Assembly: GCF_009795715.1 (NCBI RefSeq)
Contig: NZ_WTCR01000007.1
Span: 124,001-188,000, forward strand
DNA from: Labilibaculum euxinicum
GTDB lineage: Bacteria > Bacteroidota > Bacteroidia > Bacteroidales > Marinifilaceae
Reading direction: 5' to 3'
DNA length: 64,000 bases
Under the pieces are notes generated by a model that ran no database searches, was not told the DNA's origin, and saw only the letters and a program-made list of their open reading frames with translations. This document shows, piece by piece, positions 1-64,000 of this stretch (positions within the stretch are counted from its first letter, which is position 1; each line of letters opens with the position of its first letter). The position numbers were made by a program, and so were the translations under genes.

Positions 1-158
1 ATTTCATTACAGATACTCAATTTTAAAGAATCAGTATCAGCCAGAACCAAACGATCAAACTTAGATTTGATTTGCTGTTCCTTCTCCAATAAATTAATCT
101 GCGAAAAAAGACTCGAAGACCCGAGTAAGACAAAAAACACAAGTAATAATTTTCTCAT
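1..158 (-). CDS. secreted protein of unknown function, N-terminus only
   Basis: An open frame on the minus strand starts with ATG at 158 and runs off the left edge of the window without a stop (52 codons visible). The first ~20 residues form a clear signal peptide: basic MRK start, a Leu/Val/Phe-rich core, and a cleavage site after SLFSQ. The mature part that can be seen is charged and could be helical. It starts 50 bp after the stop of the aminotransferase gene on the same strand, so the two may be co-transcribed. The visible part is too short to name a family. Confidence 0.6.
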   Translation of the reverse strand, partial: MRKLLLVFFVLLGSSSLFSQINLLEKEQQIKSKFDRLVLADTDSLKLSICNE

Positions 159-208
159 CAATCTATTTTTGAATATTCTTACAGGAACAGCATCAATTCT
201 GTGAAATA

Positions 209-1402
209 TTATTTTTTCACCTTATTCATTGCCTCAATTAGTAAATCTGAGGCATGATGAATTTCCTCATCAGTAATATTTAAGGGAGGTGCAATTCGAA
301 AAGCTCCGGCACAAAATAAGAAAGGATCCATAATAACACCCAACTCATATGCTTCTTTCATGATAGCAAGCATGATCTCCTGAGATTCTACAATTACAGC
401 AATAAACAGTCCCAACTGTCGAAATCCTTTCACCATTGGATGATCTTTTAGCAAAGTCACAAAAAGCTCTCCTTTGCGCTGAACATCATCAACAATATTT
501 TCCTCCAAAAGCACTTCCAGAGCAGCCTTAGCCGCAGCACAACACACAGGATGTCCTCCAAAAGTGGTAATGTGTCCCAACATTGGATTGCTCTTAAACG
601 TGTCAAGTATCTTTTTATCCGATATAAAAGCTCCAATTGGCATCCCGCCTCCCATTGCCTTCGCCAGACAAAGAATATCGGGAACAACATCGAAATGCTC
701 AAACGCAAAAAGTTTTCCTGTTCGTCCAAATCCCATTTGAACCTCATCGAAAATCAGTAAAGCACCTTTTTCGGTACACCTTGCCCTCAAAGTCTGAATG
801 AAATCTTTGGTTGGAATAATCATTCCTCCTTCGGACTGGATGGGTTCCAAAATAACACAGGCTGTTTTATTGGTTATTTCCTCTAAATCCAAAATATTTC
901 CGAATTCAATAATTCGAATGTCCGGCAATAATGGACGAAAGGCATTTTTCAATTCCTCGTCACCCAATACACTTAATGCTCCGTGAGTACTTCCGTGATA
1001 TGCATTTTTAAAAGTAATTATTTCAGATCTACCGGTAAATCTCTTAGCCAATTTTAAAGCTCCCTCATTGGCTTCACTCCCCGAATTCACAAAGTAAACC
1101 GAATTTAAACTCTCAGGCAGATTATCAGATAAGAGCTTGGCCAATTGAACCTGAGGAGATTCAATGAACTCACCATACACCATTAAGTGCATATATTTAT
1201 CAACCTGATCTTTAATGGCCTGACGAACACGAGGATGCCCATGCCCAAGGTTACTAACAGAAACGCCCGATACGAGATCCAAATATGGCTTTCCGTCCGG
1301 GCTGTACATATATATACCTTCTGCCCTCTCTATTTCCAATGCAATAGGAAAATCAGAGGTTGTAGCTACATGCTGCAGAAATAATTGTCGATTTGTAATC
1401 AT
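209..1402 (-). CDS. class III (ornithine/acetylornithine-type) PLP aminotransferase
   Basis: 397 residues, the usual length for fold-type I class III aminotransferases, which move an amino group from an omega-amino acid or ornithine-like donor to a 2-oxoacid using pyridoxal phosphate. Visible family signatures are the cofactor phosphate loop SGSEANEGA (~107-115), the FDEVQ stretch (Asp219, binding the pyridine nitrogen) with GFGRTG after it, and the Schiff-base Lys248 in LAKAMGGGMP. No signal peptide, so cytoplasmic. The donor cannot be decided from sequence alone: there are no arg or gab genes next to it. It is followed on the same strand by a secreted protein gene. Confidence 0.88.
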   Translation of the reverse strand: MITNRQLFLQHVATTSDFPIALEIERAEGIYMYSPDGKPYLDLVSGVSVSNLGHGHPRVRQAIKDQVDKYMHLMVYGEFIESPQVQLAKLLSDNLPESLNSVYFVNSGSEANEGALKLAKRFTGRSEIITFKNAYHGSTHGALSVLGDEELKNAFRPLLPDIRIIEFGNILDLEEITNKTACVILEPIQSEGGMIIPTKDFIQTLRARCTEKGALLIFDEVQMGFGRTGKLFAFEHFDVVPDILCLAKAMGGGMPIGAFISDKKILDTFKSNPMLGHITTFGGHPVCCAAAKAALEVLLEENIVDDVQRKGELFVTLLKDHPMVKGFRQLGLFIAVIVESQEIMLAIMKEAYELGVIMDPFLFCAGAFRIAPPLNITDEEIHHASDLLIEAMNKVKK

Positions 1403-1456
1403 AAACAGAATTTTTATTTAAATACAAAATTCAATAAAAATCCTGCCATAAAAAAA

Positions 1457-2164
1457 CTATCGTGTCATTAAATTAATATCTCCTAATAATTTATCACGAT
1501 ATGATTTTCCTATAGGAATTGCTTTTGACCCACTTTCAGTTTCAATCACAACTGAATTATCTTCAATCACTCCAATTTTACTCAAATTAACGATATATGA
1601 ACGGTGGATTCTTGAAAAACGAGTAGAGGGCATCTTTTCTTCGATGGCCTTCATGGTAAAATGTATTGTGTATTTTTCATGATAAGAATTCACAACAACA
1701 TAATTTTCAAGAGCTTCAATCCATAAAATGTCATCGTAATTCAAACGAACCAATGCCGAATTACTTTTTATGAAAATCTCATTCTTATCCTGCATAAAAC
1801 CTTCGCTGTTTTTATAGCGACGGTTAGCCTTACTAACCGCTTTAAAAAACCTACTGTAACTAATAGGTTTTAATAAATAATCAGTAACATCGTACTCAAA
1901 AGCTTCCAGAGCATACTGTTCTTTTGAAGAGATAATAATAATTTGCGGTGTAGTACTTAAGCTATTTAAAAATTCCATGCCACTCATTTCCGGCATTTCA
2001 ATATCTAAAAATATCAAATCAACAGGTTCGTTTTTTTTGATATTATTTATCGCTTCAATTGCACTTGGGTAGGAGGCTCCAAATGTTAGGAAGTCTGTTC
2101 TTTCAATATAACTTTCAACAACTTTTCTCGAAAGCTTATCATCGTCAATTACAACACAATTCAT
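1457..2164 (-). CDS. LytTR-family two-component response regulator
   Basis: 235 residues. An N-terminal receiver domain (1-~115) has the acidic pocket IDDDK near residue 7, the phospho-acceptor Asp54 in FLDIEMP and the conserved Lys99 in LLKP. A C-terminal LytTR DNA-binding domain (~130-235) carries the typical WIEALENY and RIHRSYIVN stretches. This is the LytR/AlgR architecture, which binds DNA with a beta-rich domain rather than a helix-turn-helix. Its sensor kinase (usually of the LytS/YehU type) is not next to it. The gene stands alone between the aminotransferase and trmH, all on the minus strand, with 54 bp and 171 bp gaps. Confidence 0.9.
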   Translation of the reverse strand: MNCVVIDDDKLSRKVVESYIERTDFLTFGASYPSAIEAINNIKKNEPVDLIFLDIEMPEMSGMEFLNSLSTTPQIIIISSKEQYALEAFEYDVTDYLLKPISYSRFFKAVSKANRRYKNSEGFMQDKNEIFIKSNSALVRLNYDDILWIEALENYVVVNSYHEKYTIHFTMKAIEEKMPSTRFSRIHRSYIVNLSKIGVIEDNSVVIETESGSKAIPIGKSYRDKLLGDINLMTR

Positions 2165-2335
2165 ATAGTGGTAGTTAATTTTTATTCAAAAATAGGTAAA
2201 TAAATCATACTTATCTATTGCAAAGTAGTTTTCATCAAAAATAACAATCTTTTTACCATTTCCGAAATATTTAACCAAAATATTCCCTTTTACAAAACTT
2301 AACTTAATATAACTTTTTTTTTCAAATAGGTTATA

Positions 2336-3025
2336 TTATTGCTTCTTTTTTAGAAATTTACCGAGAAGCTCATCCCCCGATCTTACCGATCGCACCAACC
2401 AATCTAATTTCAACTCCAGCTTTTCATACTCAGACAATTGCCAATAAATATCCGATCGTCGAAGCTCCGTAGTAAGATGATTTAGTACTATAGCAGCAGA
2501 AACCGATATATTAAAACTTTCCGTAAAGCCGTACATTGGAATTTTCACAAATTCATCGGCATTATTCATTACTTCATCCGACAAGCCAGTCAGTTCCGTT
2601 CCAAAGAAAAATGCAGCTTTCCCCTTAGTCAGATCAAAATCGGGTAAAAGAATATCATTTGAATGAGGACTTGTTGCAATAATTCTATATCCCTGATTTT
2701 TTAATTTCGTAATTGTACTTAAGGTATTTCTTTCTTCTTTATTGTATCTGTGCAAATTCATCCACTTTGACGCTCCCATTACAACATCAGGATTTAAATG
2801 ATATTCATTGTGATTTTCAATAACATGCAAATCCTGAACACCAAAACAATCGCATGAACGAATTACTGCACTGGCATTTTGAGCTTGAAAAATATCCTCC
2901 AAAACCAAGGTTATATATCTTGTTCTGTTTTCAATATTTTTATCCAGTAATCCGATGCGCTTTTCACTGGTAAAACCTTCCAAAAAATGAATCGATTCCT
3001 GCAATAACTTCTTCTCCATCCACAA
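2336..3025 (-). CDS. trmH: tRNA (guanosine-2'-O)-methyltransferase, TrmH-like SpoU family
   Basis: 229 residues with the deep-trefoil-knot SPOUT methyltransferase motifs: motif 1 around QNASAVIRSCDCFG (the Asn and Arg used for catalysis), motif 2 FFFGTELTGLS (~140-150) and motif 3 IPMYGFTESFNISVSAA (the S-adenosylmethionine knot). Length and order match TrmH, which methylates the ribose of G18 in the D-loop of tRNAs. The C-terminal extension with aromatic and charged residues is also TrmH-like. It lies downstream of the HU gene but is separated from it by a good terminator, so it is probably expressed on its own or by read-through. Confidence 0.88.
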   Translation of the reverse strand: MWMEKKLLQESIHFLEGFTSEKRIGLLDKNIENRTRYITLVLEDIFQAQNASAVIRSCDCFGVQDLHVIENHNEYHLNPDVVMGASKWMNLHRYNKEERNTLSTITKLKNQGYRIIATSPHSNDILLPDFDLTKGKAAFFFGTELTGLSDEVMNNADEFVKIPMYGFTESFNISVSAAIVLNHLTTELRRSDIYWQLSEYEKLELKLDWLVRSVRSGDELLGKFLKKKQ

Positions 3026-3044
3026 AAAATTAGGAATAAAAAAA

Positions 3045-3069
3045 AGGAGGTATTATTGATACACCCCCT
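3045..3069 (-). terminator. intrinsic terminator of the HU gene
   Basis: On the minus strand a 9-bp stem (two G-U pairs) with a short A/T loop is followed directly by a run of eight T. It starts 25 bases after the HU stop codon, between HU and trmH. Confidence 0.7.
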
Positions 3070-3093
3070 CTAACATCTTTTGACAACAATTAT

Positions 3094-3366
3094 CTATTGT
3101 ACAGAGTCTGCTAATTCAGAACCAGCCTTAAATTTGATAACTTTTTTTGCTGGAATATTGATTGGTTTACCAGTTTGAGGATTTCTACCGGTTCTAGCAT
3201 CACGCTTAGAAACAGAAAATGAACCAAATCCTACCAGTGCTACTCTATCATCACTTTTTAATGCCTCAGTAGTAGTTTCAATGAAAGCATCTAATGCTTT
3301 TTTAGAATCAGCTTTAGTCAAACCAGCTTTGTTTGCAATTGCATCAATTAATTGAGCTTTGTTCAT
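3094..3366 (-). CDS. HU-family nucleoid DNA-binding protein
   Basis: 90 residues, exactly the size of bacterial HU. It starts [11 protein letters not shown], has the GFGSFSV turn, the DNA-minor-groove arm [12 protein letters not shown] with the intercalating Pro, and ends [12 protein letters not shown] dimers bend and compact chromosomal DNA. The gene has its own promoter (3418-3448) and terminator (3045-3069), as expected for an abundant protein expressed as a single gene. It could also be called IHF-like, but the length and arm sequence favour HU. Confidence 0.95.
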
Positions 3367-3417
3367 AACTTTATAAAATTTTAGGGTTAAAAATTGCTTT
3401 TAAATTTGAATCATATA

Positions 3418-3448
3418 CAAATATAAAGGATTTCTGATGGTTTGCAAA
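3418..3448 (-). promoter_or_regulatory. Bacteroidota sigma-ABfr-type promoter of the HU gene
   Basis: On the minus strand the -33 box TTTG (3445-3448) is separated by 19 bp from the -7 box TATATTTG (3418-3425). Both match the Bacteroidota consensus TTTG / TAnnTTTG with the right spacing, about 50 bases upstream of the HU start codon. Confidence 0.75.
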
Positions 3449-3797
3449 TTTCCGATAAGAAAAAATAAGAAATTTAACCTTTCAAAGATCGAAACATAAT
3501 AAAACTATAAATTTTCAAGCTATTCCCCGTAAACAATAAAGAGCAGAATGTGAATTAAATCATAACTCTATTTAAAGGTCTTTCTTATTTAACTGATTTA
3601 CTAAAATACTTTATTCACTAACATTTAATATGACATGCCAACAATAAACATAACCCCCAACACCACACACACAAACAACTAACATTCAACACTATAGTTA
3701 GATTTGAGGGATGTGTAAAACCATCATCAAAATCTCTTGTATATTTCGTTAAAATGTATTACACAATGATATACATCAGTATAAGATGATTGAAAAC
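3449..3797. other. gene-free interval between the HU promoter and the thr terminator
   Basis: About 350 bases with no open frame that I can support. It contains an AC-rich stretch near 3650-3680 and is otherwise A/T-rich. It separates the outward end of the HU transcription unit from the end of the thr operon. Confidence 0.6.
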
Positions 3798-3828
3798 AAA
3801 AGGCTGTTCATAAATAATGACAGCCTTT
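3798..3828 (-). terminator. intrinsic terminator of the thr operon
   Basis: Perfect 9-bp stem AAAGGCTGT / ACAGCCTTT with a 13-base loop, followed on the minus strand by a T-rich run (TTTTGTTTTC). It begins 10 bases after the thrC stop. Its loop-proximal sequence resembles the terminator at 17313-17341. Confidence 0.75.
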
Positions 3829-3837
3829 CGGGAGATC

Positions 3838-5133
3838 CTATTTAAGTAAAAGGAAGCTTTTAAACTCTGAAAAATCTTTACTTATTAAAATACTCTTTTT
3901 TTCTTTTCCCAAACACTCCTGGAGATAGTCCGGAACTCTTATTTCAATATTAAGTACCTTTTCAACTGTATCCTTAAATTTTGCCGGGTGCGCTGTTTCC
4001 AAAAAAACACCTACCTCATCTTCTGTATTTAAGTATCTTTTCAAACCCAGATATCCAACGGCACCATGCGGATCAAGAATGTACTTATTCCTACTATATA
4101 CATCTGCTATTGCCTCTTGAGTTTCCTTATCTGAAAACCACGCTCCCTTTACATCTTTGATTATGTCAAAATGTTTCTCCTGATACAATTCCATCATACG
4201 AGCAAAATTACTTGGAGCTCCAACATCCATAGCATTTGATATAGTTTGAACAGAAGCTTTTGGCTCATATTTCCCGGAACTTAAATAATCCGGCACAACC
4301 TTGTTTGTATTTGCTGATGCAATAAATGAATCGATTGGCAATCCCATTTGTTTTGCCAGCAATCCTCCTGTAAGATTTCCATAATTCCCGCTGGGAACTG
4401 AAAATACAACTTTTTTATCAGTTGGCTGCAATTGTGCCCAAGCGTAGAAATAGTAAAAACTTTGTGGTAACAAGCGAGCTATATTTATAGAATTTGCCGA
4501 AGTCAAACTCAATTCTGCATTCAAATCAGTATCTCCAAAGGCAGTTTTAACCAATGCCTGACAATCATCAAAAGTGCCATCAACCTCAAGAGCTGTGATG
4601 TTTTGTCCCATGGTGGTTAATTGCTGCTCTTGAATCTTACTCACCTTTCCGGCAGGATATAATATAATCACCTTTACACCCTCAACACCTAAAAAGCCAT
4701 TGGCAACTGCACTGCCCGTATCTCCTGATGTTGCAACCAAAATGGTTACCTCTTCCTGATCCTGCTTTGCGAAAGCACTCAGACATCGAGACATGAATCT
4801 GGCACCTACATCTTTAAATGCACAAGTTGGTCCGTGAAACAGCTCTAAAGTGTTAACACCATCTTCTATCGGCACAACTGGAATCGGGAAATTAAGTACC
4901 TCTTTGGTAATTTTCTTTAAATCAAAATCGGAAATGTCGTCACCAACAAAGAGTTTAGCCACTTCATATCCTATTTCAGGCAAACTTAATTCTGTCAATC
5001 GTTGAAAGAATTCATCATCCAACTTTGGTATTGAAACCGGAAAAAACAATCCGTTATCCGGCGCAAGCCCTTTTATTACAGCTTCCTTAAAGCTATAACG
5101 TATATCTTTATTATTTGTACTAAAATATTTCAC
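3838..5133 (-). CDS. thrC: threonine synthase
   Basis: 431 residues, the size of the longer bacterial threonine synthase class. It converts O-phosphohomoserine to threonine with pyridoxal phosphate. The Schiff-base Lys107 lies in GPTCAFKDVGARF, and the phosphate-binding loop is SGDTGSAVANGF. The N-terminus MKYFSTN is the usual start of the Bacteroidota proteins. It is the last gene of thrA-thrB-thrC, 54 bp after thrB, and is followed by a terminator. Cytoplasmic. Regulation is expected through the attenuator upstream of thrA. Confidence 0.95.
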   Translation of the reverse strand: MKYFSTNNKDIRYSFKEAVIKGLAPDNGLFFPVSIPKLDDEFFQRLTELSLPEIGYEVAKLFVGDDISDFDLKKITKEVLNFPIPVVPIEDGVNTLELFHGPTCAFKDVGARFMSRCLSAFAKQDQEEVTILVATSGDTGSAVANGFLGVEGVKVIILYPAGKVSKIQEQQLTTMGQNITALEVDGTFDDCQALVKTAFGDTDLNAELSLTSANSINIARLLPQSFYYFYAWAQLQPTDKKVVFSVPSGNYGNLTGGLLAKQMGLPIDSFIASANTNKVVPDYLSSGKYEPKASVQTISNAMDVGAPSNFARMMELYQEKHFDIIKDVKGAWFSDKETQEAIADVYSRNKYILDPHGAVGYLGLKRYLNTEDEVGVFLETAHPAKFKDTVEKVLNIEIRVPDYLQECLGKEKKSILISKDFSEFKSFLLLK

Positions 5134-5187
5134 AAGTCTATCTTTTCTTGAATCAAAATCTATGCGATTTATTAACTAATTACACTT

Positions 5188-6123
5188 TTACAGAATTTTC
5201 ACTCCACCTTCACTTACTTTGGAAACATAAATTTTGTAATCCAAATCGGTACGCTTATAAACTGTATCCATGGCGGCAGCAATAACATCTGCAGACTCCT
5301 TTCCTTTTGCCAATGCAAATACCGATGGTCCCGATCCGGAAATACTGCAGCCCAATGCTCCGGCTTCCATAACAGACAGTTTCAATTCATCAAATTCAGG
5401 TATCAGAACCTTCCTTTGTGGTTCTACTATATGATCTTCAAGAGAACGTCCGATCAAATCATAATCTGCAGTATAAAGTCCGGCCATTAAGCCTGCCACA
5501 TTTCCCCACTGACGAATTGCCTTTTTTAGAGGAATTTGGGGAGACAATATTTCCCGTGCTTCTTTGGTCTTGATTTCAATTTGTGGATGAATAACGACAC
5601 ACCATAAATCTGCCGGTGGCTGAATATGAATTACATCCAGAGGATTGTATCCCCTAATCAGACAAAAACCACCAAGTGTTGCAGGAGCAACATTGTCAGC
5701 ATGAACATCACCCGAAGCAACCTCCTCACCTTTCATGGCAAAATCAACCAATTGCATTCTTGTATATGGCTTACCCAACAATTCATTTACTGCAACAACC
5801 GCACCTGCCGCACTTGCCGCACTAGATCCGATTCCACTTCCAGGCTTAATATTTTTAATGATCTCAACATCAAAGCCCTGATCGCTTTCCAAATCATCCA
5901 ATAAAGCCTGAATAGCAACACCTGCAACATTTTTCTTTGGATCGGTAGGAAGATCCTCATAATCCTTTACTGTTTGTATAATTATTTTATTCTGATCATT
6001 TTTAGTAATAATCATTTCATCGCCCACCCCATCGATGGCAAATCCTAATATATCGAACCCACAACCAACGTTGGAAACGCTGCCCGGAGCAAAAATTTTC
6101 ACACTATCTGACATGTTATTCAA
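5188..6123 (-). CDS. thrB: homoserine kinase
   Basis: 311 residues of the GHMP kinase family. It phosphorylates homoserine with ATP to give the substrate of ThrC. The ATP-binding motif PGSGIGSSAASAAG is at 94-107. The N-terminal motif VKIFAPGSVSNVGCGFD (from residue 8) and the C-terminal CSISGSGPSVFALA are also typical of the family. An internal Met at residue 4 (start at 6114) is equally possible. It lies 16 bp after thrA and 54 bp before thrC, the usual pathway order. Confidence 0.95.
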   Translation of the reverse strand: MNNMSDSVKIFAPGSVSNVGCGFDILGFAIDGVGDEMIITKNDQNKIIIQTVKDYEDLPTDPKKNVAGVAIQALLDDLESDQGFDVEIIKNIKPGSGIGSSAASAAGAVVAVNELLGKPYTRMQLVDFAMKGEEVASGDVHADNVAPATLGGFCLIRGYNPLDVIHIQPPADLWCVVIHPQIEIKTKEAREILSPQIPLKKAIRQWGNVAGLMAGLYTADYDLIGRSLEDHIVEPQRKVLIPEFDELKLSVMEAGALGCSISGSGPSVFALAKGKESADVIAAAMDTVYKRTDLDYKIYVSKVSEGGVKIL

Positions 6124-6139
6124 TTTTCTTTGTTGGTAA

Positions 6140-8575
6140 TTAATTGCTGGTTATTCTTATGATATCGCCAAAAATTCCCGAAGCTGTAACTTCTGCTCCG
6201 GCTCCGGCACCCTTAATAATCAATGGCTGATCGTTGTACCACTTCGTTTTTAACGAAATCACATTATCCTTACCATGTATATCGTAAAACGGATGATCGG
6301 GCGTAACCTCTTTAAGGCTTACATTAGCTTTGCCATCTGCGAAAGAAGCGATGTAACGGTACCTGATATTTTTTTCAGCCATCACAGTTCTCCATGCCTC
6401 AAAATGATCATTATGAGCTTCGAGATCGCGGATCAAATCAGCTGCCGTCTCTCCATTCAGACAAGATAATGGAATCATAGGCTCATGCTCTACATCCTTC
6501 ACCTCTAACTTGTAACCAGCTTCGCGAGATAATATCAAAAGCTTTCTTAATACATCCATTCCGCTCAGGTCGATTTTCGGATCTGGTTCAGTAAATCCTT
6601 GCTCCATTGCCATTTTCACCGCTTCAACAAATGATTTACCATTATTAAACTCGTTCATTATAAAGTTTAAGCTGCCAGATACAACAGCGTCAATTCCAAC
6701 AATTTTGTCGCCGGTATGAATCAGACTGTTAATTGTACTAATCACCGGTAATCCTGCTCCAACATTGCTTTCGAACATGAATTCTACATTGTGCTTTTTT
6801 GCAGCAGCTTTAATTCTTAGGTAGTTATCAAATTCTGAAGAAGCCGCAATTTTATTGCATGCCACAATAGAAACAGTGGAGTTCAAAACCTGCTGATACA
6901 CCTTACTAACAGATTCACTTGCAGTGATGTCCACAAACACAGAATTTCTAAGGTTTGCCTGATCCATTCTCTTTACGAATTCCTGCAAATTGGCCACCTC
7001 TGATTCTTCCTCCAATTTCTGCTTCCAATCCTGAAGCATATTTTCATCCTTTGCAAAATACATTTTCCGACTGTTAGTCACTGCACGAACAATCAATTGC
7101 AAACCTTTCTCTTCAAGAAGATAATCGTATTGATTTTTCATGAATTCCAATAATTTTCCCCCAACATTACCTACTCCTGCAATGTACAGGTTCACTTTTT
7201 TATGAGTTGAGATGAAAAAATCCTCATGAATAACATTTAATACTTTTTTTACATCAAAGGTTGGAACCATGAAAGTAATGTTTAATTCATTACCGCCCTG
7301 AGCCATAGCCCGAATATTCACTCCGTTTCTTCCAAGTACACTAAATACTTTTCCCGAAATCCCAGGGGTATATCCCATGTCCTCACCAACAACGGCTACA
7401 ATAGACAAATCCTGCTCAACAGCCGGTTCATTTACCAAGTTCATTCTAATTTCCATTTCGAACTCGGAACGAACCGCCTCAATAGCCAACGCCCTATCAC
7501 CCTCATTAATCCCAACACTCATACTCTGCTCCGATGAAGCCTGAGTAATTAGAACCACATTAATTTTATTCTGAGCCAAACAAGTGAAAAAGCGAGATGC
7601 AAATCCGCTTATACCAACCATTCCACTTCCCGAAAGAGTAAATAAATTAATGTTGTTGATTGAAGAAAGTCCTCGAACTATTGAGCGTTCACTTTTAGGT
7701 GCAGAAGTGATCAGAGTTCCCTTTTCGTCGGGAGCAAACGTATTTTTAATGCGAACATTTATTTTGTTCTGCAGTACCGGAATTAAGGTTGGAGGATAAA
7801 TAACTTTAGCACCAAAATGAGAAAGTTCCATTGCTTCCTGAAAAGACATCTGCTCAATTGGCTGAGCCTGCGATACCAATCTTGGATCGGCAGTAAACAT
7901 ACCACTGACATCAGTCCAAATTTCCAACTCGCTGCATTTTAAACCTGCCGCCAAAATAGAAGCTGTGTAATCCGATCCACCACGCCCAAGCAGTGTCATT
8001 TCACCTTTTTGACCGGAAGCTATAAAACCGGGAAACAAAGCAACTTGAAATTCTACATTTTTAACTGCTTCCAAATTCTTATTGGTCTGCTCGCTATTTA
8101 GAAATACTCCTTTGCCATTCTGTGTTTTGATAAAATCTCTGGAATCGAAAAGCACAGTATTCATACCACATTGATTTAAATAGGCTGAAAAAATTAAAGA
8201 TGATAATATCTCACCTGATCCCATTACAGAATTTTTCACCTTTTGCGAGATTTCTTCCAATAGATAAACCCCTTGAAGTAGTTCTGCTATCTCATCAAAT
8301 TTCTTTGATGTACCCAATTCTATTTCTGCTGGTAAATTAAGTTCATTAATTACTTGAAAATGCCTTTCCTTTACTTTAAAAAGGGAATTTTCATATTCTT
8401 TATTTCTATCACTGGCCAGATTAATGCATCTTTCCAACTCATCGGTAACTCCGCCAAAAGCTGAAACAACTACAACTTGCTTACAGTTGGCATAATCCCT
8501 TTTAATAATCTCCTGAACGCGCTTACAATTTTCTGAATTAGAAACTGAGCTCCCTCCAAATTTTAAAACCTTCAT
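6140..8575 (-). CDS. thrA: bifunctional aspartate kinase / homoserine dehydrogenase I
   Basis: 811 residues, the length of the fused ThrA. The aspartokinase domain (1-~290) starts MKVLKFGGSSV and has LGRGGSDYTA (196-205) for ATP and aspartate. Two ACT regulatory domains follow (~310-455; for example SGSGMVGISGFASRFF and GISGKVFSVLGRNGVNI). The homoserine dehydrogenase domain (~460-811) has the NAD(P) motif AGVGNVGG (466-473) and the substrate motif GSLNFIMNEF. It catalyses the first and third steps from aspartate to threonine and methionine. It is the first gene of the thr operon. A Thr-rich leader ORF and hairpin lie 217 bp upstream, so threonine probably controls it both by feedback on the ACT domains and by attenuation. 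Confidence 0.95.
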   Translation of the reverse strand: MKVLKFGGSSVSNSENCKRVQEIIKRDYANCKQVVVVSAFGGVTDELERCINLASDRNKEYENSLFKVKERHFQVINELNLPAEIELGTSKKFDEIAELLQGVYLLEEISQKVKNSVMGSGEILSSLIFSAYLNQCGMNTVLFDSRDFIKTQNGKGVFLNSEQTNKNLEAVKNVEFQVALFPGFIASGQKGEMTLLGRGGSDYTASILAAGLKCSELEIWTDVSGMFTADPRLVSQAQPIEQMSFQEAMELSHFGAKVIYPPTLIPVLQNKINVRIKNTFAPDEKGTLITSAPKSERSIVRGLSSINNINLFTLSGSGMVGISGFASRFFTCLAQNKINVVLITQASSEQSMSVGINEGDRALAIEAVRSEFEMEIRMNLVNEPAVEQDLSIVAVVGEDMGYTPGISGKVFSVLGRNGVNIRAMAQGGNELNITFMVPTFDVKKVLNVIHEDFFISTHKKVNLYIAGVGNVGGKLLEFMKNQYDYLLEEKGLQLIVRAVTNSRKMYFAKDENMLQDWKQKLEEESEVANLQEFVKRMDQANLRNSVFVDITASESVSKVYQQVLNSTVSIVACNKIAASSEFDNYLRIKAAAKKHNVEFMFESNVGAGLPVISTINSLIHTGDKIVGIDAVVSGSLNFIMNEFNNGKSFVEAVKMAMEQGFTEPDPKIDLSGMDVLRKLLILSREAGYKLEVKDVEHEPMIPLSCLNGETAADLIRDLEAHNDHFEAWRTVMAEKNIRYRYIASFADGKANVSLKEVTPDHPFYDIHGKDNVISLKTKWYNDQPLIIKGAGAGAEVTASGIFGDIIRITSN

Positions 8576-8784
8576 TGATTAATTTCTTAAGATAGATTCC
8601 CTTCCGTACAAATGTCCGGTTGTCCATCGGTTGATATAAATTTTGGTTAAATAGTTATTCTGCTTTATTATTAAGAATGCTCCAACAACACCAATTATAA
8701 AATAATCAGTTATTGTACAAGGTACAAAATACCCTATGTTTTTTGAGCAATCAACTACTCACCTGTGGCGATATGTAAAAATTC

Positions 8785-8802
8785 AACCCCCTAAAGGGTT
8801 GT
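8785..8802 (-). terminator. attenuator hairpin in the thr leader
   Basis: On the minus strand CAACCC pairs with GGGTTG (6 bp, 6-base loop), followed by AATTTTT. The stop codon of the leader ORF lies in the loop, and the last leader codons (Thr-Leu) form the 5' arm. A ribosome paused on the Thr codons would cover the 5' arm and prevent the stem. This direct-occlusion reading is an inference. Confidence 0.6.
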
Positions 8803-8866
8803 GGTTGTAGTTGTGATTATTGTAGGAATAGTACAAATAGAAGTTTCAGACATAGACATTTCCATG
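8792..8866 (-). CDS. thr operon leader peptide
   Basis: A 24-codon ORF on the minus strand, upstream of thrA. Its second half reads T-S-I-C-T-I-P-T-I-I and then six Thr in a row, Leu, stop: 9 of the last 17 residues are Thr and 4 are Ile. This is the composition of the E. coli thrL leader (Thr and Ile codons), though the sequence is unrelated outside that run. The terminator hairpin 8785-8802 overlaps its end. I chose the ATG at 8866 because it is the first secure in-frame Met reading into the run. In-frame starts further upstream (near 8880) may be used instead. It is shorter than the usual cut-off for gene calling. Confidence 0.7.
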
Positions 8867-9228
8867 CTGGTTCCCAACATGTTCATTTCAATCGCTATGT
8901 TATTTATCTGTTTCAAAAAAGCTATTCCTCATCTTTAAGAGTTTCAAATATATGCTTTTTTTTTTCTTATCTGTATCATTTCAAAAGGATTCTTTCAAAT
9001 TTTATTGGCCAATAATAATACTGCAACCCAATGCAAACGATATTATTCTTCCTTTTTTTGCTTTTGCAGAAATACAATTCCAACAATTTTTATTGTGATT
9101 CCTCCTCAATTAGAACTAAAAATAAAATACTCATTACACCCTCAATACTAGCTGTTTAATAAATTTTAATTAGAATTATTCTAAATAAAATTGTAAATTA
9201 AGTCTTTATTCACCAAAACAATATTATC
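8867..9228. other. divergent intergenic region between the thr leader and the next plus-strand gene
   Basis: About 360 bases holding the promoter of the thr operon on one side and of the secreted protein gene (9229) on the other. A -7-like TATATTTG on the minus strand at 8945-8952 fits a thr transcript start near 8938, about 70 bases before the leader ORF. I find no -33 TTTG at the usual distance, so this promoter is tentative. No other gene is supported. Confidence 0.4.
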
Positions 9229-9960
9229 ATGAGAAAGAGAATAATTGGTTTAGCAATTGCTTTATGTTTCAGTTTTGCTGTTACAGCACAAACCAATGAG
9301 AAAGCAGAGAAAACAGTTGTTGAAAGTGTTTACATTCTGCCAAAAAAAGGAATGGCTGATGAGTTCGAAAAAGCAATTAAAGCTCACAATGAAAAATTTC
9401 ATCCCAAAGGTGATTATGTGGCAGGTTTACGAAAAGTGGAATACGGTAATAAAGCCGGCTGGTATGTTTGGATTATGGGTCCAACAACATATGCTGCTCT
9501 GGATACCCGCCCGGCAAAAGAAAACGGTCATGAAGACGATTGGGATAAAACAGTAGAACCCCTGGTTCAAAAATATGGTCCAATCAATCTTTGGAATTAC
9601 AACCCCAAATTATCTTTTGGAAAAGAAATTTTAATGAATGCCAAGTATTATGAAGCCTGGGCAATCGATCTGAAAAGAGGACAATATTACCGTTTTGAAG
9701 CACTTGCTGAAAAATTAATGAAAACATCGGAGAAATTAGGATTTGCATTTCTAATTTTCAACAACCCATTACATACAAGCGAAAGTGCGGATGTTGGAAT
9801 GATATGGGATTTTAAAAGCTATGCCGATTGGTCTTCGGATAGTGGATTTAAAAAAGAGTTTGAAAAACTATACGGAGAAGGATCATGGCAAAACATGTTC
9901 AATGAATGGATGGATATTACCAATGATTACAATGCTGAATTAAGAACCATCATTAGATAA
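9229..9960 (+). CDS. small secreted protein of unknown function, probable ABM-like fold
   Basis: 243 residues. A signal peptide covers ~1-21 (MRKRIIGLAIALCFSFAV, cleavage after TAQ). The mature protein has two halves of similar size. Each begins with a beta-strand-like segment (VESVYILPKKGMADEFEKAIKAH near 30-50 and YEAWAIDLKRGQYYRFEALAEK near 140-160) followed by an amphipathic helix, and each has a Trp-rich strand (WYVWIMGP and VGMIWDF). This is the look of duplicated dimeric alpha-beta-barrel (antibiotic monooxygenase-like) modules, but I cannot name the family. It is a single gene with a strong terminator at 9979. Confidence 0.6.
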   Translation: MRKRIIGLAIALCFSFAVTAQTNEKAEKTVVESVYILPKKGMADEFEKAIKAHNEKFHPKGDYVAGLRKVEYGNKAGWYVWIMGPTTYAALDTRPAKENGHEDDWDKTVEPLVQKYGPINLWNYNPKLSFGKEILMNAKYYEAWAIDLKRGQYYRFEALAEKLMKTSEKLGFAFLIFNNPLHTSESADVGMIWDFKSYADWSSDSGFKKEFEKLYGEGSWQNMFNEWMDITNDYNAELRTIIR

Positions 9961-9978
9961 ATAAAACTTTAAAACTTA

Positions 9979-10013
9979 AGCGGTTAATTGGAATTCTAAT
10001 TAACTGCTTTTTT
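9979..10013 (+). terminator. intrinsic terminator after the secreted protein gene
   Basis: An 11-bp stem (AGCGGTTAATT / AATTAACTGCT, one G-U pair) with an 8-base loop, followed by seven T. It ends the unit that starts at 9229, and shows that the HAD gene downstream has its own promoter. Confidence 0.85.
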
Positions 10014-10039
10014 TATGCTCAATTTTTTATTTAATTCCC

Positions 10040-10071
10040 TTTGCATACTTAGCCTGAGTTTACAATATTTG
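10040..10071 (+). promoter_or_regulatory. likely promoter of the HAD phosphatase gene
   Basis: TTTG (10040-10043), 20 bp, then AATATTTG (10064-10071), which differs from TAnnTTTG in one conserved base. It lies inside the longest possible reading frame of the HAD gene, and supports the shorter start at 10099. Confidence 0.4.
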
Positions 10072-10098
10072 TACTTCTTAAACTTAATACAGATTGTA

Positions 10099-10749
10099 AT
10101 GATAAAAGGAGTAGTTTTTGACCTTGATGGCACACTGGCCAATTCAATTGAAGACATTGCCGATTCAATGAATATTGTTTTAGCAGAAAAAGGATTTCCA
10201 ACACATGACTATGATACGTACAAAACATTTGTTGGCCGCGGACTGAAAGCTCTGGTTGAAAATGCCCTGCCCGATTCTGTAAATGATGAATCTATATTAG
10301 AAGCATGCTTTAACAGGATGATGATTGTTTATGATGAAAACTGCATTACTAAAACTTGTTTGTATCCAGGTATTGCAGAACTTCTTACAGAACTGCAGAA
10401 AAGAGATATTAAAATTGGCATATTCTCGAACAAAGCCAATGAGTTAACACAGAAAGTAGTAAATGCTTTACTCGCTGACTGGACACTCGAAATGGTAATT
10501 GGTGCAGGTGGTGATATTCCAAGAAAACCAAATCCTAAAGGAGCAATACTTATTAGTACAAAAATGCGCATTGCTCCTGAAGAAATGATGTATGTTGGTG
10601 ATTCAGGCGTTGATATGCAGACGGCAGAAAACTCGGGAATGTACGCAGCAGGCGTTTTGTGGGGTTTCCGCGACATGGAAGAATTACTTGAAAACGGAGC
10701 AAGAATCCTTGTCGAAAACCCAATGGACTTGCTTGATTCATTCAATTAA
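10099..10749 (+). CDS. HAD-superfamily phosphatase, phosphoglycolate phosphatase-like
   Basis: 216 residues from the ATG at 10099. The haloacid dehalogenase motifs are complete: motif I FDLDGTLANS (nucleophile Asp8, acid/base Asp10), motif II IGIFSNKA, motif III Lys in RKPNPKG and motif IV GDSGVDMQTAENSG. A helical cap (~16-85) makes it the Gph/PgmB group, which hydrolyses small phospho-metabolites such as 2-phosphoglycolate. The exact substrate cannot be read. An open frame extends upstream to 10015, but this would overlap the promoter and the terminator T-run, and adds a hydrophobic stretch foreign to the family. The gene is convergent with the metal exporter. Confidence 0.88.
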   Translation: MIKGVVFDLDGTLANSIEDIADSMNIVLAEKGFPTHDYDTYKTFVGRGLKALVENALPDSVNDESILEACFNRMMIVYDENCITKTCLYPGIAELLTELQKRDIKIGIFSNKANELTQKVVNALLADWTLEMVIGAGGDIPRKPNPKGAILISTKMRIAPEEMMYVGDSGVDMQTAENSGMYAAGVLWGFRDMEELLENGARILVENPMDLLDSFN

Positions 10750-10779
10750 AATATTAGACAAAACGGGAAAGAAAATAGA

Positions 10780-11715
10780 CTAATGCGTATGTTTTCTTTC
10801 CTGACTTACAACACTTTCATCTTCGCAAAAACCATTTATTTCCGGCTGAAGTGTAACATGATTAATTTCAAATTCGTCATGAAACATGTGCTCCAATTTA
10901 TGCAGGACCTTACTTACTTCACTCAAATTGATATCTTTTCTAAAACTAATGTGAGCTTCCAGATTAATTTGATTATCATCCAGTTGCCACAGATGCACAT
11001 GATGCATATTTTCAATTTCCTCCAGCTCTTTAACTTTCAGAAGAATTTCGTCCAGATTGAGATGAACAGGAGCAAACTGCATAAGAATACGGATACTTTC
11101 CTTTACCAAGCCCCAACTTGAATAAACCAGATAGAGCGCGATGAATATTGAAAGCACACTATCAACCCACGAAATTTCCCAAAGGTACATTGCCAATCCT
11201 CCCAATACCACTGCAACCGATGATATCATATCCGATAACAAATGCAAATAAGCCGATCGCATATTAATATTGTCCTTAGCATCCTTCTTTACCAATAACA
11301 TGCTAAGTAAATTCAATAGAATTGACAAACCTCCCAGAATCATCACCAATCCTGATTCAATTTCCTGAGGTTCTGAAATCCGCTGGACAGCTTCCTTTAA
11401 AAGGAAAAATGCGATTACAGCTAAAGATATTGAATTAAACAAAGCGGCTAATATCTCAGCCCTTTTATATCCGAATGTTTGTTTTGCAGTTTGTTTACGA
11501 CTCGATAATTTACTTGCAAACCAACTTATGATTAAAGCAAGCACATCACTAAAATTATGCATGGCATCAGACAAAAGAGCCAAACTGCCCGACATAAATC
11601 CGCCTATAACCTGAGCAACAGTAATTCCAATATTCAGTAGAATTGCAATTCCCAAATTTCGCCCTTTTAAATCACCATGATCGTGATGCGCATGTCCATG
11701 ATTCCCTTTTCCCAT
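10780..11715 (-). CDS. cation diffusion facilitator (zinc/cobalt efflux)
   Basis: 311 residues of the CDF family, inner-membrane antiporters that export Zn2+ and similar ions. It has a His-rich N-terminus (HGHAHHDHGD), six hydrophobic segments between ~20 and ~215, the metal-site motifs SDAMHNFSD (TM2) and HLLSDMISS (TM5), and a cytoplasmic C-terminal domain (~215-300) with HHVHLWQLDDNQINLEAHI. A His pair near the end (RKHTH) may also bind metal. It is a CzcD/ZitB-like protein. The gene is convergent with the HAD gene with a 30 bp gap. Confidence 0.92.
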   Translation of the reverse strand: MGKGNHGHAHHDHGDLKGRNLGIAILLNIGITVAQVIGGFMSGSLALLSDAMHNFSDVLALIISWFASKLSSRKQTAKQTFGYKRAEILAALFNSISLAVIAFFLLKEAVQRISEPQEIESGLVMILGGLSILLNLLSMLLVKKDAKDNINMRSAYLHLLSDMISSVAVVLGGLAMYLWEISWVDSVLSIFIALYLVYSSWGLVKESIRILMQFAPVHLNLDEILLKVKELEEIENMHHVHLWQLDDNQINLEAHISFRKDINLSEVSKVLHKLEHMFHDEFEINHVTLQPEINGFCEDESVVSQERKHTH

Positions 11716-11927
11716 ATTAGCCTCATTTAATAAGCCTATAAATATAGCAATGAATTCTTTTTTTTAATCAAACTAATTATAAATTGCAAAATAAATTCTG
11801 TTCCCTTTTCATTTAGAACACAATCGTTTCCATTTTAAATACTACAGACTGCAGGCTTTCTTCAGAAATCCCATTCTTATAGAATAACCAAGCTTTGCGT
11901 CAATTTTTTTATCATTACACATACACA
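11716..11927. other. divergent spacer upstream of the Mo-cofactor operon
   Basis: A/T-rich spacer between the CDF gene (minus) and the Mo-cofactor promoter (plus). No gene is supported here. It must hold the promoter of the CDF gene, which I could not locate. Confidence 0.5.
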
Positions 11928-11957
11928 TTTGTAGATTCATTAATATTTATATCTTTG
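11928..11957 (+). promoter_or_regulatory. promoter of the molybdenum cofactor operon
   Basis: TTTG (11928-11931), 18 bp, TATCTTTG (11950-11957): full match to the Bacteroidota promoter. The predicted transcript start (~11963) falls just before the first paired bases of the riboswitch. Confidence 0.75.
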
Positions 11958-11970
11958 CCGTTGAAATAAA

Positions 11971-12095
11971 GCGATCTCCGAGTTTATAATTTCTAAACCA
12001 CAACAAAACGGAACGAATTATAAACCGATGGGTAAATTGGGAAACGAATTTGCCTCCCGCTGGGCTTAAACCCTAAAATTGGAAAGGAGTGTTTT
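11971..12095 (+). ncRNA. Moco-type riboswitch (molybdenum cofactor RNA motif)
   Basis: The sequence folds as expected for the Moco RNA. A closing stem has CTCC (11976-11979) against GGAG (12086-12089). A long arm pairs GTTTATAATT with AATTATAAAC. A third arm pairs GGTAAATT with AATTTGCC (one G-U) around a GGGAAACG loop. The conserved core CTCCGAG, GGAACG and GCCTCCCGCTGGG is present. Position supports it: it sits between a good promoter and a five-gene Mo-cofactor operon. The Moco class is known to repress such operons when cofactor is plentiful. The presence of the third arm favours the molybdenum rather than the tungsten variant. Boundaries are by eye. Confidence 0.82.
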
Positions 12096-12173
12096 TGTGA
12101 TTTAGTATGATACCGATAGATAAGTAAATGTACTTTGCCTTAGCAATTTACATGCTGTTGAAACTAAGAACAT

Positions 12174-12205
12174 AAACCTCCGATTCTGAATTGAATTGGA
12201 GGTTT
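12174..12205 (+). terminator. riboswitch expression platform hairpin
   Basis: AAACCTCCGATTC pairs with GAATTGGAGGTTT (13 bp, one G-U) around a 6-base loop, followed by a T-rich but interrupted tail. It ends 14 bases before the start codon of the first Mo-cofactor gene, so it may either terminate transcription or block ribosome entry. It is too strong to be a chance feature of the leader. Confidence 0.65.
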
Positions 12206-12219
12206 CTTATATTTAAGAA

Positions 12220-12765
12220 ATGGTAAGTAGTAAAAGGAATATATTATTAATTGCAGGAACCGGCAGAAACGTTGGTAAAACTCTATTTGCATGTCGATTA
12301 ATTGAAAAATTGAAATGTGAAAATGAGTTGGTTTGTATTAAAATATCTCCTCACTTTCATGAATTAAGCAAAGAATTAGAAATCATCAGCGAAACTGATA
12401 ATTTTGTAATTGCAAAAGAAACTAGTAAAACAGGCAGTAAGGATAGCAATCGCTTGTTTCGGGCAGGAAGCAAAAAGGTTTATTACGTGCAGGCTAAAGA
12501 TGATCATCTGACTGAGATACTCTCCTATTTCGAGAAAATACTTTCGGCAGAAACTCCTGTAATTTGTGAATCGGGAGGCTTAAGAGATTTGATTGAACCA
12601 GGTCTGTTTTTAATGATCAACAAAAAAGACAATAAAAATATAAAAACCAGAGCTATTGGTTATGGAAAATTAGCAGATAAATGGATTGAATTTAATGGTG
12701 AAAATTTCAATTTTACTGCAGAGAACATTTCTTTTACCAATAATGAATGGAAAATAAAAGACTAA
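12220..12765 (+). CDS. P-loop NTPase, possibly MobB-like, first gene of the Mo-cofactor operon
   Basis: 181 residues. The N-terminus has a Walker A motif GTGRNVGKT (14-22) after a beta-strand, and an acidic strand VICESGG near 115 in the place of a Walker B-like element. The overall layout is that of the SIMIBI P-loop group, which includes MobB (GTP-binding partner of MobA in molybdopterin guanine dinucleotide synthesis) and dethiobiotin synthetase. No biotin genes are nearby, and the gene is 4 bp ahead of moeA under a Moco riboswitch, so a MobB-like role is the best guess. No signal peptide. The family assignment rests mostly on the P-loop and context. Confidence 0.6.
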   Translation: MVSSKRNILLIAGTGRNVGKTLFACRLIEKLKCENELVCIKISPHFHELSKELEIISETDNFVIAKETSKTGSKDSNRLFRAGSKKVYYVQAKDDHLTEILSYFEKILSAETPVICESGGLRDLIEPGLFLMINKKDNKNIKTRAIGYGKLADKWIEFNGENFNFTAENISFTNNEWKIKD

Positions 12766-12769
12766 CAAT

Positions 12770-13945
12770 ATGATTACGTTTCACGAGGCTTTAAAAACTG
12801 TAAAAAATGCCACTAAAAAGTTAGATACTGAGACTATCAATCTTGCTGATTGTTTGAATCGGGTTCTTGCAGAAGATGTACTTTCAGACATGTCTATTCC
12901 GCCATTTAATAAGTCGGCTATGGATGGATATGCTTGTAAACAATCTGATTTGGCAAACAATCTCGAAGTTTTGGAGATTATTGCAGCCGGGTCTGCTCCA
13001 GGCAAAGCTGTCGGAAACAATCAGTGTTCCAAAATTATGACCGGAGCGATGGTGCCTGAAGGTGCCGACACGGTAATCATGATTGAACACACGGAAGAAA
13101 TTGATGACAATCACATTCGTTTTACGAAAGACAAAACAAAATCGAATATTTGCCTTAAAGGAGAAGATATTTTAGAAAATGATGTCGTACTAAAGAGAGG
13201 AACCCGATTAAAGGCTCAGCACATTTCTGTTTTAGCAAGTGTCGGATGTGCAAATCCTCTTGTTTTCAGACAGCCAAAAGTTGCGACAATTGCAACTGGA
13301 AGCGAATTGGTTGAACCTGATCAAAAACCAGAGATATCTCAAATTCGCAATGTAAACTCATGGCAATTGCAGGCACAACTACAAAAAATGGGCATTCGTG
13401 GCAATAGTCTCGGAATTGTTGCTGATTCGAAAGAAGCTACTAAAGAAGCAATGGTAAAATGTTTGGAAGAAAATGATGTATTGATTATATCGGGTGGTGT
13501 TTCCGTAGGTGACTTCGATTACATTCCTCAAATTCTAAAAGAACTGGGTTTCAATATTTGGTTTCATACGCTTATGGTTAAACCCGGCAAACACACAGTA
13601 TTTGCAACCTGCAAGGAGAAATATGTTTTAGGTTTACCAGGAAATCCGGTTTCCTCATTTGTACAATTTGAATTGCTCGGGAAACCATTACTTTACCGAC
13701 TTATGGGACATGATTATAATGCACCTATGGTACGAATGCCAATAGCTTCAGATTACAAGCGAAAAAGAACCGACAGACTTGAATTTTTACCAGTTCGCTT
13801 TAATGCTGACAATCAGGTTGTACCCATTAGCTATCATGGTTCGGCACACATTAATGCTTTTACTTTAGCCAATGGAATTATGGCAGTTCCAAGGGAGGTT
13901 GATGAATTTACGGAAGGAGAATTTGTTCATGTTAGACAATTATAA
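12770..13945 (+). CDS. moeA: molybdopterin molybdenumtransferase
   Basis: 391 residues, standard MoeA length. It inserts molybdate into adenylated molybdopterin. The N-terminal part (~1-170) has PPFNKSAMDGYA and the MTGAMVPEGADTVIMIE stretch. The MogA-like domain (~175-320) has ATGSEL, ISGGVSVGDFDYIP and LPGNPVSSFV. A C-terminal beta domain (~325-391) follows. It lies 4 bp after the P-loop gene, and its end overlaps the moaA start by 17 bp, which indicates translational coupling. Confidence 0.95.
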   Translation: MITFHEALKTVKNATKKLDTETINLADCLNRVLAEDVLSDMSIPPFNKSAMDGYACKQSDLANNLEVLEIIAAGSAPGKAVGNNQCSKIMTGAMVPEGADTVIMIEHTEEIDDNHIRFTKDKTKSNICLKGEDILENDVVLKRGTRLKAQHISVLASVGCANPLVFRQPKVATIATGSELVEPDQKPEISQIRNVNSWQLQAQLQKMGIRGNSLGIVADSKEATKEAMVKCLEENDVLIISGGVSVGDFDYIPQILKELGFNIWFHTLMVKPGKHTVFATCKEKYVLGLPGNPVSSFVQFELLGKPLLYRLMGHDYNAPMVRMPIASDYKRKRTDRLEFLPVRFNADNQVVPISYHGSAHINAFTLANGIMAVPREVDEFTEGEFVHVRQL

Positions 13946-14729
13946 CAGAAATATAAATTACCTGCGAATTTCGGTAACAGATCGATGCAATCTTCGATGT
14001 ACTTATTGTATGCCCGAAGAGGGCATTGATTTAATGGCTCATGATGAAATATTGAGTTTTGAGCAGATTACCGATTTTGTAAAGGAAGCAGTTGCAACCG
14101 GGATCAATAAAATCAGACTAACCGGTGGCGAACCTTTGGTTAGAAAAGGAATTGTTGATTTGGTGAAATTACTTTCAGATATTCACGGAATTGAGGAGAT
14201 TGCCATGACCACCAATGGCATCTTACTTGATCAATTTGCTGGTCAATTAGCCAAAGCTGGCTTAAGAAGAGTAAACATTAGTTTGGATACGCTTAATCCT
14301 GAAAAATATAAGAAAATAACCCGACTGGGTGATATCAAGGATGTTTTTAAAGGAATAAAAGCAGCTCAAAAAGCTGGATTGCATCCCGTAAAAATAAACT
14401 GCGTTCGCATGCTCGATGCAGATTTGGATGATCTGGAAAATTTACGCCAGTTTTGCAAGAGTAATAATCTGGAATTAAGATTCATAAAACAGATGGATTT
14501 GTCCACTGGAGAATTCTCTGTTGTTGAAGGTGGTGAAGGTGGTAACTGTGTGGAATGCAATCGGATTAGACTTACTGCCAACGGAAAAGTAAAACCCTGT
14601 TTGTTTAATGCCAGCGAATTCGACAGTAAAGAATTAGGCAATAAAGAGGCAATCGATAAATCGATCAACCAAAAACCAAAAGCCGGCACAAAAAATAAAA
14701 ACGGCAGTTTTTATGGTATTGGAGGATAG
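13929..14729 (+). CDS. moaA: GTP 3',8-cyclase, compact form
   Basis: 266 residues from the ATG at 13929 (the longer frame from 13872 adds residues foreign to the family). This radical SAM enzyme turns GTP into the cyclic precursor for pyranopterin. It has the N-terminal cluster CxxxCxxC (Cys20, 24, 27), the SAM motif GGEPL and the C-terminal GTP-side cluster Cys207, Cys210 and Cys224 (CX2CX13C) with CNRIRL. It ends in Gly-Gly, as MoaA must. Typical MoaA has ~320-335 residues. Here ELRFIKQMD runs almost directly into the second cluster, so the segment between them (roughly 50-60 residues) is missing. Both clusters and the key Arg residues (Arg13; Arg212 and Arg214 of CNRIR) are kept, so it is probably active. 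Confidence 0.9.
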   Translation: MLDNYNRNINYLRISVTDRCNLRCTYCMPEEGIDLMAHDEILSFEQITDFVKEAVATGINKIRLTGGEPLVRKGIVDLVKLLSDIHGIEEIAMTTNGILLDQFAGQLAKAGLRRVNISLDTLNPEKYKKITRLGDIKDVFKGIKAAQKAGLHPVKINCVRMLDADLDDLENLRQFCKSNNLELRFIKQMDLSTGEFSVVEGGEGGNCVECNRIRLTANGKVKPCLFNASEFDSKELGNKEAIDKSINQKPKAGTKNKNGSFYGIGG

Positions 14730-14731
14730 AT

Positions 14732-14785
14732 CAGTAAACAGAGAACAGTGAGCAGAGAATTAGTTAGCAGTGATCAGAAAACAAT
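14732..14785 (+). repeat. degenerate heptanucleotide repeat between moaA and moaC
   Basis: CAGTAAA, CAGAGAA, CAGTGAG, CAGAGAA, an 8-base TTAGTTAG, then CAGTGAT and CAGAAAA: seven-base units that all begin CAG, and fill the whole spacer between the two genes. Not coding in any frame that I can support. Confidence 0.6.
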
Positions 14786-14794
14786 ATTTCAGTA

Positions 14795-15253
14795 ATGGGA
14801 GATTTTAGTCATATCGATAAGGATGGGAAAGCCAATATGGTTGATGTGGGTGATAAAATACCTCAAATAAGAGAAGCCAAAGCTATTGGTATTATCCATT
14901 TAGAGGCACGCACCATCGAATTAATTCAAGAAAATGCAATGAAAAAAGGCGATGCTTTGACTATCGCTGAAATTGCAGGTATTCAGGCAGCTAAACGCAC
15001 AAGTGATTTAATTCCTCTCTGTCATACGCTTCAAATTACAAAGGCTGAAGTAAAGTGCAGTATTATTGAAAAGGGCGTTCAGGTAAATACCCGGGTAAAA
15101 TGCATTGGACAAACAGGAGTGGAAATGGAAGCGTTAACCGCTGCCAGCATCGCTCTGCTAACCATTTACGATATGTGTAAAGCTGTTGATAAATCAATGG
15201 TGTTAGGCGAAATTGCGCTTGTAGAAAAAACAAAAACCGATTTGAAGCAATAA
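14795..15253 (+). CDS. moaC: cyclic pyranopterin monophosphate synthase
   Basis: 152 residues, the usual MoaC size. It converts the MoaA product (3',8-cyclo-dihydro-GTP) to cyclic pyranopterin monophosphate. The family motifs are DVGDKIPQIREAKA near the start, GIQAAKRTSDLIPLCHTL (catalytic Lys and His) and GVEMEALTAASIALLTIYDMCKAVDKSM. No signal peptide. It lies 65 bp after moaA (the spacer is the heptamer repeat) and 6 bp before the MOSC-MogA gene. Confidence 0.95.
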   Translation: MGDFSHIDKDGKANMVDVGDKIPQIREAKAIGIIHLEARTIELIQENAMKKGDALTIAEIAGIQAAKRTSDLIPLCHTLQITKAEVKCSIIEKGVQVNTRVKCIGQTGVEMEALTAASIALLTIYDMCKAVDKSMVLGEIALVEKTKTDLKQ

Positions 15254-15259
15254 AACACG

Positions 15260-16207
15260 ATGAGCATGAGCACAAAAGAAGTATCAGTACTATCTGTAAA
15301 TATATCTGAAAAAAAAGGAGTGATCAAAAAGCCTGTTGATTCCATAGAATTGCATTCTCTTGGTGTTGTAAATGATGCACATTCGGGAAACTGGCACCGT
15401 CAGGTTAGCTTGCTGGCCAAAGAAAGTATCGATAAATTTTCGGTACAAGCCAAACGCAATATCAATTTTGGAGAATTTGCCGAGAATATTACCACCGAAG
15501 GACTTTTACTTCATTTGACTGCTCCACTTGATCGTTTCCACATAGGTGACATGATTTTGGAAGTGACTCAGATTGGTAAAAAATGCCATGGAGACAACTG
15601 CAGTATTTTTCGCGAAATAGGAAACTGTGTAATGCCAAAAGAAGGTATTTTTTGCAGAGTTTTAAACGGTGGTAATTTAAAAGCAGGTGATGTTCTTTGC
15701 TATCATCCAAGAGTAATAAAAACCATGGTAATCACTCTTAGCGACAGAGCCAGCCGAGGTGAATATGCTGATAAAAGCGGTCCGTTACTGGAGAAATTAG
15801 CTGAAGAATTCTTCAAATCGAAAAACCGGCATTATCAAATAGAAAAATTCATTATTCCTGATCAAGAATCTGATCTTACCAATTTACTTGAAAAAGCAAA
15901 AGAGGAAGATTTTGATCTTGTATTCACTACAGGTGGAACAGGTATTGGACCAAAAGACATTACTCCTGATGTAGTAAAAAAACACGTCACAAAAGAGATA
16001 ACCGGAATTATGGAATTGATTCGGGTAAAATATGGAATGGAAAAGCCAAATGCATTGGTTAGTCGTGGCATTGCAGGTGTTATGAATAAAACTCTAATTT
16101 ATACCATGCCTGGTAGTCCAAAAGCCGTAAATGAATACTGCTCGGAGATTTTTAAGACGATTGAACACTCACTTTACATGATGAATGAGTTGGATATTCA
16201 TGGCTAA
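15260..16207 (+). CDS. MOSC domain - molybdopterin adenylyltransferase (MogA/MoaB) fusion
   Basis: 315 residues. The N-terminal half (~1-150) is a MOSC domain: GEFAENITTEGL, then IGKKCHGDNCSIF with its Cys residues, a fold that binds sulphur carried on Cys and is found in molybdenum cofactor sulphurases. The C-terminal half (~152-310) is MogA-like: VITLSDRASRGEYADKSGP, TTGGTGIGPKDITPDV and MPGSPKAVNE, which adenylates molybdopterin before MoeA inserts the metal. The fusion is full length on both sides. It is the last gene of the operon. Further Moco genes (moaD, moaE, moeB) are not in the window. Confidence 0.92.
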   Translation: MSMSTKEVSVLSVNISEKKGVIKKPVDSIELHSLGVVNDAHSGNWHRQVSLLAKESIDKFSVQAKRNINFGEFAENITTEGLLLHLTAPLDRFHIGDMILEVTQIGKKCHGDNCSIFREIGNCVMPKEGIFCRVLNGGNLKAGDVLCYHPRVIKTMVITLSDRASRGEYADKSGPLLEKLAEEFFKSKNRHYQIEKFIIPDQESDLTNLLEKAKEEDFDLVFTTGGTGIGPKDITPDVVKKHVTKEITGIMELIRVKYGMEKPNALVSRGIAGVMNKTLIYTMPGSPKAVNEYCSEIFKTIEHSLYMMNELDIHG

Positions 16208-16271
16208 TTAAAATTAATTGAATTGAAGATCAAGCTATTTCAAATAAATTACTCTATGAAGTAAAATAATG

Positions 16272-16303
16272 TTTGGCTGCAAGTATTTTTTATTCTACAT
16301 TTG
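16272..16303 (+). promoter_or_regulatory. promoter of tRNA-Ser
   Basis: TTTG (16272-16275), 20 bp, TACATTTG (16296-16303): full match to the Bacteroidota consensus, about 50 bases upstream of the mature tRNA 5' end. Confidence 0.7.
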
Positions 16304-16353
16304 CACCCGTTATCACAAGAGATAGCAGAGCAATTAAAGCTCAAAAGTATATT

Positions 16354-16441
16354 GGAGAGATGGCAGAGTGGTCGAATGCGGTAGTCTTGAAAACTATTGT
16401 GCGGCAACGTACCGGGGGTTCGAATCCCTCTCTCTCCGCCA
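16354..16441 (+). tRNA. tRNA-Ser(UGA)
   Basis: 88 bases including an encoded CCA. The acceptor stem is GGAGAGA / TCTCTCC (7 of 7 pairs). The anticodon stem GTAGT / ACTAT holds the loop CTTGAAA with anticodon TGA (reads UCA). A long variable arm, as in type II tRNAs, and the T-arm GGGGG-TTCGAAT-CCCTC follow. Discriminator base is G, as for serine. An integrase relict starts 246 bp downstream, so this tRNA was probably an integration site. Confidence 0.97.
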
Positions 16442-16462
16442 TGCAGAAATGCAATAGAAAGA

Positions 16463-16495
16463 AAAGCCTTGTAAACTTAACGTTTACAAGGCTTT
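16463..16495 (+). terminator. terminator after tRNA-Ser
   Basis: Perfect 14-bp inverted repeat AAAGCCTTGTAAAC / GTTTACAAGGCTTT with a 5-base loop, and a pyrimidine-rich tail, 22 bases after the tRNA. It would also work on the other strand. Confidence 0.75.
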
Positions 16496-16686
16496 CTTCA
16501 TTTAGTACCAACGCAAATAAACACCTAAAACAACATTAAAAGGGTGTAGCATTCGGTGTAGATTAGAAAGCTTAATTTTGCTACACCTCGAACAGGTACT
16601 AATGCACTGTAATTCATCATTTTGCTCCCTTCAAAAATCACTCGTTTGCTAGTTTTGACAAATCGTTTTAAAACATTCAAAAACCA

Positions 16687-17133
16687 GTGAAAATGAGACA
16701 AACTACTTCTATTTTATTTTTTGCAAGAAAAACTACTCAACTGAAAAATGGAGAATCTCCCATCTTTGTAAGAATCACTATCGACGGTCAACGATTAGAT
16801 ATATCTCTTAAGAGAAGTATTGATTCTAAGTTCTGGGATTCTAATAAAAGGAAATGGAAAGGCAACTCTCTTATGACAAAAGAAAACAATCAGATGAATA
16901 CCTACTTAAAGGAAATAGCCAACCTGTGTGGTATCAATAAGAACTTGAGTACACATTCAGCCTGACATACATTTGCAACAACGGTTACTTTGGGCAATAA
17001 TCTTAACATTAAGGCTATTTTGAAAATAATGGGACATACCAATACCAGAATGACTAAAAATTATGACAGAGCTAGCGAGAAGCTCATCTCAAACGAGATG
17101 AGTAAGATTGAAGGGATGTATCAATATGTATAA
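16687..17133 (+). pseudogene. tyrosine recombinase (integrase) relict
   Basis: 149 codons in one frame. The first ~85 residues are the N-terminal arm-DNA-binding domain of Bacteroidota tyrosine recombinases (RKTTQLKNGESPIFVRI, then KRSIDSKFWDSNKRKW). The frame then jumps straight to the catalytic C-terminus: HSA-stop-HTFATT, KIMGHTNTRMTKNYDR. About 200 central residues, with the first catalytic Arg, are deleted. The Arg of the HxxR motif is replaced by an in-frame TGA (16963-16965), explained by one CGA to TGA change. The C-terminal half has the catalytic His (GHTN) and Tyr (NYD). The element it served is gone or lies further right. It sits just behind tRNA-Ser. Confidence 0.82.
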
Positions 17134-17312
17134 AACTCAGTACAAAAATCTTCGAATAATTAAAATCGCTCGAGGATATCAGGAGGCAAAATATGTATGT
17201 TCTCTTCCATAGTAATAAACTCAAACGAGATTATTACTTTTATTTATGATCTTCAAATTTTCTGCTTGATCCAAAAACAACTATCAATTCCATTAAAAAT
17301 ATGCAATAACAA

Positions 17313-17341
17313 AAGAGACTGTCTTATAATGACAGCCTCTT
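17313..17341 (-). terminator. terminator at the end of the PUL
   Basis: On the minus strand an 11-bp stem AAGAGGCTGTC / GACAGTCTCTT (one G-U) with a 7-base loop, followed by TTGTTATT. It starts 53 bases after the DUF1735 gene and closes the minus-strand PUL. Confidence 0.75.
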
Positions 17342-17393
17342 AAAATTATATTTCAGGTAAGTTAAATACTACTGTTTAACCATTCAGTTCCTT

Positions 17394-18425
17394 TTACGGA
17401 ACCAAAGCAGGAGTAAAAGTTTCAAGAACTACATCTCGGTCTCTTACAACAAGAGTATCATTAAATGAATGCGTAGTTGTTCCAAAATCTATACTATAAT
17501 CTAAATAAACCACATTTCTTGCCTTGTCACCCCATTCATCACCATCATTAACATATTTTCCAGTTCCACTTACGCTGTAACCTGCCGTTGAAGGTTCTGA
17601 AACAGTACATTTTCCATCTTTAGCAAAATTCAATCGAATCTCAAATGGAATATTAATATCAGATCCTCCGTTTCTGGTAGAAAGAGACAAAGAAACCTCA
17701 CCTAAAGTCATCGTATTCATCTTAACAACCTGATCATCTGCAACATAATCTTCATGATAAACATTAGTTGTATTTAATGAATTATCTCCATTATTTGCTA
17801 CAACGACATCCTTACCTCTCCTTAAATAAGTTGCATCCCAAGAATTAATATACTTAATACAATAAAACATATAATCTTTTGGTACTGTACCCCAATCTGA
17901 AGCTATAGCTCTATTGGGGTTTTCAACAGCAGGTTCTCCACGCAGAATTGAGTCTGCATTTTGTACATTCTCTATAAGTAATGGAATAACATATGTATTG
18001 GTAATAGCATCAGGATCTGCAAAAAATGCATCTGTTAATTGTACTTCTATGCCTCCTGTTCTAGAGCCTTTAGGTATTACAATTTGCATATCTTCTGCAA
18101 GCGAATAATAATCACTTGGCATAGGTAATACAGATTTTCCTGATTCAAACTGAAGATTCTGACATAGTGAATTATCAACAGTTACGTCAAGAATCCTATT
18201 AACCGAATTTTCATAAACACCTCCTAATGTGGCTATAATTTTACACTTATGCTCATTATCAAGAGTATTATCATAAATATCCTCACCTAACACAATAGTC
18301 CTAACAGGCGTTTGATAAGCAAAATACACTGTCGTATAATCGTAGTCCTCAAATTCCCAATCCTGATTATGACATGAAGTTATCAGTGAAAGAATTATCA
18401 GTGAAATAAAAATTAACTTTTTCAT
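17394..18425 (-). CDS. DUF1735-type surface lipoprotein (XusE position)
   Basis: 343 residues from the ATG at 18425, which places the signal peptide at the start; the longer frame from 18479 adds 18 residues before it. The lipobox is LITSC (Cys18), so it is lipid-anchored. The N-terminal ~140 residues (YFAYQTPVRTIVLGEDIYDN) are a DUF1735/BT_3987-like beta-sandwich seen in PUL-encoded surface glycan-binding proteins, and the rest resembles the DUF4361 partner. It is the fifth gene of the susC-susD-susC-susD block and probably holds glycan at the cell surface. It starts 23 bp after the second susD. Function beyond glycan binding is not shown. Confidence 0.8.
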   Translation of the reverse strand: MKKLIFISLIILSLITSCHNQDWEFEDYDYTTVYFAYQTPVRTIVLGEDIYDNTLDNEHKCKIIATLGGVYENSVNRILDVTVDNSLCQNLQFESGKSVLPMPSDYYSLAEDMQIVIPKGSRTGGIEVQLTDAFFADPDAITNTYVIPLLIENVQNADSILRGEPAVENPNRAIASDWGTVPKDYMFYCIKYINSWDATYLRRGKDVVVANNGDNSLNTTNVYHEDYVADDQVVKMNTMTLGEVSLSLSTRNGGSDINIPFEIRLNFAKDGKCTVSEPSTAGYSVSGTGKYVNDGDEWGDKARNVVYLDYSIDFGTTTHSFNDTLVVRDRDVVLETFTPALVP

Positions 18426-18448
18426 TTTCCTTATATTTTTAACATTAT

Positions 18449-20209
18449 TTACCAACCCACATTCTGAGTCATATTCCACTTAATCACTTCTTGATATGGC
18501 AGCGGACCATAATTCATATAATCCTGATATTGTCTTTTTTCAATGTTTACCACTTGATATGCTCCATTAGAAGAAATTCTCATACCTCTCGCAGTTTCTG
18601 AAAGTGATTCATTCCATCTGCGTAAATCCCAAAAACGATTACCTTCAAAACATAGCTCTAATCTTCTTTCATTACGGATTAACTTCCTCATATCAGCAAG
18701 AGAACTAATGGATGCTAAATAATTATCCGGCTGAGAAATACCTGCCCTTTGACGAATAGCTGCAATAACATCTCTGGCTGAATAACCATGACTTCCTGAT
18801 CCATCAGGTCCCCATGCCTCATTGGCAGCTTCAGCATAGGCTAAAAACAACTCTGTATAACGGATGCGAGAAACATAATGTTTCTTATTCGCCTTGTTGG
18901 CAGCATCAAGGTTTACATCTTCACGAAGTAATTTACGCAAATAATATCCTGTACGAGTTGATTTAGCGATTGCTCCGATACCATCTTCACCACTATCTTC
19001 ACTCGTTAAAATGGAACTTGAACCTGGACCAAATACACTTCCATTATATAGGATATAGTCATTCAAGCGAGGGTCTCTACCTACATACGGGTTGTTCTCA
19101 TCATATCCACTAGCCCCATCAGCAATTGGTAAACCATTAGCCATAGGAAACGCATCAACAAGATTTTGAGTAGGGTTTACACGTCCACTACCATACAATG
19201 AGGGTGGATAATTATCTGGTTCCAAATCACTTTCTTCTGAAACATTTGTTCTCCAAAGAATTTCCTGAGGATTTGTACCAACCACTAAATTATCTGTTGT
19301 GCTTCCATTCTCTTTTGAATACCAAGTACCTCCTTGTGGATCTATCCCAGCTACACCACCGATAAGATCAAGAACTTGCCCTGCTGCATCAGCGGCATTT
19401 TCCCAGGAAGTGGTTTCGTTAAAAGCAGGACTCGCCGCTAATAAGGCAACTTTGGCTCTGATTCCTTTAACAATCCGGGTACTCAAGCGTTGTCTGTTAT
19501 AGGCGCCAAATACTCTGTTATAGTCAGACACTGATGTTTTACCTTGATATTTTGAAGGCAATTCGCCTTCTTGGATATCTTCAAAATCCAGAGGTAAATA
19601 ACTTTCGGCTTTTGTTAAATCTTCATAAACCTGAGTTATACACTGCTCAAATGTGCTTCTGGGAATATCATAACTCGATTGTCCATCTAAAGGCTCTGTT
19701 AAAATAGGGACACCTAGAAGATTACCTCCAGCATCTTTACCGGCATGTGCCTCTAATAAGTAATACATAAAAAGAGCACGTAAACCATAGGCCTCGCCTT
19801 TAAATCTATCATTAAACATTTCTTTAACATATTCACCTGTAGTTGCCCATTCAACCTGATCAGTTTCAGCTAAAAAAATATTTAAATAGTTAATAGCAGC
19901 ATAAGAGTTCACCCATCTTGAAGTTGGGTTTTCCATTGCCGACCATCCACCGGTAGCCATGGCAAGATAATTATTATTCGGATCATTTGACACTGCATCA
20001 TCAGTTGCAACATCGTTAAACGAATAGCTTCCTGAAGGTAAAAAAACATATGCATTTAATAACAATCCCTCAGCATAAGCTGCGTCTTCATATATGTTTT
20101 CGAGCGTTGGATTATTCTCGTCGGCCGGAGACAATAAGTCTTCACAACCTGTGAAAATAAAAAACAAAGCCAATAATATAAATAAATTTGTCTTCATATC
20201 TGTTTTCAT
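18449..20209 (-). CDS. SusD/RagB-family glycan-binding lipoprotein (second pair, XusD position)
   Basis: 586 residues. Lipobox FTGCEDLL near residue 22 anchors it to the outer membrane. The SusD fold of TPR helices is visible from DEGN-type N-terminus LENIYEDAAYAEGLLLNAY, through RALFMYYLLEAHAGKD, to the C-terminal RYTELFLAYAEAANEAWGPDG, RNERRLELCFEGNRFWDLRRW and the end NMTQNVGW. It sits as a lid on the SusC pore made from the gene before it and binds oligosaccharides. It is 14 bp after the second susC. Family members bind the same polymer that the PUL enzymes cut. Confidence 0.92.
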   Translation of the reverse strand: MKTDMKTNLFILLALFFIFTGCEDLLSPADENNPTLENIYEDAAYAEGLLLNAYVFLPSGSYSFNDVATDDAVSNDPNNNYLAMATGGWSAMENPTSRWVNSYAAINYLNIFLAETDQVEWATTGEYVKEMFNDRFKGEAYGLRALFMYYLLEAHAGKDAGGNLLGVPILTEPLDGQSSYDIPRSTFEQCITQVYEDLTKAESYLPLDFEDIQEGELPSKYQGKTSVSDYNRVFGAYNRQRLSTRIVKGIRAKVALLAASPAFNETTSWENAADAAGQVLDLIGGVAGIDPQGGTWYSKENGSTTDNLVVGTNPQEILWRTNVSEESDLEPDNYPPSLYGSGRVNPTQNLVDAFPMANGLPIADGASGYDENNPYVGRDPRLNDYILYNGSVFGPGSSSILTSEDSGEDGIGAIAKSTRTGYYLRKLLREDVNLDAANKANKKHYVSRIRYTELFLAYAEAANEAWGPDGSGSHGYSARDVIAAIRQRAGISQPDNYLASISSLADMRKLIRNERRLELCFEGNRFWDLRRWNESLSETARGMRISSNGAYQVVNIEKRQYQDYMNYGPLPYQEVIKWNMTQNVGW

Positions 20210-20223
20210 TTTAATGATATCAT

Positions 20224-23043
20224 TTAAAATACAGCTTTGACACCAAGGTTATAGAAACGAGTTTGCGGAGCTTTTCCGAAATTCAATTCCAAAATATCCT
20301 TATTTTTGCTTAACGTTAATAAATTGGAGCCACTCACGTAAATATTTACATCTTTAACAAATGAGCTGCCTAAAACGGATTTTGGCAAAGTATAAGTTAA
20401 CTGCACTTTAGCTAAATCAAAACGATCTGTACTATATGTCCAAAAGTCAGACGTTCTAAAATTATTAGCTCCACTTAAGGTCGATAAACGTGGATAAGTT
20501 GCCGTGTTTTTAGTTTCTTCAGTCCAGCCATCAACCACAACGTTTGAATATTTCTTATCGCCGTAAACCCAGAAATAATCATTATCCTTAACCGCTATAC
20601 CTCCCAAAGAGCCAGTCCCCAACACAAATAATGTAAAGTTTTTAAACTCGGCAGTTACATTTAAACCAAAATTAAATGGACTTCCCCAAGTTCCTAGTTT
20701 GATTTGATCCCGATTATCGATAACATTGTCTCCATTCTGATCAACATATTTGATATCACCGCCTCTTAGCTCACCACCAAAAGTTTGCTTTATTGTAGTA
20801 TTTGCAGCTTCTTCATCGCTCATAAAAAAACCATCACTTTGTAAACCAAAAATAGCATCTGTAGGTTTTCCTATTTTGCTGCGATAATCCTCTATACCAA
20901 ATTCTTCTTCAGTTTTCAACACTTTAGTTTTAACATAAGTACCTGCAGCGCCAATAGTCAAAGCAACTTCACCAAACTGTTTTCTGTAGTTAATTTCAAA
21001 ATCAAACCCTTTATAATTATTTACACCATAATTAATAAATGGCACAAAAGAACCTGAAGGATAATAAGTTCGAAAATAACTTGGATATTGGCTATATGCT
21101 TGTTGAGGTAAACCATCTTTTTTGATAAAAAAAGCATTGGCCTTGAATGCCAACATTTTATTTAACATTAAGGCTTCCACCCCGAAACTTAATTCTTTTC
21201 TTTTAACATATCCAAGATCAAGATTTTCACCATGCGTAGGCGTAAAACCCTGATTTTTATATTTATCATCTCTCCAGGAAAAATAAGATGATCTTGAATA
21301 GATACCTTGATACATATAATACTCTTCGAAATTTAAATCCGTATTAACCTCTCCTGCAGTTGCACTTAATTTTAAACGATCGAAAATTCCACCTTTTAAA
21401 AAATCCTCATCACTAATAACCCATCCTAAACCAATAGTAGGTGAGAAAGCAGTACGCTTATCTTTTGGCAATTTTGTGGAGTTTACTAATGATCCACTAA
21501 AATCAACGTAATACTTATGGTCTAAATTATAGGATAATTGCAATCCTACATTAGCATTAGTATACGATTGGAATTCACCAAACTCACGTTTACGAGCTCC
21601 GGCAGCTAATAACACAACATCCAAATTATGCTTATCATTAAAAGTCTTTGTGTAATCAAAATGAATAAAGGATTCCATAACGTTATGATTCCATTGCTCG
21701 GACAAGTTTTGATTACCACTTCTAGTATCTTTACCATGCTTCGTTAAGCCAACTATAGAATCACCTTCTGTAAAATGTTGCCATTCAGCTTCGTAAACAG
21801 CATATCCATTATCAACAGATTGTTTATACTTATTTATATAGTCAATACTTACCTGTCCATGGAATGAAAGACCATCAATCACATTACGCAAGTCAATATC
21901 AACACCGCTGGTATATTGAAATCTACGATCAATATAATTTTTATAACCAGTCAGGTACTCATCACCGAATGCTGTTGTCCCAAATTCGGAATTACCTCCA
22001 GCCAGATAATTTCCATCAATCAAATACGAACTATTTTCCTCTAAAAGACTTAAAGCATCGTTAGCTGAAGACATGATCGAATTTATCGGAATAAGCGGCG
22101 AAAACTTATTCGGTTTTGCCGAAGCTGCCTTTTCCCAATAGTTACCGTTGCCAGACTTATCTGAATTATAAACAGTTGAAATATTCACGTAAGTCTTGAT
22201 ATAATCATTCAATTTCAAATCAATATTACCACGCACACTTAAACGAGAGTTCAGCGCATTTTGACTTTCTCCAAAATTCAACAAAGAATTATTGCTTTCA
22301 TAAGCTCCAAAAAGATAAAATTGTGCAATATCATTTCCTCCTGAAAAATCTCCATTTACACTATATGTGTTATACATCTTTTTTAAATAATCAGATGAAT
22401 AATAGTCCACATCAGGATAACGATCCGTATTAGTATGACCAGTGTAGTTCGCAATTTCTTCATCGCTATACAAAGCCGCTAATTTATCATTTTCACGCGC
22501 TTGGTTATAAAAAGTCATGTATTCGCCTGAATTTAAATATTCAGGATATGCTTTGGGCATATTAAGCCCTGCATTAACACGAACATTCATCTGCTTATCA
22601 CCAGTTTTCCCGCGTTTGGTAGTTATCAGCACAACACCATTGGCCGCACGTGAACCATACAATACGATGGCATTAGCACCTTTTAAAAAAGAAATTTGCT
22701 CAATTTCTGTTGCAGTTATATCACGTATTTCACGTTGAACTCCATCAATTAGCACTAAATGGTCACCTAAATTCCAAAGATTAGCACCTCCAACAAAAGC
22801 TGCAGTTCCATCCAAAGGATAAGTACCATAATGTTTATCTAAGTATTCTGAAGGATTTAATACCGAGACACCATTAGGCATATCCTTTTCCTTAACAGAA
22901 TTAAAAGTCCCATGTACTAAAGAATCATCATCGGATGCCACTACTTTTGCGGTATCTATTTGGGCATTTACGCCAAACAGAAAGCCGAAGAACAATCCGA
23001 ATAAAACCATTCCTATTCTTATATGTTTCATCATTTTTTCCAT
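20224..23043 (-). CDS. SusC-family TonB-dependent transporter without the N-terminal domain (XusC position)
   Basis: 939 residues. A signal peptide ends after GVNAQ (~27). The plug has VLIDGVQREIRDITATEIEQISFLKG and ANGVVLITTKRG, the usual SusC signature, and the rest is beta-barrel with the C-terminal aromatic LGVKAVF. It lacks the carboxypeptidase-regulatory-like domain that its larger paralogue at 24897 has, and I see no VVGYG-type TonB box before the plug. It pairs with the SusD gene just after it (14 bp gap) and imports oligosaccharides through the outer membrane. Other starts at Met4 or Met5 are possible. Confidence 0.9.
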   Translation of the reverse strand: MEKMMKHIRIGMVLFGLFFGFLFGVNAQIDTAKVVASDDDSLVHGTFNSVKEKDMPNGVSVLNPSEYLDKHYGTYPLDGTAAFVGGANLWNLGDHLVLIDGVQREIRDITATEIEQISFLKGANAIVLYGSRAANGVVLITTKRGKTGDKQMNVRVNAGLNMPKAYPEYLNSGEYMTFYNQARENDKLAALYSDEEIANYTGHTNTDRYPDVDYYSSDYLKKMYNTYSVNGDFSGGNDIAQFYLFGAYESNNSLLNFGESQNALNSRLSVRGNIDLKLNDYIKTYVNISTVYNSDKSGNGNYWEKAASAKPNKFSPLIPINSIMSSANDALSLLEENSSYLIDGNYLAGGNSEFGTTAFGDEYLTGYKNYIDRRFQYTSGVDIDLRNVIDGLSFHGQVSIDYINKYKQSVDNGYAVYEAEWQHFTEGDSIVGLTKHGKDTRSGNQNLSEQWNHNVMESFIHFDYTKTFNDKHNLDVVLLAAGARKREFGEFQSYTNANVGLQLSYNLDHKYYVDFSGSLVNSTKLPKDKRTAFSPTIGLGWVISDEDFLKGGIFDRLKLSATAGEVNTDLNFEEYYMYQGIYSRSSYFSWRDDKYKNQGFTPTHGENLDLGYVKRKELSFGVEALMLNKMLAFKANAFFIKKDGLPQQAYSQYPSYFRTYYPSGSFVPFINYGVNNYKGFDFEINYRKQFGEVALTIGAAGTYVKTKVLKTEEEFGIEDYRSKIGKPTDAIFGLQSDGFFMSDEEAANTTIKQTFGGELRGGDIKYVDQNGDNVIDNRDQIKLGTWGSPFNFGLNVTAEFKNFTLFVLGTGSLGGIAVKDNDYFWVYGDKKYSNVVVDGWTEETKNTATYPRLSTLSGANNFRTSDFWTYSTDRFDLAKVQLTYTLPKSVLGSSFVKDVNIYVSGSNLLTLSKNKDILELNFGKAPQTRFYNLGVKAVF

Positions 23044-23053
23044 TTATTTATTA

Positions 23054-24889
23054 TTACCATCCTGGATTTTGCCCGAAAGACGGGTAAAGAGTTACATCAG
23101 AAACTTTCAATGGCAACCAATAATGTTTTTGTTCAAACACTCTGGTTAATACTACGCGTTCACGATAGTTAACAGGTTTACCGTCTGCTCCACGGTCAAA
23201 TTCAACTGCTGTTTTTTCTTTATATTGCTGTTTCTCAGCCAACAACCAACGTCTCAAGTCTTGAAAGCGGAAATCTCCTTCAAATCCAAGTTCCATAGCT
23301 CGTTCACGAATAATTTCGTCCATAAACTTGCCCTTATTACCTGAATACCGAGCATCAATAATACCAGCACCAGCCCGTTCGCGTATTTTATTAAATGCAC
23401 CTTCAGCAGTTAAGGTATAATTATTTGCACTGCTGCCAGCAGAACCGTATCCTTGCAATACAGCTTCAGCATACATCAAATAAACATCTGCTAAACGCAT
23501 ATATGAAAGATGCATGTAGTTTCCATTAAAACCATCAATTTCATTAATTCTCATTGGAGTTACTTTACTAAGCAAGTATCCAGATCTACCTGACTTGTTA
23601 ATTTGACGACTCGCCCCACCAGTAAAAAGCTGTGCATATCTAAATTGTTCTTTGTCTGCAGGAGCTGAACCACTAATTACTTGATCTCCATCAATGATAA
23701 TATCATGATAGAAACGAGGGTCTCGATTTGCCCACGGATCATTTGCATCGTATCCCGAATTAGGATCATCAATAGGTAAACCATTTGCCATACCATAATT
23801 TTCTACAAATCTGGCATTTGGACAAACTGCACCGCCACCTATATTTGCTTCTGTCCATAACGCACTTGGTCCCCAAGCGCAACCTTTAAACCACTCGCCA
23901 TTTACTAAGCATTGAAAAATAGCCTCCCTGGTATCACCAATACCTCCTGGAATAGTAGAACGTCCGTCAGTATAAAACAAAGCACTATAATCACTAAAAT
24001 TCAGCAGAGCTATATTCGTTTGACCAGCATCAACAATTTTAAGTAACTCACCAAACACATCAGCTGCTTTTTTACAGTATTCTACGTTAAAGGTTTTCGA
24101 TCCTGTTGACTCATAATTCATTAATGGACTCCCGGCATATAAATAGTTTTTCCCTGCATATGCAAGTGCCATAATTTTAGTAATTCGTTGTTGGTTATTA
24201 CCTTCTGTATCTTTACCTACAACAGTACCATCCCAATCAGTCGGTAATAATTCTGCGGCTCTCTCAAAATCTACGGCAGCCTTATCAGCACATTCCTGAT
24301 AGCTTAGGCGAGGCAACTCTAATTTTTCAACTGACCCTAATGCTCTATCAAGATATGGCAATCCTCCCCAAAAACTCATGAGTTTAAAATGAAACCAAGC
24401 ACGGAAAAACAATAATTGACCTTCAATTAAATCTCTTTCCTCTTGAGTAGCATCTACCATATTGTCCAGATTTTCAAGACCCAGATTTGCTTTTCGAATG
24501 GCATACCATGCATTTGGCCATAGCCCTTGTTCTCTTTGGCCTTTTCCAGTTACTACTTTACCTTTATCCAAGTAGGAAATCCAATTAGTATTGGTCCAAG
24601 CCCAATAATCTCCTTTATCAAAAGCAGTATTTAACCAAACTGCACTTTCTCTCTCAATTACCTCATCACCTAAGTTCCAGTCACATGACCAGTTTGCAGT
24701 AGTAATATCAGGAACAGCACAATATAATTCTTCAACAAAACCTTGAAAATTATAGAAATTAACAAAAGCATCTGTTTTAGATATTTCAGACTCAGGTGCT
24801 TTATCTAAATAATCCTCGCAAGAGGCCAGCCCAATAATCATTAAAAAGACCCAACCCTTCAATAATAAATTTATATATCTTTTCATCAT
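23054..24889 (-). CDS. SusD/RagB-family glycan-binding lipoprotein (first pair, XusB position)
   Basis: 611 residues. Lipobox IGLASCEDYLDKAPES near residue 24 is the classical SusD start. The SusD domain has AWYAIRKANLGLENLD, GQLLFFRAWFHFKLMSFWGGLPYLDR, and near the C-terminus LSYMRLADVYLMYAEAVLQGY, RERAMELGFEGDFRFQDLRRW and the end PSFGQNPGW. It lies 7 bp after the first susC and 10 bp before the second, so the four genes form one operon. It is an outer-surface glycan-binding lid. Confidence 0.93.
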   Translation of the reverse strand: MMKRYINLLLKGWVFLMIIGLASCEDYLDKAPESEISKTDAFVNFYNFQGFVEELYCAVPDITTANWSCDWNLGDEVIERESAVWLNTAFDKGDYWAWTNTNWISYLDKGKVVTGKGQREQGLWPNAWYAIRKANLGLENLDNMVDATQEERDLIEGQLLFFRAWFHFKLMSFWGGLPYLDRALGSVEKLELPRLSYQECADKAAVDFERAAELLPTDWDGTVVGKDTEGNNQQRITKIMALAYAGKNYLYAGSPLMNYESTGSKTFNVEYCKKAADVFGELLKIVDAGQTNIALLNFSDYSALFYTDGRSTIPGGIGDTREAIFQCLVNGEWFKGCAWGPSALWTEANIGGGAVCPNARFVENYGMANGLPIDDPNSGYDANDPWANRDPRFYHDIIIDGDQVISGSAPADKEQFRYAQLFTGGASRQINKSGRSGYLLSKVTPMRINEIDGFNGNYMHLSYMRLADVYLMYAEAVLQGYGSAGSSANNYTLTAEGAFNKIRERAGAGIIDARYSGNKGKFMDEIIRERAMELGFEGDFRFQDLRRWLLAEKQQYKEKTAVEFDRGADGKPVNYRERVVLTRVFEQKHYWLPLKVSDVTLYPSFGQNPGW

Positions 24890-24896
24890 ATCCGTT

Positions 24897-27800
24897 TTAT
24901 AATGTTATGTTAAGGCCTAAGTTGATGCGTTTCATTGTTGGATATGCACTATTACTATTGTTTCGCCCCTCTCGATCATCAGGCATATTAGTCCACATCC
25001 ACAAGTTATTACCATTTATAAATACCCTTAACGAACCAATTCCTAATTTTGAGGTTACCGTTTTATTAAATTCATAAGCTACCTCAGCATTCTTTAGTCT
25101 TATATATGACCCATCATAAATATCAGTAGTTCCTCTGGAATAAACATGCGAACTCCATCTAGGCATAGCAAAATCAGCATTGGTATTTTCAGAAGTCCAC
25201 CAACTACCTAATTCATAGGCCTTGTTGGTACGACCCCCGAAATTATTGAAATACACTGATCGATTTGTGTTATTTACACCATAAAATTGAGCCATGATAC
25301 TAAAACCTTTCCACTCTAATCCTACAGTACCACTGTAAGTATTTTGTGGTCGATCAGGATATCCGTATGGTACACGATCAAAATCATCGATTATACCATC
25401 GCTGTTATAATCTACTAATTGATAATTACCCGGTAATTTTTCAGCATCGTAAGCATTCTCTACCGTGCTACCATACACTTCATCCCATGTATTGTAATAA
25501 CCATCATTTATTATCGAACGCGTTTGTCCAATTTGTTTTCCCGCAGTCCTCTGATAATCATCAAGTAACAGCTCATCATCAGCAAAAATAACTTTATCTT
25601 TAGCATGAGACATGCTAAAATTACCCCAAACACGCATACCATTTTTCAGTACTTTGTTTAAGCGCACTTCAATCTCATACCCTTTAACATCAACTTCACC
25701 CAGATTACCATACGATGGTGTTCCTCCAAAATACGATGGTACAGCTCTATTTCCACCATCTAATAAAACATCAGTACGATGATCTTTAAACACATCCACA
25801 CTACCTGCTACTAAACCATTAAAAAAAGCAAAATCAGCACCGACATTAGTTTTAGCTACTTTTTCCCAATGCATATCAGGATTACCAATCCTATCCTCTT
25901 TCCACCAAGTATATTGACTCGTGGAACCAGGACTGTTACCTAGGTTAGCATCGCCTCCATAGGCCCATTGTGTATCGTATAAGAAGCGCACCCACGTATT
26001 GTCACTACCAACTTCACCATATGAAGCACGAAGTTTCAACATATCTAAAAAGCCTACACCTTTCATAAAATTCTCTTCACTAAGCATCCAGCCTACTGCT
26101 CCCGAAGGGAAAAAAGCAAAACGATAGTCGGGTCCAAATTTTTCGGAACCATTATAGGCACCATTCAATTCAACAAAATATTTTGATGCATAATTATAAG
26201 TTGCTCTAAATACCCAGTCTTCACGGAAATGTTCAAATTCACTTCCTGTTGCATATTTATCACGACTAAACAGCCCCATCATTGTAACATCGTGTTTACC
26301 GAATTTTTTAGCATAATCCATTTGTAATTGATAAAACAACTTTCGATAATCTTCACTACCGCCCCACGAATTGGTATAAACCTCATCGCCACGTGTACTC
26401 CATATTGAAGGCATCCAATTAAATTGATTGGTTCCAAAATAGTTTGAATAATAAACCTCACCAGTGCTGGCATCCACCCATTTAGATTGAACTCCTCCAC
26501 CATCATTCACACCTCCAACAGTTTTAAATTTATTATCAAAAGACAAAGTACCTTTAGCACTCAATCCCTTTAACAACATACTTAGATCTTGCTTCAAGGT
26601 AAAATCCGTTGTTATGGTTGCCGTTGTTTTTTTACGTATCCCGTTATTGGCTAGTATTGCAGCCGAATTAAATGCTTCTAAAGGTTCTGGTTGATAATAG
26701 CCCCATGAACCATCAGGATAATGAGGTAAATAACTATCAGGAGCTGAAGTATAAATAGCCTCCCAAACACGAAACTCCCAATCGTCTTGTCCATAAACAT
26801 CTTGCTTAACGGCATAAGAACCGGCTAAATTAGCAGAGAAAACAGTGGTATTTGTTAAGTCAAAATCCAAATTACTGCGAACATTAATACGATCAAAACC
26901 ATAGCCTGGTGAATAACTCTTATCATTATCAAAATGCTTCAATATATCTCCTTCCGACAAATAGTCTACTGAAGTAAAATACTTTACAGTCTTGGTACCA
27001 CCGGAAGCGCTTACATTTGCTTTGTATGACATTGCAAAGTCTTTCACCAATTCATCTTCCCAGTCTACATTAACATATCTTTCACGTTCTGTCTGATCTC
27101 TTTGATTACGATACTTGTTGAGTATGCTTTGGGGAGTATAATCAGCCCATGAATCTGGATATAATGCTACCTCCCGTTCAATAATCTCGTTTCGAAGCTT
27201 TAAGGCATCATACGAATCGTATTTCTCAGGCAATTTAGAAGGTATTTTTACAGTGGCACTAAGATTAACACGAATTTCTGCTTTTCCTTCCTTTCCGCGT
27301 TTAGTAGTAATTAAAATAACACCATTAGCACCCTTTACACCAAATACAGCAGTGGCAGAAGCATCTTTCAGTACCGAAATACTTTCAACAGATGAAATAT
27401 CGACACTACTCATTTGCCGCTCAATACCATCTACTAAAATTAGTGGACTACTTTCATTCCAGGTACTTTGACCCCGAATATATATAGTAGGATCTTCTTC
27501 TCCGGGAGTTCCACTGGAGGAAACCGTAATTACACCGGGTAAATTACCGGTTAATGCAGCCCCAACACTAGTTACTCCACCTGTTCTTTCCAGTGTTTCA
27601 CCTTTTGTCTGAGATATAGATCCTACAACACTTTCTTTCTTTTGTTTACCGTAGCCAACAACCATTATTTCCGATAATACACTCACTTCAGGTACCAAAA
27701 TCAAATTAAATTCTGCCTTTCCGGCAACATTGACTTCCTGTCTTTCCATTCCAATAAACGAAACAACGATAACTGGTGTTTCCTGCGGTATTTTTAATAC

Positions 27801-27995
27801 AAAACAACCATTAAAATCGGAAATAGTTGCATAGTTTAAATTTCCTTTTACCATGATTGTTGCCCCAGCAATTGGTTCTTGCTCACATACTATTGTCCCC
27901 CTAATTTCTCTTAAATTTTGTGAGAACACATGAGTAGAACTAAAAACAAATACAACTAGAAGCAAAAAATACTTTTGTAGTTTAATCCTTAACAT
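24897..27995 (-). CDS. SusC-family TonB-dependent outer membrane transporter (XusA position)
   Basis: 1032 residues from the ATG at 27995. This start gives a signal peptide (LQKYFLLLVVFVFSS); the longer frame from 28043 puts 16 residues ahead of it. The mature protein starts with a carboxypeptidase-regulatory-like domain (REIRGTIVCEQEPIAGA), then a TonB box-like VVGYGKQKK, the plug with IYIRGQSTWNESSPLILVDG and GANGVILITTKRG, and a 22-strand barrel ending in GLNITL. It takes up oligosaccharides together with the SusD lid encoded next. It is the first gene of the xus-like block. Its leader is long and holds a 16-bp hairpin. Confidence 0.93.
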   Translation of the reverse strand: MLRIKLQKYFLLLVVFVFSSTHVFSQNLREIRGTIVCEQEPIAGATIMVKGNLNYATISDFNGCFVLKIPQETPVIVVSFIGMERQEVNVAGKAEFNLILVPEVSVLSEIMVVGYGKQKKESVVGSISQTKGETLERTGGVTSVGAALTGNLPGVITVSSSGTPGEEDPTIYIRGQSTWNESSPLILVDGIERQMSSVDISSVESISVLKDASATAVFGVKGANGVILITTKRGKEGKAEIRVNLSATVKIPSKLPEKYDSYDALKLRNEIIEREVALYPDSWADYTPQSILNKYRNQRDQTERERYVNVDWEDELVKDFAMSYKANVSASGGTKTVKYFTSVDYLSEGDILKHFDNDKSYSPGYGFDRINVRSNLDFDLTNTTVFSANLAGSYAVKQDVYGQDDWEFRVWEAIYTSAPDSYLPHYPDGSWGYYQPEPLEAFNSAAILANNGIRKKTTATITTDFTLKQDLSMLLKGLSAKGTLSFDNKFKTVGGVNDGGGVQSKWVDASTGEVYYSNYFGTNQFNWMPSIWSTRGDEVYTNSWGGSEDYRKLFYQLQMDYAKKFGKHDVTMMGLFSRDKYATGSEFEHFREDWVFRATYNYASKYFVELNGAYNGSEKFGPDYRFAFFPSGAVGWMLSEENFMKGVGFLDMLKLRASYGEVGSDNTWVRFLYDTQWAYGGDANLGNSPGSTSQYTWWKEDRIGNPDMHWEKVAKTNVGADFAFFNGLVAGSVDVFKDHRTDVLLDGGNRAVPSYFGGTPSYGNLGEVDVKGYEIEVRLNKVLKNGMRVWGNFSMSHAKDKVIFADDELLLDDYQRTAGKQIGQTRSIINDGYYNTWDEVYGSTVENAYDAEKLPGNYQLVDYNSDGIIDDFDRVPYGYPDRPQNTYSGTVGLEWKGFSIMAQFYGVNNTNRSVYFNNFGGRTNKAYELGSWWTSENTNADFAMPRWSSHVYSRGTTDIYDGSYIRLKNAEVAYEFNKTVTSKLGIGSLRVFINGNNLWMWTNMPDDREGRNNSNSAYPTMKRINLGLNITL

Positions 27996-28043
27996 ATTAA
28001 ATAAGGATAAGTTTTGAATAAATAAATACATTGTACGTTCCAT

Positions 28044-29191
28044 TACATAATCAGCTTAAATTCACTTAAGTATTCCAAATTCATTGAGGCAAATAAACCT
28101 TTGTTTATTCCTATATCATTATCAAACCTTAAACGCCTCCCTCGATTTAGGTATTCACTTAAAAAGCTGCAATACACATTTGGTTTTTCATAAACTTCTG
28201 TAATCATAATTTAATAAATTTAATAATTATTACAAATTGATATATTGGGGGTTTTATCGCTTACAATTCCTCATATCTTTCTTAATACATACAAATTAAC
28301 ACTTACACTCTGTCCTTATTTACAATAAGAACAGAGTGTGCGTTTTTTGTCTGCAAGCAGATTTCACAAACACTAATCCTTTCTCGAATAAAAACCTAAA
28401 ACTATTTCTTCTTGAAGTAACTTTAAGATCTTTTGTGTTATAGCCGTTCGCCTCAATCGTTTCCGTGCTACTACCTATATATATAATTTAGTTTTTACAC
28501 TCTTATCTATTCCAGTTTTACCAATAATCAGTAAATAATTCTCAGGCAAGCGCTCGAAGCAATTTTATAATTAAAGACATTCCTTTCTTCAAATTTTCGG
28601 ATCTCTAGATTTGACAATGAAATTATTACAACGCATATTTGTGATAAGCTTATAATATGTTCGATTGTTTGGATCATAGTCAATTGCTGATGAAAAAAAA
28701 ACTCACTCACACTTTGGTCTTTAAATTGTAATTGTTTTATGTTGCCCAACATAAAATGAAATTATTTCCAATTAACCATATCAGAACAATGAAACAGGGA
28801 TATGAAAACCTTCCTGACAAAATTGGATGATAAAAACAATCATTTCTTGACATAGGATCATTCTTATAAAAGACATTATTCCTCTTATATAAGAAATAGT
28901 GGAAGTGAGCAACCAAACTATCTAATCTAAACACAGAGCAATTTCTATCTGATTTAGAAATACCAGTTGAAAAAGTTATAGATAAACCAGATAAGAGAAC
29001 AACGTTGCAAATAAACATACAGAATCCCTTTTTCATCACTTTACATTTCTCCAAGTTCATTGAAATTAATTGTCTTTTGCACTAGACTAATAACTGTTAA
29101 TAAATCAAAAATAAATACAATTAATATTAATGATTACTAATTCTGGATATGCAATTTTCAATTTCAGATATTCTTACAAAAAACAAACATA
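28044..29191. other. long leader and gene-free interval upstream of susC
   Basis: About 1.15 kb between the first susC and a decayed gene piece. It holds the susC promoter region and the inverted repeat at 28305-28339. Two short frames on the minus strand (near 28528-28752 and 28737-29060) have no recognisable features. I see no tRNA and no consensus TTTG/TAnnTTTG promoter. Confidence 0.5.
28305..28339. repeat. 16-bp inverted repeat in the susC leader, plus-strand terminator-like
   Basis: ACACTCTGTCCTTATT is followed by a 3-base spacer (TAC) and AATAAGAACAGAGTGT: 16 pairs with one wobble. On the plus strand it is followed after GCG by TTTTTT, as in an intrinsic terminator. On the minus strand it lies ~310 bases upstream of the susC start codon, without a T-run. 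It could end an antisense transcript, or fold in the susC leader. Confidence 0.65.
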
Positions 29192-29389
29192 TCATCGCTT
29201 AGGAATGCCGTCCTGAATCATCGGAATTGACAAATTAATAGCTATTCTGGGTTGTGCAGGCAGGAAATATTTGACTTTGTCGAAATACCAATCGGTAGGT
29301 AATTGTGTTTCATCGATGCGGTCACACACATCATTATTGCTTAAAAAAGGAATTATGAAGTCAAACAAAGCAGGAATCGTACTTCCTTA
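29192..29389 (-). pseudogene. C-terminal remnant of an unidentified protein
   Basis: 64 sense codons and a TGA stop, with an in-frame TAA (29387-29389) right in front. The text is protein-like: GSTIPALFDFIIPFL, then RIDETQLPTDWYFDKV, then a Pro-rich end. Upstream of the TAA the frame is not coding. I do not recognise the family. It looks like the tail of a gene that was deleted between the regulator and susC. Confidence 0.45.
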
Positions 29390-29775
29390 GGCTGTAACAC
29401 AATTACTCTGAGTTTAAAATGATCCTTTCTAGCTTAGTATAATACCTAATTAAAATCAAAACCAGCTTTATAAAATCTTTCTTTCCAGCTATATCTTCAT
29501 TAAAAAATATGCAGTTCAGGGTAACCCTACTCTCTTTTACTTTTTAGCCTTGATACAGCTGAAAATTATTTATTTTAAGATACTTTTGAAATCAAATTGG
29601 CACAAAAATTACTTTAACATAGACGTTTCAGATAACCATTTGCAGAACTTAAAGAAACTTTGTGGAAAATCACGATATAAGAAAATATTAACAAGCATAT
29701 CCATATAAGTTTGTATACAATCTAAACCGAAGACGTTTGGGTGAATATATTTTTAAATCACCAATAAAATACGAA
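29390..29775. other. gene-free interval downstream of the hybrid regulator
   Basis: About 390 A/T-rich bases with no supported gene or clear terminator. It forms the 3' flank of the regulator gene. Confidence 0.5.
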
Positions 29776-32700
29776 TCAGAAAATCTGAGAAGGTGATTTT
29801 CCGTAATATTTCCTAAAAACAGTACTATAATATCCCACAGTAGCAAACCCGGATAACTCACTAATTTCCGTAATGGAATATTTTTTTGATTGCAATAATG
29901 TCAATGAATAATCAAGTCGAATGGATTTAATAAAATCTGTTGGTGATTGATTTGTAAGTGATTTTACTTTTTTATACAATAATGAAGGACTAACATTCAT
30001 TTTAGATGCAAAATCATTCTTTGAGAAATTAGAATTACTTATATTTTCCCGAACAACCTCCACCATCTGCTTAACAAACTGCTCATTAAGCTGATTATCA
30101 TATATTTGAACACACTCATCATTAAGATTAATAGTTTTCAAGGCCTTATCCCGCGCAACTTCACGATTTTGAATAATAGTTCTTATTTTCTGTTGAAGAA
30201 GAGTAACATCAAAAGGTTTTGTGATATAATCATCTGCCCCAAGTCCCAATCCCTTTAGCTGTTGAGCCTTATCAGATAAAGCTGTTAATAAAATAATTGG
30301 AATATGCGAAGTTTCATAGGTTGATTTAATTTTGCGGCATAACTCATAGCCATTCATGTTTGGCATCAGAATATCTGAGACAACTAAATCCGGAAACTCT
30401 TTCACAATAACTTTCCATGCCTGGTTTCCATCAGCAGCTAAAAATATTTGAAAACTGGAAGCTAATGCTAATTTCAAAAATTCCTGCAAATAATCATTAT
30501 CCTCAACAATCAATACTTTCATTTTTGAATCAACAGATGGCTCGATAACATCAAGTAATTCTTTATTCAAATCTTTGCCTATATATTCTGGATTGATTAG
30601 TGTTTTATTGGATATTGATTTATTTTCATTAAACTTATCTGTTTCTACAATTGGCAGTACAACCTGAAAAGTAGATCCAATATTTTCCTGACTTGAACAA
30701 ATAACTTTCCCTCCGTGCAGATCGACATAATTTTTCACTAATAATAAGCCAATACCGGAACCTATAACTTTAGAGTTTATGGCATTTTCGCCCCGATAAA
30801 ACTCCTTAAATAATTGTTTTTGGGCAATTTTACTAATTCCTAATCCCCTATCTTTTACCTCTAATATCCATTTACTCTTTGTGCAATTCAGCTTAACCAA
30901 TATAGGCGCGTTCTCAAAGGAGTATTTCACTGAATTGGAAATTAAGTTATCAACAACTTTTTCAATCATAACCTCGTCAAAAGCAGTAGTAAAAGTTGAA
31001 ACATTTGATTCAAATTTTATTGCAATATTTTTTGATTTGGCATAAGACTCAAACATCATCACCCTATTCTCAACTACTTTTACAATATCAGACATTAATA
31101 AAAAAGGCTTTTCTTTCCTCACATCAACTTTCTGAAAATCCATTAATTGAGTAACTACTTTTAGTAAGCGATGCGTTTGGTCTGTTGCCAGAAAAAGATA
31201 ATGTAATGCTTTAGCAGATAAGTCAGGTTCTTTGTTCAATTCTTCAATAGGTCCATTAATCAAGGTTAATGATGTTCTTATATCATGAGCAGTATTAGCA
31301 AAAAAATTAATTTTCTCTTCTGAGTGATTCTTTTTCAAACGATAAATGTAATATTTAAACATAAAAACTGAAAAACCCCCAATGACAATCAAAACCAGCA
31401 ATTTAAACCACCATGTATTCCAGTACGGCGGAATAATTTTTAAGCTAATAAACCGCTCATCAATAATATCAGCCATAGAACTGTCGTACATCCTAACCCG
31501 AAGGGTATACTCCCCACTCTGAAGATTGGAGTAGGATAAGATACGATTATTGCCAGGCTTGCTCCAGTATTTATCTAAACCTTCAATCTTCCACGAAAAT
31601 TTTGCACCGGATGATGTAACACCGATTGGAATCAATTCCAAACTAATTGTATTCTGATAATGTTTAAGAAACAGTTCCTGCAGACTATCTAAAGGAGATT
31701 CCAATTTAATGTCAGATGATTCCCGAACTGAACGGCCAGCAACGGTAAGCTCCTGATAAAATATCTTCCCATTATATTTTTGCAATGCTATTTGATCCGG
31801 ATCAAAAATTAAGGCTCCTTTATTAGTTCCCCATATTAGCTTTCCAGAACTAAGTCTAAAATGTGAATTTTTATTATAAGACACATTATTTAAATTATGC
31901 AAAGAACTAAAAGTTACAACCGTATTATCTTTTTCATTCAATCTGCAAATTCCTTTTTCTGTTCCTATCCAAAAAAATCCATTTAAATATTCAATACTAT
32001 TTACAAAATTTGTTGTCAAACCAGAATCGACAGAAATTTGCTCCCTCTCTTTTGTTAAAAGATTGTATTTAATGATCCCATCGCCACTGGTGCAAAGCCA
32101 AGCAACGTTATCCCTTAAAAAAATATCATAAACCAGATACCCCTCCACAAGACTCTCTGTACTTCCACTATTCTTATCAAACAAAATCAAACTATTGGTT
32201 GTACCTATCAATAATTTATCGGAATTAAATTCCCGCATTACATTAACTGTAATATTCTTAAATGAAACAAATCGGTCTTCATCTGATTTATAACATATTA
32301 AGGCACCTCGTACTCCTCCTATCCAAATATCCCCTGCACTATCTTTTAAAATATTAAATACAAAATTATTTGCAAATTCCACATTTGTTTCTTCTTGCGA
32401 ATAATGTGCTAATTCCATTCCTGTTTTTGGATCAATTATATATACGCCTGAAGAATATGATCCAGCCCATATCCGCCCTTTCTCATCTTGACATAAGGAA
32501 AGAAATACCTGAGCATGTTCCTTATTATTATAATAGTACGTTTTCCATTGATTACTATTTACATTCAAATAACTGATTCCATTATTAGTGGCAAACCAAA
32601 TATTTCCATCACGATCTTCAAAAACACTATTAACACAATCGTTAGCAAGAGAATTCGAATTATTGGCTACATGAATTATTTTTGTAACGTTTGAATTTTC

Positions 32701-33690
32701 CTGGTCATAATAAGACACTCCACCACTATAAGTACATACCCAAACCCGTTTATTCTTATCACAAAAAATATCATAAACTCCATTACCTTGTAATGAACTA
32801 GAATTGTCAACATCTTCCTTAAAAATGTTTATTACCTTGCCATTATCTCCGCTAATTTCCCATACACCTTGTCCGTCTATTCCAATTAACAAAGTTGATT
32901 CAGAATTACGTTCAATATCAAGTATTGGCTGATTTGGGATGCTATCTGTACCCAACAAATTGAAATGTCCATTTTCTTCTTTTAGATAAAACAATCCATC
33001 TGCCATAGTGCCGATCCACAGCCTATTTAAACCATGATCGTAATACAAAGAAGTAACAGCATAATTTGTCGGTTTCGCGAAAGAATAATATACTTCAGAG
33101 CTGAAATCAATTGTATTAAAAAGCTTTATTTTCCCATTTACCGAATATAAAAATTGTTTTGAATCATACCATACTAAGGATTGTACAGCTTCTACCGCAC
33201 CAACTATTTTCAAACCAGATTCCTTATTGTAAAAATACAAACCGAAAGTAGATGCTAACCATAAATTACCAAAACTGTCAACCAGCATTTCATCAATTGA
33301 GATAAAATTATTACTTAATTGTTTTGATATGTTAATTACTAATTCAAATTCGTCCTTGACTTTATTATATTTAAAAATTTGTCCATTATTTGTATATGAG
33401 TATAGTCCGGCCTTTTCACAAACAAGGCTAACAGTTAGAATGTCAGCAGTTTCAAAAGGCAATTGATAGGTTCTGATATCATCATGAGAATACCTTACAA
33501 TTCCCATTTTTGAAGAAATCCAAATAAAGCCATCATCGTCACTACAAGCCTTATTGGTTTCACGAAAAGATAAACCATATGTTTCATTCAAATTAAAAAA
33601 CTGAACTTCATTTATACCAACGGCATTAAACACACCAAAGCTCAATTCATAAATAAAAAAAAATACAAATATCAATTTTCGTAATCTCAT
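29776..33690 (-). CDS. hybrid two-component system regulator (HTCS) of the PUL
   Basis: 1304 residues, all five parts of an HTCS in one chain. A signal peptide (~1-23) leads to a periplasmic sensor of about 14 beta-propeller repeats (~30-690; for example DSFGNLWLAST, DRDGNIWFATNNGI, DSAGDIWIGG) and a Y_Y_Y domain (~695-770). A membrane helix (WWFKLLVLIVIGGFSVFMF, ~775-797) joins it to the histidine kinase (FFANTAHDIRTSLTL with the phospho-His, then the ATP lid DRGLGIS and GSGIGLLLVKNYV), a receiver (VVSDILMPNMNG) and an AraC-type helix-turn-helix (~1200-1304). It senses a breakdown product in the periplasm and activates PUL genes, most likely those on both sides of it. Confidence 0.95.
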   Translation of the reverse strand: MRLRKLIFVFFFIYELSFGVFNAVGINEVQFFNLNETYGLSFRETNKACSDDDGFIWISSKMGIVRYSHDDIRTYQLPFETADILTVSLVCEKAGLYSYTNNGQIFKYNKVKDEFELVINISKQLSNNFISIDEMLVDSFGNLWLASTFGLYFYNKESGLKIVGAVEAVQSLVWYDSKQFLYSVNGKIKLFNTIDFSSEVYYSFAKPTNYAVTSLYYDHGLNRLWIGTMADGLFYLKEENGHFNLLGTDSIPNQPILDIERNSESTLLIGIDGQGVWEISGDNGKVINIFKEDVDNSSSLQGNGVYDIFCDKNKRVWVCTYSGGVSYYDQENSNVTKIIHVANNSNSLANDCVNSVFEDRDGNIWFATNNGISYLNVNSNQWKTYYYNNKEHAQVFLSLCQDEKGRIWAGSYSSGVYIIDPKTGMELAHYSQEETNVEFANNFVFNILKDSAGDIWIGGVRGALICYKSDEDRFVSFKNITVNVMREFNSDKLLIGTTNSLILFDKNSGSTESLVEGYLVYDIFLRDNVAWLCTSGDGIIKYNLLTKEREQISVDSGLTTNFVNSIEYLNGFFWIGTEKGICRLNEKDNTVVTFSSLHNLNNVSYNKNSHFRLSSGKLIWGTNKGALIFDPDQIALQKYNGKIFYQELTVAGRSVRESSDIKLESPLDSLQELFLKHYQNTISLELIPIGVTSSGAKFSWKIEGLDKYWSKPGNNRILSYSNLQSGEYTLRVRMYDSSMADIIDERFISLKIIPPYWNTWWFKLLVLIVIGGFSVFMFKYYIYRLKKNHSEEKINFFANTAHDIRTSLTLINGPIEELNKEPDLSAKALHYLFLATDQTHRLLKVVTQLMDFQKVDVRKEKPFLLMSDIVKVVENRVMMFESYAKSKNIAIKFESNVSTFTTAFDEVMIEKVVDNLISNSVKYSFENAPILVKLNCTKSKWILEVKDRGLGISKIAQKQLFKEFYRGENAINSKVIGSGIGLLLVKNYVDLHGGKVICSSQENIGSTFQVVLPIVETDKFNENKSISNKTLINPEYIGKDLNKELLDVIEPSVDSKMKVLIVEDNDYLQEFLKLALASSFQIFLAADGNQAWKVIVKEFPDLVVSDILMPNMNGYELCRKIKSTYETSHIPIILLTALSDKAQQLKGLGLGADDYITKPFDVTLLQQKIRTIIQNREVARDKALKTINLNDECVQIYDNQLNEQFVKQMVEVVRENISNSNFSKNDFASKMNVSPSLLYKKVKSLTNQSPTDFIKSIRLDYSLTLLQSKKYSITEISELSGFATVGYYSTVFRKYYGKSPSQIF

Positions 33691-34443
33691 AATCTTTTCT
33701 TCCTCTTGTTATTGTTATCGCACATTATGAAAAACATTTATCGAACTCAATTACAACTGTTTATTGGTAATCATCAACATTTATCCAGCGCATAAAGGGC
33801 TAAATTATAAAATTTCAACTGCCATACAAAAAACTTGGGAATACTAATTCAAACATCACTTTTCATTCAAAAAAATATTTGACAACTAAATACACAGCTG
33901 ATCCTCCCGGTAACAATTACCATCGAACAAACAAAAAGACTCACCACAAGCATTATCATTTCCTAAATTTCGCAATCAGATACCTGTAGAAAGATCAGCA
34001 CATATATTATATTTCAACTACCAAAACCATATTGACCTGTTCAGAGAATTTTGGCAACTTTATAAAGTTTACTCCTTTCCTGATGGTTCAAATAAATAAT
34101 CTGACATTAGAAATGCCCTAACAAGACATTAAGTTGTTTTTATATGAAGAAATTAACAACCACCACTAACTATATTCTTAGTGCGTATATTTATCACTTG
34201 TGCTATTCCAGCATGGTTTGCCGGTTTTATTAACCAATTGCAAAACAATAATACACTATTAGCATAATTACGATTTTTAATTTTAGATAATATTCTTCTA
34301 AAATTAAATATAACAGTTCGCTTGTGTCCGATTAATACCTGTTAATAAATTTACCTGTAAATTGGTATAAAAAAGGAGAGGGTACTTCCTCTAACTGTTT
34401 ATCTCTCAAAGCTGTAATTTGATTTTGAGAAACACATTATAAT
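33691..34443. other. upstream region of the hybrid regulator
   Basis: About 750 A/T-rich bases with no supported gene. It holds the promoter of the regulator and, near 34377-34392, a weak 5-bp stem followed on the minus strand by CCTTTTTTA that could terminate the GH43-CE6 transcript. Confidence 0.4.
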
Positions 34444-37492
<3,049 letters not shown>

Positions 37493-39247
37493 TTAATTTG
37501 GTTGAGCATCATTTGCAGCGGTAGCATACAAACCTAATAAACAACCCGTAAATCCTTTAGCCCTATTGGTTGAAAGTATATCTCCGGAAACAACTCCGCC
37601 AACGTTTATAAAATCAGATCCATCAATGGAATAAGAAAACTCATATTTATCCCCATCTGCAGCAACTTTTAATCCAAGAGGTTTTTTAATGTCTATTTTT
37701 TCGCTTGCAATAACCACTGACTGTCCTTTTTCCGTCCTTTGAAGTACGAGGTAATAATCTTTTTCTTTCTTCGTAATTCCAAAAACATAATTAAAACCTT
37801 CGTTTTGCAAACATGTTATTCCAGCTAAATCTTTTTCTGAAGATGGTTTATAGTCAATATCTGCTGAAAAGGAAAAAGTATTGTGCTGCTGGCGGTAAAA
37901 TAGTGTTGATGTAGGTTTAAGCTCTTTTATATTTACATCAAACGGATTAATTCCTAACCCTTTTTTTGTCAAAGAGATAAATTCTTCCCGAGGCCCTCTA
38001 AGTCCTATCCATCTATCATCCAAGTTTTCTGAATTGAAATCTTCCTTATACACAAAGTTTCCATTGGGAAAAAATCCATCCTTACCTGTTCTATTCCCGG
38101 TTACACCTTCAGGCATTTTTAATTTTGGTTCCATAGGTATAAGTCCATTTTCAAAAACGGGGAACAAACCAGACCAATCAACAGGTAAAATAAATGTTTC
38201 ACGTCCAATATTTACCCTGTCCTTTTCATTAGGACGAATGGCAAGAAATACTCCATAATATTTATCACCCGGTCCCTTTACAATATCTGCGTGACCAGCC
38301 CAATCAACTTTATAATTTCTATTATTGCCAAAATATCTTTGTGTTAATATAGGATTACTTGGCGCTGGATTAAAAGGTCCTTTAGGACTTGAACCAATAA
38401 ATACTACTTCACTATGCCAGCCTCCGGTACCTCCTTCAGCACACATTAAATAATAATTGCCATCTTTTTTATATAAGTGAGGGGCCTCAATCCAAATTGG
38501 TCTTTTAGAAATATCAGTTCCACCATTCACAATTACTATGTCTGATTCAGGGATGATTTTGTCATTTTCCACATCATATTCCCAAACTTTGATAACCCGA
38601 TGCCCATTATATAATTCTTTACCTTTTGCGGGAGCATCATTATGCACGACATATCCTTTCCCATCATCATCAAAAAATATAGAAGGATCAATACCTGCAA
38701 AATCAAGTTTGATAGGATCACTCCACCCTTTCATTGGGTCTTTGGTCTTAACTATAATATTCCCAAGTCCTCCGGCAAACGCAGTAGTAATCATATAAAA
38801 AGTATCATTATGAGGATTATATGTTATTCCAGGTGCATACACTCCTGAACTGATTCCGGTATCATGAACATCTAATTGTGATGTACGATCCAAAACGTGA
38901 CCAATTTGTTTCCAGTTTACCAGATCTTTTGAATGAAAAATTGGTACTCCCGGAAACATGGCAAACGACGAACATACCATATAATAATCATCTCCTTTTC
39001 TTGTAATAGCCGGGTCTGGATAGCATCCTTGCAATATCGGGTTATAGAATTCCCCCTCCTTTAACGGAAAATCGTTATAAACCTTGTCGTTTCCTTGATA
39101 AACAAAATTATTAAACACAGGTCCATTTTTTTGTGCTTTTGTTTGAGCACATGCGCTAACAGCAAATAACATTACAATACAACCTGACAAAAAATACACC
39201 GGCCATTTTGTTGACTTAAATTTTATTTTTAGAACTCTACTCATCAT
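37493..39247 (-). CDS. GH43 beta-xylosidase / alpha-L-arabinofuranosidase with C-terminal beta-sandwich
   Basis: 584 residues. The N-terminus has a signal sequence with a Cys (FAVSACAQ), possibly a lipobox. The GH43 propeller (~60-370) has base Asp in GCYPDPAI, the modulator Asp in AGIDPSIFFDDDG and acid Glu in WIEAPHLYKKDG. A C-terminal ConA-like domain (~395-580, DFNSENLDDRW, then YSIDGSDF) is the beta-xylosidase C2 type. Family enzymes remove xylose from xylo-oligosaccharides or arabinose from arabinoxylan. The gene is flanked by terminators on both sides. Confidence 0.9.
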   Translation of the reverse strand: MMSRVLKIKFKSTKWPVYFLSGCIVMLFAVSACAQTKAQKNGPVFNNFVYQGNDKVYNDFPLKEGEFYNPILQGCYPDPAITRKGDDYYMVCSSFAMFPGVPIFHSKDLVNWKQIGHVLDRTSQLDVHDTGISSGVYAPGITYNPHNDTFYMITTAFAGGLGNIIVKTKDPMKGWSDPIKLDFAGIDPSIFFDDDGKGYVVHNDAPAKGKELYNGHRVIKVWEYDVENDKIIPESDIVIVNGGTDISKRPIWIEAPHLYKKDGNYYLMCAEGGTGGWHSEVVFIGSSPKGPFNPAPSNPILTQRYFGNNRNYKVDWAGHADIVKGPGDKYYGVFLAIRPNEKDRVNIGRETFILPVDWSGLFPVFENGLIPMEPKLKMPEGVTGNRTGKDGFFPNGNFVYKEDFNSENLDDRWIGLRGPREEFISLTKKGLGINPFDVNIKELKPTSTLFYRQQHNTFSFSADIDYKPSSEKDLAGITCLQNEGFNYVFGITKKEKDYYLVLQRTEKGQSVVIASEKIDIKKPLGLKVAADGDKYEFSYSIDGSDFINVGGVVSGDILSTNRAKGFTGCLLGLYATAANDAQPN

Positions 39248-40139
39248 TTTTTATTTAATCTAATTTATTTAAAAACTCTCTTGAATAACTGCAATAACAT
39301 TCTTCCAATTAATTAATAGTCTTTATTCCTCATTTGTTTTTGACATGTTTTAAATTCTCCCAACACCTAATAATCAGAATTATTCATCCTGATCATTGGC
39401 TCTACCATACCAATTTAATATGAAACTCAATCCTGTTTATGTTGAGATATATGTACTCCCCGTTGCAATAGTCCTATCACCTACTTGTTCAATTTTGCTG
39501 CGAGTTCTGCGTAGATTCATGGTGTTATATTTCTTCTACAATACCATAATTTAGTTGCTAACCAGACCTATTCGAATGCCTTTTTATTGAACCAGGCAAA
39601 ACAAATACTGGGCTATATTAATATTTGATGAAATTATATTATAGGAGGAAAATCGATTTTAAATCTTAGATAAACATTTTCAATTTTGGGACATATCAAT
39701 GATTAGTCATGTATTTAGATACACAAAAGCAATAAAAGATGATTTGAAAAACCGGAAATAGATTAATATTCCAAATTATCCAGATCAAAAAAAAAATCTT
39801 CAAACCTGATTTTTACAATTGTTTTATGTCATTTAGAAATCAACACATGCCGGTATAATTCTTTCCCAATGGATTGGTGTTGCGCAGATAGAGATTATTT
39901 GACTTGGTCAATTTTCAATTAAATACTAATTGGCATTATCAATAAAAAAAGCCACTATGAAATACATAATGGCTAACTTAATAAGTAATATTACAATGAA
40001 CTTGCAACAAAAAAGTGGACAAAGAGTTACGTCATGCAACTATTTTATATTTGTTTAATAGTTTTCCATATTCTATTGGTGAAAGTATAGGTATATCAAT
40101 ATAAAACACACCTTAACTTCATTAATTCAAAAGGTTCTA
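39248..40139. other. gene-free interval between GH95 and GH43
   Basis: About 890 bases with a strong terminator at 39950-39974 and the promoter region of GH43. Short translated pieces (for example around 39840-39920 on the plus strand) look gene-like for a few residues but break at once. No gene can be supported. Confidence 0.5.
39950..39974 (-). terminator. terminator at the end of the GH5-to-GH95 run
   Basis: On the minus strand AGCCATTATG pairs with CATAGTGGCT (10 bp, one G-U) with a 5-base loop, followed by seven T. It lies 166 bases after the GH95 stop codon. Confidence 0.8.
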
Positions 40140-42605
40140 TTATTTAATTCCGTAAAAAGAGATAACCTGATTGGGTTTAGTATCTACATCATATTCATAG
40201 ATTTTTTGTAACTGGACATTCTGTATCTTCTCCTTAGTATTATTAATTGGTTGAGGTGTCGCTTTTAAAAAGTAAAAACCATTTGTATTTTCACCTTCAG
40301 CTTGCCTAATGCCATCTCCACGCAAAGGAATGTAGGAACGCACACGGCACAAACCGCCATTTAATGAGTGAATTTCGGCTTTGACCAGTTTCCCTTCTGC
40401 CCACTGCATACTAACTTCAAACCCGCCTCTTGCTTTAAGTCCACTAACAGTTCCATTACGCCACACAGCAGGCAAAGCCGGCAACAAATGAATTGCTTCA
40501 TCGTGGCTTTGAAGCAGCATTTCTGCAATACCTGCTGCACATCCAAAATTACCATCAATCTGAAAAGGAGGATGTGCATCAAAAAGATTTGGATAGGTGC
40601 CACCACCTCCACTCATGCCTCCATTTCCGACAACAGGTTTTAATTGATCTGTAATTAACTTAAAGGCATGATCACCATCAAGCAAACGTGCCCAAAGATT
40701 AACTTTCCATCCCATAGACCATCCTGTAGATTCATCGCCACGTGCCAGAAGTGATGTTTTTGCAGCATCAAATAATTCCGGGGTGCGGTAGGGCGAAATT
40801 TGGTTGGATGGATATAATCCATAAAGATGAGATATATGACGATGATGGTCATTGGCATTATCTAAATCTTCCATCCACTCTTGTAACTGTCCCCATTTGC
40901 CAATTTGCATTGGAGGCAAACGTTTTAAGGTTTGATTTAAGGTGTCAACTAATTCGGGATCTTTATTCAAAATTTGAGCAGCGTTTATGGCGATTTTAAA
41001 CAGATCAAAAACCAATTGATTATCCATTGTTGTTCCTGCTGTAATTGAGGTGGAACGCCCCATTGGTGTATTCTCCGGTGAAACAGAAGGACTTACAACC
41101 AACCAGTTATTTACAGGCTCTTCAACCAGAAAATCCACAAAGAACAGAGCTGCGTCTTTGATGACAGGATAAACAGATTTTAAATAGTCTATATCTCCGG
41201 AAAAGGCATATTTTTCAAACAGGTGTTGCGACAACCAGGCACCTCCCATTGGCCACATACCCCAATTGGCTCCATCTATAGATCCGTTAATTCGCCAGAT
41301 ATCAGTATTATGGTGTAATACCCATCCTCTGGCACCATACATATCCTTTGCAGTTTGTTTTCCTGTTTCAGCTAGTTCGCGAACCATTTTAACCAAAGGT
41401 TCGTTCATTTCGGATAAATTGGTAATCTCAGATGGCCAATAATTCATTTCAGTATTAATATTCACTGTATACTTACTATCCCAGGCAGGGAAAAGGTTTC
41501 CTGCCCAGATGCCTTGTAAGTTGGCGGGTTGCGTACCGGGACGCGAAGAAGAGATTAACAGATATCTGCCAAACTGAAAATAAAGAACCACCAATTGCGG
41601 ATCGTTGCCTTTGGCAAACTCTTTTATACGCACATCGGTTGTATTCTTTACCGAATCCGTTTCCCCCAAATCTAACTTAACGCGGGTGAAAAATGAGCGA
41701 TAATCGGCAATATGCTCCATCAAAGCTTGTTCATAGTCTTTTTGTATTGCTTTATCTAAGTATCTGTTTACCCTTTTCTCGGCGTTGCCACTTACATCTT
41801 TATAGTTATTAAAATTGGTTGCAACAGAAATATAAAGAGTTGCTTCGTTGGCATCTTTTACAGTTAATAATCCGTTTTCAGAAGAAACAGAACCGCCTTT
41901 CGTAGTAATCTTAACTTTAACATTGAAAGCTACCTCCCCTATTATGCCCTCCTGATCGCTGCTGATGCCAGACATTATTAGTTCATCATTGCCGTTTGTG
42001 GAAACAGTTACTTCGGAAGGTCTGTCCATACTTGCAGAAAAATTAATGACACCTGATTTATCTGCTTCTATTTTTGCAATAATAACTTCATCGGGATGGG
42101 AAGAAAACACAGTGGTTTTATAGTTAACACCATCCACTTTATAGGAAGATGCTACAATGGCATTATTGATATCCAACTCTCTATAATAATCGGTATAGTT
42201 CTCATGCCCCTGAAACGACAGCTTTAAATTACCTGCCGTTTGATAAGACATCCCATGAGACTTTTTACTAATCATTTTCTGATCGACCAGATCACGCGCT
42301 TCAGCAAATTTGCCTTCAAAAATAAGCTTGCGTACTTCGGCCAATGCTTCTTTTGCCTGCACATTATCGTTACGGTTAGGCCCTCCTGCCCATAACGTAT
42401 TCTCATTCAACTGAAAGACTTCATTAACAGGGTCGCCAAAAACCATTGCGCCTAAACGACCATTCCCTACCGGCAAAGCTTCTACCCATTGTTTTGCAGG
42501 TTTATCGTACCACAGCTTCAATTCCTGCTCTTGTGCCTGATCCTCTGCACACGAAGAGATAAAAAGAAAAAGAGCCTGTATAAATATAAATTGGACTCGT
42601 TTCAT
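40140..42605 (-). CDS. GH95 alpha-L-fucosidase / alpha-L-galactosidase, lipoprotein
   Basis: 821 residues. Signal peptide with lipobox FISSCAED (Cys ~19), so membrane-anchored. The GH95 domains are in order: N-terminal beta-domain ([26 protein letters not shown]), (alpha/alpha)6 barrel with [12 protein letters not shown] (base Asn pair), [10 protein letters not shown] (acid Glu) and FQIDGNFG (Asp), then a C-terminal beta-domain. GH95 inverting enzymes release terminal alpha-1,2-L-fucose, and in xylan PULs of Bacteroides also alpha-L-galactose. Given the neighbours, L-galactose on arabinoxylan side chains is a fair guess, but specificity cannot be read. Last gene of its run, followed by a terminator. 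Confidence 0.92.
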
Positions 42606-42623
42606 TATTTCACATTTAAAAAA

Positions 42624-42920
42624 TTAATATTCAATCACTTGCTCAGTCCAGGTTGGTTTTAAAATATAAAATCTGCCATTTTTATAATAAACAGGTTCAA
42701 TACCTATCTGAGGGGTCTTTTCCCAATCCTGAAGTTCCGGACAATAGGGATACAGACTTTTTCCGTACCCCTTGTAATGACAAGAACTCCAGATATTTCC
42801 ATCTGGTCCTATAAACAAAGCATTGTGCCCGGTTTCGCAATAAGGATCTTCTGTGTCTTGAAGTTTCATCCATCTAATTATTGCTTTACAATACTTATTT
42901 TCACTACTATTAATATTCAA
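42624..42920 (-). pseudogene. C-terminal remnant of a GH43 glycosidase
   Basis: 98 codons between GH127 and GH95. The text TGHNALFIGPDG, then WSSCHYKGYG, matches the fifth blade of a GH43 propeller, and ILKPTWTEQVIEY is a normal GH43 C-terminus. The first four blades, all catalytic acids and the signal peptide are missing, and the 177 bases upstream do not encode them. The residues before TGHN (from the ATG at 42920) do look like GH43 too, so the break is just ahead. Almost certainly not functional. It lies 18 bp before the GH95 start. Confidence 0.75.
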
Positions 42921-42980
42921 TATAGAGATCTTAATATTTCTCTATTTAATCGCTTTAAGTTCATTGGGTAATTTTTCCAT

Positions 42981-43022
42981 AGAAATCTTTATCAAAAAGC
43001 AAACTTGATGATAAAGATTTCT
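42981..43022. repeat. 13-bp inverted repeat between GH127 and the GH43 remnant
   Basis: AGAAATCTTTATC (42981-42993) and GATAAAGATTTCT (43010-43022) are perfect inverted copies around a 16-base spacer. No T-run follows on the minus strand. It may be a processing or stability hairpin, or an end of a lost insertion. Confidence 0.55.
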
Positions 43023-43097
43023 TTTGATTCTGTATGATTATTAATGGGTAACCATTATTAATTATGGTTTTTATTTATCCTCTAAACGGACGAACTT

Positions 43098-45494
43098 TTA
43101 CTTTTTTGCTACAGCCCCTCTTATTAACCTAATATAATAAACAGCTCCTGCAGTGCTTCCAGGAAGAGCTTTAAATTTCACCCATACATGGTCTTTTCCA
43201 GATACCATCGAGTTGGGAATGGAATAAACAACATCTTTAAACATAGATTGATTCCAACGGCCTGTATTATCTTCGGTCAGAAGTTTTTCATCGTCGATAT
43301 AAATATCAAATTTCCTGCTCCCCCATTCTGCACCCCAATAACGAACTCTTAAACTCAAATCAGTTTCCGAATTTGTTGCCAAATTGTAGCTAAAAAAGCC
43401 GTCATTCTTAGCTTCGCGGAAAAACTCATTTAAATTGTTGCCTTTATTGGAATTTTCTGATAGCATGCCATGATCGGTTTCGGGCTGTTGCTCACCAGGC
43501 GCAACCTGATCGATTGTGCGTTTTTCCAGAGCAAGTTTTTCTTTTTCAATATTTGCCAATGAATCTGTGTATGCTTTGTAGCCTGAATTTGACAAAGCCA
43601 ACCAATACATCATATACCTGGCATCGTGTATTTTACTAAACGGTTCCAGTGTAAGTTCGACAGGATTGACCATTTTTACATTTAGTGTAAAATTTAACGG
43701 CTTACCTTCAACCGGAACTAACTTATTTCCTATATTTTGAATGTCATCATTAATCAGTATCGGAGCTTTGTCGATAGGTAAAAATTTACCACTTGAAGAT
43801 TGTCCCCAACGACCATCATCCGCAATTAAGCCTTTTAAATCTTCGGTTCCGGTTTTCGCACCCAATAATATAGGTCCATGCATGAAAGCGATGTATTCAG
43901 GCACATTGGGTAAATGTTCGATGGTATTTTGCATGGGCAAAGTTATTTGAACCACATCGCCTTTTTTCCATTTTCGGTCGATGCAAACATAAGACGAAGG
44001 AAGCAATGTACCATCCACAATCTTTCCATTCACTGAAATTTTCAATGCACCTTTATTTACCCACGCCGGATAGCGAACTAATAATTTAAATTTCGAAGCT
44101 CCCTCTGAAATAGTAAGTTTTGTTTGTTCTTCATAAGGAAAATTTGTTTCCTGTTTGATTTTCAAGCCTTTTTCTTTCCAGTCTAATTCCGATGCGATAA
44201 AAAGATTCAGAAATAATGAATCTTCTGAATGGGTGTATATAAATTGGTTGTATTTGCCATGGTTTTCCATGCCTGAACCAACACAACACCACATCGCTTC
44301 GTTTGGAGCTGAGTAAACCCTGTAATGGCGAGGACGTGCCGGTGTAAAATAAACGTATCCACCATGTTCGGGATGCTGAGAAGAGAGGATGTGATTGAAG
44401 ATGGTACGTTCGTAATAATCGGCATATTTTCCAGCTGGATTCACCCGAAACAGGTCTTCGGTTAATTTGAGCATGTTATACGAGTTGCAGGATTCGGGTC
44501 CATCATTTACATTTACAAAATCGATACATGATTCTTTGGCCGGAAAATGTTCCCTTCTGCTGTTGCCACCAAAAGCCAAGGAACGGTTAGTTGTTACAGT
44601 TTCCCAGAAAAAGCTACCCGCCTTACCATATTTTTGATCAGTATCAAGTTCTGCTATTCGCTCAAAACCAATAAATTTGGGAATCTGAGTATTCGCATGT
44701 TTGTTGTCAAGCATATCTATTCCCTGTGACAATGGATCTAGAAACATTTTATGCGAATAACGTTTTGCAGCCGTGAGGTATTTTTTATTACCTGATATTT
44801 GGAATGCATCGGCAAGTACTTCGTTCATACCACCGTATTCGTTGGCGAGCATATCTTCCATTTGCTTGTCCGACAAACCCTCTGTAATGGTAATTGCCCA
44901 ATCGCAAAATTGAAGAAAAATGTTCTTTGCATCGATATCTTCTGTGTATAGCCAAGCATCTCTCAAGCCTGCATACATTTTGTGAATATTGTAATAAGGT
45001 GCCCATGCCTCCCATATTGCCCCAACTTCTCCAGCTTTTATCTTTGACCATAACGCTGCACTGTGTGGAACGCCACCAACATACCCAACACCCCAATCAG
45101 GATACTTCTGGTTATTGGCTTCTTGACAGGCCTTTAGCTCAGAGATCATATAATCCATGCGCTTTTTGCATTCTGCATTACCGGTTGCTGCATAATTTAT
45201 TGCCATTGCCGTCAGGTAATGCCCTCCTACATGCCCGTCTAAGCCTTCCCAGTTGGGATAACTCTTTGCCTTTTCTGATAATCCAGCTTCTTTGCGATAA
45301 GGAGCCAATAAACGGTCGACATCGTATTTCAACAGAACCTCAATATTCAGGTCGCGAGCATGTTTGAACGGCCCATCGAGTAGCTGTACATCTCCCAAAG
45401 GAAATTCGTTGGAATATAGCTTTTCTTGTGCGCTTGATGCAATAGGAAATATAAACCCTAATAACATCACGAATTTGAATATTTTTTTAAACAT
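43098..45494 (-). CDS. GH127 beta-L-arabinofuranosidase (DUF1680)
   Basis: 798 residues with a signal peptide (ends SSAQ at ~22). The (alpha/alpha)6 barrel starts FPLGDVQLLDGPFKHARDLN. Zn2+ and catalytic residues are present: Glu and Cys in DGPESCNSYNMLKL and the Cys pair in EAMWCCVGSGMENHG, the second Glu-Cys pair of the family. The beta-domains follow; the C-terminal ~130 residues form an extra beta-module (LRVRYWGAEWGSRKFDIYID). It cuts beta-L-arabinofuranosyl ends, rarely reported in xylans but known in plant cell-wall glycoproteins and pectins. The PUL context alone does not tell which of these polymers is meant. Confidence 0.9.
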   Translation of the reverse strand: MFKKIFKFVMLLGFIFPIASSAQEKLYSNEFPLGDVQLLDGPFKHARDLNIEVLLKYDVDRLLAPYRKEAGLSEKAKSYPNWEGLDGHVGGHYLTAMAINYAATGNAECKKRMDYMISELKACQEANNQKYPDWGVGYVGGVPHSAALWSKIKAGEVGAIWEAWAPYYNIHKMYAGLRDAWLYTEDIDAKNIFLQFCDWAITITEGLSDKQMEDMLANEYGGMNEVLADAFQISGNKKYLTAAKRYSHKMFLDPLSQGIDMLDNKHANTQIPKFIGFERIAELDTDQKYGKAGSFFWETVTTNRSLAFGGNSRREHFPAKESCIDFVNVNDGPESCNSYNMLKLTEDLFRVNPAGKYADYYERTIFNHILSSQHPEHGGYVYFTPARPRHYRVYSAPNEAMWCCVGSGMENHGKYNQFIYTHSEDSLFLNLFIASELDWKEKGLKIKQETNFPYEEQTKLTISEGASKFKLLVRYPAWVNKGALKISVNGKIVDGTLLPSSYVCIDRKWKKGDVVQITLPMQNTIEHLPNVPEYIAFMHGPILLGAKTGTEDLKGLIADDGRWGQSSSGKFLPIDKAPILINDDIQNIGNKLVPVEGKPLNFTLNVKMVNPVELTLEPFSKIHDARYMMYWLALSNSGYKAYTDSLANIEKEKLALEKRTIDQVAPGEQQPETDHGMLSENSNKGNNLNEFFREAKNDGFFSYNLATNSETDLSLRVRYWGAEWGSRKFDIYIDDEKLLTEDNTGRWNQSMFKDVVYSIPNSMVSGKDHVWVKFKALPGSTAGAVYYIRLIRGAVAKK

Positions 45495-45681
45495 AATACT
45501 GAAGCTTAATTTGTTTTTATAAGATTACTCATAGCTATTCTCACTAGCATTCATTAAAGTCAATTATTCTATCCAAACAACAATTTCAAAAGAGTACAAT
45601 ATATAAACCAGATGGTTATAGCAAACCCATCGTTTTCTTCAAAAATGCATATTATTAAAAAACTCTAGTTAAGAAGATTAA

Positions 45682-46248
45682 TTACAACAACTTGTACACT
45701 CCAATTATGACATAGGGCTCTTCACCCGGATTTAACTTGGGCATGGTAAGCGTTCCAATAAATATGGCATGATTAAGATAATCATATCTGCTATCGGTTG
45801 GAGCCTCCAAATCAACAATTGATTTTGCATAAAAACTATCCTCTTCGTCTTTTGCTGGCACATGCATCAGTGCTTTGTTTATGACCTGAATTATAATGCC
45901 ATCGTTCGTTTTAAGCAAGTAACGTGCATTGAGTTCCGTATCGCCATCTGGGCGCACCAATTGCCAATCTTCACCACCAGGCAACACTTCGCCTTGAATG
46001 TTTGGCCCTTTAAAAGAGCCACCTGTTATGGGTATCATCCGACGGGTTCCCCGTTTGCTTTCGCCTACTACAACCATATTGCCAATTTTCACTTTGGCAT
46101 CCCACATAAACTCAGCCTTAAAATCGTTATAAACAGGTTCCATTTTTATGGTGGCAGGTTGCTGAGCAGCTAAATCTGAGACCGCAAAAAAGGCATACAA
46201 CACTGCTACTAACACTAAATTAGATTTCACATTTATCATCTTCGACAA
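45682..46248 (-). CDS. DUF3237-family periplasmic protein
   Basis: 188 residues with a signal peptide (AVSDLAAQ at ~29). The rest is a beta-barrel-like DUF3237 domain: GTRRMIPITGGSFKGPNIQGEVLPGGEDW, then DGDTELNARYLLKTNDGIIIQV, and the end IIGVYKLL. The family has no firmly known function, though it is seen near catabolic genes. Here it lies between a GH43 and the GH127 gene (95 bp and 187 bp gaps), which suggests a role in handling a released sugar or ring product. That role is a guess. Confidence 0.85.
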   Translation of the reverse strand: MSKMINVKSNLVLVAVLYAFFAVSDLAAQQPATIKMEPVYNDFKAEFMWDAKVKIGNMVVVGESKRGTRRMIPITGGSFKGPNIQGEVLPGGEDWQLVRPDGDTELNARYLLKTNDGIIIQVINKALMHVPAKDEEDSFYAKSIVDLEAPTDSRYDYLNHAIFIGTLTMPKLNPGEEPYVIIGVYKLL

Positions 46249-46343
46249 ATTTTAGTTCTATTTCCAACCACAACAGGCCATTTATGTAAGACACCATTTT
46301 TATATAGCTGATCTACAACCCTATCAGCATTAAAAAAATGCAA

Positions 46344-47714
46344 TTACTTACTAAACTTCCAATAATCAAAGTTGAACAGTTCGCCATTATTACCCACAAA
46401 CACGAAATACAAATCGTGAATGCCCTTAACCTTATTTACTTTGGTAGTGAAGGTTTTCCACACGTCTGCCCCACCTGTATTGGTAATTTCACAAACACCA
46501 ACCAATGCGCCATCTTTAGCATCTACACGAATCTCAATTTTTCCACCGGTTACAGAAGTAGCTATTGCTTCGAACTTCTTTGCGCCTTTGGCAAAATCAA
46601 CACTTCGTATTTTTAGATAATCGCCATTATTAATTTTAGTAACATACACGCCATTACTTCCCGATTCTGTTTTCACCCCTTCGGACCATGCGATTGTTTC
46701 GGCTTCGGTTCTTTTATATGGATTCAAATTTTCCAGGCTTGTTTTTATGCCTTCTTCTGTAGGAATAATGGACGGAATAGTTCCATTGGCATTATATTCA
46801 AACTGTTCCAAACAGGTAGAACGCCTAAATCCGCCTCCATTAGGCAAAGCTTCGTTATGGTAGAAAAAATAAGAATTTCCTTTATAATCAATAATACCGG
46901 CATGGTTGGTAAAAGATAGTTTTGGATAACGTTCCATAATTAACCCTTGATATTTCCATGGTCCTGTTGGCGATGTTGATGTTGAATATCCAATAGATTC
47001 AGGCACTCCATTAGCAGCATAAATTAAGTAATAGAGGTTGTTGCGTTTGTAAAACCATGGGCCTTCGACATACTTTGTACACGGGGTACCATCTTTTCTT
47101 ACACTTTTACCAAACGACTCGGGCACCATATCAACGGCAACAATACCGTTTTTACCAATACTCTTGTCATACGAAATCATATCTTCGTTTAACTTAACAT
47201 ACCAAACACTGGGATTGCCCCAATACATCCAGGCCTGGCCATCGTCATCAATAAATACAGTAGGGTCGATATCTTTCCATAAATCCTCACTATCAACAAG
47301 TTGTTTACCCAATGGTTCTTTAAATGGCCCGTATGGAGAGTCGGCAACTAATACACTGATTCCGGCACCATGAATAGGTACATAAAGGTAGTATTTTCCG
47401 TTTCGCTCAATACACTGAACAGCCCATGCTCCATTTTTCTTGTTTACCCAGGCAACATCCTTTTCTAACGAAGCCACAGCACCATGATCGGTCCAGTTTA
47501 CCATATCTGTTGTTGAATAGCAACGCCAGTCGTACATGGTAAAGAAATTGTCCACCGTATTATCTTCATCATGTGATGTATAAAGATAAACGGTATCATT
47601 ACAAACCATTGGTGCCGGGTCGGCAGTAAAATAGGTTTGAATAATAGGGTTTTGTGCTGTTACTGTACTGAATATTAATACAAATGAAAATATTAATAAG
47701 ATTTGCACTCTCAT
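46344..47714 (-). CDS. GH43-CBM6 arabinofuranosidase-like enzyme, second copy
   Basis: 456 residues from the ATG at 47714, which starts the signal peptide (LLIFSFVLIFSTVTAQ); the frame from 47768 would overlap the previous gene. The GH43 domain (~20-330) has base Asp in FTADPAPMV, the modulator Asp in DIDPTVFIDDDGQAW and acid Glu in KYVEGPWFYKRNN. A CBM6 domain (~335-456) begins KRTEAETIAW and ends with FDYWKFSK. It is close to the gene upstream, and both resemble XynD-type enzymes that remove arabinose from arabinoxylan. It lies 26 bp after that gene. Confidence 0.92.
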   Translation of the reverse strand: MRVQILLIFSFVLIFSTVTAQNPIIQTYFTADPAPMVCNDTVYLYTSHDEDNTVDNFFTMYDWRCYSTTDMVNWTDHGAVASLEKDVAWVNKKNGAWAVQCIERNGKYYLYVPIHGAGISVLVADSPYGPFKEPLGKQLVDSEDLWKDIDPTVFIDDDGQAWMYWGNPSVWYVKLNEDMISYDKSIGKNGIVAVDMVPESFGKSVRKDGTPCTKYVEGPWFYKRNNLYYLIYAANGVPESIGYSTSTSPTGPWKYQGLIMERYPKLSFTNHAGIIDYKGNSYFFYHNEALPNGGGFRRSTCLEQFEYNANGTIPSIIPTEEGIKTSLENLNPYKRTEAETIAWSEGVKTESGSNGVYVTKINNGDYLKIRSVDFAKGAKKFEAIATSVTGGKIEIRVDAKDGALVGVCEITNTGGADVWKTFTTKVNKVKGIHDLYFVFVGNNGELFNFDYWKFSK

Positions 47715-47739
47715 AATTATTGTTTTAAATGTGAACTTA

Positions 47740-49134
47740 TTATTTATCATTAAACTTCCACCAATCAAAGTTAAACAGATCCTTTTCCCCTTTAAAAACG
47801 AAATACAAATCGTGAACTCCTTTGATATTTTTCACAGGGGCTGTGGCTGTTTTATAGATATCTCCTTCAGCCGAAGCTGTAATATCTACCAGACCCAAAA
47901 CAGATCCATCAATTTTATCGGAATGAATTTCGATTTTACCGCCATACAATGCAGCCACACACACTTGAACAGATGAAATTCCTTTGGAAAAATCAACTCC
48001 TCGCACTTTAATATAATCACCATTATGGATTGAAGTAACTATCATGCGTTCGGCTATCTTCTTTCCCCGGTTCCAGGAAACATTTCGTTCCCACTCAATA
48101 ACCTTTTTGGTATTAAGCCCCTCACTAAACGCTATGGTTTCGGCTTCGTTTTTAATGTATGGATTTAACGTCCCAATTTGAGTGTTTATGGTTTCGTCCC
48201 ACCAAGGTAGTTTTATTATTGTACCATCCTTATCGTAGACAATTTTGGTAACACAAATCGAACGGCGTTCGTAATGCTTCGACATTGTTTGTTTCAATAT
48301 GTCATAATTGAAGCCAAAAACATAAGATTTTCCTTTATAATCTATTATTCCGGGATGGTTGCCACTAGAGCGCTGGTCGCCTTCCATTATCATCCCTTTA
48401 AATGCCCAAGGGCCAGTTGAGCTATTGCTCATAGCATAACCAATACCTTCGGGGCAACAGGTTGATGCATAAGCCATATAATATTTTCCGTTACGTTTCC
48501 AAGCCCATGGCCCCTCCTGATAATGAAAAGCGTCTGTTTCGCCCTTCTCTTTTACAAAATCGGCCATTCTTTTAGGTTCAGCTTCTACAGAAATCATATC
48601 TTCGTTCAACTTAACATACCATAACTCCGGATTTCCCCAGTATAGGTAGGCCTGCCCATCATCATCGATAAAAACAGAAGGATCAATATCCTGAGGTCCG
48701 TTTTTTATCAAGGCTTTTTCAATTGGATCGGTAAATGGCCCATATGGACTATCGGCAACCAACACGCCAATTCCAATACCGTTTGGCATGGGGCAGTATA
48801 AATAAAACTGACCGTCTCGCTCAATACATTGCGGTGCCCATGCCCCATTGTCATATGGCACCCATTTAAAATCCTTTAACGAAGCTACAACACCATGGTC
48901 TGTCCAGTTAACCATATCTGTTGAAGTATACAGCAACCAATCCTGCATTTTAAAACCGAAAGCATCATCTTCATCGTGCGATGTATAAAGAAAAACGGTA
49001 TCGTTGTAAACCAATGGTGCAGGATCTGCCGTGTATTTAGTCTGAATAATCGGATTTTGTGCATTTCCTGCACCAACTAATGCAACCAGAACTGCAACCA
49101 GACAGCCTTTTAGGTTTAGAAATTTACCTGGCAT
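47740..49134 (-). CDS. GH43-CBM6 arabinofuranosidase-like enzyme, first copy
   Basis: 464 residues with a signal peptide ending VGAGNAQ (~25). GH43 domain (~25-325): base Asp in KYTADPAPLV, modulator Asp in DIDPSVFIDDDGQAYLYWG and acid Glu in HYQEGPWAWKRNG. A CBM6 domain (~330-464) begins KNEAETIAFSEG and ends FNFDWWKFNDK. It has the same layout as the next gene, with clear paralogy (both carry NPIIQT at the mature start). It starts 19 bp after GH27, so it is in the same transcript. Confidence 0.92.
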   Translation of the reverse strand: MPGKFLNLKGCLVAVLVALVGAGNAQNPIIQTKYTADPAPLVYNDTVFLYTSHDEDDAFGFKMQDWLLYTSTDMVNWTDHGVVASLKDFKWVPYDNGAWAPQCIERDGQFYLYCPMPNGIGIGVLVADSPYGPFTDPIEKALIKNGPQDIDPSVFIDDDGQAYLYWGNPELWYVKLNEDMISVEAEPKRMADFVKEKGETDAFHYQEGPWAWKRNGKYYMAYASTCCPEGIGYAMSNSSTGPWAFKGMIMEGDQRSSGNHPGIIDYKGKSYVFGFNYDILKQTMSKHYERRSICVTKIVYDKDGTIIKLPWWDETINTQIGTLNPYIKNEAETIAFSEGLNTKKVIEWERNVSWNRGKKIAERMIVTSIHNGDYIKVRGVDFSKGISSVQVCVAALYGGKIEIHSDKIDGSVLGLVDITASAEGDIYKTATAPVKNIKGVHDLYFVFKGEKDLFNFDWWKFNDK

Positions 49135-49153
49135 ATTTTATTGTCGTATTTAA

Positions 49154-51196
49154 TTATTTACTAGAACTAAATTTATATAGTAATACGCCATGTGCAGGGA
49201 CTTTTATGGCCAGCTTTTCGGTGTTAGCGTCTAAGCCTGTAACTTCTTTCTGACGCCAAAGGTCACGCACATTAACTTTTCCTGTGATACCTAATTGTTC
49301 AAAATCGCTGTACTGAGTATCAATAATCTCAGTTCCGAAGTTGCAGAAACCAACTGCACGGCTGCCATCTTCGAGTTCTTTTACATAAATTCTTAAATCG
49401 CCGATGGTTTGTACACAAGTAGCTTGCTTGCCAAGTGGGTCCTGGTTTACATCAATTACCTCATCATTGGTCAACAGGTTAAGGGTAAAATCATCCAGTT
49501 TCTCCATGTCGCATCCAATTAAAAGAGGTGCAGCAAAAAGACTCCACAAACTAATATGCAAATATTGTTCGTCGGGTTTAAGCTTGCTAGGGTGTGTATT
49601 GCCCCACCCTACCTGTCCAACAACCAGCATATCGGGGTCGTTCCAATTGCCAGGTTTAGCATAAGGAGCCGACTTTTCGTGGTCGAGAGCAATACTTTTC
49701 ACACTCACCCAGGTATCGGTAATATCGTTGGTGGTACGCCAGCAATTGCCGCCAACCGAACCGCCCCACTTCCAAACGTCGGACATACCATATTGGCATA
49801 CACTATAAACAATATCACGTGGTTGCTTACGAAGGTACTCGCCCATCAATTTAAAAGGCTTCATGGCTGTTTCCAACTCACTACCACCATTGTACGAAAG
49901 CGATGACACTTTATAAGGGTCATTATCGGGCAGGCCATCAATAACGTTTCCATAGCTGCACCAATCGTATTTTAAGTAGTCAAATCCCCACTCTGCATAA
50001 GTTTCGGCATCCAACTCCTCGTAGCCAAAACTACCGGCACAGCCACCACACGACCATGGACCGGGGCTGGAATACAACCCAATTTTCAAACCAAGGCCAT
50101 GTACATAATCAGCAAGGCCTTTCATATCTTCAAATCGTTTATTGGTTACAATATTTCCAGCTTCGTCACGCATTTCTCCTTGCAGTGCAGGATCTTTAGA
50201 GTCACGGTTGTTTTCCCAGAAATCGTCGATATTGATATAAGTCCATCCATGATTAATCAGCCCACTTTTTACCATCGCATCGGCGGCACGTTTCACTTTA
50301 TCGGACGACACCTCTTGAGCAAAACAGTTCCAGCTGTTCCATCCCATTGGAGGTGTTAGGGCCATTTGGTCGCCACAAACAATACGTAGCTTTCGCTCTG
50401 CTTTACCTTTAATATTTTTTGCCGACAATGTAACCTCATAAGTTCCTTCTTTAGATAGCTTTCCTGTAATAATACCTGTTTGAGGATTCAGTTTCAAACC
50501 TTTTGGTAATTTTTGAGCTGAAAATGTCATTGGCCTATCACCAGTTGCAGTTACTAAAAATTGAAATGGCGAACCAGAGCGTACGCCATAAACCTTTGCA
50601 CCTGTGATTTTTGGTGATGCTAATGGTTTTGGTGTTAAAATATAAGGTTCGCTTGCTATTGGATTATAGGTTTTAAATGTATGAACTCCGGTGGTTTCGA
50701 ATTTAGCATCGGCCCAATTAGCATGGTCGTAGTAATTGCCATTACCGCCATCGGCCACTACCAGTTCAACTTTCTTTACGCCGGTTAATGCAACTGAACA
50801 CACTTTAGCAGAATCACCTATATGCATCACACCACTTGCCCAAAGTTTATTTCCATCGCCATAAACTTCAAATTCAACAGCAGGTTCATGACCTTTCATC
50901 TCATCATCAAGCCCTACTTTTGCGGTAAACTCACTTGCATTTCCTTCCGTTAAAACAAATAAAGAACTAACGGCATGGGTAGCAAATCCCCGTTTAAAGG
51001 TTTGCCCTGCAATACTCATCGTATTGCCATCTAAAGATTTATTTTTCATCGGTACGCCATATCCTTGGGTTGCCGTACTCAGGTCTAGTTCATCAAGCCA
51101 TACTGTTTGGGCTGATAGATTTTGCATTCCACACAGACCGGCTAATAATACCAATCCAATAATACCTGCCAATGTGATATTCTTAATCGCATTCAT
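49154..51196 (-). CDS. GH27 alpha-galactosidase with NPCBM and Ig-like modules
   Basis: 680 residues. Signal peptide (ends NLSAQ, ~30). An NPCBM domain (~30-175) with TQGYGVPMKNKSLDG and RGFATHAVSS, then a putative-Ig (He_PIG) domain (~195-280, ATGDRPMTFSAQKLPKGLKLNPQTG). The GH27 barrel (~285-600) has TPPMGWNSWNCF, nucleophile Asp in YLKYDWCSYG, acid/base Asp in NWNDPDMLVVG, and a C-terminal beta-domain. It removes alpha-D-galactose or beta-L-arabinopyranose. Base composition is richer in G+C (about 50% in sampled pieces) than the sus genes. It is 24 bp after GH31. Confidence 0.92.
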   Translation of the reverse strand: MNAIKNITLAGIIGLVLLAGLCGMQNLSAQTVWLDELDLSTATQGYGVPMKNKSLDGNTMSIAGQTFKRGFATHAVSSLFVLTEGNASEFTAKVGLDDEMKGHEPAVEFEVYGDGNKLWASGVMHIGDSAKVCSVALTGVKKVELVVADGGNGNYYDHANWADAKFETTGVHTFKTYNPIASEPYILTPKPLASPKITGAKVYGVRSGSPFQFLVTATGDRPMTFSAQKLPKGLKLNPQTGIITGKLSKEGTYEVTLSAKNIKGKAERKLRIVCGDQMALTPPMGWNSWNCFAQEVSSDKVKRAADAMVKSGLINHGWTYINIDDFWENNRDSKDPALQGEMRDEAGNIVTNKRFEDMKGLADYVHGLGLKIGLYSSPGPWSCGGCAGSFGYEELDAETYAEWGFDYLKYDWCSYGNVIDGLPDNDPYKVSSLSYNGGSELETAMKPFKLMGEYLRKQPRDIVYSVCQYGMSDVWKWGGSVGGNCWRTTNDITDTWVSVKSIALDHEKSAPYAKPGNWNDPDMLVVGQVGWGNTHPSKLKPDEQYLHISLWSLFAAPLLIGCDMEKLDDFTLNLLTNDEVIDVNQDPLGKQATCVQTIGDLRIYVKELEDGSRAVGFCNFGTEIIDTQYSDFEQLGITGKVNVRDLWRQKEVTGLDANTEKLAIKVPAHGVLLYKFSSSK

Positions 51197-51220
51197 AAGT
51201 CACTATATTTTATATACCTA

Positions 51221-53701
51221 TTAAAATTTAACCAACACTTTCTTTCCGTTGTACTTCACCACTTTATCAAACAACATAACAACCTCATCGCCTGCCGCTT
51301 TGCCTTTGTCCACTTTAACAATGCCGAAAGTACGCTCTTTAAGCATTCCCGGGAAATTTCCTTCGCGGTCATTGATAGTCAAAACTTTTTCAGCATCATT
51401 CCAATTAAAAGTGATGGTTGAATACATGCCTTTCTCATAGTTGTAATTGTCGTTTTCATCTTCGTACAGGGTGAATTCGCCATTGGCACCTTCATAAATA
51501 CGAATTTCAAGCTTATCCCATTTCTTTTCTGCTGCATACTGCACTTTTGGCCCGAATGGAAGAATGCTGCCAGCTTTTATATATAATGGAATTTTATCAA
51601 TGGTAGTTGTAGCGGTAATATTCTGTCCTCCTAAGTATTTTTCGTTTGTCCAGAAGTCGTACCACTCTTCCCCAGCGGGCAAATAAACATTTTTAAATTT
51701 AGGTTTACAGAAATTAGTTTCTGTATTGCTTTTAGTATCTTCCTTCTCTGCTTTATCCCAACCAGTATCCGCATCAATTTTCAATACTTTTTCCGAGGTA
51801 TATTGCGCACTATCAATAGGAGCCACTAATATCGACTTGCCAAACATATACTCATTTCTCAAATCTTTTACATTCTCATCATTAAAATCCATTACTAAAG
51901 CCCGCATAAAACTTGACTGGTTTTTAGTAACGTCCCATGCAGTACCATAAATGTATGGAAGGAGAGAGTAACGCAATTTAATAGCTTTTTCAATGGCATC
52001 GTAAATTGGTTCTCCCTCTTTACCAAACTGATAGATTTCTCTGGGAACATCTGTTCCATGAGAACGCATCATAGGTGTAAATGCTCCAAACTGCAACCAA
52101 CGAACATATAGTTCCTGATATAAAGGATTTTTTGAACCGGAGCCATCATTCCAATTTTTATTATAGGCTCCTGCAAAGAAACCCCCAATATCGCTGTTCC
52201 AGTATGGAATACCACAAAGAGAAAAGTTCAAACCTGCCGGAATTTGATTTCTCAAAGATTCCCAAGACGAACTAACATCACCCGACCATGTATTAGCTCC
52301 ATAGCGCTGTTGTCCGGCAAAAGCCGAACGGGTTAAAATAAACACGCGCTTATCAGAAGAAACTTCACGCTGATGTTCATAAACCCCGCCAACAGTCATT
52401 AACGGATATGCATTACGAACTTTTCTAAATGAGCCCAAATAAGTTTTATTATCCATATCCTGTGCTCTGAAATCAAGATGATCAGGTTCTGTGGAGTCCA
52501 TCCACCAACCGTCCATCCCCAACTTAAAGATACCTTGGTTTAAATATTTCCAGTATATATCGCGGGCTTCAGGATTATATGGATCATAAGGTTTAACTCC
52601 GGATGGATAATCTTTGTTGGGAGGCCAGCTGGTCAGCCCGGATTGAGGCCAGGTTCCAATATTGAGCAACATTCCCTTTGGATTCATTTCACGATAAGGT
52701 TTAGTCATAGGGCCAAAGGAAGACCAAATGGAAATAATTATGTGTGCATTCAAGTCATGAATATCATTCACCATTTTTTGCGGCTTTGCAAAATCAGGAT
52801 TAAGGAACTCCATGGCATTCCACAGGTAATTATTTCCCCAATATTGCCAATCCTGTATAATACCATCGAGTGGCACGCCCAATTCCCTGTATTTTTTAAC
52901 GACTCCAACTATCTCGTTCTGACTCTTATAACGTTCTTTGCTCTGCCAATAACCAAAAGTCCATAAAGGAAACATTGGCACTTGCCCGGTTAGGTTACGC
53001 ATACAAGCAATTACACCATCGGAATTGCCACCATACATAAAGTAGTATTCGATACCATCGCCAACTTCTGAACTAAAACTGGTTGACTCACTATTATCCT
53101 TAAAGGTGGTAGGAGAGTAATTATCCCAATATACCCCATATCCTTTCTCAGACAAGAAGAAAGGCACGTAATCTTCGGTGTTGTTTTGCACCATTCTTAC
53201 TTCTTGATTACGTTGCGACATTTTTCCCCGCTGAAGAATTCCCAAGCCATAAATTGCCTCGTTTTCATCCAGAACATATGACTGTGAGACACTATAAGTT
53301 GTATCTCCGGCATCAATAAAATCAGTAAATTTACCTCCAAATGCTTTTTCGTTCAACAAAGGTTCTCCTGATATTGTTTTAAATGCCACTTGCCCATTCT
53401 TTAAATTTAATACAACACTAATTTTCTTACTCTTCAAGGTAATTTCCTTGCCCATTTCTTGGATATCAAAAATCTCTTCCCGAGGCTGCATAATCACAGA
53501 GAGGCTCTTTTTTTCAAACTCGTCACCCTCCGGAAATTTTAATATCCGAACTGTTGATGGTCCATAAAATTGAATTTCTATTTCAGTAGAATTTATTACT
53601 GTTTTAATACCCAGATCTGTATGTTTATATGATTGACCTTTACTGGTATTGTATAACGAAAAGACCAGTAAGAGCAATATATACATATGCTTTAATTTCA
53701 T
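51221..53701 (-). CDS. GH31 alpha-xylosidase-type glycosidase
   Basis: 826 residues from the ATG at 53701, which begins the signal peptide (MYILLLLVFSLYNTSKGQ); the frame from 53737 is longer by 12 residues. An N-terminal beta-sandwich (~30-240) is followed by the (beta/alpha)8 barrel with nucleophile Asp in DGWWMDSTEPDHLDF and the acid/base Asp in TWSGDVSSSWESL. C-terminal beta-domains (YEDENDNYNYEKGMYSTI, then a DUF5110-like part) follow. The WWMDSTEP nucleophile motif is that of alpha-xylosidases rather than plain alpha-glucosidases. It would cut alpha-xylose side chains. It lies 60 bp after GH5. Confidence 0.9.
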   Translation of the reverse strand: MKLKHMYILLLLVFSLYNTSKGQSYKHTDLGIKTVINSTEIEIQFYGPSTVRILKFPEGDEFEKKSLSVIMQPREEIFDIQEMGKEITLKSKKISVVLNLKNGQVAFKTISGEPLLNEKAFGGKFTDFIDAGDTTYSVSQSYVLDENEAIYGLGILQRGKMSQRNQEVRMVQNNTEDYVPFFLSEKGYGVYWDNYSPTTFKDNSESTSFSSEVGDGIEYYFMYGGNSDGVIACMRNLTGQVPMFPLWTFGYWQSKERYKSQNEIVGVVKKYRELGVPLDGIIQDWQYWGNNYLWNAMEFLNPDFAKPQKMVNDIHDLNAHIIISIWSSFGPMTKPYREMNPKGMLLNIGTWPQSGLTSWPPNKDYPSGVKPYDPYNPEARDIYWKYLNQGIFKLGMDGWWMDSTEPDHLDFRAQDMDNKTYLGSFRKVRNAYPLMTVGGVYEHQREVSSDKRVFILTRSAFAGQQRYGANTWSGDVSSSWESLRNQIPAGLNFSLCGIPYWNSDIGGFFAGAYNKNWNDGSGSKNPLYQELYVRWLQFGAFTPMMRSHGTDVPREIYQFGKEGEPIYDAIEKAIKLRYSLLPYIYGTAWDVTKNQSSFMRALVMDFNDENVKDLRNEYMFGKSILVAPIDSAQYTSEKVLKIDADTGWDKAEKEDTKSNTETNFCKPKFKNVYLPAGEEWYDFWTNEKYLGGQNITATTTIDKIPLYIKAGSILPFGPKVQYAAEKKWDKLEIRIYEGANGEFTLYEDENDNYNYEKGMYSTITFNWNDAEKVLTINDREGNFPGMLKERTFGIVKVDKGKAAGDEVVMLFDKVVKYNGKKVLVKF

Positions 53702-53761
53702 AATAAAAATATTTTTAATAATCATGCAATTCTTCAAGTTTACCTTTATTTAAAGGTATTT

Positions 53762-56161
53762 TCAATATTCCATTTTTAAAACTTTAGTTGCAACCACAGT
53801 TCCATCTGAATAAAATTCTTTAACTATAAAAATTCCTCTCCGATTATCTAAATCAGTTATTTTTTGTCCTAATAAAGTAAAATATGCAGTTGACGTAACC
53901 ACAGCGCCAGAACTTGGAATATTATAAATCCCATTCGTTTTTTCTACTTGTCCGAGTAGAGCAATAGTTTTACCAAATGCTCCAGCCGAAGAAAGCTCAA
54001 TATCCCCACTATACATATTGTCTGTTAAACCGGAAACTAACCTTACATATATAGTAACCAATGAGACTTCACCCTTATTCGGACTAATCGATATCATTTG
54101 AGAATATCCTTGTGTCTCTTCTAGTGATATTTCATAATTGGCAGAAGATGTAATGACAATATCATTCGTCAATTTATTACCGGAAACTATAAATTGCTGC
54201 ACAGTAGATGGTCCTGTATCAATTCCATAATAAAAGTCATTAAGCTCTGTAATATTATTTGAGTTAATATCCTGAATATTAATAGATGGTGGATCATATT
54301 CGCTGGAATTAGATAGGAATACAGTATCAATTACAAAAGGATTACTGCCATTAGACCAAAAGCCTGCAATATAAATATGTTCCGAATTAAGAGGTGTACC
54401 ATCATTCTTCTTTGCATGTTCCAGCATTACAACCACTTCATTTTCATTACCGAACTGATACGAAGCAGGTGATCCCCAATAACTACTACCATCATAAATA
54501 TTGAATGATATATCGGCAGTATTATTTCCACCTAATCGAGCGATGATATATTTATAACCAGTTAAATCAATTCCTTCATATTGCCAACCTCCAAAACCAT
54601 ATAATCCGGTTTTCAGCGTATTGGTAACTCCATCAAAAGAGCCATTTTCCCAGATATCAGGATTAAATAAATTATTTGTTAACGGAAAAGTGGTTGAAGT
54701 AATATTTAATGTCACTTGTTTTTGTGCACCTAAAGGTCCTGTGTAAGCTATATTAATAGTTGCTTCTCCATCCTTAAGTGAGTAAATTCTTCCATTAGAA
54801 ATTTCAACGACCGAGGGATTGTCAATAGTGTACTCAGCAAGAGATCCTACATTTTCGATGTGCCCATCAGCAAAAACAGCCTTTATTTTTAAACCTACAG
54901 AGCTACCTGTTAAAAGTGTTAATTTCTCCCCACTTTCAACAACCAGATCCGATAACGTTAAATAGTCATCTGCAGCACCTTCAAAACTATATTCCTTTGC
55001 ATATTCTTGATACCAATGATAAACCGGCCATGGACAAGCCTCCGGATCATTTAGAAAGACATAATTCTCACCTTCAGCAGGAGCAATTCCTGTAAAATCA
55101 TCCAACAGGTCAGGACTTGTAAAAAGGAGCCAACTTACATTGCCGCAACTGTCAACAATCTTCTTCAAATTTGCACCGAAACCATCTCCACCAGCAATAC
55201 CGGTAATATCTTTACCCCAGGATGCATTGTATTTTTCCGGCGCCCAATCCATCTCTGTTACCATAATAGGTGCCATATCAGCTATTGGCTGAACCTGATT
55301 ATTCCATCCATTTTGGAAAGGTTCATAGCCTTGACCACTGTTAAACCACCCTGGATAAACATGTACTGCATAACCAATATTATCACCTTCAATGGGATTA
55401 GCTGCATACCCGGCATACAATGACTGATATCCTAATCCCGGTATCCAAAGTATGTTATTTGCACTCTCCCTTACAGCATCAACAATTGCCTGAAAATAGA
55501 TTTTAAGCTTATCGAAATGACCTTGCGTACCTGCGCCATATGTTCCATCGGATCCAAGTATATCAACTGGTTCATTAGCTAATTCAAACATAATATTAGG
55601 ATTGTTTTTTAATTTGGGATGTTGAGCAACATATCCCCAAACCTGAATAAGATATTGCTGATATGCATCGCCGATAGCTATCTCTTCGGGACAAACTCCC
55701 GGAGGACGCATTACAACGTACAATCCCTTTGAGATTGCATATTCGGCCATGGGGATAAAAACCTGATCGAGATATGTTTTAAACCTATTAAAGTCAAAGG
55801 CAGATATATCGTTTTCACCATTAACCTGCACACCCGGAGTATTGGACCAATAGGGATCCATATGCAATCGGATAAAATTCATTTTCCAACCAGCCTGCAA
55901 TATACCGTCAATTAAGCCTTGATTATAAGTCAAACATGCAGCTACATCAAAGTTGGTCCATTTTGAATTCTGTTCGTTAAACCAAGGAGAGTATGTTTGA
56001 GCAAAACCGTGCAAATTTACAATATGACCAGAAACATCTTTTAAATATCTCCCCTCCACATGCAACTGAGGCATTGGCATTTCTTCCCATGCAAATGTGA
56101 TATTTACATGGAAAATAACTGCTAATACCAAACACAATTTTAAAATTACTGTCTTCATCAT
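53762..56161 (-). CDS. GH5 family glycoside hydrolase with Ig-like modules and type IX secretion tail
   Basis: 799 residues. Signal peptide to ~24. GH5 barrel (~35-385) with acid/base Glu in MFELANEPVD and nucleophile Glu in MVTEMDWAPE. Then a Big-type Ig domain (~410-490, SLKDGEATINIAY), a second beta-rich domain (~500-630), a T9SS-associated Ig module (~650-745, TIYVRLVSGLTDNMYSGDIEL) and a C-terminal tail (~750-799, YFTLLGQKI, RGIFIVKEF, KVLKM) that matches type A sorting signals. It is the only protein in the window with such a tail. It is an endo-acting candidate for the backbone, but subfamily is unknown. The next hairpin upstream is at 56294. Confidence 0.88.
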   Translation of the reverse strand: MMKTVILKLCLVLAVIFHVNITFAWEEMPMPQLHVEGRYLKDVSGHIVNLHGFAQTYSPWFNEQNSKWTNFDVAACLTYNQGLIDGILQAGWKMNFIRLHMDPYWSNTPGVQVNGENDISAFDFNRFKTYLDQVFIPMAEYAISKGLYVVMRPPGVCPEEIAIGDAYQQYLIQVWGYVAQHPKLKNNPNIMFELANEPVDILGSDGTYGAGTQGHFDKLKIYFQAIVDAVRESANNILWIPGLGYQSLYAGYAANPIEGDNIGYAVHVYPGWFNSGQGYEPFQNGWNNQVQPIADMAPIMVTEMDWAPEKYNASWGKDITGIAGGDGFGANLKKIVDSCGNVSWLLFTSPDLLDDFTGIAPAEGENYVFLNDPEACPWPVYHWYQEYAKEYSFEGAADDYLTLSDLVVESGEKLTLLTGSSVGLKIKAVFADGHIENVGSLAEYTIDNPSVVEISNGRIYSLKDGEATINIAYTGPLGAQKQVTLNITSTTFPLTNNLFNPDIWENGSFDGVTNTLKTGLYGFGGWQYEGIDLTGYKYIIARLGGNNTADISFNIYDGSSYWGSPASYQFGNENEVVVMLEHAKKNDGTPLNSEHIYIAGFWSNGSNPFVIDTVFLSNSSEYDPPSINIQDINSNNITELNDFYYGIDTGPSTVQQFIVSGNKLTNDIVITSSANYEISLEETQGYSQMISISPNKGEVSLVTIYVRLVSGLTDNMYSGDIELSSAGAFGKTIALLGQVEKTNGIYNIPSSGAVVTSTAYFTLLGQKITDLDNRRGIFIVKEFYSDGTVVATKVLKMEY

Positions 56162-56625
56162 GACTATTTTTTTTGTGTGACTTTTAATAATATTGCTTAT
56201 TAATTACAATTGTACAAACGTTATCAGGCAATCTATCTTCCACCTTTTCCCTTTGGATTTGCGATCTTATTTTCAGTCCACAAAAAGAGAATAGTGTTGC
56301 GAACCAAATTTTTGATCGCAACACAGCCTCATTTAGTTAAAAAAATTTATTGCAGGCAACAAACCTTTTTTCCTGTTAAATATTTAATTGTTAAAACTTC
56401 ATTATACCGATCAGTGTTACTCATACAAATTGTAGAAAAATGTCTATTAACAGATAAACTACAGAACTAATCGACCAAACCTTATGAGTAGATTCTACAA
56501 ATTTCCGATCTCAACCTACTCATCATTGAAATAATATTTTATTTAAATTATTCCCTGCGTCAAAAAAAATAACCTTGGTAAATAAAAATTTTAAACACTT
56601 AAAAAATCCAATAATACTATTATCC
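56162..56625. other. intergenic region between the carboxylesterase and GH5
   Basis: About 460 bases containing the GH5 promoter region and one inverted repeat (GTGTTGCGA at 56294-56302 and TCGCAACAC at 56316-56324), 9 perfect pairs around a 13-base loop. On the minus strand the repeat is followed a few bases on by TTTTT, so it may terminate the esterase transcript. No gene is supported. Confidence 0.5.
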
Positions 56626-58185
56626 TTATTTTGCCCAATCCTTCCCATTAGGTGTCCTGCGCCACTCAAAATATGCATCAAGTACTTTCAATGCTGTTTC
56701 ACTTGGCACAGCACCTACATGAGGTTTCTGTTGTAAATACATTACCTCTGGAGTTTCATCGCTAAATGCATTCCATTCAGGAACTCCTTCGCCATTAGGA
56801 TTACCATATTTTGCAAAGTTTGTCCAATAAATACCCATTGCTTCTGATATTTCCAGATCTGATTTTGAAGCATTTTGGGGATCTAAATGCTGAAATACAT
56901 ATGCTACATCTTGCCCATGAGGAGAACCATGTCCATACATAGGTGAATCTTCAGGATAATCTGGATGCTGATCAAAATAGTAATAATAAACTTTTGATTG
57001 ACCTGTTCGAGATTGAAGCCTTGCCCAACTCCAGGTTTGCCAACCAAAAGCAGCATCACGCATAAGATCCCTAGCAGTTTTTGGCACCGTGTTTTCACCA
57101 ACTGGATAAGCATTAATTAAAGCATCTGCAAATTCGCCATAGCGTCCTTTTACTCCACTAATATATTGCTCAGGTGTTTTTTCCCAGGAAAAACTAGCTC
57201 CTTCATCGGAGTTATAACCGATTAATACAGGTACATCATTGTATTTCCCTTCCTCATAAAGTTTATGTTGGTCGTCAGGAATCACAAATCCATCAACAAT
57301 TGGCCAGCCACCGGGCATAGTCCACCCCTGTGGGATAAACTTTTCAGCAGGCTTTTCACGTAACTCAGCAATAGATGAAGCTCCATGATTTTTTACATAT
57401 TCAATACCATCAGCTTCAGCCTGTTTAAGAGTTTTCATATTTTCACCAGGATAAGTAGTTGGGCGTGTTGGCCCAAATGATCCACCACTCTGCGAGATAG
57501 CCCCAGAAAAAAGTCCTTTTGCCAATGGTGAAGCACACAGCATACTAACCGAGATGGCTCCTGCCGACTCGCCAAAAATGGTCACCTTATCAGGATCTCC
57601 TCCAAATTTGGCAATGTTTTTTTGTATCCATTGTAATCCTGCTATCTGATCTAACAACCCATAATTACCTGACACTTTGTCCGGACTTTCGGCACTAAGT
57701 TCAGGGTGAGCTAAAAACCCTAGTTGCCCAACACGGTAAGCCACACTAACCAAAACAACCCCCTTTTTGGCTAACATTTCGCCATCGGAAACAGGATCTG
57801 ACGTAGATCCAAAACTAAAGCCTCCACCATAGATCCAAACCAGTACCGGAACTTTTTCATCCGGTGTTTTTGCCGGAGTCCAAACATTAAGGTATAAGCA
57901 ATCTTCACTTTTTCCAGCAACCGGGTTTCCTCCTTGCATAGGGGCAGGTGCAAATTCGATGGTTTGCTTAATACCATCCCACTTTTCTACTTGTTGAGGA
58001 GCCTTCCAACGCAATTCTCCAACCGGAGGTTTTGCAAAAGGAATTCCTTTAAAAATGGTTAAACCATTAGCAATAGTTCCCTGTAAAATTCCCTCGTCAA
58101 CCTTAACCTGCCCGGGTTCTAAGGATGTACAAGAAGCAGCTACTGCTAGAATAAATAAACTAGCTAATATTCTAATATTTCTCAT
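56626..58185 (-). CDS. type B carboxylesterase (para-nitrobenzyl esterase family), lipoprotein
   Basis: 519 residues. Lipobox VAASCTSLEP (Cys ~19). Alpha/beta-hydrolase with oxyanion hole IYGGGFSFG, nucleophile Ser in GESAGAIS, Glu in YNSDEGASFSW and His in YGHGSPHGQDVAYVF. The EDCLYLNVW motif is classic for the family. Within a PUL it most likely removes acetyl, methyl or hydroxycinnamoyl esters from sugar chains. Its substrate is not known. It starts 15 bp after the CE1 gene, on the same transcript. Confidence 0.9.
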   Translation of the reverse strand: MRNIRILASLFILAVAASCTSLEPGQVKVDEGILQGTIANGLTIFKGIPFAKPPVGELRWKAPQQVEKWDGIKQTIEFAPAPMQGGNPVAGKSEDCLYLNVWTPAKTPDEKVPVLVWIYGGGFSFGSTSDPVSDGEMLAKKGVVLVSVAYRVGQLGFLAHPELSAESPDKVSGNYGLLDQIAGLQWIQKNIAKFGGDPDKVTIFGESAGAISVSMLCASPLAKGLFSGAISQSGGSFGPTRPTTYPGENMKTLKQAEADGIEYVKNHGASSIAELREKPAEKFIPQGWTMPGGWPIVDGFVIPDDQHKLYEEGKYNDVPVLIGYNSDEGASFSWEKTPEQYISGVKGRYGEFADALINAYPVGENTVPKTARDLMRDAAFGWQTWSWARLQSRTGQSKVYYYYFDQHPDYPEDSPMYGHGSPHGQDVAYVFQHLDPQNASKSDLEISEAMGIYWTNFAKYGNPNGEGVPEWNAFSDETPEVMYLQQKPHVGAVPSETALKVLDAYFEWRRTPNGKDWAK

Positions 58186-58200
58186 CTGGTTATATTTTTC

Positions 58201-59352
<1,152 letters not shown>

Positions 59353-59399
59353 TTAAAAAAACAGTCTCCTGCTGATATATTTCTGATTTTATAAACAAA

Positions 59400-59429
59400 C
59401 TCTACGAAGATTAAAGAATCCTCGTAGAG
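59400..59429 (-). terminator. hairpin after GH3, terminator-like
   Basis: CTCTACGA pairs with TCGTAGAG (8 bp), one mismatch, then GATT with AATC (4 bp), with an AAAG loop. On the minus strand TTTGTTTATAAAA follows. It may reduce transcription between GH3 and the esterase. Confidence 0.55.
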
Positions 59430-59460
59430 AAGATGCCACACATATCACACTAATAATAAA

Positions 59461-62082
59461 TTAGTTAATAGTAATTTTTACCATTTTTAAATTTTTTGCA
59501 TCAGAGCTATTGCCATAGAAAACTTCGTACTCGCCAGGTGTAACAGCCATTTTACGTTGCTCCCAATCATAAAACTCAAATGAATCAGAAGCTAAATCTA
59601 TCACTGCCTTTGCAGAACTTCCTGCTTTCACCTCTACTCTTTTGAAACCTTTTAATGTTTTTAAAGGACCATCAATATCATTCACTTTCCGCACATATAC
59701 CTGAACAATTTCAGTTCCATCCATACTACCTGAATTCTTAACAGTCAAGGTTATCTGAGTGCTTTCACAAGTATTAATACTTGATTTACTTAAACTTGCT
59801 GCACCAATTTCAAAATTTGTATAACTTAAGCCAAATCCAAACGGAAAAAGAACATCTGTTGTATATCGATAGGTACGACCTTTCATGGAATAATCTTCAA
59901 AATCGCCTAATTTTTCAGAGTTTTTATAAAATGAAATCGGCAATTTACCGGAAGGATTATAATCGCCAAACAGAACATCAGCAATAGCTTGTCCTCCCGA
60001 TTCGCCGGCATACCAAGCCTGAAGAATAGCATCACACGTCTCGGTTTCGGGAGTTAAAGCAATAGCCGAACCGGAACAGTTAACGAAAATCACTTTTTTA
60101 CCGGCCTCTTTCAATGCCTTTAAACAGTTACGCTGAACAGATGGTAATTCAATATTGGTACGGTCGCCGCCTTTAAAACCCGGATAAGAAACCGGCATTT
60201 CTTCGCCTTCCAGTTCGCCGGAAAGTCCTCCTGCAAATACTACCACATCTATGCCTTTTAGCTTTTTAATTAAGGAGGTATAATCTACGTCAACTTCTTT
60301 TCCGAAATTCAGTTCAATATTGGCCTGCCAATCGTTCATTTGAGCATATCGTATTTCAATTTTATACTTTTTACCTGCTTCTACTTTAATAGACATCTTT
60401 GAGGAGAGCAAGCGCCAGTTATTGTATTTTCGAATAGTATCGCCATTTACCAACAATTCAAAAGCTCCTGAGGCACCTCCTTTAAAAACAAGATCTTCGG
60501 TTTTTTTTGCCACAAATTCGGTTTCATATAGAGCTGAAAAACCCTCAAGTTTTACACCTGATGCAAATTCGTGCTGGCCGGCAGTTGTTAATTTAATTGG
60601 ATTGGTAATTTGCGTAGTTGCAACAACAGCACCTTCTCTTTCACTATTATTCCAATAGGTAGCTTTAAACCCGGGCTTGCCTTCAAAAGCACATTGCCCA
60701 ATATAACTTTGGGTAACTTTATCCTCAACTAAATCACAACCTTTATCGTAAAAAAAGGTATTATCGGCCAATTTGGTTTTTATACCGTTAAGAATAGAAA
60801 TAGTTCTTACCGGTGTACCATTATAATTTCCCCATAACATGGGTTCATTGCCGGCGTTGGGTCCTATAACAGCAATCTTATTCTCTTTTTTGGATAATGG
60901 AAGAATATGGTTGTTATTTTGAAGCAAAGTCAGTGACTGGCGAGCCATATCAAGTGCCAATTTTCTGTGTTTTTCATTATTCAAAATTGAAGGAGGAATT
61001 TGTGCCCAAGGTACTATTGAATCATCATCAAAATCACCAAGATCAAAACGCCCAATTAAAACACGCATTAAGCTTTTATCTATATCTTCTTCTTTTATCA
61101 ACCCCTTTTCAACAGCTTTTGGTAATGTCTTATAAGGATAATTATTCCAAACACATTCTACATCGGTTCCAGAAAGAACAGCTTTTGAGGCGGCATGAAC
61201 AGCATCGGAGGATACTTTATGTGAGGTGAAAAAATCAGTAACTGCCCCACAATCAGAAACGACTAAATACTTATACCCCCACTCTTCGCGAAGAATACGT
61301 TGCAAAAGCCTTGTGCTGCCACAACAAGGCTCATCGTCTAAACGCTGATAAGCGCACATCACCTGGCGTACATCACCTTCTTGTACCAAAGCTTTAAATG
61401 CCGGAAGGTAGGTTTCATATAATTCCCTGGGATCCACGTCGTTAAGATTCAATTCATGACGACTCCATTCCGGGCCGGAATGTACTGCATAATGCTTTGC
61501 ACAAGCTAACAACTTACGATATTTAGCATCGGCAGGCCCTTGCAAGCCCTTTACTACCGCAATGCCCATTCGTGAAGTTAAATACGGATCCTCTCCATAG
61601 GTCTCCTGTCCGCGCCCCCAACGAGGGTCTCTAAAAATATTTACATTCGGTGTCCAAACTGAAAGACTTAGGAAACGTTTGTTTTCATTACCCATATTAA
61701 TCCACTCATGGTATTTGGCACGTGCTTCATCTGACACAGCGTCATAAATATCATATAACAATTCATCATTAAATGAAGCTGCCATACCAATAGGTTCGGG
61801 AAATACGGTTACATTACCATTATTGGCATATCCATGTAAAGCTTCGCTCCACCAGTTAAATTTCTTAATATCCAGCCGTGGTACAGCGTCTGACTGATCG
61901 CACATTAATGTTGCCTTTTCTTCAAGAGTAAGCCTTAAAATTAAATCTTTAGCGCGCTCCCGGGAACTTAATTCCGAGTTTTGAAAAGGATATTTCTGCC
62001 CCCAAACAGCAAGAGTCAAAAGAAGATTTAAGACAATTAAAAATCCCCTTTTAAACACGGTAGAATCGATTTGTATTTTCAT
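59461..62082 (-). CDS. GH3 beta-glycosidase (xylosidase/arabinosidase-like) with PA14 insert
   Basis: 873 residues from the ATG at 62082, in front of the signal peptide (RGFLIVLNLLLTLAVWGQ); the frame from 62106 adds 8 residues. The GH3 N-barrel (~25-350) has FNWWSEALHGYA, RDPRWGRGQETYGEDP, and the nucleophile Asp in YLVVSDCGAVTDFF. The alpha/beta domain (~380-690) is interrupted by a PA14 domain (~460-590, ATYWNNSEREGAVVA). A fibronectin III-like domain (~760-873) closes the chain. Such enzymes of xylan PULs are beta-xylosidases. Some are beta-glucosidases. Confidence 0.92.
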   Translation of the reverse strand: MKIQIDSTVFKRGFLIVLNLLLTLAVWGQKYPFQNSELSSRERAKDLILRLTLEEKATLMCDQSDAVPRLDIKKFNWWSEALHGYANNGNVTVFPEPIGMAASFNDELLYDIYDAVSDEARAKYHEWINMGNENKRFLSLSVWTPNVNIFRDPRWGRGQETYGEDPYLTSRMGIAVVKGLQGPADAKYRKLLACAKHYAVHSGPEWSRHELNLNDVDPRELYETYLPAFKALVQEGDVRQVMCAYQRLDDEPCCGSTRLLQRILREEWGYKYLVVSDCGAVTDFFTSHKVSSDAVHAASKAVLSGTDVECVWNNYPYKTLPKAVEKGLIKEEDIDKSLMRVLIGRFDLGDFDDDSIVPWAQIPPSILNNEKHRKLALDMARQSLTLLQNNNHILPLSKKENKIAVIGPNAGNEPMLWGNYNGTPVRTISILNGIKTKLADNTFFYDKGCDLVEDKVTQSYIGQCAFEGKPGFKATYWNNSEREGAVVATTQITNPIKLTTAGQHEFASGVKLEGFSALYETEFVAKKTEDLVFKGGASGAFELLVNGDTIRKYNNWRLLSSKMSIKVEAGKKYKIEIRYAQMNDWQANIELNFGKEVDVDYTSLIKKLKGIDVVVFAGGLSGELEGEEMPVSYPGFKGGDRTNIELPSVQRNCLKALKEAGKKVIFVNCSGSAIALTPETETCDAILQAWYAGESGGQAIADVLFGDYNPSGKLPISFYKNSEKLGDFEDYSMKGRTYRYTTDVLFPFGFGLSYTNFEIGAASLSKSSINTCESTQITLTVKNSGSMDGTEIVQVYVRKVNDIDGPLKTLKGFKRVEVKAGSSAKAVIDLASDSFEFYDWEQRKMAVTPGEYEVFYGNSSDAKNLKMVKITIN

Positions 62083-62282
62083 TTGTTTAAAAATTATCAA
62101 AACCACGATAACCTTTGCAATTTATAATCATGCACCTTTGTGCCCAATTATTTGCTCCGGTCATGTTGGTTACATCTGTTTATATTTTATTCTTTAAAGT
62201 CAGATGAAACTCGCAAAAGATCATCATCCCCTTGTTTTGGGAAGTTTTATTAATGGCTCGTTTCATTTTATAGATTTATTCG

Positions 62283-64000
62283 TTAATTCATTGGTTTTAG
62301 ACTAGCAACAAAACCGCCCCTTGGTAAAGACTTTACAAGAACAATACTTGATTTATCAACCACCATATATTTGGTTTTCAACTCTGTATCAAAACTTCCA
62401 TCGGCAATTAAAATCAGCTTATATTTCATCCCATCAGGCAAAAAACCAAATTCAACGTTTTGTGTATTTTTTTTATCTTCGGAATAAAGCCCGCCTATGT
62501 ACCATTGATTCCCTTTTCTTCGAGCCATAACAATGCTTTTTCCAGGATAGCCATTGAGTAGCCTGGTATCATCCCAACTATTTGGCACCTCTTTTAAAAA
62601 GTTCTTAACTGCATCCGGCTGATTATAGTATCCCTCGGGACGATCGGCCAGATGTTGAATTCCCGACTCAAACACAACACTCAATGCCAGTTCATGCCCA
62701 TAAGAGGTAGTATGTGGATACTGAGAATTAGTAAAAGTAACCGGTGTATAGTCCATACTTCCAACAACATTTCGGGTAAAAGGCAATATGGAATTATGTT
62801 TTGGTGCAGTAGTCGTAAATTCCGGCCCATTATTATACCATTCAGCCCCACGCACACCTTCGTATGTCATCAAATTAGGATAAGTACGTGCCCAACCTCG
62901 CGGTACTAAACAGCCATGAAAATAGACCATTATCTCAAATTGAGCTGCATCCTCCAAAATATCCAGATAATAGTTTATCATATTTTGTTTTTCGCTCTCG
63001 AAAAAATCAACTTTCACCCCAACTACGCCCAGCTTCTTTAACTTGGCAAACTCTTCCATGCGGTTTTCATGAGTCAACATCCTGTCTTTTGGTGTAGCGC
63101 CAACCCATGTGTGTTCGCCACCCGAGTTGTACCACATCAATGGCTTAACACCTATAGAATGAATGTATTTTAAAGCATCTTCCAATTGCCCGCCGTTACC
63201 CATGGCATCCCATTCCCAATCGAGTAAAGTGTATGGCCAATTAAAAGCAGCAGCCAAATCGGCAAATTTGCAAACTGTTTTAAAGTCTTTTGTGCCATGA
63301 TTATCGGACCAATAATTCCACGAAGCAACACCCGGCTTAATCCACTCCGTATCTTTAATAACAGATGGTGTTGACACATCATTTACCAAAGTAGATTCAA
63401 CTATATCGGAAAGGCTACCCATAATAATGACCCTCCAAGGAGATTGCCAAGGCAGTGTTACTGTTGGCTGTGTTTCACCGGTACCTCTACCATTCCACTG
63501 ATCGGGAAAGGTTATTTTATAACTATTTTTATCACCATAGTTCGTGAGTTTTGAGCCACAGTAATTTCGGTTAACATCGGCTTCATGAATTAAAAACCAA
63601 CACTTTTTATCGGCTGTATTAAAAAGTGCCGGATAACACCAATCCTTTTGAATATTACCATCTACCATTTCAGAGTAGAGCCCCTCATTTGCAGGATTAT
63701 ATTTTTCGAGCCATCTTTTTGTACTATCAGGAATAAAATAAGCTGTTAACTCATCTTTTACCAAGTATGTCCCATTTTTTTCAGGAAATTCGTACCGAAA
63801 AGCAATCCCATCATTATAAGCCCTGATAATTAGATTTAATTTTGCCTTCCCGGGATTTTGAAATGAAACAGTTATTTCGTTAGCAGAATTTGTGCATTTA
63901 GAACGCTTGCCAAGTAGAGTTGAATAGTTATCGGTTATTAATCGGGCTTTTCCTGTTTTAAGAAATTGTAAATCCCTACTAAAATTCTGGTCACTACGCA
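62283..64000 (-). CDS. GH97 glycoside hydrolase, retaining alpha-galactosidase type (N-terminus outside the window)
   Basis: About 571 residues are visible, the frame is open to the right edge. The internal TTG at 63764 is not the real start, because in-frame sequence with beta-sandwich character (AYNDGIAFRYEF) goes on upstream. A full-length member would have 640-720 residues with a signal peptide. The (beta/alpha)8 barrel has WNYWSDNHG, DWEWDAMG, and the KVDFF motif: Asp in GVKVDFFESE is the nucleophile of the retaining subgroup, unlike the Glu base of SusB. MTYEGVRGAEW carries the acid/base Glu. A C-terminal beta-domain ends with GGFVASLKPMN. Retaining members release alpha-galactose. It is the first visible gene of the PUL. 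Confidence 0.9.
   Translation of the reverse strand, partial: RSDQNFSRDLQFLKTGKARLITDNYSTLLGKRSKCTNSANEITVSFQNPGKAKLNLIIRAYNDGIAFRYEFPEKNGTYLVKDELTAYFIPDSTKRWLEKYNPANEGLYSEMVDGNIQKDWCYPALFNTADKKCWFLIHEADVNRNYCGSKLTNYGDKNSYKITFPDQWNGRGTGETQPTVTLPWQSPWRVIIMGSLSDIVESTLVNDVSTPSVIKDTEWIKPGVASWNYWSDNHGTKDFKTVCKFADLAAAFNWPYTLLDWEWDAMGNGGQLEDALKYIHSIGVKPLMWYNSGGEHTWVGATPKDRMLTHENRMEEFAKLKKLGVVGVKVDFFESEKQNMINYYLDILEDAAQFEIMVYFHGCLVPRGWARTYPNLMTYEGVRGAEWYNNGPEFTTTAPKHNSILPFTRNVVGSMDYTPVTFTNSQYPHTTSYGHELALSVVFESGIQHLADRPEGYYNQPDAVKNFLKEVPNSWDDTRLLNGYPGKSIVMARRKGNQWYIGGLYSEDKKNTQNVEFGFLPDGMKYKLILIADGSFDTELKTKYMVVDKSSIVLVKSLPRGGFVASLKPMN

Follow-up and report, generated by a model that had tools for sequence, protein, structure and literature searches.

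A P3-less RF01055 riboswitch and a covarying hairpin precede a molybdenum-cofactor operon in Labilibaculum euxinicum

The 64,000-nucleotide stretch of Labilibaculum euxinicum DNA analysed here (the window) carries, all on the forward strand, two promoter-like boxes, an aptamer of the Moco/Tuco riboswitch family (Rfam RF01055) and a terminator-like hairpin, followed by an operon for a MobB-like GTPase, MoeA, MoaA, MoaC and a MOSC-MogA protein, in that order. MoeA (12770-13945; Pfam MoeA_N, 1.4e-46), MoaC (14795-15253; Pfam, 5.5e-51) and the fusion of a MOSC domain to a MogA-like domain (15260-16207; Pfam MOSC and MoCF_biosynth) are identified by their domains. MoaA (13929-14729) is a short form of 266 residues from the ATG at 13929, to which Pfam was applied, and TIGR02666 is above its cut-off on a longer frame from 13872. 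The window MoaA matches positions 58-123 of the 128 of Mob_synth_C, the C-terminal CxxC...C cysteines are present, and frames of ~265-270 residues also occur in many relatives. No genes for MoaD or MoaE were found within the operon (12220-16207).

The first gene (12220-12765) encodes a 181-residue SIMIBI-type P-loop protein for which no Pfam or NCBIfam match was found (none at 1e-3 for the window protein); three of its relatives come near the cut-off of MobB (PF03205), with 20.1-26.2 bits against 26.6. Its predicted structure (pLDDT 93.8) is SIMIBI-like. Among the best VIA-align rows are those of cyclic 2,3-diphosphoglycerate synthetase (Z 11.4 and rmsd 3.6 with 160 aligned) and of HypB (Z 11.2 and rmsd 3.5 with 146 aligned), and Ffh, LpxK, UreG and BioD come after them; MobB itself appears in Foldseek (E 0.01) and is not among the best 50 VIA-align rows. 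A search of the PDB by sequence gave nothing convincing (best E 0.22). A MobB-like role would fit the operon, short of proof.

The RF01055 element (11964-12105) was recovered by a cmscan of the whole window with 56.0 bits, against a gathering threshold of 36, and E 1e-10; the alignment spans 135 of 135 model positions and is not truncated, and no second match was found elsewhere in the 5.06-Mb genome. P1 is formed by 11976-11979 with 12086-12089, the GAAA tetraloop of P4 is present (GGGAAACG), and at the place of the tetraloop receptor in the P2 bulge CUAA is retained, with ACG for AUG. Among 23 sequences, i.e. the window copy and 22 loci of its order (L020 was omitted, because cmscan misplaced its 3' half), both sides have changed in 16 of the 24 predicted pairs; the covarying pairs sit in P2 and P4, the P1 pairs being nearly invariant. 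The element is a genuine and, in kind, ordinary member of its family. A preliminary description of this DNA had proposed a Moco riboswitch with a 13-bp platform hairpin, and that identification stands, because the covariance model places the leader well over its threshold and both aptamer and hairpin hold up, their pairing being conserved with covariation in related genomes.

What did not survive of that proposal is the standard Moco form. When cmscan aligns the window copy, all 15 positions that make up helix P3 in the model are missing from it, and at the usual place of P3 a GAT junction (12027-12029) joins P2 straight to P4; absence of P3 is taken in the literature to be a mark of Tuco sensors, and the gene inventory nevertheless points to molybdenum. 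Nor is the RNA the isolated Bacteroidota example that had been implied. In genome samples that are draws, searched with stricter filters, uncorrected for kinship and both inclusive of the window genome, RF01055 was above cut-off in 23 of the 247 order genomes (24 loci) and in 19 of the 395 taken from across the phylum. By cmscan alignment, P3 is missing from 24/24 loci of the order; the other 18 phylum genomes contribute 19 loci, of which five (L061, L063, L068, L075 and L080) have P3 or an insert at its place and 14 do not. A pattern scan gave at least 117 loci, 80 of which are listed by name with taxon labels taken from record titles. In the literature, Bacteroidota do not appear in the abstract of Regulski 2008 (PMC2408646), and the string 'Bacteroid' occurs zero times in its main text; MOCO RNAs have been called sporadic outside the gamma-Proteobacteria (PMC3766115), the one paper found on Moco riboswitches together with Bacteroidetes (PMC12121620) treats E. 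coli in its Moco passages, and PMC9495176 covers human pathogens.

Upstream of the aptamer, a TTTG at 11928-11931 (-33 box) and TATCTTTG at 11950-11957 (-7 box, TAnnTTTG) are separated by 18 nt, in the manner of Bacteroidota-type promoters. The boxes are present where the preliminary description had placed a promoter, but the pattern itself is uninformative, since the window holds five matches with 4.3 expected, i.e. chance level, and the bare pattern was rejected as evidence; the call rests instead on conservation in 11 close relatives. Nine of these have TTTG (L164 has TTTC and L182 TTTA), ten have TATCTTTA at the -7 box (L162 has TACCTTTA), and the spacer is 18 nt in nine and 19 nt in two. 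The promoter spacer TAGATTCATTAATATT (region 11920-11957) is conserved in relatives about as much as the boxes and contains a near-palindrome (ATTAATATTAAT in some), possibly the site of an additional regulator.

Downstream of the aptamer, the arms 12174-12186 and 12193-12205 form a hairpin of exactly 13 bp, as first described, with a 6-nt loop; 14 nt separate its end from the start codon (ATG at 12220), and it is followed by TTTCTTATATTT. The fold of 12150-12225 has a z of -5.3, with 0 of 200 shuffles as good, and a terminator scan picks up 12174-12205 (one found, 0.4 expected). The element thus combines the stable GC-bearing hairpin and T tract of an intrinsic terminator, with the T tract of the window interrupted and imperfect. 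The hairpin was found in the window and in 11/11 close relatives compared; when the 12 (of which 11 are distinct) are aligned, pairing extends to 82.5% of the cells and the covariation score is 0.281, neither value being reached in 500 shuffles, and six of the 13 pairs show changes on both sides, a count reached by two of 500 shuffles. When the partner was slid by one column as a control, pairing fell to 50-52%, and a count made without L140, L202 and L181 gave a similar picture. A T-rich tail lies 3' of the hairpin in 12/12, with nine consecutive T in L118 and six in L140, L202 and L181. In four Ancylomarina-type relatives the hairpin has shrunk to ~5 bp. Since the hairpin is conserved and covarying in 11 relatives and followed by T-rich tails, the platform is most likely a transcriptional OFF switch.

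Two mutually exclusive pairings are possible within this leader. The 3' strand of P1, GGAG followed by UGUUU (GGAGUGUUU, 12086-12094), pairs through its first four bases with 11976-11979, and may alternatively pair, through eight pairs and one bulged U, with AAACCUCC (12174-12181), which is the hairpin 5' arm and otherwise pairs with GGAGGUUU of the terminator. Slightly on the side of belief, we propose that the P3-less riboswitch represses the molybdenum-cofactor operon via transcription termination, and that its ligand is most likely Moco, or a form of Moco, rather than Tuco. In the ligand-bound state the metal cofactor would close P1, with closed P1 the hairpin 12174-12205 would form, and RNA polymerase would stop at the T-rich tract ahead of the operon; in the ligand-free state the P1 3' strand would be available to the hairpin 5' arm, and the terminator would be held open. 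Termination is also modulated by the MOCO riboswitch of E. coli, according to the RNA-seq analysis reported in PMC12121620.

The support for the antiterminator step differs between families. When folds of 11964-12215 were forced, P1 with the terminator gave -59.3, the terminator alone -60.7 and the antiterminator -61.7 kcal/mol, the last being the free energy minimum of this segment; the free minimum of 11961-12219 has the hairpin and lacks P1. Because the minimum shifts with the segment chosen, the energies show just that the states are close, and the hairpin can form without P1, since forcing it alone costs only 1.0 kcal/mol. Complementarity of the P1 3' strand was then scored against each leader with 300 shuffles. 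It was significant (p<0.05) in 14 of 20 leaders of the order and in 29 of 59 overall, a set that leaves aside L046 (no gene), L037, L049 and L055 (truly short leaders), L140 and L202, and takes in 41 of the at least 117 pattern-scan loci (those with a TauE or P-loop gene in range), some of which repeat loci of the order (L147/L040, L224/L036, L219/L039). In the group of the window itself, 0 of 12 leaders pair beyond chance (p 0.106 for the window and 0.11-0.93 for the 11 relatives; among these, 0.83 for L140, 0.71 for L202 and 0.60 for L181). An antiterminator as an established step was therefore rejected here as unsupported in the window's own group; being significant in other families and in none of these 12 leaders, it is plausible but unproven.

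These results bear on two other accounts of the hairpin. It may act on translation, shielding the start region or the GGAGG without ending transcription, an account to which we assign a limited chance. GGAGG (12198-12202) does lie within the hairpin 3' arm, the gene starts shortly after, and the imperfect U tract of the window favours such an action; furthermore, the start codon of L037, L049 and L055 stands 12-15 nt after P1, a layout like that of E. coli, so that translational control is likely at those three loci. In the window, however, GGAGG is 17 nt from the ATG, beyond the usual Shine-Dalgarno distance, and both the recovery of the hairpin by the terminator scan and the runs of six and nine T in close relatives argue for termination. 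Bacteroidota rely little on Shine-Dalgarno sites. The other account, in which the hairpin is a terminator uncoupled from P1, being constitutive or answering another signal while the aptamer acts otherwise, is consistent with the lack of significant pairing in all 12 leaders and with the folds that hold the hairpin without P1. We judge it quite unlikely, given that anti-P1 segments recur in other families and that most of the 12 leaders retain both CUCC in the hairpin 5' arm and GGAG in the P1 3' strand, so a short exclusive pairing could still form.

With regard to the metal, Regulski 2008 (PMC2408646) reports that 58 of 176 Moco RNA representatives lack P3 and proposes these as sensors of the tungsten cofactor, because tungsten genes were present in 17 of 19 hosts of P3-less RNAs; a 2020 review (PMC7266159) still carries the WCo variant. 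P3 as the discriminator between Moco and Tuco rests on that genome correlation of 2008. The expectation that a P3-less host is a tungsten user was not borne out for the window genome, in which neither AOR (PF02730; present in 100 of 247 order genomes) nor WtpA (TIGR03730) was found. Among the 23 order genomes with the RNA, WtpA is above cut-off in exactly the ten that bear AOR; the other 13, the window genome included, have no AOR and no WtpA, two of the 13 being 78-82% complete. AOR was likewise found in 0 of 20 other phylum genomes searched, 18 of which are above the RF01055 cut-off. The AFOR_N domain (PF02730) is an imperfect tungsten marker, because the E. coli control matches too. When the 111 MoaC-bearing genomes of the order are compared, the RNA is commoner among the 21 that lack AOR (11) than among the 90 that carry it (10; Fisher p 1e-4, with kinship uncorrected); MoaC was not seen in two of the 23 RNA-bearing genomes. 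A PF00384 match exists in 23/23 of these genomes, the sole match of G039 being a 1,239-residue frame at 84 bits.

The gene content of the window genome points to molybdenum. Its ModA scores 153 bits, the nearest solved chains are molybdate-binding ModA, and genes for an ABC permease and a TOBE-bearing ATPase lie beside it, as in a ModABC-like transporter. There are two DMSO-reductase-family enzymes, one in a thiosulfate/polysulfide-reductase-like set, immediately upstream of which lies a MobA-like gene, and one DmsA-like; both catalytic subunits fall below the best NCBIfam cut-offs. TupA could be probed only weakly, via the broad PF12849, which gave 27 matches in 15 genomes; the 25 examined were judged to be PstS-like, LysR-like or otherwise unlike TupA, and TTTS, a motif of TupA, occurs in the first 80 residues of 0 of these 25. 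Given that neither AOR nor WtpA was found, and that the genome encodes a ModABC-like transporter as well as two enzymes of the DMSO reductase family, we infer that Moco is a likelier ligand than Tuco in this organism.

The competing possibility is that the cell makes a tungsten cofactor, with the ModABC-like system importing tungstate and tungsten entering the DMSO-reductase-family enzymes, and that the RNA is a Tuco sensor. ModA and DMSO-reductase-family enzymes can also use tungsten, and the missing AOR and WtpA are therefore no proof against Tuco; the absence of P3 and its published correlation with tungsten genes speak in the same direction, as do the ten order genomes that combine the RNA with AOR and WtpA. 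Outside Bacteroidota, moreover, the pattern scan found P3-less RNAs with AOR as the gene directly behind them at L119, L125, L128 and L170, and with WtpA there at L130. Against this stand the window genome and the 12 others with neither gene and the higher frequency of the RNA where AOR is absent; furthermore, homologues of AOR and WtpA were not found around the 23 other loci of the order, searched with one query each and over stretches some of which are short. The tungsten link of P3-less RNAs thus seems real outside Bacteroidota and seems not to carry over to the order of the window, since AOR and WtpA are absent in 13 of 23 genomes yet adjacent to the RNA elsewhere. A Tuco sensor in the window organism is accordingly a minority view in our estimate, and Moco remains our preferred ligand.

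The genes that follow the RNA in relatives, which outside the window are mechanically predicted frames, point to transport. At the 24 loci of the order, the first gene encodes a TauE/SafE protein in 17 (L036-L045, L047 and L050-L055), a MobB-like P-loop protein in three (the window included), the molybdate transporter MOT1 in one (L048; 7e-56), a TonB receptor in one (L049) and a membrane-NTPase fusion in one, the last locus lying at a contig edge. Among the 80 loci listed by name, 39 have Bacteroidota titles, and there the first gene is TauE in 18, P-loop in 17, MoeA in one, a TonB-receptor homologue in one and AOR in none, two loci being too short. All 17 TauE members match PF01925 at E<=0.001, three having scores of 106-117 bits (cut-off 32.6). 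A profile of the linked subfamily was run on 44 genomes, namely all 23 that carry the RNA and 21 that do not. It recovers 18 copies, which score 329-361 bits, and the match that follows them at E<=1e-20 has 95.6; the RNA-free genomes were hand-chosen (all 10 with MoaC and no AOR, plus 11 of the 80 with both), and the profile was built from riboswitch-linked members, so that only absence elsewhere informs. Seventeen of the 18 copies follow an RNA; the other (G125) shares its contig with MoaC and stands ~2 kb before it. The window genome has no copy of the subfamily.

Dedicated molybdate importers (a ModA above its cut-off or, for G168, MOT1) occur in 2 of 16 genomes with the linked TauE vs 4 of 7 without it (p 0.045), or 1 of 16 vs 4 of 7 if ModA must exceed 100 bits (p 0.017); numbers are small, and three of the seven TauE-free genomes have neither TauE nor a dedicated importer. 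The riboswitch-linked subfamily is a candidate molybdate importer, and a sulfite exporter would be less logical than an importer under a cofactor-repressed switch. No solved relatives were found by sequence for the one member queried, and no convincing fold match was obtained. TonB-dependent receptors or their homologues directly follow P3-less Moco RNAs at L049, L113, L146, L156 and L177 (L211 repeats L049), and are candidate carriers of molybdate, tungstate or a chelate through the outer membrane. At L033 and L040, the gene behind the riboswitch or behind TauE belongs to the riboswitch operon and encodes a protein of 577-583 residues that combines an extended membrane part with an NTPase_1 domain (seen for L040). 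Among the papers listed, no title or beginning of an abstract ties TauE or TonB receptors to riboswitch-controlled molybdate uptake.

With its core junction, P1, P2, P4 and GAAA tetraloop, and with a Moco synthesis operon downstream, the window element resembles the E. coli moaABCDE Moco RNA (RF01055, with P3), but it lacks P3 and has a separate downstream hairpin, whereas the E. coli RNA has its ribosome site inside P1. It shares the absence of P3 with the Tuco-assigned RNAs of Regulski 2008 (PMC2408646), which describes terminator-like platforms, some on P3-less RNAs, but in the window genome ModA is present and neither AOR nor WtpA was found. Its nearest counterparts are in Labilibaculum filiforme (L162), Marinifilum (L118) and Ancylomarina (L164, L185), where the P-loop-MoeA-MoaA-MoaC-MOSC_MogA order recurs and a hairpin occupies the corresponding position, the Ancylomarina loci differing from the window in the small size of theirs. 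The element is of interest mainly because it conflicts with the P3 rule and gives a lead on transporters. Tentatively, and with more doubt than conviction, we suggest that the P3-less RNAs of Bacteroidales sense Moco, that the TauE/SafE subfamily, their most frequent first target, is a hitherto unrecognised importer of molybdate in place of ModABC and MOT1, and that the TonB receptor family under the control of these RNAs conveys molybdate or a chelate through the outer membrane; if this is true, the P3 rule separating Moco from Tuco sensors fails across a whole order. Bacteroidales offer an independent test set for that rule, with P3-less RNAs in genomes free of AOR and WtpA (Labilibaculum, Marinifilum) where metals can be swapped, and the riboswitch serves as a signpost to candidate uptake proteins such as the TauE subfamily and the TonB receptor.

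Beyond the operon, at 16354-16965 of the window, a tRNA gene is followed by a 92-residue frame that matches the integrase-type arm DNA-binding domain PF17293 at 51.5 bits, possibly the remnant of an integrated element.
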